Shown here: positions 1-37,151 of the stretch, one piece after another
How positions within the stretch are numbered: position 1 is the stretch's first letter
Layout: every line of letters begins with the position of its first letter
NCBI RefSeq assembly: GCF_026988655.1
Contig: NZ_JALSKT010000073.1
Location: 1 to 37,151 of the forward strand
DNA: 37,151 bases
Direction of reading: 5' to 3'
Source: Sulfurimonas sp.
GTDB lineage: Bacteria; Campylobacterota; Campylobacteria; Campylobacterales; Sulfurimonadaceae
Notes under the pieces: generated by a model
What the model saw: only the letters and a program-made list of their open reading frames with translations
Databases searched by the model: none
What the model was told of the DNA's origin: nothing
Position numbers and translations under genes: made by a program

Positions 1-19
1 GTTGTTTGTTTTAAAAAAA

Positions 20-175
20 TTAGGAAGATGGTGGAGAGTTTATTTTTAATCGAAGAGGTTTTCCATCAAGTGTTATTATGGCGCTTGAGAGGGCGATGAT
101 TTTTACAAGTGAGATGTAGGCTTGTATCGCTGCTAAACAGAAGTAATTTTTGCCAAATCCTAAAGGTAATTTCAC
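20..175 (-). CDS. possible small protein, 51 aa (doubtful)
   Basis: A minus-strand ORF opens with GTG at 175 and ends with TAA at 20-22. It would encode a 51-residue protein beginning VKLPLGFGKNYF, with a hydrophobic middle (about residues 13-33) and a short polar tail ending in PPSS. An AAAGAG-like stretch lies about 8 nt before the GTG. The codons resemble those of neighbouring genes and the plus-strand frames here are closed by stops. I do not recognise the protein and it could be chance. It is divergent from the regulator gene at 291. Confidence 0.28.
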   Translation of the reverse strand: MKLPLGFGKNYFCLAAIQAYISLVKIIALSSAIITLDGKPLRLKINSPPSS

Positions 176-290
176 TGTTTTGTTATCTCTTTGTTATTTT
201 TTGGAAGTATAGCGAAACTTCTTAGTTTCTAGCTTATGTAACTAGACTTATGTTAAACTATGTGCGTAGTAAAATAATAGAGGAAAACAG

Positions 291-1997
291 ATGCCTTTAG
301 AGCAAGCAACATTAAAAGAGTTGATTTCAAATGCTAAAAATCTTACGATTCTTTTTGTAGAAGATGACAAACCCACAAGAGAAGAGCTTATTGGCTTTTT
401 GGGAACATTTTTTCCAAAGATAATAAGTGCGCAGAGTGCAGAAGAAGCGTGGGATAAATACAATAGCAATAAAATTGATTTAATTGTTACAGATATTACA
501 TTGCCACAAATGTCTGGGATGGAGCTTATTGGGCGTATTCGCCAAACGAATACCTCCATTCCTTTGTTGATACTTTCGGCACATAGAGAATCAGAATACT
601 TCTTAGATAGTATCAAATACAATGTGGATGGCTATCTTTTAAAACCTTTTGACCTTGAACAGTTTTTATCTGTAATATCTAAAGTTGTCTATAGACTTGA
701 TATGGAACAAAAGATTTTAGATTACAACAAGCTTTTGGAAACGCGTATCGAAGAGAAAACATACGAGCTTGAAACAAAATACCTTTATGATCCGCGTATA
801 AACTTACCAAATGCAATTATGTTACGAAAAGATTTGGCAAAAAAATCTCAGGGTTATCTTATCCTTTTGGATATTTCTCATTTTTCTATTTTAAATAAAG
901 AGTATGGAAAAGTTTTTGCAAACAAAGTTCTCGTTGGTGTTGCAAAAATGCTCTCAAAAAATATTATTGCAAATTCTAAATTGTTCAAAGTGGAATCAGA
1001 TAGATTTAGTATATTTTTAGAAGCGGATATGGAAGAAGAAGTCCAAAGCTACTGCAATCAAATTATCTCCTTTTTCGATAACAATAATATAATCGTAGAT
1101 GATGTAGAGATTCACATCTCATTTAGTATGGGTGTAGACAAGCTTAGAAAAGATGCATCAGAGACGCTTATAAATTGCGAATATGCACTTGATAAAGCCA
1201 AAGAGTTTGGAAGTAGACATTTTGAAATTTATAATGAAGAAGATTTGGATTTTGTAGATAAAAAAGAGTCTGTCAAATGGCTGCGTTTAACGAGAAAACT
1301 GATAATAGAAGATAGTATAGAGCCTTATTATCAAGCAATGCAAGAGATACAAACTGGTAAAATAATCAAATATGAAGTATTGGCTCGTGGTGTTGAAAAT
1401 GGAGAAGTGATAGATCCAAACTACTTTTTACAATCAGCAGATAAACTTGGACTTTTGACGACTATTACACGTGCTATGATTAAAAAAAGTTTTGAATATA
1501 TGCAGGATAAAACAGTTGAGTTTTCTATCAATCTAACAGATAAAGATTTAATAGATGAGAGTTTGATAATGTATCTTAAAACATATCTTGAAGCTTATGC
1601 AATTGACCCTTCTCGTGTGACCTTTGAGATTTTGGAAAATATTACCGTTATTAAAAATGCAGATATGATTACGCAAAAGCTTAACAAATTAAGAGAGATG
1701 GGTTTTAAAATTGCTGTTGATGATTTTGGAGTTGAGAACTCTAACTTGAGCCGATTTTTGGAAATGCACTTGGATTTTATTAAAATCGATGGGATATTTA
1801 TTAAAGATTTAAAAACAAATGAAAACAACAGAGCTATTACAAAAGCCATAGTAAGTTTGGCGAATACGTTGGGCATTAAAACTGTGGCAGAATATGTCAA
1901 AGATGAAGAAACCTACAAGATAGTAAAAGAGTGTGGCGTTGATTTGGCACAGGGGTATTACATCGGAAAACCTTCACCAAGGCTACTTGAAGAATGA
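291..1997 (+). CDS. response regulator with degenerate GGDEF and EAL domains
   Basis: Cytoplasmic response regulator predicted to hydrolyse cyclic di-GMP. Residues 15-130 form a receiver domain with acidic pair E24-D25/D26, phospho-acceptor D68, S96 and K118. A short helix leads to a GGDEF-like domain (about 165-315) whose signature reads ESDRF (235-239) instead of GGDEF, so it should not make cyclic di-GMP. The EAL domain (about 325-565) starts with EVLAR at 362 and keeps the downstream DDFG, KID, AE and QGYYIGKP motifs, so phosphodiesterase activity is plausible. An AGAGGAAA ribosome-binding site precedes ATG 291. Its end overlaps the next gene by 4 nt (ATGA). No histidine kinase is adjacent; the one at 6093 is a possible but unproven partner. 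Confidence 0.9.
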   Translation: MPLEQATLKELISNAKNLTILFVEDDKPTREELIGFLGTFFPKIISAQSAEEAWDKYNSNKIDLIVTDITLPQMSGMELIGRIRQTNTSIPLLILSAHRESEYFLDSIKYNVDGYLLKPFDLEQFLSVISKVVYRLDMEQKILDYNKLLETRIEEKTYELETKYLYDPRINLPNAIMLRKDLAKKSQGYLILLDISHFSILNKEYGKVFANKVLVGVAKMLSKNIIANSKLFKVESDRFSIFLEADMEEEVQSYCNQIISFFDNNNIIVDDVEIHISFSMGVDKLRKDASETLINCEYALDKAKEFGSRHFEIYNEEDLDFVDKKESVKWLRLTRKLIIEDSIEPYYQAMQEIQTGKIIKYEVLARGVENGEVIDPNYFLQSADKLGLLTTITRAMIKKSFEYMQDKTVEFSINLTDKDLIDESLIMYLKTYLEAYAIDPSRVTFEILENITVIKNADMITQKLNKLREMGFKIAVDDFGVENSNLSRFLEMHLDFIKIDGIFIKDLKTNENNRAITKAIVSLANTLGIKTVAEYVKDEETYKIVKECGVDLAQGYYIGKPSPRLLEE

Positions 1998-3322
1998 AGC
2001 TTTCTCATCTGCAGCAGATAATAAAATACCTTCAAAGGTTTAGTAAAATTTCTGCTATTTACCGTGTAAGTGATACGATTGTAAAAGTTGTGTTTGATAA
2101 AAGTGATGCTTTGTATTTTAATATGCAACGCTCAAACTCTAGCATGTTCAAGTGCGAAACTTATCCTCGTTCAAAAGTTTACAATGCTCCTTTTGATGTC
2201 ATTTTAGCAAAAAGGTTTAATCGTTCTAACATTTTAGATATCGAACTTTTAAACAATGATAAAATCATACGTATCAAGACTTCTTTAGCTTCTGCTTATA
2301 AAGAAGAAATCACCTATCTACAGATAGAATTTACTGGAAAATATACAAATGTCATTATCTTGGATGCAGAGAATGTTGTTCTTGAAGCCCTACGTCATGT
2401 GGACTTGTTTTCATCTTTTCGTGAAGTGAGAGTTGGGCAAAAACTACTTGATGTACCGCCTGCACCATTTGTGGCAAAAGAGTATCCACTAGAAGATGTA
2501 GAGAGTTTTTTATATGAAGTGTATGCAAAAGAGCAAAATGCAAAACTTGATAACCTTAAAAAGCAAAAAGTAGCATTACTGGGTAAAAAACTCAAAAAAC
2601 TCAAAAAACTCTATGACAAATTAGATTCTCAAGAAAGTTTGGAAAAAGAGGCACAGAAGTATGAACACTATGGCAATCTTGTACTCTCAAATGTTGCAAC
2701 TATTGAGCCTTATTGTACAAAATTGAGCTTGAATGATTATGATGGAAGCGTAGTTGAAGTTGTGTTAAGCAAGGGATATCCTACGCCATTTAGTATAAGC
2801 GAAATGTTTTTTTCTAAAAGTAAAAAAGCGAAACAAAGAGCAAAGCACTTACACATAGAAGAAGAGTCACTGCGTTCAAAGATAGAACATATGAAACTTT
2901 TTATACATACAGTGCAAGAGGCGAAAGATATCGCAAAAATAGCCTTACTTTTTCCTAAACGTGTGCAAAATAAAAAGATAAAACACAATGACTCCATAGA
3001 AGTATTTTGGATAGAGGGTTATAAAGTGCAGCTTGGCAAAAATGAAAAAGGGAATGTAGAGCTGCTTAAAAATGCACGCGCAAAAGATATCTGGATACAC
3101 ATGAAAGAGCGTCCCTCAGCTCATGTCATCATAACAACAGATAAGCAAAACCTACCGCAAAACATCATAATGGCTGCAGCAAGACTTTGTGTGGATTTCA
3201 CTACGACTGTAAAAGATAGATATTTGGTCGATTATACTCCAAGACGTGAAGTTAGCATTCAAAATGGTGCAAATGTTCTTTATAACAAATATAAAACTAT
3301 CGAAGTGGATACAAGAGAGTGA
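1994..3322 (+). CDS. NFACT-domain protein (short RqcH-like)
   Basis: Member of the NFACT (Rqc2/RqcH/FbpA) family, which binds tRNA and nascent-chain-blocked large ribosomal subunits in ribosome quality control. The N-terminal third resembles NFACT-N, including an E-A-L-R-H-V-D stretch near residue 131 like the family's conserved D/R site. A lysine-rich coiled coil covers about 185-300. The C-terminal NFACT-R domain carries DIWIHMKERPSAHVII at about 365-380. At 442 residues it is shorter than the roughly 570-residue Firmicute RqcH and seems to lack most of the helix-hairpin-helix part. It overlaps the upstream regulator by ATGA, so the two are probably co-transcribed. Family is confident; an alanine-tailing function is inferred only. 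Confidence 0.8.
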   Translation: MKLSHLQQIIKYLQRFSKISAIYRVSDTIVKVVFDKSDALYFNMQRSNSSMFKCETYPRSKVYNAPFDVILAKRFNRSNILDIELLNNDKIIRIKTSLASAYKEEITYLQIEFTGKYTNVIILDAENVVLEALRHVDLFSSFREVRVGQKLLDVPPAPFVAKEYPLEDVESFLYEVYAKEQNAKLDNLKKQKVALLGKKLKKLKKLYDKLDSQESLEKEAQKYEHYGNLVLSNVATIEPYCTKLSLNDYDGSVVEVVLSKGYPTPFSISEMFFSKSKKAKQRAKHLHIEEESLRSKIEHMKLFIHTVQEAKDIAKIALLFPKRVQNKKIKHNDSIEVFWIEGYKVQLGKNEKGNVELLKNARAKDIWIHMKERPSAHVIITTDKQNLPQNIIMAAARLCVDFTTTVKDRYLVDYTPRREVSIQNGANVLYNKYKTIEVDTRE

Positions 3323-3342
3323 AAACGTTTAATATTAAATTG

Positions 3343-3348
3343 TATAAT
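3343..3348 (+). promoter_or_regulatory. -10 promoter element TATAAT
   Basis: A perfect TATAAT sits 31 nt before the start codon at 3380, in a very AT-rich stretch with no recognisable -35, as is usual for Campylobacterota sigma-70 promoters. A second TATAAT lies at 3359-3364 but is too close to the AAGGA site at 3369-3373 to be the likelier one. Confidence 0.5.
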
Positions 3349-3379
3349 ATTGTTAAAATATAATAACTAAGGAATTAAA

Positions 3380-3862
3380 ATGAAAAAAAATATAGCAAAA
3401 ATAACATCGGCAGTAGTTCTAGCTACAGTTCTCAGTACATCGGCAGTAGCTTCTGAGGCACAACAATTTGGATTGGGTGTTGGTGTAACAGGTGATGCAA
3501 CAACCTTGCGTGGAACTGTTAGTTTGGATGATGGTTTACGTTTAGAACCTTATTTTGGTTTTTCATATTTAAGCCCAAAAACTGGTAACTCACAAAGTGA
3601 CTTACAAATAGGATCAGCTTTGCATATGGTGCAGGCTATAAACAATGACATCAATGCTTATTATGGTGGTTTTGTAGGTATTGGCAATACAGATAATGGT
3701 GTATCAGCTGTAACTACATTTAATTTAGGACCAGTAGCTGGTGTTGAATATAAACTAGATAAACAATTTACGCTTGGTGCGGAGATGAGAATGAATTTTG
3801 GCTTTGGAGATGATACAGTTATAGGAACAAACTCTTCTGTATTGCTTCGTTACTACTTTTAG
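3380..3862 (+). CDS. small outer-membrane beta-barrel-like protein
   Basis: 160-residue exported protein of unknown function. Residues 1-24 form a signal peptide ending in an A-V-A-S type cleavage site. The rest alternates polar and hydrophobic residues with many Gly and aromatic residues and ends in LLRYYF, a terminal aromatic typical of outer-membrane barrels recognised by BAM. The size suits an 8-strand barrel. It has its own promoter (3343-3348) and an AAGGA ribosome-binding site 6 nt before the ATG. Barrel topology is inferred from composition and the C-terminal signature; no ligand can be proposed. Confidence 0.75.
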   Translation: MKKNIAKITSAVVLATVLSTSAVASEAQQFGLGVGVTGDATTLRGTVSLDDGLRLEPYFGFSYLSPKTGNSQSDLQIGSALHMVQAINNDINAYYGGFVGIGNTDNGVSAVTTFNLGPVAGVEYKLDKQFTLGAEMRMNFGFGDDTVIGTNSSVLLRYYF

Positions 3863-3914
3863 TCACTTGACTAAGAAGTCTAAACGCAGTATTTAGCTGC
3901 AAAAGGAGGGTGTT

Positions 3915-4232
3915 ATGGCGATTAGTCCTTTAGGCAATGTTGTCCTTGTAAATCAAATGACACCCGCTGCCACCTCTTTACCAAATGCTCACAATAACCG
4001 CGTAGAACTGCAAAACTTTATGGCTCAGGCCACTATTCAAGAAAAAGATGAAAAAATTTTAGAAGTTCGTGAAACTGAAGAATCACATTCTGTTGATCCA
4101 GATCGTGAACATCAGCAACAACATGCAGATGAGCAGATGAAAGAGATGAAAGAGAGCGCAGAACAAAAACCTGAAAAAAAAACAGTTGAGGAAGATGAAT
4201 CTTCGATTCATCTATTAGATATTAAAGTCTGA
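3915..4232 (+). CDS. conserved-looking hypothetical acidic protein
   Basis: 105-residue cytoplasmic-looking protein with no signal peptide or membrane segment. The N-terminal 40 residues (MAISPLGNVVLVNQM onward) look ordered. From about residue 45 to 95 the chain is rich in Glu, Lys, Gln and His and probably coiled coil or disordered. It closes with a hydrophobic SIHLLDIKV tail. A near-perfect AAAGGAGGG ribosome-binding site precedes ATG 3915. I do not recognise the family. It lies 52 nt after the barrel gene and 40 nt before cdsA, which has its own promoter overlapping the end of this gene. Confidence 0.7.
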   Translation: MAISPLGNVVLVNQMTPAATSLPNAHNNRVELQNFMAQATIQEKDEKILEVRETEESHSVDPDREHQQQHADEQMKEMKESAEQKPEKKTVEEDESSIHLLDIKV

Positions 4233-4237
4233 TTTGA

Positions 4238-4243
4238 TATAAT
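4238..4243 (+). promoter_or_regulatory. extended -10 promoter TGATATAAT for cdsA
   Basis: TGATATAAT (TG at 4235-4236) is 29 nt before the cdsA start and matches the extended -10 elements at 8763 and 25112. No -35 is evident. Confidence 0.5.
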
Positions 4244-4272
4244 AGTGCATCTAAAGATTTATAGGATTTTTT

Positions 4273-5028
4273 ATGGGTGCATTGACTGAAAATAAAGAGA
4301 GAGTTGTAACGGGAGTAGCGCTCTTAGCTGCTGTTATCATTATAGGCTTGATAGACAACTTTTTTGTAATGTGGTTGGTCTTTGGTGTGATTTATCTCCT
4401 TGCATTTAAAGAAGCTGTTGCGCTTTTTGGCGTAGAAAAAGACAATCTCTTCCCCTATGCTATTTTACTTTGGATTGTCGCTGCATTTTATCCTTATGGG
4501 GATGATCTTTTTGTTTTAGCAGGTGTCGCATATGCCAGTATGGTAGCCTACAACAAAGAAGTAAAATGGCGTGACTTTTTTCCTTTCATCTATCCTACTG
4601 CTGGATTGCTTTTTGTTTTCACAGCTTATCAAGAGTACGGTGTACTTTCGCTTTTATGGCTTTTGGCTGTTGTAGCGCTTACTGACGTTGGTGCTTATGT
4701 TGTAGGTAAAAGCATAGGCAAAACTCCTTTTTGTGAAACCTCTCCAAACAAAACAATGGAAGGCGTGATGGGTGGCGTAGCTGTTGCTACGATAGTTGGT
4801 GCCTTTTTTGGTCTTTTTGTTGTTGATTTTTGGACTTCACTTATCATTTCATTTTTGGTTGCAGTGAGTTCAATTTTTGGCGATCTGTTTGAGTCTTCCC
4901 TTAAACGCAGTGCAGGAGTAAAAGACAGTGGCGATTTACTTCCTGGTCATGGTGGTGTTCTTGACAGAATTGATGGCTATCTTTTTGGTGGTATTGTGAT
5001 GCTTGTTTTACTCCGTGGTTTAGTATAG
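4273..5028 (+). CDS. cdsA: phosphatidate cytidylyltransferase
   Basis: Integral inner-membrane enzyme that makes CDP-diacylglycerol from phosphatidic acid and CTP, the entry to phosphatidylglycerol and phosphatidylethanolamine synthesis. The protein is 251 residues with about seven hydrophobic segments. It ends with the CdsA signature: S-x-x-KR at about 212-216, then KDSGDLLPGHGGVLDRIDGY with the catalytic acidic residues. Length is normal for Campylobacterota. The stop codon is one base from the TTG start of dxr, so the two are translationally linked. The cdsA-dxr pairing is, from memory, the same in Campylobacter jejuni. Confidence 0.95.
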   Translation: MGALTENKERVVTGVALLAAVIIIGLIDNFFVMWLVFGVIYLLAFKEAVALFGVEKDNLFPYAILLWIVAAFYPYGDDLFVLAGVAYASMVAYNKEVKWRDFFPFIYPTAGLLFVFTAYQEYGVLSLLWLLAVVALTDVGAYVVGKSIGKTPFCETSPNKTMEGVMGGVAVATIVGAFFGLFVVDFWTSLIISFLVAVSSIFGDLFESSLKRSAGVKDSGDLLPGHGGVLDRIDGYLFGGIVMLVLLRGLV

Positions 5029-5029
5029 T

Positions 5030-6103
5030 TTGATACTCTTAGGTTCAACAGGTTCTATTGGGGTTAATGCTCTCATTGTTGCCAAGCGTTTTGGGATGAA
5101 TGTAGAAGTGCTTGTATGTGGACACAATATCAAACTCTTAAATGAGCAAATAAAAGAGCATAATCCTGCAGTCGTTGTCGTTGCAAATGCAGAGGATGTT
5201 GCTAAAGTCAATCATAATCGTGTCTACCATGGTGAAGAGGCGATACTCAAAGTCATTGAAGATACAAGTAGTAAATTCATTGTGAATGCTCTTGTTGGTT
5301 TTTTAGGCTTACGTCCAACACTTAAAGCTATAGAGTGCGGTAAAAAAGTTGCACTTGCAAATAAAGAGTCCCTTGTAGCTTGTGGAAGTTTTATAGACAC
5401 TTCTAAGATACAACCTATAGATAGTGAACATTTTGGACTTTGGTATCTTTTACAAGATCGTCCTGTAAGCAAGATGATTATCACAGCGAGTGGCGGAGCT
5501 TTTCGTGACTGGGATCTTAAAAAACTCAAACATGCATCACTTGAAGATACGCAAAAACATCCAAACTGGTCAATGGGACAAAAAATCACTATAGATTCTG
5601 CAACGATGGTCAACAAAATGTTTGAGCTTTTAGAAGCAAGATGGCTTTTTGGTGAGGGTGAATATGATGCTATTATTGAAACGCAGTCACTTATCCATGC
5701 GATGATAAACTTTAAAGATGGTTCTACTACAGCACATTTTGCAAATGCAAGTATGCAACTTCCTATCGCCTATGCACTCAATGAGAAAATGGATGAAAAT
5801 ATACTACCCCATGTTGATTTACTCAAGGTTGGTAGTTTAGAATTTCGTGAGATAGAATGTGAACGCTATCCCATCTGGCAAATAAGAGAAGAACTTCTAG
5901 CAAATCCTGCGCGCGGTGTTGTTGTAAACGCAGCAAATGAAGCAGCAATTGAGATGTTTATATCTAAAAAGATAGGTTTTATGGATATAAGTAAGACAAT
6001 CATTACTGCCTTTGATAAGTTTGTAGATTTACCATCTCATGTGGATGATGTTTTTAGCATAGATGAAGAGGTTCGAGCTTTTGCAAAGCAAAATGTCAAA
6101 TAA
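5030..6103 (+). CDS. dxr: 1-deoxy-D-xylulose 5-phosphate reductoisomerase
   Basis: Converts DXP to 2-C-methyl-D-erythritol 4-phosphate with NADPH, the committed step of the non-mevalonate isoprenoid pathway. The NADPH-binding GSTGSIG is at residues 5-11. The metal and substrate motifs KESLVACG, DSEHFG and SGGAFRD follow in order, then the signature HPNWSMGQKITIDSATMVNK. 357 residues is the normal length. The start is a TTG at 5030, one base after the cdsA stop; the protein begins directly with the first strand of the Rossmann fold, so no upstream start is needed. Its end overlaps the histidine kinase gene by 11 nt. Confidence 0.95.
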   Translation: MILLGSTGSIGVNALIVAKRFGMNVEVLVCGHNIKLLNEQIKEHNPAVVVVANAEDVAKVNHNRVYHGEEAILKVIEDTSSKFIVNALVGFLGLRPTLKAIECGKKVALANKESLVACGSFIDTSKIQPIDSEHFGLWYLLQDRPVSKMIITASGGAFRDWDLKKLKHASLEDTQKHPNWSMGQKITIDSATMVNKMFELLEARWLFGEGEYDAIIETQSLIHAMINFKDGSTTAHFANASMQLPIAYALNEKMDENILPHVDLLKVGSLEFREIECERYPIWQIREELLANPARGVVVNAANEAAIEMFISKKIGFMDISKTIITAFDKFVDLPSHVDDVFSIDEEVRAFAKQNVK

Positions 6104-7073
6104 ATTTATTGAATATATTTCGCGCCTAACTGCGTTTCATTTTTCTCTTATTCTTACAGTCTCGGTGTTAATCTTATCTATTGGAATCGTTTACTTGATT
6201 GCTGTCGTTGTCAGAGTCCAATATACTGAATTCTTTTTATTTGTTTCAATTGTATTGCCTCTAATTTTAACCCCTCCAGTAGTATATATCTTGCTTAAGA
6301 TGACGAAAAACTTGAGATATTACAAAGAACATTTAGCAAGTGAGATAGAAAAAAACAAAGAGAAAGATTTAGTGATGTATGAGCAGGCTAGATTTGCAGT
6401 CATAGGGGAAATGATGGCAAATATTTCACATCAATGGAAGCAACCACTTCACACTATTAACTTGAGTGTTATATCTGCAAGACTTTCAGGGTATGATGAG
6501 CAAAAACTAGATAAATCCTGTGATATTATCGAAGCAAATGTAAACTATCTCGCAAATACGGTAAATGATTTTCTCTCTTTTTTTGATAAAAAATCAATTC
6601 AAGAGTTGAAGCCATTAGAAGATGTCATAAAAGAGATAAAAAATATTTATTTGTTACAACTTGAAGAAGCAGGTATTTGTCTAAAAATTGATTTACAAAA
6701 TAATGCCAAAGATATTAGGCTCGCACTCTCCATCTCTCAAGTTATACTCAATCTGCTTGCAAACGCAAAAGATGCTATGCAAAATATTCAAACTTACAAA
6801 GAGATAGAGATGCAGTTTATCGCTTTTGATGATTATTTTAAAATTCGATGCTGTGATACAGGGGATGGAGTAGCCGAAGAAAACATTTATAAAATTTTTG
6901 AACCTTATTTTACAACAAAAGATAAAACGCAGGGGACTGGACTAGGACTTTATATGTCAAGACAGATAGTAAAAACATTGTTTAATGGTGAACTGTATCT
7001 TGATAAAAATGATCGTTCTTGTTTTGTGATAGATATGCCCTATGATACAAACTGCAGATTGGAGCAAAGATGA
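6093..7073 (+). CDS. orphan membrane sensor histidine kinase
   Basis: Two-component sensor kinase of 326 residues. Two membrane helices lie at about 17-41 and 47-69, separated by only a few residues, so there is almost no periplasmic sensor. A coiled linker follows. The phosphorylation box is [10 protein letters not shown] with H113, then the N box [13 protein letters not shown]1 CDTGDGV, F box FEPYFTTK and G2 GTGLGLYMS, so the catalytic domain is complete. I chose ATG 6093 (MSNKF) over the in-frame ATG 6063 because it shortens the overlap with dxr from 41 to 11 nt and removes a polar extension; neither has a good ribosome-binding site. It overlaps tsaD by ATGA. No response regulator is adjacent. 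Confidence 0.85.
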
Positions 7074-8047
7074 TATTAGCCATAGAGAGTTCTTGTGATG
7101 ATAGTGCTATTTCTATCACAGAGATAGCAACAAAAAAACTTCTTTTTCATAAAAAAATATCTCAAGAAATTGAGCATAGTGTGTACGGTGGTGTTGTTCC
7201 TGAACTCGCAGCTCGCCTACACGCAGAGGCTCTACCAAAGATCTTAGCAGAGTGTGAGCCTTACTTTGACAAACTCAAAGCAGTAGCTGTTACTTCAAGT
7301 CCGGGGCTTGCTGTAACGCTCATCGAGGGTGTTACTCTAGCAAAAGCTGTTGCGGTTGGACTTGATTTGCCTCTTATTGGGGTGAACCATCTTATCGGGC
7401 ATATTTATTCGCTTTTTATTGAGAAAGAGACAGAATTTCCATTGACAGTACTTCTTGTCTCAGGTGGACATACGCAGGTAATGGAAGTGACAAGCTTGAC
7501 ACAAATACAAACGATAGCAAAAAGCATGGATGATAGTTTTGGTGAGAGTTTTGATAAAGTAGCAAAAATGATGGGGCTTGGTTACCCTGGTGGACCTGCC
7601 ATTCAAGCACTTGCTCAAGGTGGGGATAGACTAAGATTTAATTTTACCATACCGCTTTTACGCACTCCAAAACTGGCTTTTAGTTACTCTGGGCTAAAAA
7701 ATGCAGTGAGACTCGCAGTTGAAAAGTCGCAAAAAGAGGACTATAAAGATATAGCTGCTTCGTTTGAGCATATAGCAACAAAACATTTGACACATAAACT
7801 CAAAAAGTATTTTCAACTTCATCCACCAAAAACATTTGCCATAGTAGGTGGTGCAAGTGCAAATCTTTACCTCCGAGGTGAGATACAAAAACTTTTAGCG
7901 CCTTATCAAGCGAAACTTCTTTTGAGTGAGTTGCAATACTGCTCAGATAATGCAGCCATGATAGGAAGAGTTGCAGTAGATATGTATAAAGAAAAAATGT
8001 TCACTTCACTCGAAGAGTTGGATATTGTTTCAAAAAGTAATCTATAG
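7070..8047 (+). CDS. tsaD: tRNA N6-threonylcarbamoyladenosine transferase subunit TsaD
   Basis: Transfers the threonylcarbamoyl group from threonylcarbamoyl-AMP to A37 of ANN-decoding tRNAs, acting with TsaB and TsaE. ASKHA-fold protein of 325 residues. It has the N-terminal [10 protein letters not shown] phosphate loop, the metal-binding H-x-x-x-H as HLIGHIYS (usually HMEGH), [17 protein letters not shown], and FSYSGLKNA. The ATG overlaps the stop of the histidine kinase gene. Order dxr-x-tsaD resembles Campylobacter, where a different gene holds the middle position. Confidence 0.95.
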
Positions 8048-8149
8048 CTTAAATAAACCTTATGTTAAATAATATTTTTCTTAAGTAAGTCTAAAATTAT
8101 CACACTTCAAGTATACTCTCGAATATAAAATTAAATTAAGGAATTGAAT

Positions 8150-8656
8150 ATGGCAACAACTAAATTCAAAGGTACAGACGTAGAGTTATTAGGAAATGAA
8201 GTAAATGTTGGAGATAAAGCTCCTGAAGTTAATGTAGTTAACTCAGATGGTTTAGGTGATGTAAAAGTTGGTGGCGCTCAAGGCGAAAAACAACTAATCA
8301 TCGTTGTTCCTTCATTAGACACAGGTGTATGTGCTACTGAAACTCGTAACTTTAATGCAAAAGCTTCAGAACTTGACGGTGTTAAAACTGTTGTTGTTTC
8401 TATGGACCTTCCATTTGCTGCAGGACGTTTTTGTTCAGCTGAAGGAATCGACAAATTAACTGTTGCTTCAGATTTTAGAAACAAAGACTTCGCTAATGCA
8501 TACGGTGTACTTTTAGGTGGTTCTCCACTTGCTGGTGTAACTGCTCGTGCTATCTTCGTAATCGATGCTGATGGTATTGTTACTTACAAAGAAATCGTTC
8601 CAGAAATCACTGAAGAGCCTCAATATGACGCTGCGATAGAAGCTGCAAAAAAATAA
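8150..8656 (+). CDS. tpx: thiol peroxidase, atypical 2-Cys peroxiredoxin
   Basis: Reduces hydrogen peroxide and lipid hydroperoxides using thioredoxin. Peroxidatic Cys61 lies in SLDTGVCATETRNFN and resolving Cys95 in AGRFCSAEG, the same numbering as E. coli Tpx. The thioredoxin fold continues to the end of the 168-residue protein. I start at ATG 8150 because AAGGAA at 8138-8143 is 6 nt upstream; an in-frame TTG at 8144 would sit on that site. A hairpin follows the gene, so it is probably monocistronic. Its even codon use suggests high expression. Confidence 0.95.
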   Translation: MATTKFKGTDVELLGNEVNVGDKAPEVNVVNSDGLGDVKVGGAQGEKQLIIVVPSLDTGVCATETRNFNAKASELDGVKTVVVSMDLPFAAGRFCSAEGIDKLTVASDFRNKDFANAYGVLLGGSPLAGVTARAIFVIDADGIVTYKEIVPEITEEPQYDAAIEAAKK

Positions 8657-8670
8657 TTTGCTTTTCTAAC

Positions 8671-8693
8671 TTATGCCACTTCTTGTGGCATAA
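8671..8693 (+). terminator. hairpin after tpx
   Basis: Perfect 9-bp stem TTATGCCAC / GTGGCATAA with a 5-nt TTCTT loop, 14 nt after the tpx stop. The following CCTTTCATTCTT is only partly T-rich, so termination may be weak or Rho-assisted. Confidence 0.6.
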
Positions 8694-8762
8694 CCTTTCA
8701 TTCTTCTACAATTCTACTTCTATCTAACTACTACCTTTAAGAATATAAATATATTACTCTGA

Positions 8763-8768
8763 TATAAT
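8763..8768 (+). promoter_or_regulatory. extended -10 promoter TGATATAAT for the 8794 gene
   Basis: TATAAT preceded by TGA (TG at 8760-8761), 25 nt before the start codon and followed by a GAGG ribosome-binding site at 8785-8788. It is identical to the elements at 4238 and 25112. Confidence 0.5.
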
Positions 8769-8793
8769 ATCTAAAATTTTATATGAGGTTATT

Positions 8794-9573
8794 ATGAAAA
8801 AACTTATATCAACATTAGCACTCGGTGCAATTATAAGCACAGCAGCAAATGCTGACTTTATAAGGGTTCAGGCTGGTGCAGGGGCATGGAGTTATAAGCC
8901 AAGTGGACTTATTACATACACAGATAATGATGGAACTTTAACGCATGCGTCTTTAGAAAAAGCACAAGTTTCTACCTATGCATGGATTTTTGTAAAGCAC
9001 CCTATTCCTTTAATACCAAATTTGCGACTTGAATATGCAACAGTTCACGATGATGGAAAAGGTTCTGGTTCGTATAATGGTTATACATTTCCAGCTAATA
9101 CACCAACAACTTTAGACCTGACACAATACGATGTTATACCATACTACAACATACTTGATAATACCTTTTGGACAACCATTGACCTTGGAATTGATATTAA
9201 AATCATTGATTCTCAGTTTACAGCTAAAAATGCACAATTAAATGTCAGTGGAATAACTTCTGGTAGTGTGACAAAAGATTATGATGAAAAAGCTACGATT
9301 CCAGTTCCTTTAGCATATGTAAGAGGGCGTGTAGAAATTCCTTTCACTGGTTTCGGTTTTGAGGCGGATGCTAAGTACATTTCTTATGATGGAGATACTA
9401 TATATGATGTCCGTGCGAAGGTTGATTATACTTTAGATTTTATTCCTGTTATACAACCAGCTATAGAAGTAGGATACCGTGTACAAAAGTATGATTTTGA
9501 AAGTGAAGATAAAAAAACAAAAATGAATATGGATTTTGCAGGTGTCTATCTGGGCATGATTGCTAAGTTCTAG
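8794..9573 (+). CDS. TIGR04219-like outer-membrane beta-barrel protein
   Basis: 259-residue exported protein. The signal peptide spans about 1-20 with A-N-A cleavage before DFIRVQAGAGAW. The rest alternates polar and aromatic residues in strands separated by Gly/Asp turns and ends MIAKF with a terminal Phe, the outer-membrane barrel signature. The opening and layout resemble the TIGR04219 barrel family, function unknown; that assignment is from memory. Codons 155-259 and the 90 nt after the stop are repeated identically at 13299-13706. The intact copy is this one. The ancestral neighbour was evidently murB, whose stop would lie 3 nt away in the convergent orientation. Confidence 0.8.
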   Translation: MKKLISTLALGAIISTAANADFIRVQAGAGAWSYKPSGLITYTDNDGTLTHASLEKAQVSTYAWIFVKHPIPLIPNLRLEYATVHDDGKGSGSYNGYTFPANTPTTLDLTQYDVIPYYNILDNTFWTTIDLGIDIKIIDSQFTAKNAQLNVSGITSGSVTKDYDEKATIPVPLAYVRGRVEIPFTGFGFEADAKYISYDGDTIYDVRAKVDYTLDFIPVIQPAIEVGYRVQKYDFESEDKKTKMNMDFAGVYLGMIAKF

Positions 9574-9663
9574 GTTTTATTTTATGAGGTAGTTATTGTC
9601 CATAATGACTATCTCACATTCGAGGCTTACACCAAAGCGCTCTTTTACTCTTTTTTGTGCTGT
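9256..9663. repeat. 408-bp direct repeat, left copy
   Basis: Identical, without gaps, to 13299-13706 (constant offset 4043). It spans the last 105 codons of the barrel gene, the 3-nt junction, and the last 28 codons plus stop of murB. The match ends sharply: base 9255 is A against T at 13298, and 9664 is A against T at 13707. Confidence 0.97.
9577..9663 (-). pseudogene. murB 3' fragment (duplicated tail)
   Basis: The last 28 codons and stop of murB in the left repeat copy, in the same orientation as intact murB at 13620. It has no start or upstream coding sequence, so it is an inert remnant of the duplication. Confidence 0.9.
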
Positions 9664-9744
9664 AATGCAAATGTCTCTTTTTTGAGTCGTTAGTGAAATA
9701 CTTTATTGCTACCATTAGCACATCAAAAATTAATGGAGAGTAAT

Positions 9745-11535
9745 ATGTTTAAATTGTCAATAGCAGCAAGTATTGCATTGGTGTCATTTGTAATGATAGG
9801 TTGTGGTAGTAATGATGCAGCATCTGAGGTTCCTCAAGAGAGTATCGATCAGTTTAAAGCAAGTGTACCTGTAACAGATGCAGAAAAAGCTTCTATTCGT
9901 GTTGCTGATACACTAAATGGCGAGCCGATATCGTATAATACAATTTTAAGAACAGGAAATGTATTAAACGGTGAAACATTTGGTCTTTTAAAAGATATGA
10001 ATGATTCGCCACTTACAATGCAAGACGGAAGCAATTATATTTGTAACGGTCAATTTGGCGGGAGTGGACCGGATCATACCGAGTTTATTGAAAAAGACGG
10101 GAAAATTTTTATGATTACGCAGTTTGAGTGCCAAGTTGGGGCAATTTATCAGGCTGAATTAGAGCAAGACACTGCTACGGGGAAATTAAGTGCAAAAAAT
10201 TTAAAATATATCTCTCAAGCGTCACATCATGGTGGCTATGTACACTGTGCAGGAAGCAAAACACCATGGAACAGTTTCTTAGGAAGTGAAGAGTATGAGC
10301 CAAATGCAGCAGATTTAAATATTACATCAGGATCAATTGATAGCTATTATGATCTTATTGCACCATACTTTGGTGGTGATTTGACACAAGCAAATCCTTA
10401 CTATTACGGATGGATTACAGAGGTCAAAATTCTCAATGCTGCCGGAGATAACAGCTATACAAAACATTACAGTTTGGGACGTTTTTCTCACGAACTTTCA
10501 TTTGTAATGCCTGATGCAAAGACAGTCTACTCAACAGATGATGGAACAAATGATGCATTTTATATGTATATAGCAGACAATGCAAATGATTTAAGTGCGG
10601 GTACACTCTATGCTGCAAAATGGACACAAACTGATTCCAATGCTGCAGGAAAATCTGATATTACCTGGATTAAATTAGGGCACAGTGATGATACAACACT
10701 TAAAGCAATTGTTGATTCAAAACCGCTTTTTGGCGATATTTTTGAAAGCACTGCTCCAAATGAAGATGGAACTTGTGCAACTGGATTTACATCTGTCAAC
10801 ACTGCAGCAGGACATGAATGTCTAAAAGTAAAAGACGCAACAAAAGCAGCATTTTTGGAAACCCGACGTTATGCAGCAATACTTGGTGCAACAACAGAAT
10901 TCAGAAAGATGGAAGGTTTAACATACAACCCAAATGCAAATGTCCTCTACAGTGCCATCAGCGAGATTGCCAAAGGGATGGAAGATAACAAAAAATATGG
11001 TGAGCCAAACACAGGATATGATATCGGAGGAAATAATGATATTACATTAGAGTACAACAAATGTGGTGCTGTTTATGAACATAACTTGGCATCAAATGTA
11101 GAGGATAAAGATGGTGCCGTAATTAACTCTGAGTATGTCATTACAAATATGAATTCAATTATTGCAGGCGAAATGACAACATATGATGAAAACTCGACCT
11201 ATGCAAACAACAGCTGTAATATCAATTCTATTGCAAGTCCTGATAATTTAACATTTGTCAAAGGAACAAATACGCTTATTATCGGTGAAGATACGAGTTA
11301 TCATCAAAACGATATGGTATGGGCGTTTGATGTTGAGAGCAAAAAACTAACAACACGTGTGGCAACTACTCCGTATGGTTCAGAGACAACATCACCAATG
11401 TATCAAGATCCAATAAATGGTTTTACATATATAAACCTTGTGACACAGCATCCTTACGGTGAATCAGATGAAGATAAGGTACAAAGCCCTGATGATGTAC
11501 AGTCATATGTTGGATATATTCAACTTGGAAACTAA
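9745..11535 (+). CDS. PhoX-like (DUF839) phosphatase lipoprotein
   Basis: Predicted extracytoplasmic phosphomonoesterase of the PhoX type, a calcium/iron beta-propeller enzyme. PhoX-like landmarks appear in order: TPWNSFLGSEEYEP, YYYGWITEVKI, LGRFSHELSFV, VYSTDDGTNDAFYMY, TRRYAAILGATTEFRKMEG and SPDNLTFV. The N terminus is a lipoprotein signal with lipobox V-M-I-G-C at Cys20. Classic PhoX proteins use a Tat twin-arginine signal, which is absent. I start at ATG 9745 (GGAGAG at 9735-9740); an in-frame TTG at 9706 would spoil the signal peptide. It lies 3 nt before the next gene, so the two form an operon. I see no clear Pho box or promoter in 9664-9744. Family fairly sure, substrate unknown. 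Confidence 0.75.
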   Translation: MFKLSIAASIALVSFVMIGCGSNDAASEVPQESIDQFKASVPVTDAEKASIRVADTLNGEPISYNTILRTGNVLNGETFGLLKDMNDSPLTMQDGSNYICNGQFGGSGPDHTEFIEKDGKIFMITQFECQVGAIYQAELEQDTATGKLSAKNLKYISQASHHGGYVHCAGSKTPWNSFLGSEEYEPNAADLNITSGSIDSYYDLIAPYFGGDLTQANPYYYGWITEVKILNAAGDNSYTKHYSLGRFSHELSFVMPDAKTVYSTDDGTNDAFYMYIADNANDLSAGTLYAAKWTQTDSNAAGKSDITWIKLGHSDDTTLKAIVDSKPLFGDIFESTAPNEDGTCATGFTSVNTAAGHECLKVKDATKAAFLETRRYAAILGATTEFRKMEGLTYNPNANVLYSAISEIAKGMEDNKKYGEPNTGYDIGGNNDITLEYNKCGAVYEHNLASNVEDKDGAVINSEYVITNMNSIIAGEMTTYDENSTYANNSCNINSIASPDNLTFVKGTNTLIIGEDTSYHQNDMVWAFDVESKKLTTRVATTPYGSETTSPMYQDPINGFTYINLVTQHPYGESDEDKVQSPDDVQSYVGYIQLGN

Positions 11536-11538
11536 AAT

Positions 11539-13284
11539 ATGAAGTTAAAAATATACTCTTTTGCTCCCCTCTTTCTAGGTGGAGCAATTTTTTTACTTTG
11601 CGGTTGTGGTACAAATAGTACTTCAGATAACAATGATAATGTTATCTCAAGTAATATTTCCTATTATACGCTTGATGATGCAAACGGCTATGATATACGG
11701 AATCGTAATGTGTTACATTCAACAGCATATATCGCACAAATGTGTTATACAAAGACTATAGATAAAGACAATATAACTCATAACCCATGCTTTGCATGTC
11801 ATAATAAAAATATCGCTCCAAATTATATTTTTAATAATGACACATTGCAGGAGTTGTATGATTTTCCCTCTCCAGCATTAAAAAATCCATTTTTAAACCA
11901 TTTTAAAGATTTTAGCAATGCAGTTGTACAAATAAGCGATGAAACAATACAGAATTATATACAAACAAGTAACTATTTTGATGAAAATAATTCTATTATA
12001 CTTGCTAAGAAACTACAAAATCTTACACCCCTATGGGATGATAATGATGATGGAATATGGAGTGGATATATTCCAGATTGCTATTACAACTTTGATGATG
12101 AAGGTTTCGATAAAAAAACAGACGGCAGTTACAGTGGTTGGAGAGCTTTTGGCTATATGCCTTTTTTAGGAACATTTTGGCCGACAAACGGCTCAACAGA
12201 TGATGTCTTGATTCGCTTAAATTCTTCTTTTATGAAATTAGATGAAAATGGAAGTTTTAACAAAGAGGTATACAAACTCAATCTAGCAATAGTAGAGGCA
12301 ATGATAAAACGTAAAGATGTTGCCATTGATACCGTAGATGAAACACGCTATGGAGTTGACTTAGACAAGAATGGTGAATTGTCTTCTGCATCTATAATTA
12401 AATATAAATGGGACCCAAAAGATGGTATGTTAATGTATTATATTGGATATGCAAATGAGTTACTAAAAAAAGAAAAGCTTCATATTGCAGCAGGACTTTT
12501 TCCTGAAGGAACAGAGTTTTTGCACTCTGTCCGTTATATTCAAGCTGATAACAATAGCAGTGAAATTTCTTTAAGCCAACGCATGAAAGAGCTTCGATAT
12601 GCTAAAAAAACGATGTGGCTCACCTATGCAGATTTGCAAAATATAGGAATGGCAAAAATTGTAAAAAAAGATTTAGATCCGGATGCTATTGAGGGCTTTC
12701 GCGGAAATTTTGAGAGTGGCTTAGGAAATAATCTTGGATGGGTCTACCAAGGGTTTATTGAAGATAAAAATGGCAACCTTCGTCCACAGAGTTATGAAGA
12801 GACACTCAACTGCATGGGATGTCACAGTGGCATTACCGCAACTGTTGATTCTATTTTTTCCTTTGCAAGAAAATTTGATACACAGGAAAGTTTTCAACAG
12901 GGATGGTACCATTGGTCACAAAAATCACTCAAAGGTATTGCGGAGATGCAGTATAGTGATGGAAGATATGAGTTTAGTAACTATTTACGACTCAATAACA
13001 GTGGTGATGAATTTCGGGAAAATGATGAGGTAATTACAAAGTTCTTTCTCGCAAATGGTGATTTTAATCAAAGTGCTATAACAATACTTCATAATGATAT
13101 CAGTTATCTCCTCTATCCATCATACAAAAGGGCAATAAAGCTCAATAAAGCATATAAAGCTCTCGTAGAGACACAAACATTTTATAATGGAAAAGCTGCA
13201 CATATTTTGCCATTTAAAAATATTTATCAAAAACTTGAAGATTTGCAATCTACCGGAAATGAAAAATATATCATTCCAGAATAA
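11539..13284 (+). CDS. lipoprotein with two CXXCH heme motifs
   Basis: 581-residue protein of no family I can name. Residues 1-23 are a lipoprotein signal ending L-L-C-G-C. Two heme c attachment motifs are far apart: CFACH at 84-88 and CMGCH at 425-429, so it is probably a diheme cytochrome. Asp/Asn-Gly loops such as DDNDDGIWSG (about 167-176) and DLDKNGEL (about 274-281) look like calcium-binding loops. The long region between the hemes resembles nothing I recognise. It follows the PhoX-like gene by 3 nt and ends 14 nt before the right 408-bp repeat. Function unknown; an electron-transfer or oxidase partner of the PhoX-like protein is speculative. Confidence 0.75.
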   Translation: MKLKIYSFAPLFLGGAIFLLCGCGTNSTSDNNDNVISSNISYYTLDDANGYDIRNRNVLHSTAYIAQMCYTKTIDKDNITHNPCFACHNKNIAPNYIFNNDTLQELYDFPSPALKNPFLNHFKDFSNAVVQISDETIQNYIQTSNYFDENNSIILAKKLQNLTPLWDDNDDGIWSGYIPDCYYNFDDEGFDKKTDGSYSGWRAFGYMPFLGTFWPTNGSTDDVLIRLNSSFMKLDENGSFNKEVYKLNLAIVEAMIKRKDVAIDTVDETRYGVDLDKNGELSSASIIKYKWDPKDGMLMYYIGYANELLKKEKLHIAAGLFPEGTEFLHSVRYIQADNNSSEISLSQRMKELRYAKKTMWLTYADLQNIGMAKIVKKDLDPDAIEGFRGNFESGLGNNLGWVYQGFIEDKNGNLRPQSYEETLNCMGCHSGITATVDSIFSFARKFDTQESFQQGWYHWSQKSLKGIAEMQYSDGRYEFSNYLRLNNSGDEFRENDEVITKFFLANGDFNQSAITILHNDISYLLYPSYKRAIKLNKAYKALVETQTFYNGKAAHILPFKNIYQKLEDLQSTGNEKYIIPE

Positions 13285-13298
13285 AATTTATTTTATAT

Positions 13299-13616
13299 AC
13301 TTCTGGTAGTGTGACAAAAGATTATGATGAAAAAGCTACGATTCCAGTTCCTTTAGCATATGTAAGAGGGCGTGTAGAAATTCCTTTCACTGGTTTCGGT
13401 TTTGAGGCGGATGCTAAGTACATTTCTTATGATGGAGATACTATATATGATGTCCGTGCGAAGGTTGATTATACTTTAGATTTTATTCCTGTTATACAAC
13501 CAGCTATAGAAGTAGGATACCGTGTACAAAAGTATGATTTTGAAAGTGAAGATAAAAAAACAAAAATGAATATGGATTTTGCAGGTGTCTATCTGGGCAT
13601 GATTGCTAAGTTCTAG
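13299..13616 (+). pseudogene. 3' fragment of the TIGR04219-like barrel gene
   Basis: Codons 155-259 of the barrel gene at 8794, identical at the DNA level but without signal peptide, start region or ribosome-binding site. A GTG at 13311 could formally start a 101-residue ORF, but it is an internal Val codon of the parent gene and nothing suggests translation. Confidence 0.92.
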
Positions 13617-13706
13617 GTTTTATTTTATGAGGTAGTTATTGTCCATAATGACTATCTCACATTCGAGGCTTACACCAAAGCGCTCTTTTACTCTTTTTTG
13701 TGCTGT
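13299..13706. repeat. 408-bp direct repeat, right copy
   Basis: Second identical copy of 9256-9663. Its left part is a headless fragment of the barrel gene; its right part is the genuine 3' end of murB. Confidence 0.97.
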
Positions 13707-14417
13707 TTCTATAAGGTATATAGCATCTTTAAAGCTTCCATTTCCATGATTGACTAAAAAGTTTGCATGCTCTAGACTAAACTCCATATCTCCAACTCTT
13801 TTTCCTTTTAATCCAACCGCCTCAATTAACCTTCCCGCAAAATCACCCTTAGGATTTTTAAAACAGCTGCCTGCACTTGGAGTAGATGGTTGGTTGGCAC
13901 GCATTTTTTTAAACATAGTGACTCTTTCTTTATCAAAGCCATACTCTAAATGAAAGGCAGCTTCAAGGATAGGTTCATTGATATTTGTAAAACGGTAGCC
14001 AAAGTCAATCTCCTCTTTTGCCTTTTTCCCTGAAAAGCTTGTGATATTTATAAGGTGGTTGAAAATTTCATACTCTTTAAGTCCAGCATTCATAAACACT
14101 AGTCCACCAAGTTTCCCGGGAAGATGAGAAATAAATTCAAAATTTGCTATATTGTGTTTTTTGCAAAAAGATGCAATTTTTCCAGATGGTGTTGCGCCAC
14201 CAATTTTTAGCTGATTGTCTTCAATCTTAATATAATCATACTTTTTTGAAAGCATCATAAGTTGTGGTGGATTGTCACCTATGAGAATATTGTTGCATGA
14301 ACCAATAAGATAACTCTTTGAGATATCTTGAGTTTGTTCATCTAAAAGTAACACCTCATGTGTGCCTCCTATTTTAAAAGAGGAGTATTTGGAAAAATTT
14401 ATGGATTTTGTTTGCAT
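13620..14417 (-). CDS. murB: UDP-N-acetylenolpyruvoylglucosamine reductase
   Basis: Cytoplasmic FAD enzyme that reduces UDP-GlcNAc-enolpyruvate to UDP-MurNAc with NADPH in peptidoglycan synthesis. 265 residues, normal for the short type II forms. The FAD domain starts with SSFKIGG and has LPGKLGGLVFMNAG at about 99-112. The catalytic proton donor, Ser in E. coli, is Cys185 in SAGSCFKNP, a substitution known in type II MurB proteins. The start overlaps the fliQ stop as TAATG. Its last 28 codons lie inside the right 408-bp repeat, and this copy is intact. Confidence 0.95.
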   Translation of the reverse strand: MQTKSINFSKYSSFKIGGTHEVLLLDEQTQDISKSYLIGSCNNILIGDNPPQLMMLSKKYDYIKIEDNQLKIGGATPSGKIASFCKKHNIANFEFISHLPGKLGGLVFMNAGLKEYEIFNHLINITSFSGKKAKEEIDFGYRFTNINEPILEAAFHLEYGFDKERVTMFKKMRANQPSTPSAGSCFKNPKGDFAGRLIEAVGLKGKRVGDMEFSLEHANFLVNHGNGSFKDAIYLIETAQKRVKERFGVSLECEIVIMDNNYLIK

Positions 14418-14683
14418 TACTCGACGAAGGTTGGGATTAGGTTGAAAACATTAAGTGAAAAATCTGTCATTTCGTTGAGCATCCAAGGCATTGTTAAAAC
14501 TATGACAATAACGACTCCTATAATTTTTGGAATGAAAGAGAGGGTCATTTCATTGATCTGCGTAGTTGCTTGAAAAATACTTACAGCAAGCCCGACTAGC
14601 ATTCCTGTAAGTAACCCAGGGAGTGCAAGGTAAAGTGCTATTTGAAATGTTTGAACACCAAGGGCTATGAGTTTTGCTTCCAT
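14417..14683 (-). CDS. fliQ: flagellar export apparatus protein FliQ
   Basis: 88-residue inner-membrane component of the flagellar type III secretion gate, assembling with FliP and FliR. Two hydrophobic hairpin helices at about 14-40 and 50-75 flank the conserved SIFQATTQINEMTLSFIPKI stretch. Length is exactly typical. It shares one base with the stop of mqnD upstream and one with murB downstream, so mqnD-fliQ-murB is one transcript. It is isolated from other flagellar genes, as in Campylobacter. Confidence 0.95.
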   Translation of the reverse strand: MEAKLIALGVQTFQIALYLALPGLLTGMLVGLAVSIFQATTQINEMTLSFIPKIIGVVIVIVLTMPWMLNEMTDFSLNVFNLIPTFVE

Positions 14684-15546
14684 TATGAGTCTCTTAGCTC
14701 ACTATATTCTGTAGGAATAAGGTAGTCTTGTATTTTTACAGCTTGCTCGTAAAATCCATGCTTATAGCCTAGTTCAAAAAGTTTATTTATTGCTCTGTAT
14801 TGTAATGGACTGAGTGTTATAGAGTCGTCATTTGCATATAATTCTAAATATTTCTCAAGTGTTGGCGCATCTATGCGAACTAAATCACGTTCTATCAGCA
14901 TTTTTGAGAGTCTATCTTTATGGTCTCGTGCAACTTGAACAGCCTTAGTCAGTGTCTCTTCATAGGCTATAGCACGGTTTAGTGGAAGTGAGCGACGAAT
15001 AGCCATACCACCAAGAGGAAGTGGAAGATCCTCTCCAGCTAGTTCTTGCCAAATGTCCCACATTTCTCTCTCAACTTCAAGTTCATCTGCATAGGTAAGA
15101 ATGGACTCATGGATCAAGACACCGGCATGAACCGTTCCATCTATAACAGCTTGTTCGATTTCAAGAAAATTCATATATGTGATACGTGCTTCAGGATAAG
15201 CTATACGAAAAAGCATCGCATTTGTTGTATCTTTACCGCTAAGTGCTACTTTAAAATTTTTTTTGAGTTTTGCATCTTTACGTTTAATGAGTTTTGGTCC
15301 ATATCCTTCACCAAAACTGACAGCTGTTCGAAGGGGTGCATACTCCTCTTTAATATGAGGATATAATGCAAAGCTGATTGCTACGATATCATAGACACCG
15401 TTGAGTGCGTCTTCATTAAGTGTTTGTATATCTTTTGCGATATTGTCAAACGCAGTATCTTTCATATCTACCCAACCAAATTTAATGGCATAGTACATAA
15501 AAATATCGTCAGCATCAGGAGAGTGGGCTATAAGTGTTTTTTTCAT
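14683..15546 (-). CDS. mqnD: 1,4-dihydroxy-6-naphthoate synthase (futalosine pathway)
   Basis: Makes 1,4-dihydroxy-6-naphthoate from cyclic dehypoxanthinyl futalosine in the alternative menaquinone pathway used by Campylobacterota. Periplasmic-binding-protein fold of 287 residues without a signal peptide. It opens with the MqnD hallmark AHSPDADDIFMYYA and later has VHAGVLIHE and LPLGGMAIRRSL, matching the active-site regions of the family. MqnA is the closest relative, but the N-terminal HSPDADD favours MqnD. It is first gene of the mqnD-fliQ-murB transcript, downstream of the terminator at 15579-15598. Confidence 0.9.
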   Translation of the reverse strand: MKKTLIAHSPDADDIFMYYAIKFGWVDMKDTAFDNIAKDIQTLNEDALNGVYDIVAISFALYPHIKEEYAPLRTAVSFGEGYGPKLIKRKDAKLKKNFKVALSGKDTTNAMLFRIAYPEARITYMNFLEIEQAVIDGTVHAGVLIHESILTYADELEVEREMWDIWQELAGEDLPLPLGGMAIRRSLPLNRAIAYEETLTKAVQVARDHKDRLSKMLIERDLVRIDAPTLEKYLELYANDDSITLSPLQYRAINKLFELGYKHGFYEQAVKIQDYLIPTEYSELRDS

Positions 15547-15578
15547 ACAATCATTTTAGCCTAACATCTCTAAAAATG

Positions 15579-15598
15579 GACTTACATTTAAGTAAGTC
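15579..15598 (-). terminator. intrinsic terminator of the small secreted-protein gene
   Basis: Read on the minus strand, the TAG stop is followed within a few bases by GACTTAC-TTAAAT-GTAAGTC and then CATTTTTAG, a 7-bp stem with a T5 run. It separates the 70-aa gene from mqnD. Confidence 0.65.
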
Positions 15599-15600
15599 TT

Positions 15601-15813
15601 CTATTTTGTACAGTAAAGTTTTGCTCTGTCTTTGTAACTTTGTAGGGTTATTTGTGCATACGCGTCTTGACGCATATTTTTTTTATATATTTTTGCTTTA
15701 AGTGTGAAAACTTTGCAAAGCCTTTCATTATAGTGTGATGTTTTGTGTGTTTTGTCTGATGCAAATAGGTTGAAACTTGCAAAAAATAAAATAATAGTAA
15801 TAATAATTTTCAT
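15601..15813 (-). CDS. small secreted protein, 70 aa, unknown function
   Basis: Residues 1-19 form a Sec signal peptide (MKIIITIILFFASFNLFAS). The mature part of about 50 residues is basic and contains two cysteines, in ERLCKVF and KLYCTK, which could form a disulfide. AAGGAG lies 9 nt before the ATG, and an intrinsic terminator follows, so it looks like a genuine single-gene unit. I do not recognise the family. The dyad at 15846-15875 lies just upstream. Confidence 0.65.
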   Translation of the reverse strand: MKIIITIILFFASFNLFASDKTHKTSHYNERLCKVFTLKAKIYKKNMRQDAYAQITLQSYKDRAKLYCTK

Positions 15814-15845
15814 AATTATAACTCCTTGTAAATAGTTGGATAACT

Positions 15846-15875
15846 ACTTATTATACAGTTATATTAATAATAAGT
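15846..15875. promoter_or_regulatory. 9-bp dyad ACTTATTAT / ATAATAAGT
   Basis: Inverted repeat with a 12-nt AT-rich spacer, in the divergent region between the 70-aa gene and recA, about 33 nt upstream of the 70-aa start. It could be an operator or simply AT-rich chance symmetry. Confidence 0.3.
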
Positions 15876-16055
15876 TATTTTTATGAAAAAACTATTATAT
15901 ATATTTAAGTCTTATCAAATGAAGATTATATGACTAATGTCAGCAGGTATTTATAAAGAATCTGTATAATAATATGACAAAATGACATGGTTTTAAAATA
16001 TTTAAAAAAAATCACTTAAACTTAGCATAGAATTTAATAATAAGAGAGCGAACAC

Positions 16056-17093
16056 ATGGATGCAAATAAACAAAAGTCACTAGATTTAGCAATGAAGCAA
16101 ATAGATAAAGCGTTTGGAAAAGGTGCTTTAATGCGTCTTGGTGATAAGGACGTAGTACCAATTCAATCAATAAGCACGGGTTCTTTAGGACTTGACTTGG
16201 CATTAGGCATAGGTGGCATTCCTCAGGGACGAGTTGTAGAAATTTATGGTCCAGAAAGTTCTGGTAAAACAACATTAGCACTTCAAATAACAGCTGAGTG
16301 TCAAAAACAAGGGGGTGTTTGTGCATTTATAGATGCTGAGCATGCATTAGATGTTTTATATGCTAAAAATCTTGGAGTAGATGTTGATAATCTTTTAGTT
16401 TCACAACCAGATTATGGAGAACAAGCCCTTGATATTGTTGAAACAATTGCTAGAAGTGGTGCTATTGATTTGATTGTTATTGACTCTGTTGCTGCATTAA
16501 CACCAAAGTCTGAGATAGAGGGTGAGATGTCTGACCAGAATGTTGGTGTTCAAGCAAGATTGATGTCTAAGGCATTGCGTAAACTCACTGGTGTTTTACA
16601 TAAAATGAACTGTACAGTGATTTTCATCAATCAAATTCGTATGAAAATTGGTATGATGGGGTATGGTTCACCTGAGACTACAACGGGTGGTAACGCTTTA
16701 AAATTTTATGCATCAGTACGTATAGATGTCCGCCGTATAGCATCACTCAAGCAAGGAGAGAGTCAAATTGGTAACAGAGTGAAAGCAAAAGTTATCAAAA
16801 ATAAGGTTGCCCCTCCTTTTCGTCAGGCAGAATTTGATATAATGTTCGGAGAAGGAATCTCTAAAGAGGGTGAGCTTGTTGACTACGGTGTCAAGTTAGA
16901 TATCGTTGATAAAAGTGGAGCTTGGTTCTCTTATGGAGAGACTAAACTTGGTCAAGGTCGTGAAAATGTTAAGGCAAAATTCAAAGATGAGCCTGAATTA
17001 GCAGCCGAGATTGAGGAAAAAATAAAAGTAGCTATGGGCATGAGTACACTCATGATTATGGATAATTTAGAAATAAATGAGGCTGATGCATAG
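16056..17093 (+). CDS. recA: recombinase A
   Basis: Forms the nucleoprotein filament for homologous recombination and repair. 345 residues. The Walker [10 protein letters not shown] is at about 66-74, Walker [11 protein letters not shown] near 145, the L2 loop [11 protein letters not shown] near 213-223, and a C-terminal acidic tail. An AGAGAG ribosome-binding site lies 8 nt before the ATG. No LexA-type operator is visible upstream, in keeping with the absence of a classical SOS system in Campylobacterota. eno follows after 30 nt. Confidence 0.98.
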
Positions 17094-17123
17094 GCTTTTA
17101 AAAAAAACTAAAAAGGTAAGTAT

Positions 17124-18386
17124 ATGTTTATAGATGATGTAAGTGCGATTGAAGTAATGGATTCTCGTGGAAACCCTACGGTAAAAGCGACAGTAAGATT
17201 AAGTGATGGAACAACTGCAAGTGCAATAGTACCCTCAGGTGCGAGTACGGGTAAACGTGAAGCATTAGAGTTACGTGATGGTGGCGATAGATATATGGGT
17301 AAGGGCGTCTTACAAGCAGTTGAAAATGTTAACAGTAAAATTTCAGATGTTCTTATTGGTATGAGCCCGTTTAATCAGGCTGTAGTGGATGCTACGATGA
17401 AAGAGCTTGATGGAACTGAAAACTATGGTAACCTTGGAGCTAATGCTGTTCTTGGTGTTTCTATGGCCATTGCTCGCGCAGCAGCTCAAAGTCTGAATAT
17501 CCCGCTTTATCGTTATTTAGGTGGAGCAAATGCAATGGTTACTCCTACACCTATGCTTAACATCATCAATGGTGGAAGTCATGCTGATAATTCGGTTGAT
17601 TTTCAAGAATACATGATTATGCCAATTGGTTTTGCTGATTTTGCTGAGTCTCTAAGAGCGTCATCTGAAGTATATCATAATTTAAAAGCGATTTTAAAAG
17701 CTAAAGGTCACTCAACTGCATTAGGTGATGAAGGTGGATTTGCGCCAAATTTAAGTTCAAACGAAGAGCCTATTCAAGTAATCATGGAAGCAATTGAAGC
17801 AGCTGGCTATAAAGCTGGTAAAGATATAGCAATAGCTTTAGATGTTGCTGCAAGTGAAATTATTGTTGATGGTGGTTATAGACTAGAGTCTGAAAACCGT
17901 ACATTGACAAGTGAAGAGCTTGTAGCATATTATGAAGATTTATGTTCTAAATATCCAATCGTCTCTATTGAAGATGGATTAGCAGAAGATGATTGGGATG
18001 GCTTTAAACTAATGACAGAGAAACTTGGCGATAAAATTCAAATTGTCGGTGATGATCTTTTTGTTACAAATGCAAATATTTTAGCTGAGGGAATTGAGAA
18101 AAAAATTGCAAATGCAATTCTTATTAAACCAAATCAAATTGGTTCAGTAAGTGAAACAATGCTTACAGTTCGTCTAGCACAAAGAAATGGATACAACTGT
18201 GTTATGAGTCATCGTTCAGGTGAGAGTGAAGATGCTTTTATCGCAGATTTTGCTGTTGCACTTAACTGTGGTCAGATTAAAACTGGTTCAACAGCACGTG
18301 GTGAAAGAACTGCCAAATATAATCGTCTTTTAGAAATAGAAAATGAAGTTGTGTATAGTGAGTACTTAGGTTCATCACTGTTCTAG
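17124..18386 (+). CDS. eno: enolase
   Basis: Interconverts 2-phosphoglycerate and phosphoenolpyruvate. 420 residues, complete. Visible hallmarks are [19 protein letters not shown], the substrate-loop stretch [40 protein letters not shown], the catalytic lysine in [10 protein letters not shown], and [19 protein letters not shown]. The gene lies 30 nt after recA and 12 nt before the DivIC-like gene; the recA-eno-divIC-AMIN order is shared with Campylobacter from memory. Confidence 0.98.
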
Positions 18387-18398
18387 GTAAAAAAAATT

Positions 18399-18677
18399 AT
18401 GGATAAAAATGAATTCTTTGAAGAGATAGATACTTCGCAAAGTGTTACACAGAAGTATCTTGGACTCTCTTTAGCAAAGTTTTTTGTCCTTTTTTTTATT
18501 ATAGTTCTCTTGGGTATTTATGTCGGTATATTATTATATGGCTCAAACTCAATTGAAGTACTCTTTGGATTACAAGATTATGAAGATTATCTACAAGATG
18601 AAATAGTTCAGCTCAAAACTCAAAATGCAGAATTGCAAAGAGAGTATTTTGAGCTCAAAGAGATTTCTGCACAATAA
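18399..18677 (+). CDS. DivIC/FtsB-like septum formation initiator
   Basis: 92-residue bitopic membrane protein. A short cytoplasmic N terminus is followed by one membrane helix (about 26-50) and a periplasmic leucine-zipper-like coiled coil (about 60-90), the FtsB/DivIC plan, in which the protein bridges FtsL and FtsQ at the divisome. Sequence is poorly conserved in this family, so the call rests on size, topology and the position after eno. Confidence 0.75.
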   Translation: MDKNEFFEEIDTSQSVTQKYLGLSLAKFFVLFFIIVLLGIYVGILLYGSNSIEVLFGLQDYEDYLQDEIVQLKTQNAELQREYFELKEISAQ

Positions 18678-18691
18678 GTTCATAAATTTGC

Positions 18692-18697
18692 TATAAT
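18692..18697 (+). promoter_or_regulatory. extended -10 promoter TGCTATAAT
   Basis: TATAAT with TG at 18689-18690, 25 nt before the AMIN gene start, after an AT-rich spacer. It would allow independent expression of the AMIN gene. Confidence 0.45.
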
Positions 18698-18721
18698 GTT
18701 TGTAAAAATTAGGTATTATTT

Positions 18722-19339
18722 ATGATAAAAATCACTTTCCTTTTATTTTCATTCTCTCTTTTTTTACTAGCACGTGAAAATCCTTTTTTCCCCATTGATT
18801 CAGAATCAGACCTTCCTCTAACAACAAATCAGTTTACTAAAGAACCACAACTCAAACGTGCAACTATGAAACTACCATCAACTGCAAGAGTTATAGAAAC
18901 TGTTACAGTGAAATACAAAAATTTAAATGGAAGCATCTCTCAAAAGAGCATTGAACTTGGAAATAGTATAGATTGGCATCTTCCTTTATTTATTTCTCAA
19001 AATTATGAAATAAATGAAAAACCAAGAGAAAAAAAGATAAAAAAAGTTGCTTCATTAAAGTTTATATCATTCTATGTGGGTGAAAATAAGATGAAAATTC
19101 TTACAAAAGATAAACTGATTAGAAATTTTTTGCTTGTCAAACCTCATAGAATTGTATGTGATTTTAAACGTGATACTGACATAGGTAGTTATACAAAAAA
19201 GATATCTCAAGTTGAGGGTTTTACTAAAATCAATGTGGGTACACATAAAGGCTACTATAGGGTAGTTATTGAGTTAGATGGCTCTTATCGCTATGAAATC
19301 GATAAGAGTAAAGAAGCTTATATTATCAGTTTGATATAG
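18722..19339 (+). CDS. AMIN-domain periplasmic protein
   Basis: 205-residue exported protein. Residues 1-18 are a signal peptide. A proline-rich, low-complexity stretch follows to about 105, then a C-terminal AMIN domain from LKFISFYVGENKMKILT to IISLI, with the repeated beta-strand pattern and the VCDFKRD motif. AMIN domains target proteins to cell-wall or envelope complexes. No amidase domain is fused, so it is probably an accessory envelope protein. Its position after the DivIC-like gene fits that. Its last 14 nt overlap the end of the convergent MORN-repeat gene. Confidence 0.8.
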   Translation: MIKITFLLFSFSLFLLARENPFFPIDSESDLPLTTNQFTKEPQLKRATMKLPSTARVIETVTVKYKNLNGSISQKSIELGNSIDWHLPLFISQNYEINEKPREKKIKKVASLKFISFYVGENKMKILTKDKLIRNFLLVKPHRIVCDFKRDTDIGSYTKKISQVEGFTKINVGTHKGYYRVVIELDGSYRYEIDKSKEAYIISLI

Positions 19340-19883
19340 TACTCTCTTGTGATAGCGTACCGTTCCTTTCCCATCTTTGATAATTTCCATCTTTTTTGCC
19401 ATTGATATAGTAGGCTTTTGTTTTTAATTGTCCATTATCGTACCAAGTTTTTGCTTCACCATCTTGGACATCATTTTTATAATAAGCTGATGATTTTTTT
19501 CTTCCATTAGGGTACCACGTCAAGACTTCACCATCTTGTTTGCCTTCTCTAAAATAGGCTACGATTGCTTTTTTCCCATTTTTATATCTTGCGATATATT
19601 CACCATCTTGTTTGCCTTTGCGAAAATAAGCAACTGTTTTTATTTCTCCGTTTATCCTCCATTCTGTTAAACGCCCATCAATTTGACCTTGATAATAAGG
19701 AACGATTTTTTTTGTTTTCCCATTTTTAAAAAAAGTATATGCATTTCCTGTAAATGGTTCATTGGATGATTTTTCATAAGTTATTCCGGCATCTTTTCTA
19801 AGCAAATCAGCTTCAACATTTTTTGCATTTAATGTTATACCAAGAAGAGAGATTACAACTAAAATGAGTAAAGTATATTTCAT
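19326..19883 (-). CDS. secreted MORN-type repeat protein (YwqK-like)
   Basis: 185-residue exported protein. The signal peptide is about 1-20. From residue 50 there are five repeats of about 23 residues with the pattern G-x-x-K-x-x-x-Y-Y/F-x-x-G-x-x-D-G, for example YFRKGKQDGE and YFREGKQDGE, as in the MORN_2 / YwqK family. Members are often labelled antitoxin, but no toxin gene is adjacent and the protein is secreted, so I make no such claim. The convergent AMIN gene overlaps its 3' end. Confidence 0.8.
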   Translation of the reverse strand: MKYTLLILVVISLLGITLNAKNVEADLLRKDAGITYEKSSNEPFTGNAYTFFKNGKTKKIVPYYQGQIDGRLTEWRINGEIKTVAYFRKGKQDGEYIARYKNGKKAIVAYFREGKQDGEVLTWYPNGRKKSSAYYKNDVQDGEAKTWYDNGQLKTKAYYINGKKDGNYQRWERNGTLSQESTISN

Positions 19884-20054
19884 AGTTATCCTTTTTTTCG
19901 TTTTTATCTTTTACAAGCATAGCAATTTATTTAATAGAATAAGCCAATAAAAGTATTAATTTTTATTATTTATCATATTTTTGTGTAGTATTGTAAAGAA
20001 AAGCTAAGTTATTTGAATTTTTGATAAAATCAACGTAGGCTTAATTGCTTATGA

Positions 20055-20060
20055 TATAAA
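20055..20060 (+). promoter_or_regulatory. -10-like element TGATATAAA before the RND operon
   Basis: TG at 20052-20053 followed by TATAAA, 33 nt before ATG 20093. It resembles the TGATATAAT elements elsewhere in the window with one mismatch. Confidence 0.4.
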
Positions 20061-20092
20061 ATAAACTTATTCGTATTGAAGTGAGTATTAAG

Positions 20093-21667
20093 ATGCAAAA
20101 TATAAAAACCCATAATATAGCAGGTTATTTGTCAAGAGCTTTTTTAAAAAACCCGCTTACACCTATTTTAGCTTTTGCTATCCTTGCCCTTGGTTATATT
20201 TCGCTTGAAGTAATGCCAAGAGAGGAAGACCCGCAAATTGCTGTAAGTGGGGGTTCTATCATAGTCCCTATGCCTGGAGCTTCTCCTGATGAAATTGATA
20301 ATGCAGTGTTAAAGCCACTTGAGAGAAAAATTAGTGAGATAAAAGGTATAAAAGATGTATATTCTACTGCGATGCATAATGTAGGAGTGTTGAATATACA
20401 GTATAAAATAGGGGAAGATAGAGAAAGTTCCAATCTTAAATTATATGACAAGGTCATGCAAAATATGGACTCACTCCCGGGTGGAGCTATGCATCCTCTT
20501 GTGAAACCTTTTGATATTGACATTGATGTGCCAATAGTTACAGTTGCATTTTATAAGAAAAAAGAGTTAGGGATTGACCATATTAAATTATATAAGCAAA
20601 TTAAAGATATTCAACAAGATATAAATGCAATTCAAGATATATCTAAAACAACACTCAAAGGTGCTAAGAGACCGCAGTTTAATGTACTACTTGATTTAGA
20701 TAAGCTTTCAGCTTACCATATATCAATTGGGCAAATTGTACAGTCAATCCAGGCTATAGCGAAAAATTCCCCAGATGTAGACTTACCCGCTCAAGATAAT
20801 AGATTGATGGTGTTTGGTGTGAAGAATGCTATTAATTCCATAGAAGATTTGCAAAATCTTGTGATAGCAAAATATATGGGTTCTTTAATTTATCTCAAAA
20901 ATATTGCTAAAGTAGAATACTATTATGATATACAAAATTATCAAGAGGCATTGGTGACATACAAGGCAGATGGAGAGCCTTTTAGCGAAAATAAAGATCA
21001 GGTAACCATGACGATTTCCAAGCTTAAAGGAAGTAATGCGGTAGAGCTAGCTGAACAAGCACTTGATACTATAAAAGAGTATGAGGATGAACTTCAAAAA
21101 AATGGGTTAGGGTATATAGTTACACGAAACTACGGAGAAAGAGCAAATGAAGCAGTAAATGAACTTGTGCATCATTTGGTCTTAACAATAGCAATAATAT
21201 CGCTTATTCTTATTCCCTTCTTAGGTTGGCGGGAATCTTTAGTTGTGACGATTGCTGTTCCAATGATCTTAGCAGCTACTCTTTTCATAGCATATATGAC
21301 TGATCAAACGATCAATAGGATTACACTTTTTGCCTTTTTGCTCTCTCTTGGATTAATTGTTGATGATGCAATTATTGTGATAGAAAATATACATAGGCGG
21401 ATGCATTTAAAAGAGACACAAAATCAAAGCTTTGATCAGATAATAATCGAAGCAACAGACGAGATAGGTCCCTCAACAAATATAGCTACGATTGCAATTA
21501 TGCTTACTATGATTCCTATGGCTTTTGTCGGTGGAATGATGGGACAGTTTATGCTTCCTATCCCTTTAAACGTACCTGTAGCACTTGCTGTATCGCTTTT
21601 TGTCGCCTATGTATTTGCTCCATATTTAGCAAAGAAGTTTATCAAACGCAGTAAAGGAAAGCATTAA
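20093..21667 (+). CDS. RND efflux permease, N-terminal half
   Basis: First half of a resistance-nodulation-division inner-membrane transporter. It has TM1 at about residues 20-40, a periplasmic porter region (about 41-355), then five more membrane segments from about 360 to 515. TM4 carries the proton-relay pair in LIVDDAIIVIEN (D424-D425), equivalent to AcrB D407-D408. The protein stops after TM6 with a basic tail. ATG 20093 is preferred, with AAGTGAG 7 nt upstream; GTG 20081 is an in-frame alternative. The second half starts 2 nt after the stop in another frame. Substrate is unknown. Confidence 0.85.
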   Translation: MQNIKTHNIAGYLSRAFLKNPLTPILAFAILALGYISLEVMPREEDPQIAVSGGSIIVPMPGASPDEIDNAVLKPLERKISEIKGIKDVYSTAMHNVGVLNIQYKIGEDRESSNLKLYDKVMQNMDSLPGGAMHPLVKPFDIDIDVPIVTVAFYKKKELGIDHIKLYKQIKDIQQDINAIQDISKTTLKGAKRPQFNVLLDLDKLSAYHISIGQIVQSIQAIAKNSPDVDLPAQDNRLMVFGVKNAINSIEDLQNLVIAKYMGSLIYLKNIAKVEYYYDIQNYQEALVTYKADGEPFSENKDQVTMTISKLKGSNAVELAEQALDTIKEYEDELQKNGLGYIVTRNYGERANEAVNELVHHLVLTIAIISLILIPFLGWRESLVVTIAVPMILAATLFIAYMTDQTINRITLFAFLLSLGLIVDDAIIVIENIHRRMHLKETQNQSFDQIIIEATDEIGPSTNIATIAIMLTMIPMAFVGGMMGQFMLPIPLNVPVALAVSLFVAYVFAPYLAKKFIKRSKGKH

Positions 21668-21669
21668 AC

Positions 21670-23442
21670 ATGGAAGAGCTCGTATATAAAATTGTAAGTT
21701 CAAAAAAAAATCAAAGAAAAATTGGTTTTATTGTTTTAATATTTCTTATTATTGCTGTTGGCATGATTCCTACAAAAATAGTTTTAGCCAAAATGTTACC
21801 TGGAAAAAGTGCAAATACTTTTAGTATTTATGTAGATACTGCAAGTAACTCTACTGTGCAAGAGACAAAAACGGTTGTAGAATGTGTTTCAAATATTCTA
21901 AAAAATGAAGAAAGTATTAAAAATATGGAGATGTTTATTGCTCAAGGTGCTCCACTTGATTATGCAGGTTTGGTTAAGGGAAGTGCTTTTAAGTCACTCA
22001 AAAATCAAGCAGAAATAGTAGTAAATCTTACAGATAAGCATGATAGGGATGAACCGTCATTTTTAATGGTTCACAGACTCCGTCCCATCGTAAAAGATGA
22101 ATGTGAAGAACTCTACAATGGAACAACTATAAAATTTGTAGAGATGCCCTCTGGCCCTCCAACATTTGCAACTATACAAGTCAATCTATTTGGTAAAGAT
22201 AGGCAACTTTTACGTGAGACCTCTAAGGTAGTTGCAGAGTCTTTTGAGGAAACAGAAGGTTTAGTGGATATTGATATTATGCAAGATGACATATATATTA
22301 AGTATGAAATATTACCAAATGTAGAAAAAATCATAAATTCGCACCTCAAAGTAGACCAAGTGAGTAATATCTTGTATATGGCATTTAAAGGCAATGTTGT
22401 GGCTACAAAGAATTCTACGCAACAACAAGATCAGATACCTATCTATGTCTCTCTTGATAAAAAAACACGTACACTCAATCATCCAAGTCAAAATGAGTTA
22501 GAGCTAAAGCTTTCTCGTCTTAAACTTTTAAATTCAATGGGCGTGATGATACCTATGAAAGAAGTTGTCTCCATCCTTCCAAGGCTTTCAGATCCAACAA
22601 TATACAAAAAAAATATGCACTATGTAGCTTCGGTAACTGCTGAGTGTGATTTGGTGTCTCAAGTCTATCCTCTTATGGATGCAAGAGAGATTATGATAAA
22701 AAAACTCTCAAAAGATTTCAATATTACACGCCTTACGGGGATGAGTACTTATATGTTTGACTTAGCTCTCGTTGACAAAAAAACAGGTGAAAAAGTCCTT
22801 GCAAGATGGGATGGAGAGATGAAGGTTTCACTAGATACTTTTAGGGATTTAGGTGGTGCATTTATATCGGCTTTAGTGTTGATGTTTTTACTTATGGTTG
22901 TTTATTACAAATCTTTTGCTTTGAGTGGCATTGTCCTTGTTGGAAGTTTTTTATCTATTATTGGGGTTATTATTGGACACTTTGTAACAGATATGATATC
23001 ACTCTTTTTTATAGATATGCATTTTTATCTCACCGCTACATCGCTCATTGGGTTTATCTCACTTATGGGAATTAGTGCGAGAAGTTCACTTTTACTTATA
23101 GATTTTACAAAGTCACTTATAGAAACAGGTATAGAAAAAAACAAGGCCATTGCTGTTGCTACGGCAACAAGAGCTAAGCCAATATTGTTGACGGCTGTTG
23201 CAATTATTTTGGGTTCACTTTTGTTGGCAACAGATCCTATTTTTGGTGGATTGGGGGTTGCTCTTATATTTGGTAGTATGGCTTCAACACTTGTTTCACT
23301 TTTTTATATTCCGGTCTTGATGGCTAAAACCGTTGCTATCTGTCCGAGTGAGAGTGAGATAGAGTGTCAAAAAGGAAAGGGAGTAAGATTAAGCGATATT
23401 GATCTGCAAGAGATAGCGCCTGAGACATATAATGATGCATAA
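21670..23442 (+). CDS. RND efflux permease, C-terminal half
   Basis: 590-residue second half of the pump. It opens with a cytoplasmic KKNQRK stretch and TM7 (about 16-36), then a periplasmic porter domain (about 37-395) and TM8-12. In TM10 the motif reads ISARSSLLLIDF, where AcrB has S-A-K-N with Lys940: Arg replaces the relay lysine. Together with the upstream gene the total is about 1,115 residues, a normal full RND permease. The ATG is 2 nt after the upstream stop, so translation is coupled. A trimer of split monomers is the likely product; an ancient frameshift that became fixed is an alternative. Confidence 0.85.
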   Translation: MEELVYKIVSSKKNQRKIGFIVLIFLIIAVGMIPTKIVLAKMLPGKSANTFSIYVDTASNSTVQETKTVVECVSNILKNEESIKNMEMFIAQGAPLDYAGLVKGSAFKSLKNQAEIVVNLTDKHDRDEPSFLMVHRLRPIVKDECEELYNGTTIKFVEMPSGPPTFATIQVNLFGKDRQLLRETSKVVAESFEETEGLVDIDIMQDDIYIKYEILPNVEKIINSHLKVDQVSNILYMAFKGNVVATKNSTQQQDQIPIYVSLDKKTRTLNHPSQNELELKLSRLKLLNSMGVMIPMKEVVSILPRLSDPTIYKKNMHYVASVTAECDLVSQVYPLMDAREIMIKKLSKDFNITRLTGMSTYMFDLALVDKKTGEKVLARWDGEMKVSLDTFRDLGGAFISALVLMFLLMVVYYKSFALSGIVLVGSFLSIIGVIIGHFVTDMISLFFIDMHFYLTATSLIGFISLMGISARSSLLLIDFTKSLIETGIEKNKAIAVATATRAKPILLTAVAIILGSLLLATDPIFGGLGVALIFGSMASTLVSLFYIPVLMAKTVAICPSESEIECQKGKGVRLSDIDLQEIAPETYNDA

Positions 23443-23487
23443 AGAAAAAGATGATAATATTTCAAAAACAAAATAGAGAGTCTGTCT

Positions 23488-24231
23488 GTGAAATATCTTA
23501 TCCTTATTTTTGTAAGCATAGTTAATCTTTATGCTGTTGTTTCTATCGCACCCATAAATATTGGAGAAAAGCCAGGGGTAAGTGGTGCACTGAAAGGTTC
23601 CTTTGAGACACAGAGGGGGAATGCACGTACAGACAACTATTCTGCGAGTGCAAAAGTACAGTATGATAATAATAGCTCTTATGTAATGTGGACAGAAGTT
23701 GCGTTTAACTATGGAAAATCATCAGGTATTGTAAATACAAACAATAGTTTTACTCACTTACGTTATATCCATACAACATATGTAGAAGAGTTAAATTGGG
23801 AAAGTTTTTTACAATCTCAGACAAACGAATTTACGAATGTGAAAGATAGGTATCTTGCTGGAGTAGGATTACGATACTTTATTAATAAGTCTCAATATGG
23901 AAAAGTTTATGTTGGATTGGGTACATTTTATGAGTTTCTGAGTTATACGACGCAGATTGATCCTGTTGAACATAACAATAGATTAAATGCATATATTTCT
24001 TACTCAAAAGAGTTAGGTGAAAATACAAAGTTAACTTATCTTGTTTATATACAGCCAAGCTATGCAGATTTTTCAGATTATGTTTTGAAAAATGCATTTG
24101 AGTTGAAAATTCGTATTTATGAAAAATTGTATTTAAATTTTACTATTTCTTACAATGAAGACACGAAGCCCGCAATAGGCATCAAAAGGACTGATGCCCA
24201 TCAAAAGACGAGTTTTTTGTATGAGTTCTAA
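23488..24231 (+). CDS. DUF481 (YdiY)-like outer-membrane protein
   Basis: 247-residue exported protein with a GTG start at 23488 and GAGAG at 23476-23480. The signal peptide is about 1-17. The rest is built of alternating beta strands with patterns typical of DUF481: GALKGSFETQRGN, YSASAKVQYDNNSS, LRYIHTTYVEELNWESFLQSQ, and GVGLRYF. It ends TSFLYEF with a terminal Phe. It probably forms an outer-membrane barrel of unknown role, co-transcribed with the RND halves 45 nt upstream. Its stop abuts, with no gap, the stop of the convergent repeat-protein gene. Confidence 0.75.
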   Translation: MKYLILIFVSIVNLYAVVSIAPINIGEKPGVSGALKGSFETQRGNARTDNYSASAKVQYDNNSSYVMWTEVAFNYGKSSGIVNTNNSFTHLRYIHTTYVEELNWESFLQSQTNEFTNVKDRYLAGVGLRYFINKSQYGKVYVGLGTFYEFLSYTTQIDPVEHNNRLNAYISYSKELGENTKLTYLVYIQPSYADFSDYVLKNAFELKIRIYEKLYLNFTISYNEDTKPAIGIKRTDAHQKTSFLYEF

Positions 24232-24939
24232 TTAAAGTTTTTTCCCTTCATATTTCGCTTTTAACTTTAAGTACTCTTTATAATCATCATCTGAAATATT
24301 ATCAGAAACTGATTTTGCAGAATCATTTGCATTTGTTGTTGCTGTATTTGATGAGTCTCTTAAATCATTAGAGATAGTTTTAGTCGAATCATTCGCACTT
24401 GCTGTTGCTGTGTTTGATGAATCTCTTAAGTCATTAGAAACAGTTTTAGTAGAGTCGTTCATATTGTTTGATGTAGTTTTTGCTGCATCATTTACATCAT
24501 GTGAAACTGCCACTGCTGAATCTTTAAAGTCTTTTGTAGCCATTGTTGAGCTATCTTTAAAGTCTCTTGTTGTATTAGACATAGTGTCCTTTGAATCTTC
24601 TGCAATTTCAACAGTAGAATCGCGTAAGTCTCTACTTACCCCAGTTGTTGTATCTGAACCACTCTTCACAGTCGCGACTTCACTCGTTTTAAGGTCATCA
24701 CTTACTTTAACAGCAGAATCTTTTGCATCATGACTCACATTAGTAACAGTTCTCTCCCCACTTTTAGAAACTTCAACACCACCATCAACGCCAGACTTGA
24801 ACGAGTCTTTCGCATCATGGCTCATAGATGTCATACCATCTTTCATATCTTTAAACATATCCCCAAAACTAAAATCCGCAGATAAGCTTGTCGTTAGAGC
24901 AAGAGCTGCTACTGTACTTACTAGTAATTTTTTTGTCAT
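24232..24939 (-). CDS. secreted protein of LEA-like 11-residue repeats
   Basis: 235-residue exported protein. The signal peptide is about 1-21 (ends LSA-DFSFGD). From about residue 66 to 210 the chain is a run of roughly a dozen 11-residue units with consensus V/T-S-x-D-x-x-D-S-x-x-x, such as VSRDLRDSTVE, VSNDLRDSSNT and ISNDLRDSSNT, with almost no aromatics or cysteines. This periodicity resembles group 3 LEA proteins and other right-handed amphipathic 11-mer helices, which are often disordered until dried or bound to membranes. It closes with a charged helix DYKEYLKLKAKYEGKKL. AAAAGGGG precedes the ATG. Function is unknown; the LEA comparison rests on repeat geometry only. Confidence 0.75.
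   Translation of the reverse strand: MTKKLLVSTVAALALTTSLSADFSFGDMFKDMKDGMTSMSHDAKDSFKSGVDGGVEVSKSGERTVTNVSHDAKDSAVKVSDDLKTSEVATVKSGSDTTTGVSRDLRDSTVEIAEDSKDTMSNTTRDFKDSSTMATKDFKDSAVAVSHDVNDAAKTTSNNMNDSTKTVSNDLRDSSNTATASANDSTKTISNDLRDSSNTATTNANDSAKSVSDNISDDDYKEYLKLKAKYEGKKL
24321..24452. repeat. two tandem 66-bp coding repeats
   Basis: Units 24321-24386 and 24387-24452 align without gaps with few, mostly third-position differences. Each encodes two 11-residue units of the LEA-like protein, so the protein has grown by 66-bp duplication. Confidence 0.85.
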
Positions 24940-25111
24940 TTTTTCCCCTTTTTGTTTTGCCTTAAGAAAACTATAACTCTTTGAAGCTAAAGAAAAACTG
25001 AATGATGGATAAATTTTTCTAATAATATCTTAGAGTGTTTTGATAGGGTACACTTCTATAGATTTATTTATATATTATTAAAAAAAATTATTTCTAAAAA
25101 TATTTTTCTGA

Positions 25112-25117
25112 TATAAT
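25112..25117 (+). promoter_or_regulatory. extended -10 promoter TGATATAAT for the cytochrome operon
   Basis: TATAAT with TG at 25109-25110, preceded by T-rich sequence, 32 nt before ATG 25144. It is identical to the elements before cdsA and the 8794 gene. Confidence 0.5.
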
Positions 25118-25143
25118 AGTTCAAAACAGATAAAGGGGAAATG

Positions 25144-25554
25144 ATGAAAAAAGTGATTGTAAGTGTTGTACTTCTTGGAAGTTTACTTCAGGCTGCTCAG
25201 TATACTAAAGAGGATAGAATCAAAGATATGACTGCTATGGCAAATGCCATGGGTGTCATTCAGAGTGGTTTTTTCTACAATAATTATGAAACAGTAGCTG
25301 CCGGTGTGGAACAGCTCTCAGATACAGTAGTAAGAGTAAAACCTCCCATAGAAGAGCAAAATGAAAAAGATGTTATGGCAAGGTATATGAATGAGAAAAT
25401 TCAAATGTCAAATAAGATTGTAAAGAAAATCAATCAAAAAGCATTAACAATTTTGCAAAGATTTAAAGCTGGAGACTCTACTCAGGCGACGCAAGCCTAT
25501 ACGAAAATCATGGGGCAATGTATGAAGTGTCACAGAGAAATTCGTAACTGGTAA
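25144..25554 (+). CDS. class II-like monoheme cytochrome c
   Basis: 136-residue periplasmic protein. The signal peptide is about 1-17 (ends LLQAAQ). The mature part is all-helical in appearance and carries one heme c motif, CMKCH, 12 residues from the C terminus. A C-terminal heme site on a four-helix-bundle-sized protein is the class II cytochrome c (c-prime/c-556) arrangement. I prefer ATG 25144 over 25141 because GGGG at 25135-25138 is then 5 nt away. It lies 4 nt before the RND adaptor gene, which is an unusual partnership. Confidence 0.75.
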   Translation: MKKVIVSVVLLGSLLQAAQYTKEDRIKDMTAMANAMGVIQSGFFYNNYETVAAGVEQLSDTVVRVKPPIEEQNEKDVMARYMNEKIQMSNKIVKKINQKALTILQRFKAGDSTQATQAYTKIMGQCMKCHREIRNW

Positions 25555-25558
25555 GAAG

Positions 25559-26380
25559 ATGAAGTATTTATTTTTACTCCTGTTTAGCTTTGGGAGTTTA
25601 GTGGCTCAAGAGCTTATACTGACAGGGACAGTCATCTCCAATAACAAAAAGATGATACCTGCGCGTTATATGGGCTATGTGAAAAAGATAAACTTTGAAG
25701 TTGGAGACAGTGTTGAGAGAGAAGACACTCTTTTTGAACTTGAATCTGCTGAGTTTGATATCTTAGAATCTCAGGCCAATCTAGCACTAGAACAAGCAAA
25801 CTTAATGCTTGATATGTATAAAACAAGAGTCAATGTTTTTAAAAAACGCAAGCATCGTTTAAAGCGAAAAAAATCAATGATGCCTGCGATGGACTTTCGT
25901 GAAAATATGGAAGATCTCAATGAAAACATTGATGATATTAGTGGTTCCATTGAAGCAGCAAAAGTCTTAGTCACTGAAGCAAGTGAAAAAACAAAACAGT
26001 TTGCAACGATAGCGGGTTACCTAAAGATTAAAGCACCAAATGATGGCGTGATAGTAGAGAGAAGAATTCAGGTTGGGGATATGGTTGCTCCGGGAATGTT
26101 AACGATGATTATTGTAGATATGAAGCATCTAGAAATTGAGGCTGAGGTTGCTGAGTCTGATTTAAAATATCTTCGTAGAAACAAAGTTGTAAAAATTACA
26201 ATTCCCTCATTAGACTATAAAGCTTCCGGTTTTATTAAGGCGATAGTTCCAAGTGCTAACCCAATGGCACACACTTTTAAAATACGTGTAAGCTTTGAGA
26301 AAACAAGTGATATGATTTTTCCAGGAATGTATGCCAAAATTTACATTGATTTAACAGATGAGTTGGCAAATAAGATATAA
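25559..26380 (+). CDS. RND/HlyD-type periplasmic adaptor subunit
   Basis: 273-residue membrane-fusion protein. The signal peptide is about 1-16. A first lipoyl half (ARYMGYVKKINFEVGDSVERE) leads to a helical hairpin of about 90 residues (about 60-150). The second lipoyl half is YLKIKAPNDGVIVERRIQVGD, followed by a beta barrel with FPGMYAKIYIDL near the end. It links an inner-membrane pump to an outer-membrane channel. The nearest pump is the split RND permease 2 kb upstream; no TolC-like channel is in the window. It is co-transcribed with the cytochrome upstream and is only 8 nt before mgtE. Confidence 0.85.
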   Translation: MKYLFLLLFSFGSLVAQELILTGTVISNNKKMIPARYMGYVKKINFEVGDSVEREDTLFELESAEFDILESQANLALEQANLMLDMYKTRVNVFKKRKHRLKRKKSMMPAMDFRENMEDLNENIDDISGSIEAAKVLVTEASEKTKQFATIAGYLKIKAPNDGVIVERRIQVGDMVAPGMLTMIIVDMKHLEIEAEVAESDLKYLRRNKVVKITIPSLDYKASGFIKAIVPSANPMAHTFKIRVSFEKTSDMIFPGMYAKIYIDLTDELANKI

Positions 26381-26388
26381 TACCACTC

Positions 26389-27717
26389 ATGAATGAGTTT
26401 ATAAAATATATTAAAAATAATAACGAAAAAGATATCCATCCTGCTGAAATTGCCAATCTACTCAAAGGCTTGAGTGATAAAGAGTTTGCAAAAGCAATTA
26501 AGCTTGTCCCAAAAGAGATAGTAGGGGATGTTGCTCTCGCATTACCAGATAGATATTTTGATGATGTTGTTGAAAATTTAAGTGTAGATGACCTTTCTCG
26601 TGCGGTTACAGAACTTGAATCTGATGACCAGTTAGAGTTTATGCAAGAGTTGGAAGATGTTGATGAAAATGTCGCTGAGGAAGTTTTTAACACCTTAGAT
26701 GCAGCAGATAAAAAAGAGATTACACAGCTGCAAAACTATGATGAAGATCAAGCTGGTGCAGCTATGCAGCTTGAGGTCTTTACCGCACATGAAGATGAAA
26801 TAGTTCAAGATGTTATTAAAAGATTTGCTCGTCTTAGAAAAGAGAGAGAACTTGAAAATATTCAAAATCTTTTTATCGTAGATAATCACAATAAACTACT
26901 TTATACTGTTGGACTTGATGATTTACTTATTTTTGACTTTACGAAAAGCATTCGAGAAAATATTCAAAACGCAAATGAAAATTTTGAACCAATAACTGCG
27001 GTAGATACAGATGACATTAAAGATGTTGTTAAATATTTTAAAGAGTATGACTTATCAGTTTTACCTATTGTCAATGCTAATGGTGAACTTGTTGGGCGTA
27101 TAACTTCTGATGATATTTACGATATTATCAATGAACATGCAACTGAGCAAATGTATAATCTTGCTGGTGTTGATGATGAAGCAGAAGATGATGAAGATGT
27201 ATTAAAGGCAACCAAAAAACGTGCTAGCTGGTTAGCGCTTAATCTCTTGACTGCAATCGTAGCTTCTTTTGTTATTGGACTCTTTGAAGAAACAATTAAC
27301 TCTATGGTTGCTCTTGCTATTTTGATGCCCATTGTCGCATCAATGGGTGGAAATGCAGGAACACAGAGTTTGACTGTTGTTGTTCGTCAGCTTGCCCTTG
27401 GTGAGATATCACATGAAGATGGTTTTAGAATTATTAAAAAAGAGGTACTTATCTCAATTTTGAATGGGTTTGTTTTTGCTGTCGTGATAGGCTTCATAGC
27501 CTGGATTTGGTTTGATATACCACTGCTAGGGTTTGTAATAGGTTTAAGTATGTTGATAAACCTTGTAATGGCGGGGCTTTTTGGGTCTGCCATTCCTTTA
27601 GGACTCAAAATTTTAAATATTGACCCGGCTATTGGAAGTACAGTTATTTTAACCACTGTTACAGATGTTGTTGGCTTTTTTAGCTTTTTAGCTCTTGCTA
27701 AATATATACTACTTTAA
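26389..27717 (+). CDS. mgtE: MgtE-type magnesium channel
   Basis: 442-residue inner-membrane magnesium channel. The N-terminal superhelical MgtE_N domain (about 15-120) is followed by a pair of CBS domains (about 130-255) that gate the pore by sensing cytoplasmic magnesium, then five membrane helices (about 275-440). The pore signature PIVASMGGNAGTQSLTVVVR and the later STVILTTVTDVVGF are both present, so the channel is complete. The ATG is 8 nt after the adaptor stop. The CNNM-type gene follows by 15 nt, which links two magnesium-handling proteins. Confidence 0.92.
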   Translation: MNEFIKYIKNNNEKDIHPAEIANLLKGLSDKEFAKAIKLVPKEIVGDVALALPDRYFDDVVENLSVDDLSRAVTELESDDQLEFMQELEDVDENVAEEVFNTLDAADKKEITQLQNYDEDQAGAAMQLEVFTAHEDEIVQDVIKRFARLRKERELENIQNLFIVDNHNKLLYTVGLDDLLIFDFTKSIRENIQNANENFEPITAVDTDDIKDVVKYFKEYDLSVLPIVNANGELVGRITSDDIYDIINEHATEQMYNLAGVDDEAEDDEDVLKATKKRASWLALNLLTAIVASFVIGLFEETINSMVALAILMPIVASMGGNAGTQSLTVVVRQLALGEISHEDGFRIIKKEVLISILNGFVFAVVIGFIAWIWFDIPLLGFVIGLSMLINLVMAGLFGSAIPLGLKILNIDPAIGSTVILTTVTDVVGFFSFLALAKYILL

Positions 27718-27732
27718 GAGGATTTGTAAAAC

Positions 27733-28779
27733 TTGGAACTATTAATAATATTTTTTATATTGTCAGTTGGAGTCTCATTTTTATGCTCTATTTTAGAATC
27801 AGTTCTGCTTTCTATCAACATGTCTTACGTTGCAGTTGTAGAAAAAGAACGTCCAGCAGTAGGAAAATTACTCAGACATCATAAAGAGAACATTAACAAA
27901 TCAATTGCATCAGTGCTTATTTTAAATACTATTGCTAACACCTTAGGTGCAGCGGCCGTCGGAGCACAAGCATCGAAAATTTTTGGAAATGATGCTGTTG
28001 TTTATGTTTCAGTTATTCTTACTTTTGCTATCCTTTTTATATCTGAGATTATTCCTAAAACCATAGGTGCTATGTACTGGAAACAGTTAGCCCCCATGGC
28101 AGCGTACTTTATTAGAGTTTTTATCTGGATGACGTATCCTATTATCTTAACAACTCTAGCGGTAACAAATAAGATTTCAATGGGTAAAACAGATTCACAT
28201 TCACTTACAAAAGAAGAGCTGTTAGAGAGTATGTTGATGAGTGAAGATGAGGGTGTCATTGATGAAAAAGAATCAGATGTTATTGAAAATATTCTGAATC
28301 TTGACAATATTAAAGTAAGTGAGATTTTGACTCCAAGAAGCGTTGTGTTTGCCTTGGATGAGACGATGAGTATTAAAGATGTTATTCAAACGCAGCCGGC
28401 TATTTTTAAGTTTTCTCGTATCCCAATATACAAAGACTCTTTTGAAGAAGTGACGGGACTTGTTCTTACAAAAAAAATCTTTAAACAAGCACTTCAAGAT
28501 GATACAGTTGCACTCTCAAGCATTAAAAAAGAGATGGTAAGTCTTAATGAAAATGTTCCAGTAAGTAAAGCGCTTGATATGTTTATATCTAAAAAAGATC
28601 ATATGTTTTTAGTGAGAGATAATTATGATCAAACTGAAGGAATCATTACTCTTGAGGATTGTGTTGAAACAATTTTGGGTGTTGAAATTATGGATGAGAG
28701 TGACACAACGGAAGATATGCGTGAGCTTGCAAAACGTAAGATGAAGCTCAAACGTAAACTTACAGAGTCAAAGCACTAA
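27733..28779 (+). CDS. CNNM (DUF21)/CBS-pair membrane protein
   Basis: 348-residue inner-membrane protein of the CNNM/CorC family, implicated in magnesium or cobalt efflux. The DUF21 transmembrane domain covers about 1-165 with the conserved SETIPK-like motif as ISEIIPKTIGA. A CBS pair follows (about 190-320), including the ILTPRSVVFAL motif. The CorC_HlyC C-terminal domain is absent and the protein ends in a basic KRKMKLKRKL tail. The start is TTG 27733 with AGAGGA about 11 nt upstream. It probably works opposite to MgtE in the same transcript: one imports, the other exports. Confidence 0.85.
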   Translation: MELLIIFFILSVGVSFLCSILESVLLSINMSYVAVVEKERPAVGKLLRHHKENINKSIASVLILNTIANTLGAAAVGAQASKIFGNDAVVYVSVILTFAILFISEIIPKTIGAMYWKQLAPMAAYFIRVFIWMTYPIILTTLAVTNKISMGKTDSHSLTKEELLESMLMSEDEGVIDEKESDVIENILNLDNIKVSEILTPRSVVFALDETMSIKDVIQTQPAIFKFSRIPIYKDSFEEVTGLVLTKKIFKQALQDDTVALSSIKKEMVSLNENVPVSKALDMFISKKDHMFLVRDNYDQTEGIITLEDCVETILGVEIMDESDTTEDMRELAKRKMKLKRKLTESKH

Positions 28780-28782
28780 AAA

Positions 28783-28805
28783 GAGATGCTTTATCCAAGC
28801 ATCTC
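28783..28805 (-). terminator. intrinsic terminator overlapping the chemoreceptor 3' end
   Basis: On the minus strand GAGATGCTT-GGATA-AAGCATCTC forms a perfect 9-bp stem followed by T5 (TTTTTAG). The left arm encodes the last codons of the chemoreceptor and the loop contains its stop. On the plus strand there is no T run, so it serves the minus-strand operon. Confidence 0.75.
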
Positions 28806-30113
28806 CTGCATATCTATTGTTGTACCAACCTCTTCAACAAGTTGATCCATAAGCGAAAAGAGCGCAAAAGATTCTTTTTCTGCTTGTGAAAAACGATTGA
28901 TTATTTCATCTTTTTTTCCACCTTTATTCATGCACCCACCGTTGAGCGCACAGTCGAGATTTTCATTGATGAGGTTATGAAAATTGATATGATGTTTTTC
29001 CATTGTTTTAAAAGTTTTATTAGAACCTAATACTTTTTTATCTTGTGTGTAGTACCACTTTCCAAATCCACAATGTTTATAATCTTTTTTAATCTCCTCT
29101 GTAACAGTTCCATTGACAACAGCAGAGTAAGCATTTGATTTTAAAACTATATGGTGAACTTTATATTTTGCCAGTAAAAGAGCAAAACTACTTTTTGTAG
29201 AATCAGTAGAGACAGTTTGAATATCAGTTTTTAAGGCATCAATAATATGTGCAAAATTTTCCATAGTGTTATTTGCTTGAATTGCAATATCACTCATATT
29301 ATTGGCATTTTCAGAAATTTCACTTGATTGTTGTTGGAGATTTTGAATGGTAATACTAATCTCTCCAGTTGCTTTACCTGTTCTTTCTGCAAGCTTACGT
29401 ACTTCATCAGCAACAACGGCAAATCCTCTACCATGCTCTCCCGCTCTTGCTGCTTCTATAGCTGCGTTTAGAGCTAAAAGATTTGTTTGATCAGCAATAT
29501 CTTTGATGAGGTTGATAACAGTTGTAATATCTGTGACATTTGTATCCATCTGTTCAATTGCTTCAACAGTGTTAGAAACGAGTTCACTTAGGTTTGATAC
29601 TTCATTTCGTGTTGCTTCAACTGCAGTTGATGTCTCTTGTGTAGCATCTGCTGCGTTTGATGTCAGATTTGCTGCATTTACAAAAGAGTCAGCCGCAGAG
29701 TCTATATTTGAGTTAATAAGCTCATAATTTGTTTTTGTTCCTCCATTGAGTTTTGAAAATTCTGTTGTCAATACGCCCATAAGCTTATAACGCTCATTGG
29801 CCTTCATAGAAGATATTGCTTTTTGAATTTCTTTGGCGGTCGCTTGATACTCTCCATGGAGTCCTTCAGGAAACATACTTCTGTACATTTTTCCATCACT
29901 TACCGCTTCGATAGTGTAACGTGTTTCACGTAGTATGACTTCCATTTGATCGAGCGTATTGTTAATGTCCCATGCTATATGTTCAAGTTGTGTTTCATTT
30001 TTATGTAAAACAATGCGATGCGAGAGCTCTCCATTTTTTGTTTTGTGTAAAATATCACTAATTTGTGTTAATAATTCTGCGTCATTTTCTTTTTGTCTTC
30101 CAAAAAAAATCAT
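28791..30113 (-). CDS. soluble methyl-accepting chemotaxis protein with C-terminal CZB domain
   Basis: 440-residue chemoreceptor without any membrane segment. The N-terminal 100 residues look HAMP-like. The signalling hairpin (about 150-300) includes the tip [20 protein letters not shown] and [10 protein letters not shown] that bind CheA and CheW. The C-terminal CZB zinc-binding domain (about 320-435) shows the pattern KVHHIVL, then HCGFGKWYY, then HHINFH. CZB domains sense zinc or hypochlorous-type oxidants. It overlaps the upstream PAS gene by 4 nt, recalling the CetA/CetB pair of Campylobacter energy taxis, although CetA is membrane-bound. Confidence 0.88.
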
Positions 30114-30658
30114 ATTTTTGCTCCCAGTTGAAGATTAAAGACAAATTCTCTATAACCTAAGTTGTGTTCTTCTAAAAAATCATAAAGAAATTTATGTGAA
30201 GCTTCTACTCCTCCGCTTCTCTCAATTTCTAAAAGTTTTTTATAGATGGGTAGTATTTGTTCTATGGCAGATGCATTTGCTTTACGACGCACAGAAGTGT
30301 AACTGATAATATTTCCATTTGTGTCAAGGTCTGCTGTAATATAAGCTAAAACCCAATAATAACCCCCATCAGCACAGAGATTTTTTACAAAGCCAAAAAA
30401 TTCATCTTTTTTTTGTACCATATCCCAAAGCAGTTTGTAGGTAATACGAGGCATTTCAGGATGGCGAATCAGATTATGATTTGCACCTATCAAATCAGCA
30501 GGTGGATAACCTGACATTTGTGCAAAAATTTCATTACAGTAGATGATCTTCCCTTTTGTGTCTGTTTTAGATACTATAAAATCATCTGCATTAAGAACTT
30601 TTTCACGATTTGTTATGTTTTTTGGAGCATCTAATTTTGATAAACTACTTTTAGACAT
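30110..30658 (-). CDS. PAS-domain energy-taxis protein (CetB/Aer-like)
   Basis: 182-residue soluble protein. A single PAS domain occupies about 30-140, with [16 protein letters not shown] and the Aer/CetB-type stretch [21 protein letters not shown], which in that group surrounds a bound FAD. A helical tail follows. In Campylobacter jejuni, CetB reports redox state to the chemoreceptor CetA; here the partner would be the CZB chemoreceptor that overlaps it by 4 nt. AGGGAG-type bases (minus strand) precede the ATG. A run of nine G lies 61-69 nt upstream and could vary its expression. Confidence 0.85.
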
Positions 30659-30718
30659 ATATTAACTCCCTTTTTTAATAATTTTCTAATGAAATTATAT
30701 AAAACAAATACTGAGATA

Positions 30719-30727
30719 GGGGGGGGG
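30719..30727. repeat. homopolymeric G9 tract (intergenic)
   Basis: Nine consecutive G on the plus strand, C9 on the coding minus strand, in the promoter region of the PAS/chemoreceptor operon. G tracts of eight or more are known phase-variation sites in Campylobacterota. No other G run of this length is visible in the window. Confidence 0.85.
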
Positions 30728-30772
30728 TAAAGGGATAATAAAGCAGTAAATGAAAACTGTAGTTACTATTTC

Positions 30773-30795
30773 ACACAGCAGGAGAAGTGCTGTGT
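30773..30795 (-). terminator. hairpin after the SQR-family gene
   Basis: Perfect 8-bp stem ACACAGCA / TGCTGTGT with a 7-nt loop, 10 nt beyond the stop of the minus-strand flavoprotein gene. No T run follows on the minus strand, so it may be a weak terminator or RNA-stabilising stem. Confidence 0.5.
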
Positions 30796-30804
30796 TATTG
30801 TGTG

Positions 30805-31986
30805 TTACATTCCAGGTATTCTAGGTATTTTTCCAAGTTTTGAGTTACGACAGTAGCTTCCCCAGCCTTTTTTCAACCAGTGTCCAATAATCGGCATAGG
30901 AATCATAAAGGCACGTTTCTCATCTCTATATACAAACGCAGCTCCATCACCCGTATCCATGACACAAAGGATATTTAAGTGTTCGTTATAGCCTTTGAAG
31001 TCACTGCCACCCTTGTCTCTCTCTTGGATGTTGTGTGCTGTATTTTTAGCCATAACTTCTGCAACATGTCCCTGTTTTGCTCTCCAGTCATAGCCCTCTA
31101 GTGAAGCAACATCACCAATTGCATAGATATTTGAGAGGCTTCCGTCTTCATTTAAAACACAAGAAAAATCATCCGTTTTGATAAAACCTGCTTCATTTGT
31201 TGGAAGGTCAGAATTTTTAATCACTTCATGTCCATCACCTGCGGGGATAAACATAATAAAGTCAGAATCAAGTTTGCTGTCATCTTCAAAAACGACACCA
31301 TCTTTTTCAAAGCGTTTGATTTTTTTACCAAAGTGTTGTTTAATGCCCAGTTTTTTAAACATCATATCCATCATTTTAAGCGCTTGAGGACCCATTCTTT
31401 TTCCAGGTTCTGCCATTGGAGCAAAAAAAGTTAGCTCGAAGTTATCGCGAATACCTTTTTTCTTGAGCATATTATGAACATTGAAAAGTAACTCAAACCC
31501 TGGTCCGCCACGAACAGCAGAAGTGTCTTTTGGATTTCCACCAAATCCCATTGCAATTTTACCACTGCCTTTGGCTACGAGCTTGTCAAGTTCATCTCGA
31601 ATATCTAAAGCCATTTGTGGCGCACCACAAATAGAGAGCGTGTTCTCAATCCCTGGGGCTTTCATCTTAGCAGCACCCATTCCAATGACAAGGTAGTCAT
31701 AATCATCCAGAACTGTACCATCTTCAAGTGTCACTTTGTTCTCAGCTTTGGAGATACTTTTTACTTTGTTGATGATAAGGTTAAAACCATGTGCACGTTG
31801 CAGCTCATGCAAATCAACACATACATTTTTAAACGCAGTCTCGTGCGTTGGTACCCAAATAGAAGTGGGGTAAATATAAAAAAACTCCCTATCACTTACT
31901 AAGGTAACATCATAATTCATTTTTTTCAGATAACTTGCTGCATCAACGCCCGCAAAACCACCACCCAAAATTAGTACTTTTTTCAT
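30805..31986 (-). CDS. FAD oxidoreductase of the sulfide:quinone reductase family
   Basis: 393-residue flavoprotein. The FAD-binding GGGFAG is at 8-13, a second Rossmann-like segment IAMGFGGNPKD is near 144-154, and the C-terminal FAD motif YAIGDVASL is at 288-296. The C-terminal PGKRMGP, LCVMDTGDGAAFVYR and membrane-associating tail resemble SQR. Cys120 and Cys341 match two SQR cysteines, but at the position of the third (near 160, where SQR usually has C-x-G-P-x-E) the sequence is VRGGPGFE. One of the two redox cysteines is therefore missing, so sulfide oxidation is doubtful. AGGGGAT precedes the ATG. It is probably a single-gene unit. Confidence 0.8.
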   Translation of the reverse strand: MKKVLILGGGFAGVDAASYLKKMNYDVTLVSDREFFYIYPTSIWVPTHETAFKNVCVDLHELQRAHGFNLIINKVKSISKAENKVTLEDGTVLDDYDYLVIGMGAAKMKAPGIENTLSICGAPQMALDIRDELDKLVAKGSGKIAMGFGGNPKDTSAVRGGPGFELLFNVHNMLKKKGIRDNFELTFFAPMAEPGKRMGPQALKMMDMMFKKLGIKQHFGKKIKRFEKDGVVFEDDSKLDSDFIMFIPAGDGHEVIKNSDLPTNEAGFIKTDDFSCVLNEDGSLSNIYAIGDVASLEGYDWRAKQGHVAEVMAKNTAHNIQERDKGGSDFKGYNEHLNILCVMDTGDGAAFVYRDEKRAFMIPMPIIGHWLKKGWGSYCRNSKLGKIPRIPGM

Positions 31987-32070
31987 TTTTATCCCCTGGT
32001 ATTTACTTAAGTTATAAGAAATATTACTTGAATTGATGTTAAAACTATATTAAAGAGCTTAGTTTTATCG

Positions 32071-32943
32071 TCAATTTGTTTTTTTGTTTATAAAGTATAC
32101 TGCAATCATACTAATGAAACCACCGAAGATGATGTGCAGTTGGATAGGTTCATCTAAAATAAGCCAAGCACTAGAGAGGGCAAAAAAAGGCACTAAAAAC
32201 ATAAACGAACTTGTCTTTTGACTTCCTAGTTTTCCGCTTGCTACAAAAAAGATAGTCGTAGCGAGTGTTTGACCCAGTACTGCAAGATAGATCATTGATA
32301 CCCAAAATTTCCAGCCTTGTGAGAAAACAGCCATCAAATTAGAATCAAAGGCGTAAAAAAAAGTCACAACTGTAGCGATAACAGAGATGAAAAAACTGTA
32401 ATGAATAGGATGAATGTGCTTTTGCGAGTGTTGTGAGAGCAGCGTTACTCCAGCCCAGATAAGCGCACAGAGTAAAAAGTAGATATTTGAGCTATTTAAA
32501 AAGAGATGAAAGTCATTGAGTTGCAGTAAAATATATCCGCCAATAAGCCCTAAAATGAGTCCAAAATACTGAGCCGTGGATAGCTTACTTTTAAAAAAAA
32601 TAGCAACGAGTATAAAGGTCATAATTGGGCTAAAAGTGGTAATAATGACACTTCCAGCCCCAGCAAGCCCGTACTTAATACCTAAAAAAGCACTTACCAT
32701 AAATGAAATATTTAAGAAGGAACTTCCCATGATGTATTTGAGTGAGGCTGCGTTTAGTATAACAGGCTCTTTAAAAAAATAAATAATAGGTAAAAAGGAG
32801 AGTGTCATAAAGAAAAAACGCCAAAAGATTATGACATCCATGGGTAAGTCGTAGGTGAGAATTTTAAGAGCAGTCCATCCCCCACCCCATAGCACCATGG
32901 CTAAGAGTAGGAGATACTGATAAAATTTATCGTTTTTTTTCAA
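32071..32943 (-). CDS. EamA-family (DMT) transporter
   Basis: 290-residue inner-membrane protein with ten hydrophobic helices in two EamA repeats. The first repeat contains VLWGGGWTALK near the start and the second WAGVTLLSQ at the mid-point, both typical of this family of small-metabolite or amino-acid exporters. The ATG lies inside the symporter gene, overlapping by 17 nt, which indicates translational coupling. Substrate cannot be told; the operon with asparagine synthase suggests an amino-acid-related compound, as inference. Confidence 0.85.
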   Translation of the reverse strand: MKKNDKFYQYLLLLAMVLWGGGWTALKILTYDLPMDVIIFWRFFFMTLSFLPIIYFFKEPVILNAASLKYIMGSSFLNISFMVSAFLGIKYGLAGAGSVIITTFSPIMTFILVAIFFKSKLSTAQYFGLILGLIGGYILLQLNDFHLFLNSSNIYFLLCALIWAGVTLLSQHSQKHIHPIHYSFFISVIATVVTFFYAFDSNLMAVFSQGWKFWVSMIYLAVLGQTLATTIFFVASGKLGSQKTSSFMFLVPFFALSSAWLILDEPIQLHIIFGGFISMIAVYFINKKTN

Positions 32944-34129
32944 ATTCGTCTACAATTTTTGTAACAATGAGATCTGAGGTTACATTTAAAGATGTGCGAC
33001 ACATATCAAGGATACGATCAACTGCGACAATGAGTGCCATATACTCAACTGGAAGTCCAAGTTGATTGAGGATAATCACCATCATAACAAGACTAGCACT
33101 CGGTAGTGCAGCCACCCCAACGCTGAGAGCAACAACAGTGATACCAAGCAAGATTTGATCACCAAGGCTGAGTGTGACTCCTGCAAGATTTGCGATGTAG
33201 AGAACTGCCACACTGAGATATGCGGCTGTTCCATCCATAGAAACAGTTGCCCCTAAAGGTAAAACAAAAGAGGCAGTTTTTTTATCTACACCGCCTACTT
33301 CTTCTACTACCCGCATACTAACAGGCAAAGTAGCTGCGGATGAGGCAGTAGAAAAAGCCATAATAGGCACTTCACGTATATCACTGAGATAAGCATAAGG
33401 ATTGACCTTAGTAAAAAACCTTAAAACACTCGGTAGAGTAATAAGCCCATGAAATAAAATAACGCCAATAACAAGAAAAAGATATTTATAAAGCCCAAAA
33501 ACGACATCAATACCTTGCTCGGCAATAACATAAGAGATAAGTGAAAAGACACCTATTGGAGTTAGGAGAATGACCCATTCAGCCATTTTTAGCATAGCTT
33601 CACTTATGGAGCTAAAAAGATTTCTCAGTGGCTCTTGCTGTTTTGGAGAAAGATAGAGTGAGGCAACACCAAAAAGAATAGCAAAAATGATAATCTGCAT
33701 CATTTTTCCCTCAGCTAAAGCATGGAAAATATTTGTAGGAATGAAACTCAAAAGCATAGCCTCAAAAGAAAAAGGAGCAAGTGTTGTTGCTTTTGCGTAC
33801 TCTAGTCCTGCCGTGCTAACGTGTTCTCCAATATGAAAGATATTCATAGCAGTAATGGCAGCTACAACTGCAAGAGCGGTTGTGAGAAGATACAGACCAA
33901 TAGTTCTGAGTCCCATACGTTTGAGGTGTTCTATGGAGCCAAGTCCTAAAATCGCGACATAGATACTAGCAAAAACAAGTGGAACAACAAGCATTTTTAA
34001 GAAGTAAACAAAGGCAACGCCTATCACTTTTTGCTCTAGTGCGAGTTCAGGAAAGAAGGATCCAAACGCAGCGCCAAGCAGTATGCCAAAAATAACAAGA
34101 GTATTTGTAGTCGTATATTTTTTTATCAC
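32927..34129 (-). CDS. dicarboxylate/amino acid:cation symporter
   Basis: 400-residue inner-membrane symporter of the DAACS (GltP/SstT/DctA) family. It has eight helices and two re-entrant hairpins. HP1 carries TASSAATLPVS (about 261-271). The TM7 motif that is NMDGT in glutamate carriers reads SMDGT here (297-301). TM8 has NVTSDLIVTKIV. Substrates of the family are glutamate, aspartate, serine/threonine or C4-dicarboxylates; the Asn-to-Ser change in the sodium-binding motif makes a guess unsafe. It starts 8 nt after asnB and overlaps the EamA gene. Confidence 0.9.
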   Translation of the reverse strand: MIKKYTTTNTLVIFGILLGAAFGSFFPELALEQKVIGVAFVYFLKMLVVPLVFASIYVAILGLGSIEHLKRMGLRTIGLYLLTTALAVVAAITAMNIFHIGEHVSTAGLEYAKATTLAPFSFEAMLLSFIPTNIFHALAEGKMMQIIIFAILFGVASLYLSPKQQEPLRNLFSSISEAMLKMAEWVILLTPIGVFSLISYVIAEQGIDVVFGLYKYLFLVIGVILFHGLITLPSVLRFFTKVNPYAYLSDIREVPIMAFSTASSAATLPVSMRVVEEVGGVDKKTASFVLPLGATVSMDGTAAYLSVAVLYIANLAGVTLSLGDQILLGITVVALSVGVAALPSASLVMMVIILNQLGLPVEYMALIVAVDRILDMCRTSLNVTSDLIVTKIVDEFEKKR

Positions 34130-34137
34130 GTATGTCC

Positions 34138-35937
34138 TTATAGCAAATTCTTTTTAATCCAGTAGGATAATACATAAAGTCCCCAAACATGCTGCTTAAA
34201 ACTCCCTCTTGAAGCTGTGGCTAGGTACTCATTCAGTTTAGCTTTTTGGAACATTCCGGTTTGTTTGTTTACCTCTTCTATAAGTGAAATCTTTCCTGAA
34301 CTTACAAGGTACTCCATATAAGGATTTGAGAAGCCTTTTTTCTTACGTGTTAGTATCTCGTTAGGAAGTTTGTTAGTCATAATTTGTTTGAGAAGCGACT
34401 TTGTTACACCATCTTCATATCGGAGTTTTGGAGATATACAAAAAACTAAAGAGGCGAGCTTATGGTCTAAAAATGGGGTGCGTGATTCGATAGAGTGTGC
34501 CATACTTACACGGTCAAGTTTTGTCAAAAAGTGTTCTGCTTGAAAGATGTTGAGGTCTATATAACTGTACCAGATACTTGGGTCTGTGTGTTGTGAGTTT
34601 TCAAATCTTTGTCTGAAATTTTGGAGATATTGTAAACTTTCATTGTCTTTGATATTGCGTTTGAGGAGTTGGTTTTTTTGCAAATCAGTAAACTTATCTC
34701 CCGAAGTACGAAAGAGTAGCGTTTCATCAAATACCCGTTTATACCACTCCCACTCTCGGTTCATAGAGAAGTTGGCACGGAAATATTTTTTGAGCCAATT
34801 TTTATGTTGTAAATCTGCAGCACCTTCAATGTCTAGATATTCAAAATATTGTCTATATCCTAAAAAGAGCTCATCCGCACCTTCTCCACTAAGTACAACT
34901 TTATAGCCATCTTCTTTTATCTGTTCAAACAAAAGATATAAAGGAATGGCAGCAGGGTCATTGAGTGGTTCATCTAAAGTATCAAAAACCTTTGGGCATG
35001 CAGCGATAAACGCAGCTTCATCTATCTCTATTTGTTTGTTTTGTATACCAAGAAGTTTGGCACTATTTGCTGCGTTTAGACGTTCATCATATTTTGTAAA
35101 CTCCTTGTATCCGAGTGTATATGTTGCAAGATCTAAGCCTTGTTGTTTAGCATAGTAGTTGAGTGTTGCTGAGTCGATACCGCCTGAGAGAAGTGAAGCC
35201 ATAGGAACATCTGCTTGTAAACGCAGTGAGATAGAAGTTTGTAACTCTTGTTCTAACAAGCTTACAGCTTCATCTTTGTTTGTTATAAGGTTTGGTTTGT
35301 TGTCTAGCAAGTCAAAATAGCTTTGCACTTGAACTTGATTGTTTTTGTATGTGAGATATTCTCCTGCAGCTAACTTTTTGATACCCTTATAAAAGGTATG
35401 TGGTGGAGTGGGAGCTAAAAAGGAGAAATAGCTTAAAAGTGCGTCATTGTTCATCTCTTTTTTGTGTAGAAATGGTGTGAGCGCTTTTATCTCTGAGGCA
35501 AAGATAAAAGAGCTAGCTTCAAGATAAAAAAGAGGTTTTTTGCCTAGTCTATCACGAAAAAGATAGAGTGTCTCTCCATCAAGTAAAGCGATAGCAAACA
35601 TACCACGTAAATGTTTCACAAAATCAACACCCCATTTGAGATATGCAGCGATGATGACTTCAGAGTCACTTTGTGTCCTAAAGTCAAAATCTAGTTCAGC
35701 TTTTAGCTCCTCAAAGTTATAAATTTCACCATTAAATGAGAGTAGAATATTACTGCGTTTGAGTGGTTGATGACTTCTTTGGTGTGTGTCTTGGATGGAG
35801 AGTCTTTGATGGGCAAAGAACAGTTGTTCATGCTCTACAATTCCGCAATAATCAGGACCTCTATGTGCAAGTGATGCAAGGGCATCTCTAGCTATTCTTG
35901 GGTTGTATCTGCCTAAAATTCCAAATATCGCACACAT
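34138..35937 (-). CDS. asnB: asparagine synthase (glutamine-hydrolysing)
   Basis: 599-residue two-domain enzyme that makes asparagine from aspartate, ATP and glutamine. The N-terminal glutaminase begins MCAIFGILG with nucleophile Cys2 and has LAHRGPDYCGI and SFNGEIYNFEEL. The synthetase domain has the ATP loop LLSGGIDSATLNYY, SGEGADELFLGYRQYF, and RTPFLDHKLA, so it is complete. The start shares one base with the stop of the methyltransferase gene (TAATG). Proteins of this type also appear in polysaccharide or natural-product clusters, so the substrate could differ from free aspartate. Confidence 0.92.
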   Translation of the reverse strand: MCAIFGILGRYNPRIARDALASLAHRGPDYCGIVEHEQLFFAHQRLSIQDTHQRSHQPLKRSNILLSFNGEIYNFEELKAELDFDFRTQSDSEVIIAAYLKWGVDFVKHLRGMFAIALLDGETLYLFRDRLGKKPLFYLEASSFIFASEIKALTPFLHKKEMNNDALLSYFSFLAPTPPHTFYKGIKKLAAGEYLTYKNNQVQVQSYFDLLDNKPNLITNKDEAVSLLEQELQTSISLRLQADVPMASLLSGGIDSATLNYYAKQQGLDLATYTLGYKEFTKYDERLNAANSAKLLGIQNKQIEIDEAAFIAACPKVFDTLDEPLNDPAAIPLYLLFEQIKEDGYKVVLSGEGADELFLGYRQYFEYLDIEGAADLQHKNWLKKYFRANFSMNREWEWYKRVFDETLLFRTSGDKFTDLQKNQLLKRNIKDNESLQYLQNFRQRFENSQHTDPSIWYSYIDLNIFQAEHFLTKLDRVSMAHSIESRTPFLDHKLASLVFCISPKLRYEDGVTKSLLKQIMTNKLPNEILTRKKKGFSNPYMEYLVSSGKISLIEEVNKQTGMFQKAKLNEYLATASRGSFKQHVWGLYVLSYWIKKNLL

Positions 35938-36518
35938 TATCTTAAAAACCTTATGGTGATGTCATGTTCTAAATACCCTTGATGATAAGTGACTTCTTTT
36001 ACCTTTAAATCTTTGGCTATTTTATCTATTTTTTCTTTAGTAAGATAGTTGTATATTTGGCTACTCTGCTCACCAAAAAGAGCATTAAAAACAAAGGCTT
36101 TTTTTGAAGATTTATAGCAGTTTTGTATGAAAAGATGTGTCTCAAACTCACTTAAAATATTTAAGGCACCACTGCAAACATAATAGTCTGCTTTTGGAAT
36201 TACATCTTTACATATCTCAGCTTGGATAATCTCACACCCAGTTTGTGCAGAGGCAATAGAATACATATCTATAAGCGAGTCAATACCGATATATTTTTTA
36301 GGCGTTCTTTTCTTTTTTGTCATAAAGGTATATAAATCACCAAAACCACACCCAGCATCAGCCACAGTAGAAGAAGATAAATCTTGAGGAAGAAGTTGTA
36401 AAAGCATATCAAAGCGGAGTTGTTGATTTCCTTTTGAAGCCCAGTTTACACCTTTGGCAGATGTACCATGCATCTCAATAGCAGAAGTATAAAATTTTTC
36501 ACTGTCAATACGTGGCAT
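35937..36518 (-). CDS. class I SAM-dependent methyltransferase
   Basis: 193-residue soluble protein with a Rossmann-type methyltransferase fold. SAM-binding motif I is VADAGCGFGDLYTFM (about 52-66), motif II YIGIDSLIDMY with the acidic residue (about 77-87), and the DYYVCSGALNIL segment is like motif IV. The substrate is unknown. It is the first gene of a four-gene operon (methyltransferase, asnB, symporter, EamA) with overlaps or short gaps throughout. Confidence 0.85.
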   Translation of the reverse strand: MPRIDSEKFYTSAIEMHGTSAKGVNWASKGNQQLRFDMLLQLLPQDLSSSTVADAGCGFGDLYTFMTKKKRTPKKYIGIDSLIDMYSIASAQTGCEIIQAEICKDVIPKADYYVCSGALNILSEFETHLFIQNCYKSSKKAFVFNALFGEQSSQIYNYLTKEKIDKIAKDLKVKEVTYHQGYLEHDITIRFLR

Positions 36519-36570
36519 ACAACTCCTTATTTTATTAGCGTATTATATATAAAAAATATTATTTTAAAAT

Positions 36571-36663
36571 CTGACCTTACGCACTTTTCAATTTTTGCAA
36601 CTCCAAATACGAAGTTTTATTAGCCCGAATAAGCAACTTTAGTTCCTTAGTGCGTAAGGTCAG
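36571..36663. repeat. 93-bp element with perfect 14-bp terminal inverted repeats
   Basis: CTGACCTTACGCAC at 36571-36584 is the exact reverse complement of GTGCGTAAGGTCAG at 36650-36663. The 65-nt interior has no ORF. Size and termini suit a MITE or the joined ends of a deleted insertion sequence. I see no clear target-site duplication. Confidence 0.6.
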
Positions 36664-36675
36664 TTATTAATACTT

Positions 36676-36731
36676 GAGCTGTGTGCCATACAAGCGGCAA
36701 ACACGCTTCTTAGGAGAAGGGTACGGGGGAA
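36676..36731 (+). ncRNA. group II intron remnant: domain V and start of domain VI
   Basis: Positions 36676-36709 are exactly 34 nt and fold as a group II intron domain V. GAGCTGTGT pairs with ACACGCTTC, leaving the two-base bulge AA (36699-36700). GCCAT pairs with GCGGC, capped by ACAA where a GNRA loop is expected. The catalytic AGC triad (36677-36679) is intact. Three defects are visible: C opposite C at the triad base, one A-C mismatch, and G-to-A in the loop. The next bases, TTAGGAGAAGGGTACGGGGG, look like the 5' arm of domain VI, after which the element stops. No intron-encoded protein remains. Confidence 0.5.
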
Positions 36732-36751
36732 TTAAAATATTTTTGTCACAC

Positions 36752-37048
36752 TTATTTTGGAAACATCATTGTAGTGACGATTCTTGTTCCCCATCTTGTA
36801 GGACCGCCATCAGGGCTTTTGGCATAATATTTTACACCTGCAGCATAAGAGATGAGTTGATTCCCTATTTTACTCACCTGCGAGACTGAAACGAAAAGAG
36901 GTACTGTCCACGCGTTCTTATCCGCTGCTTTCCAATCGTATGTTGTTTCTGTAAAGAGATTGATGGACATCGCACTACGAGTGGTATATGTAAAGAAAGG
37001 TTGGACAAATGTGTTACTGATATCAACTATAATGCACCCCAAAATCAA
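36752..37048 (-). pseudogene. 3' remnant of an outer-membrane transporter-like gene
   Basis: About 90 C-terminal residues, from NTFVQPFFTYTTRSAMS through WTVPLFVSVSQVSKIG and SPDGGPTRWG to VTTMMFPK. They resemble the C-terminal strands of the roughly 260-residue 'transporter'/neuromedin-U-like barrel proteins, where QPF, WTVP, the KIG step and PDGGP are conserved; this is from memory. Upstream the frame runs into non-homologous sequence and a TAG at 37082-37084, and the only available start is a TTG at 37048. The N-terminal two-thirds is missing, so this is a decayed fragment. Confidence 0.65.
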
Positions 37049-37081
37049 GACCAGTAAATCAAATATTTTAATTTCACCTCT

Positions 37082-37151
37082 CTATGATACCAGTGGTAAC
37101 AGATTTACTCCTTTTTCATCTAAATTATTATCAGCTTGATAGTAAACTTCA
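37082..37151 (-). CDS. possible 3' end of a gene entering from the right edge
   Basis: The minus-strand frame is open from the window edge to TAG at 37082-37084 and reads EVYYQADNNLDEKGVNLLP near its end. It may be the tail of an unknown gene, or part of the same decayed transporter reading frame, since it is in frame with the remnant downstream of the stop. Only 22 codons are visible. Confidence 0.25.
   Translation of the reverse strand, partial: EVYYQADNNLDEKGVNLLPLVS

Follow-up and report, generated by a model that had tools for sequence, protein, structure and literature searches.

How does a two-gene operon come to lie between two copies of the same host gene junction without breaking either of the genes that meet there? 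This question is raised by the window analyzed here, 37,151 bp of contig NZ_JALSKT010000073.1 from a Sulfurimonas sp. draft genome, in which positions 9256–9663 recur at 13299–13706 as a direct repeat that is identical at 408 of 408 positions and offset by 4043 bp. A gapless match with abrupt ends had been reported in a first-pass annotation made from the letters alone, and it was confirmed to the base, with identity stopping abruptly at all four ends. The repeat cannot be attributed to chance because, in 50 Markov-shuffled versions of the window, no exact direct repeat was longer than 21 bp. Furthermore, it was the longest within-contig direct repeat detected by BLAST in the 976 kb of the genome that were sampled (the runner-up measured 194 bp at 89 % identity), and the 408 bp sequence does not occur again elsewhere in the assembly. 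Each copy comprises codons 155–259 and the stop codon of an outer-membrane beta-barrel gene (318 bp), a 3 bp spacer and the last 29 codons of murB, including the stop. Both edges of the repeat fall on codon boundaries, a 1-in-9 coincidence, and a search for structure at the four ends yielded nothing beyond what was seen in shuffles. Other repeats of this assembly are approximately 130–143 bp long, 94–97 % identical and present in several places, including a pair in contig C57 (L164:1–143 and 8322–8464) and a separate family in contigs C5, C14, C44 and C55.

The two copies differ in which host gene they complete. The left one provides the 3′ end of the barrel gene (8794–9573, forward strand; TIGR04219 family, NCBIfam E-value 1.1e-57) and is followed up to its border by an orphan murB tail of 29 codons with the stop (9577–9663, reverse strand). 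The right one begins with a headless barrel fragment, the C-terminal 105 codons and stop (13299–13616, forward strand), and completes murB (13620–14417, reverse strand; NF010479, 9.1e-115). Open reading frames and NCBIfam profiles agree that both genes are whole, and the two leftover fragments were found as the first-pass annotation had described them.

The unique sequence between the repeat borders (9664–13298; 3,635 bp) has 81 bp ahead of the first start codon, 14 bp beyond the second stop and two genes; nothing else in it makes a convincing gene. The first (9745–11535, forward strand; 596 aa) encodes a predicted lipoprotein, with a lipobox recognized by eye, that by profile and modeled fold is a member of the PhoX family of alkaline phosphatases. 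It matches the Pfam PhoX profile with an E-value of 2.6e-22 and a score of 80.1 bits, against a curated cut-off of 24, and its AlphaFold model (pLDDT 83) has as the best PDB match the PhoX of Pseudomonas fluorescens (4a9v; E-value 4.6e-20, TM-score 0.55). Residues C168 and E250, the counterparts of C175 and E269 in the solved chain 4amf, do not vary among 15 aligned sequences; a phosphatase activity with an Fe/Ca cofactor, as expected of a PhoX enzyme, is putative. The protein shares the fold and the family match with P. fluorescens PhoX (4a9v/3zwu), but is only 16 % identical to it in the structural alignment and, in contrast to it, is a predicted lipoprotein encoded together with a diheme-cytochrome-like partner. 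That partner (11539–13284, forward strand; 581 aa), also a putative lipoprotein, carries two CxxCH heme-binding motifs (C84–H88 and C425–H429), both invariant across 17 aligned sequences. Its match to cytochrome P460 (Pfam, 4.6e-07) is confined to roughly 43 residues in the C-terminal part at 30.7 bits (cut-off 27), its relatives score close to or under the cut-off, and the best Foldseek E-value is 0.073. Neither insert protein matched a family in the NCBIfam profile search, and promoter and terminator scans across the insert did no better than shuffles. The assembly has a single copy of the pair. A foreign base composition of the two genes was tested and rejected, their codon use and GC3 being ordinary for the host. 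The open reading frames of the insert include no transposase, integrase, recombinase or mobile-element gene, and the window yielded no pair of inverted repeats, which bears out the earlier claim that the segment has neither a recombinase nor terminal repeats.

The first-pass annotation also proposed a comparison of the barrel/murB locus in relatives, which we carried out on congeners. In 15 congeneric genomes, all of other species and with a barrel only about 50 % identical to that of the window, the 3′ ends of the barrel gene and murB face each other across 9–453 bp, and the pair is absent from the junction. These pair-less junctions support the view that the window carries an insertion that duplicated the junction and spared the host genes. 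No remnant of the pair was noticed when the gaps of G011 (272 bp) and G001 (453 bp) were read by eye. The G001 gap contains another small lipoprotein gene (L009:1041–1495), and therefore the convergent junction may be a site tolerant of insertion. One draft genome, G014, has a second barrel–murB contig and a second enolase that is 56 % identical, both possibly due to contamination (L060, L061, L215).

Outside the window, the pair was identified in 24 of the 135 Sulfurimonas genomes, with a patchy distribution and mostly at differing loci. Its genes are adjacent in most of 20 public-genome loci (L168–L187), which come from Sulfurimonas, Sulfurovum and Hydrogenimonas as well as from Thiothrix, Bowmanella and Neptunomonas; judging from these sequences, the PhoX/diheme-cytochrome-like pair is a conserved two-gene unit of Campylobacterota and Gammaproteobacteria. 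In G018, the pair is located between two conserved genes, homologs of those at 18399–18677 and 18722–19339 of the window, about 5 kb from murB, whereas G047 and G070 share a common locus. In G014 it adjoins a response regulator, and in G090 it is found a few genes away from an ABC ATPase (PstB-like by eye), PhoU, a response regulator and a histidine kinase; given the regulator and PhoU neighbors in these two genomes, a role in phosphate scavenging is predicted as likely. G082 holds two near-identical copies of the pair in the same ExbB/ExbD surroundings on separate contigs (L101, L102), which represent either a duplication or strain redundancy.

In the tree of the pair, G039, which belongs to another family, falls inside the clade of the window (99/98). 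In addition, the PhoX-like protein of the window is 69–71 % identical to those of G018, G014, G081 and G090 but 53 % identical to those of G047 and G070, whereas its enolase shows the opposite order, with 89 % identity to G047 and G070 and 85–88 % to the other four. Because the enolase-only species tree is mostly unresolved, the discordance depends on where G039 falls and on these identities. Together with the patchy distribution at differing loci, these observations suggest that the operon has probably moved horizontally, and the host-like codon use and GC3 of the pair fit a congeneric source. Flanking duplications were found at none of 12 other pair loci, two of which have little flanking sequence on one side, so that the long target duplication around the pair is a single instance.

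Helicobacter pylori and Sulfurimonas belong to the same phylum, Campylobacterota. Insertions with long target duplication are described for H. pylori, chiefly for restriction–modification genes (PMC1643837, PMC3154945, PMC3874152), with Nobusato et al. (2000) and Furuta et al. (2010) given as the sources in PMC3874152 and PMC1643837. The common feature is an accessory gene set that is flanked by long direct copies of the target and has no transposase; in the window as well, the copies exceed the length of at least about 100 bp, the site is single-copy in the 15 congeneric genomes, and neither a transposase or integrase nor inverted repeats were found. The differences are that the cargo here is a phosphatase/cytochrome pair rather than restriction–modification genes (which are frequent in H. 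pylori insertions, not obligatory), that the duplication measures 408 bp compared with lengths "in the order of 100 bp" given for H. pylori, and that the empty site is known here from congeners only and not from a same-species strain. By analogy, the insertion probably belongs to a class already known from H. pylori, with a type of cargo that is unusual.

Collectively, it is probable that the locus represents a real insertion with a long target duplication and an unusual cargo. As for the way in which it arose, the explanation we prefer, and to which we would give about an even chance, is direct insertion of the operon with duplication of 408 bp of the target through two illegitimate joins, which any simple model would need. 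Under this scenario, no recombinase would have been involved when a horizontally moving PhoX/diheme-cytochrome-like operon inserted at the convergent barrel/murB junction, and a 408 bp piece of the target would have been copied onto both sides of it. The duplication would have been made during the joining itself, by a staggered break or by a template switch that leaves the target at 9663 and re-enters it 408 bp upstream, and the two illegitimate joins probably would have involved DNA taken up from a congener. The 408 bp copies could later serve RecA, with loss of the operon or its tandem amplification as the outcome. The far broader proposition that the pair is a recurrent recombinase-free cassette of Sulfurimonas, which inserts with long target duplications and can be amplified or released through them to yield an adjustable dosage of phosphate scavenging, appears quite improbable.

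The same end product would result from Campbell-type integration (insertion–duplication), in which a circle of 4,043 bp, or one that was once larger, carrying the pair and one copy of the junction, enters the chromosome by a single crossover within the 408 bp. This reading yields exactly the observed arrangement and predicts identical copies. A 4,043 bp circle, as put forward in the first-pass annotation, is compatible with the locus. However, a circle that carries the junction itself first requires the same two illegitimate joins, followed by the crossover, which makes this route one step longer than direct insertion. Moreover, the 3,635 bp insert has no replication gene, and no circle, replicon or vector part was found. 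The cytochrome-like gene has no close relative in plasmid, phage or viral collections; its only plasmid matches are about 35 % identical and reside on Pseudoalteromonas replicons of 0.9–1.3 Mb, and a search of viral contigs with both insert junctions detected neither. We therefore regard integration of a circle as unlikely.

Another explanation is that the copy number shown by the contig is not the real one, the DNA containing a tandem array of the 4,043 bp unit or, in a mixed sample, empty chromosomes together with circles or integrated copies. Exact contig-end overlaps of k length are a mark of de Bruijn assembly by SPAdes-type assemblers. In this Sulfurimonas draft of 87 contigs (3.3 % contamination), the ends of four pairs of contigs overlap by exactly 127 bp and no overlap measures 126 or 128 bp, which indicates that a de Bruijn graph was built with k = 127. 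The 408 bp repeat is therefore a single collapsed graph edge, printed twice when the path passes through the loop, and the contig alone fits a single insert, a tandem array and a mixture of empty sites and circles alike. By the same token, the identity of the copies is nearly built in by the assembly and small differences may have been collapsed; the earlier argument that perfect identity implies a very recent event is weakened because the repeat is longer than the k-mer of the assembler. A 3,038 bp contig (C22, L129) is 97.5 % identical to part of contig C55 (L162:13518–16555), which suggests that more than one strain is present in the assembly and fits the mixed version of this explanation. 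Nothing positive speaks against a hidden copy number, which we nevertheless consider unlikely.

An assembly or library chimera, with the pair located elsewhere and wrongly joined here, might be suspected in a draft of this fragmentation and contamination level, but it would require two independent false junctions at the same 408 bp element in the correct orientation, joins at k = 127 require reads that cross each junction, both of which presumably are present in the reads, and the codon use of the pair is that of the host; a chimera thus appears improbable. Finally, a two-step origin, by insertion inside the barrel gene, tandem duplication of the pair with the 408 bp and a later transformation in which wild-type DNA restored the barrel, involves only ordinary steps, and loss of the barrel would probably be tolerated, but it takes three events instead of one, has no intermediate in any congener examined, and is highly improbable.

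If real, direct insertion with target duplication at this locus would be a clear case of the entry of an accessory operon without a recombinase and with no gene broken, and would add free-living Campylobacterota, with a metabolic operon as cargo, to the known range of long-target-duplication insertion. The locus also brings to notice an uncharacterized, conserved PhoX/diheme-cytochrome pair that is common to Gammaproteobacteria too.
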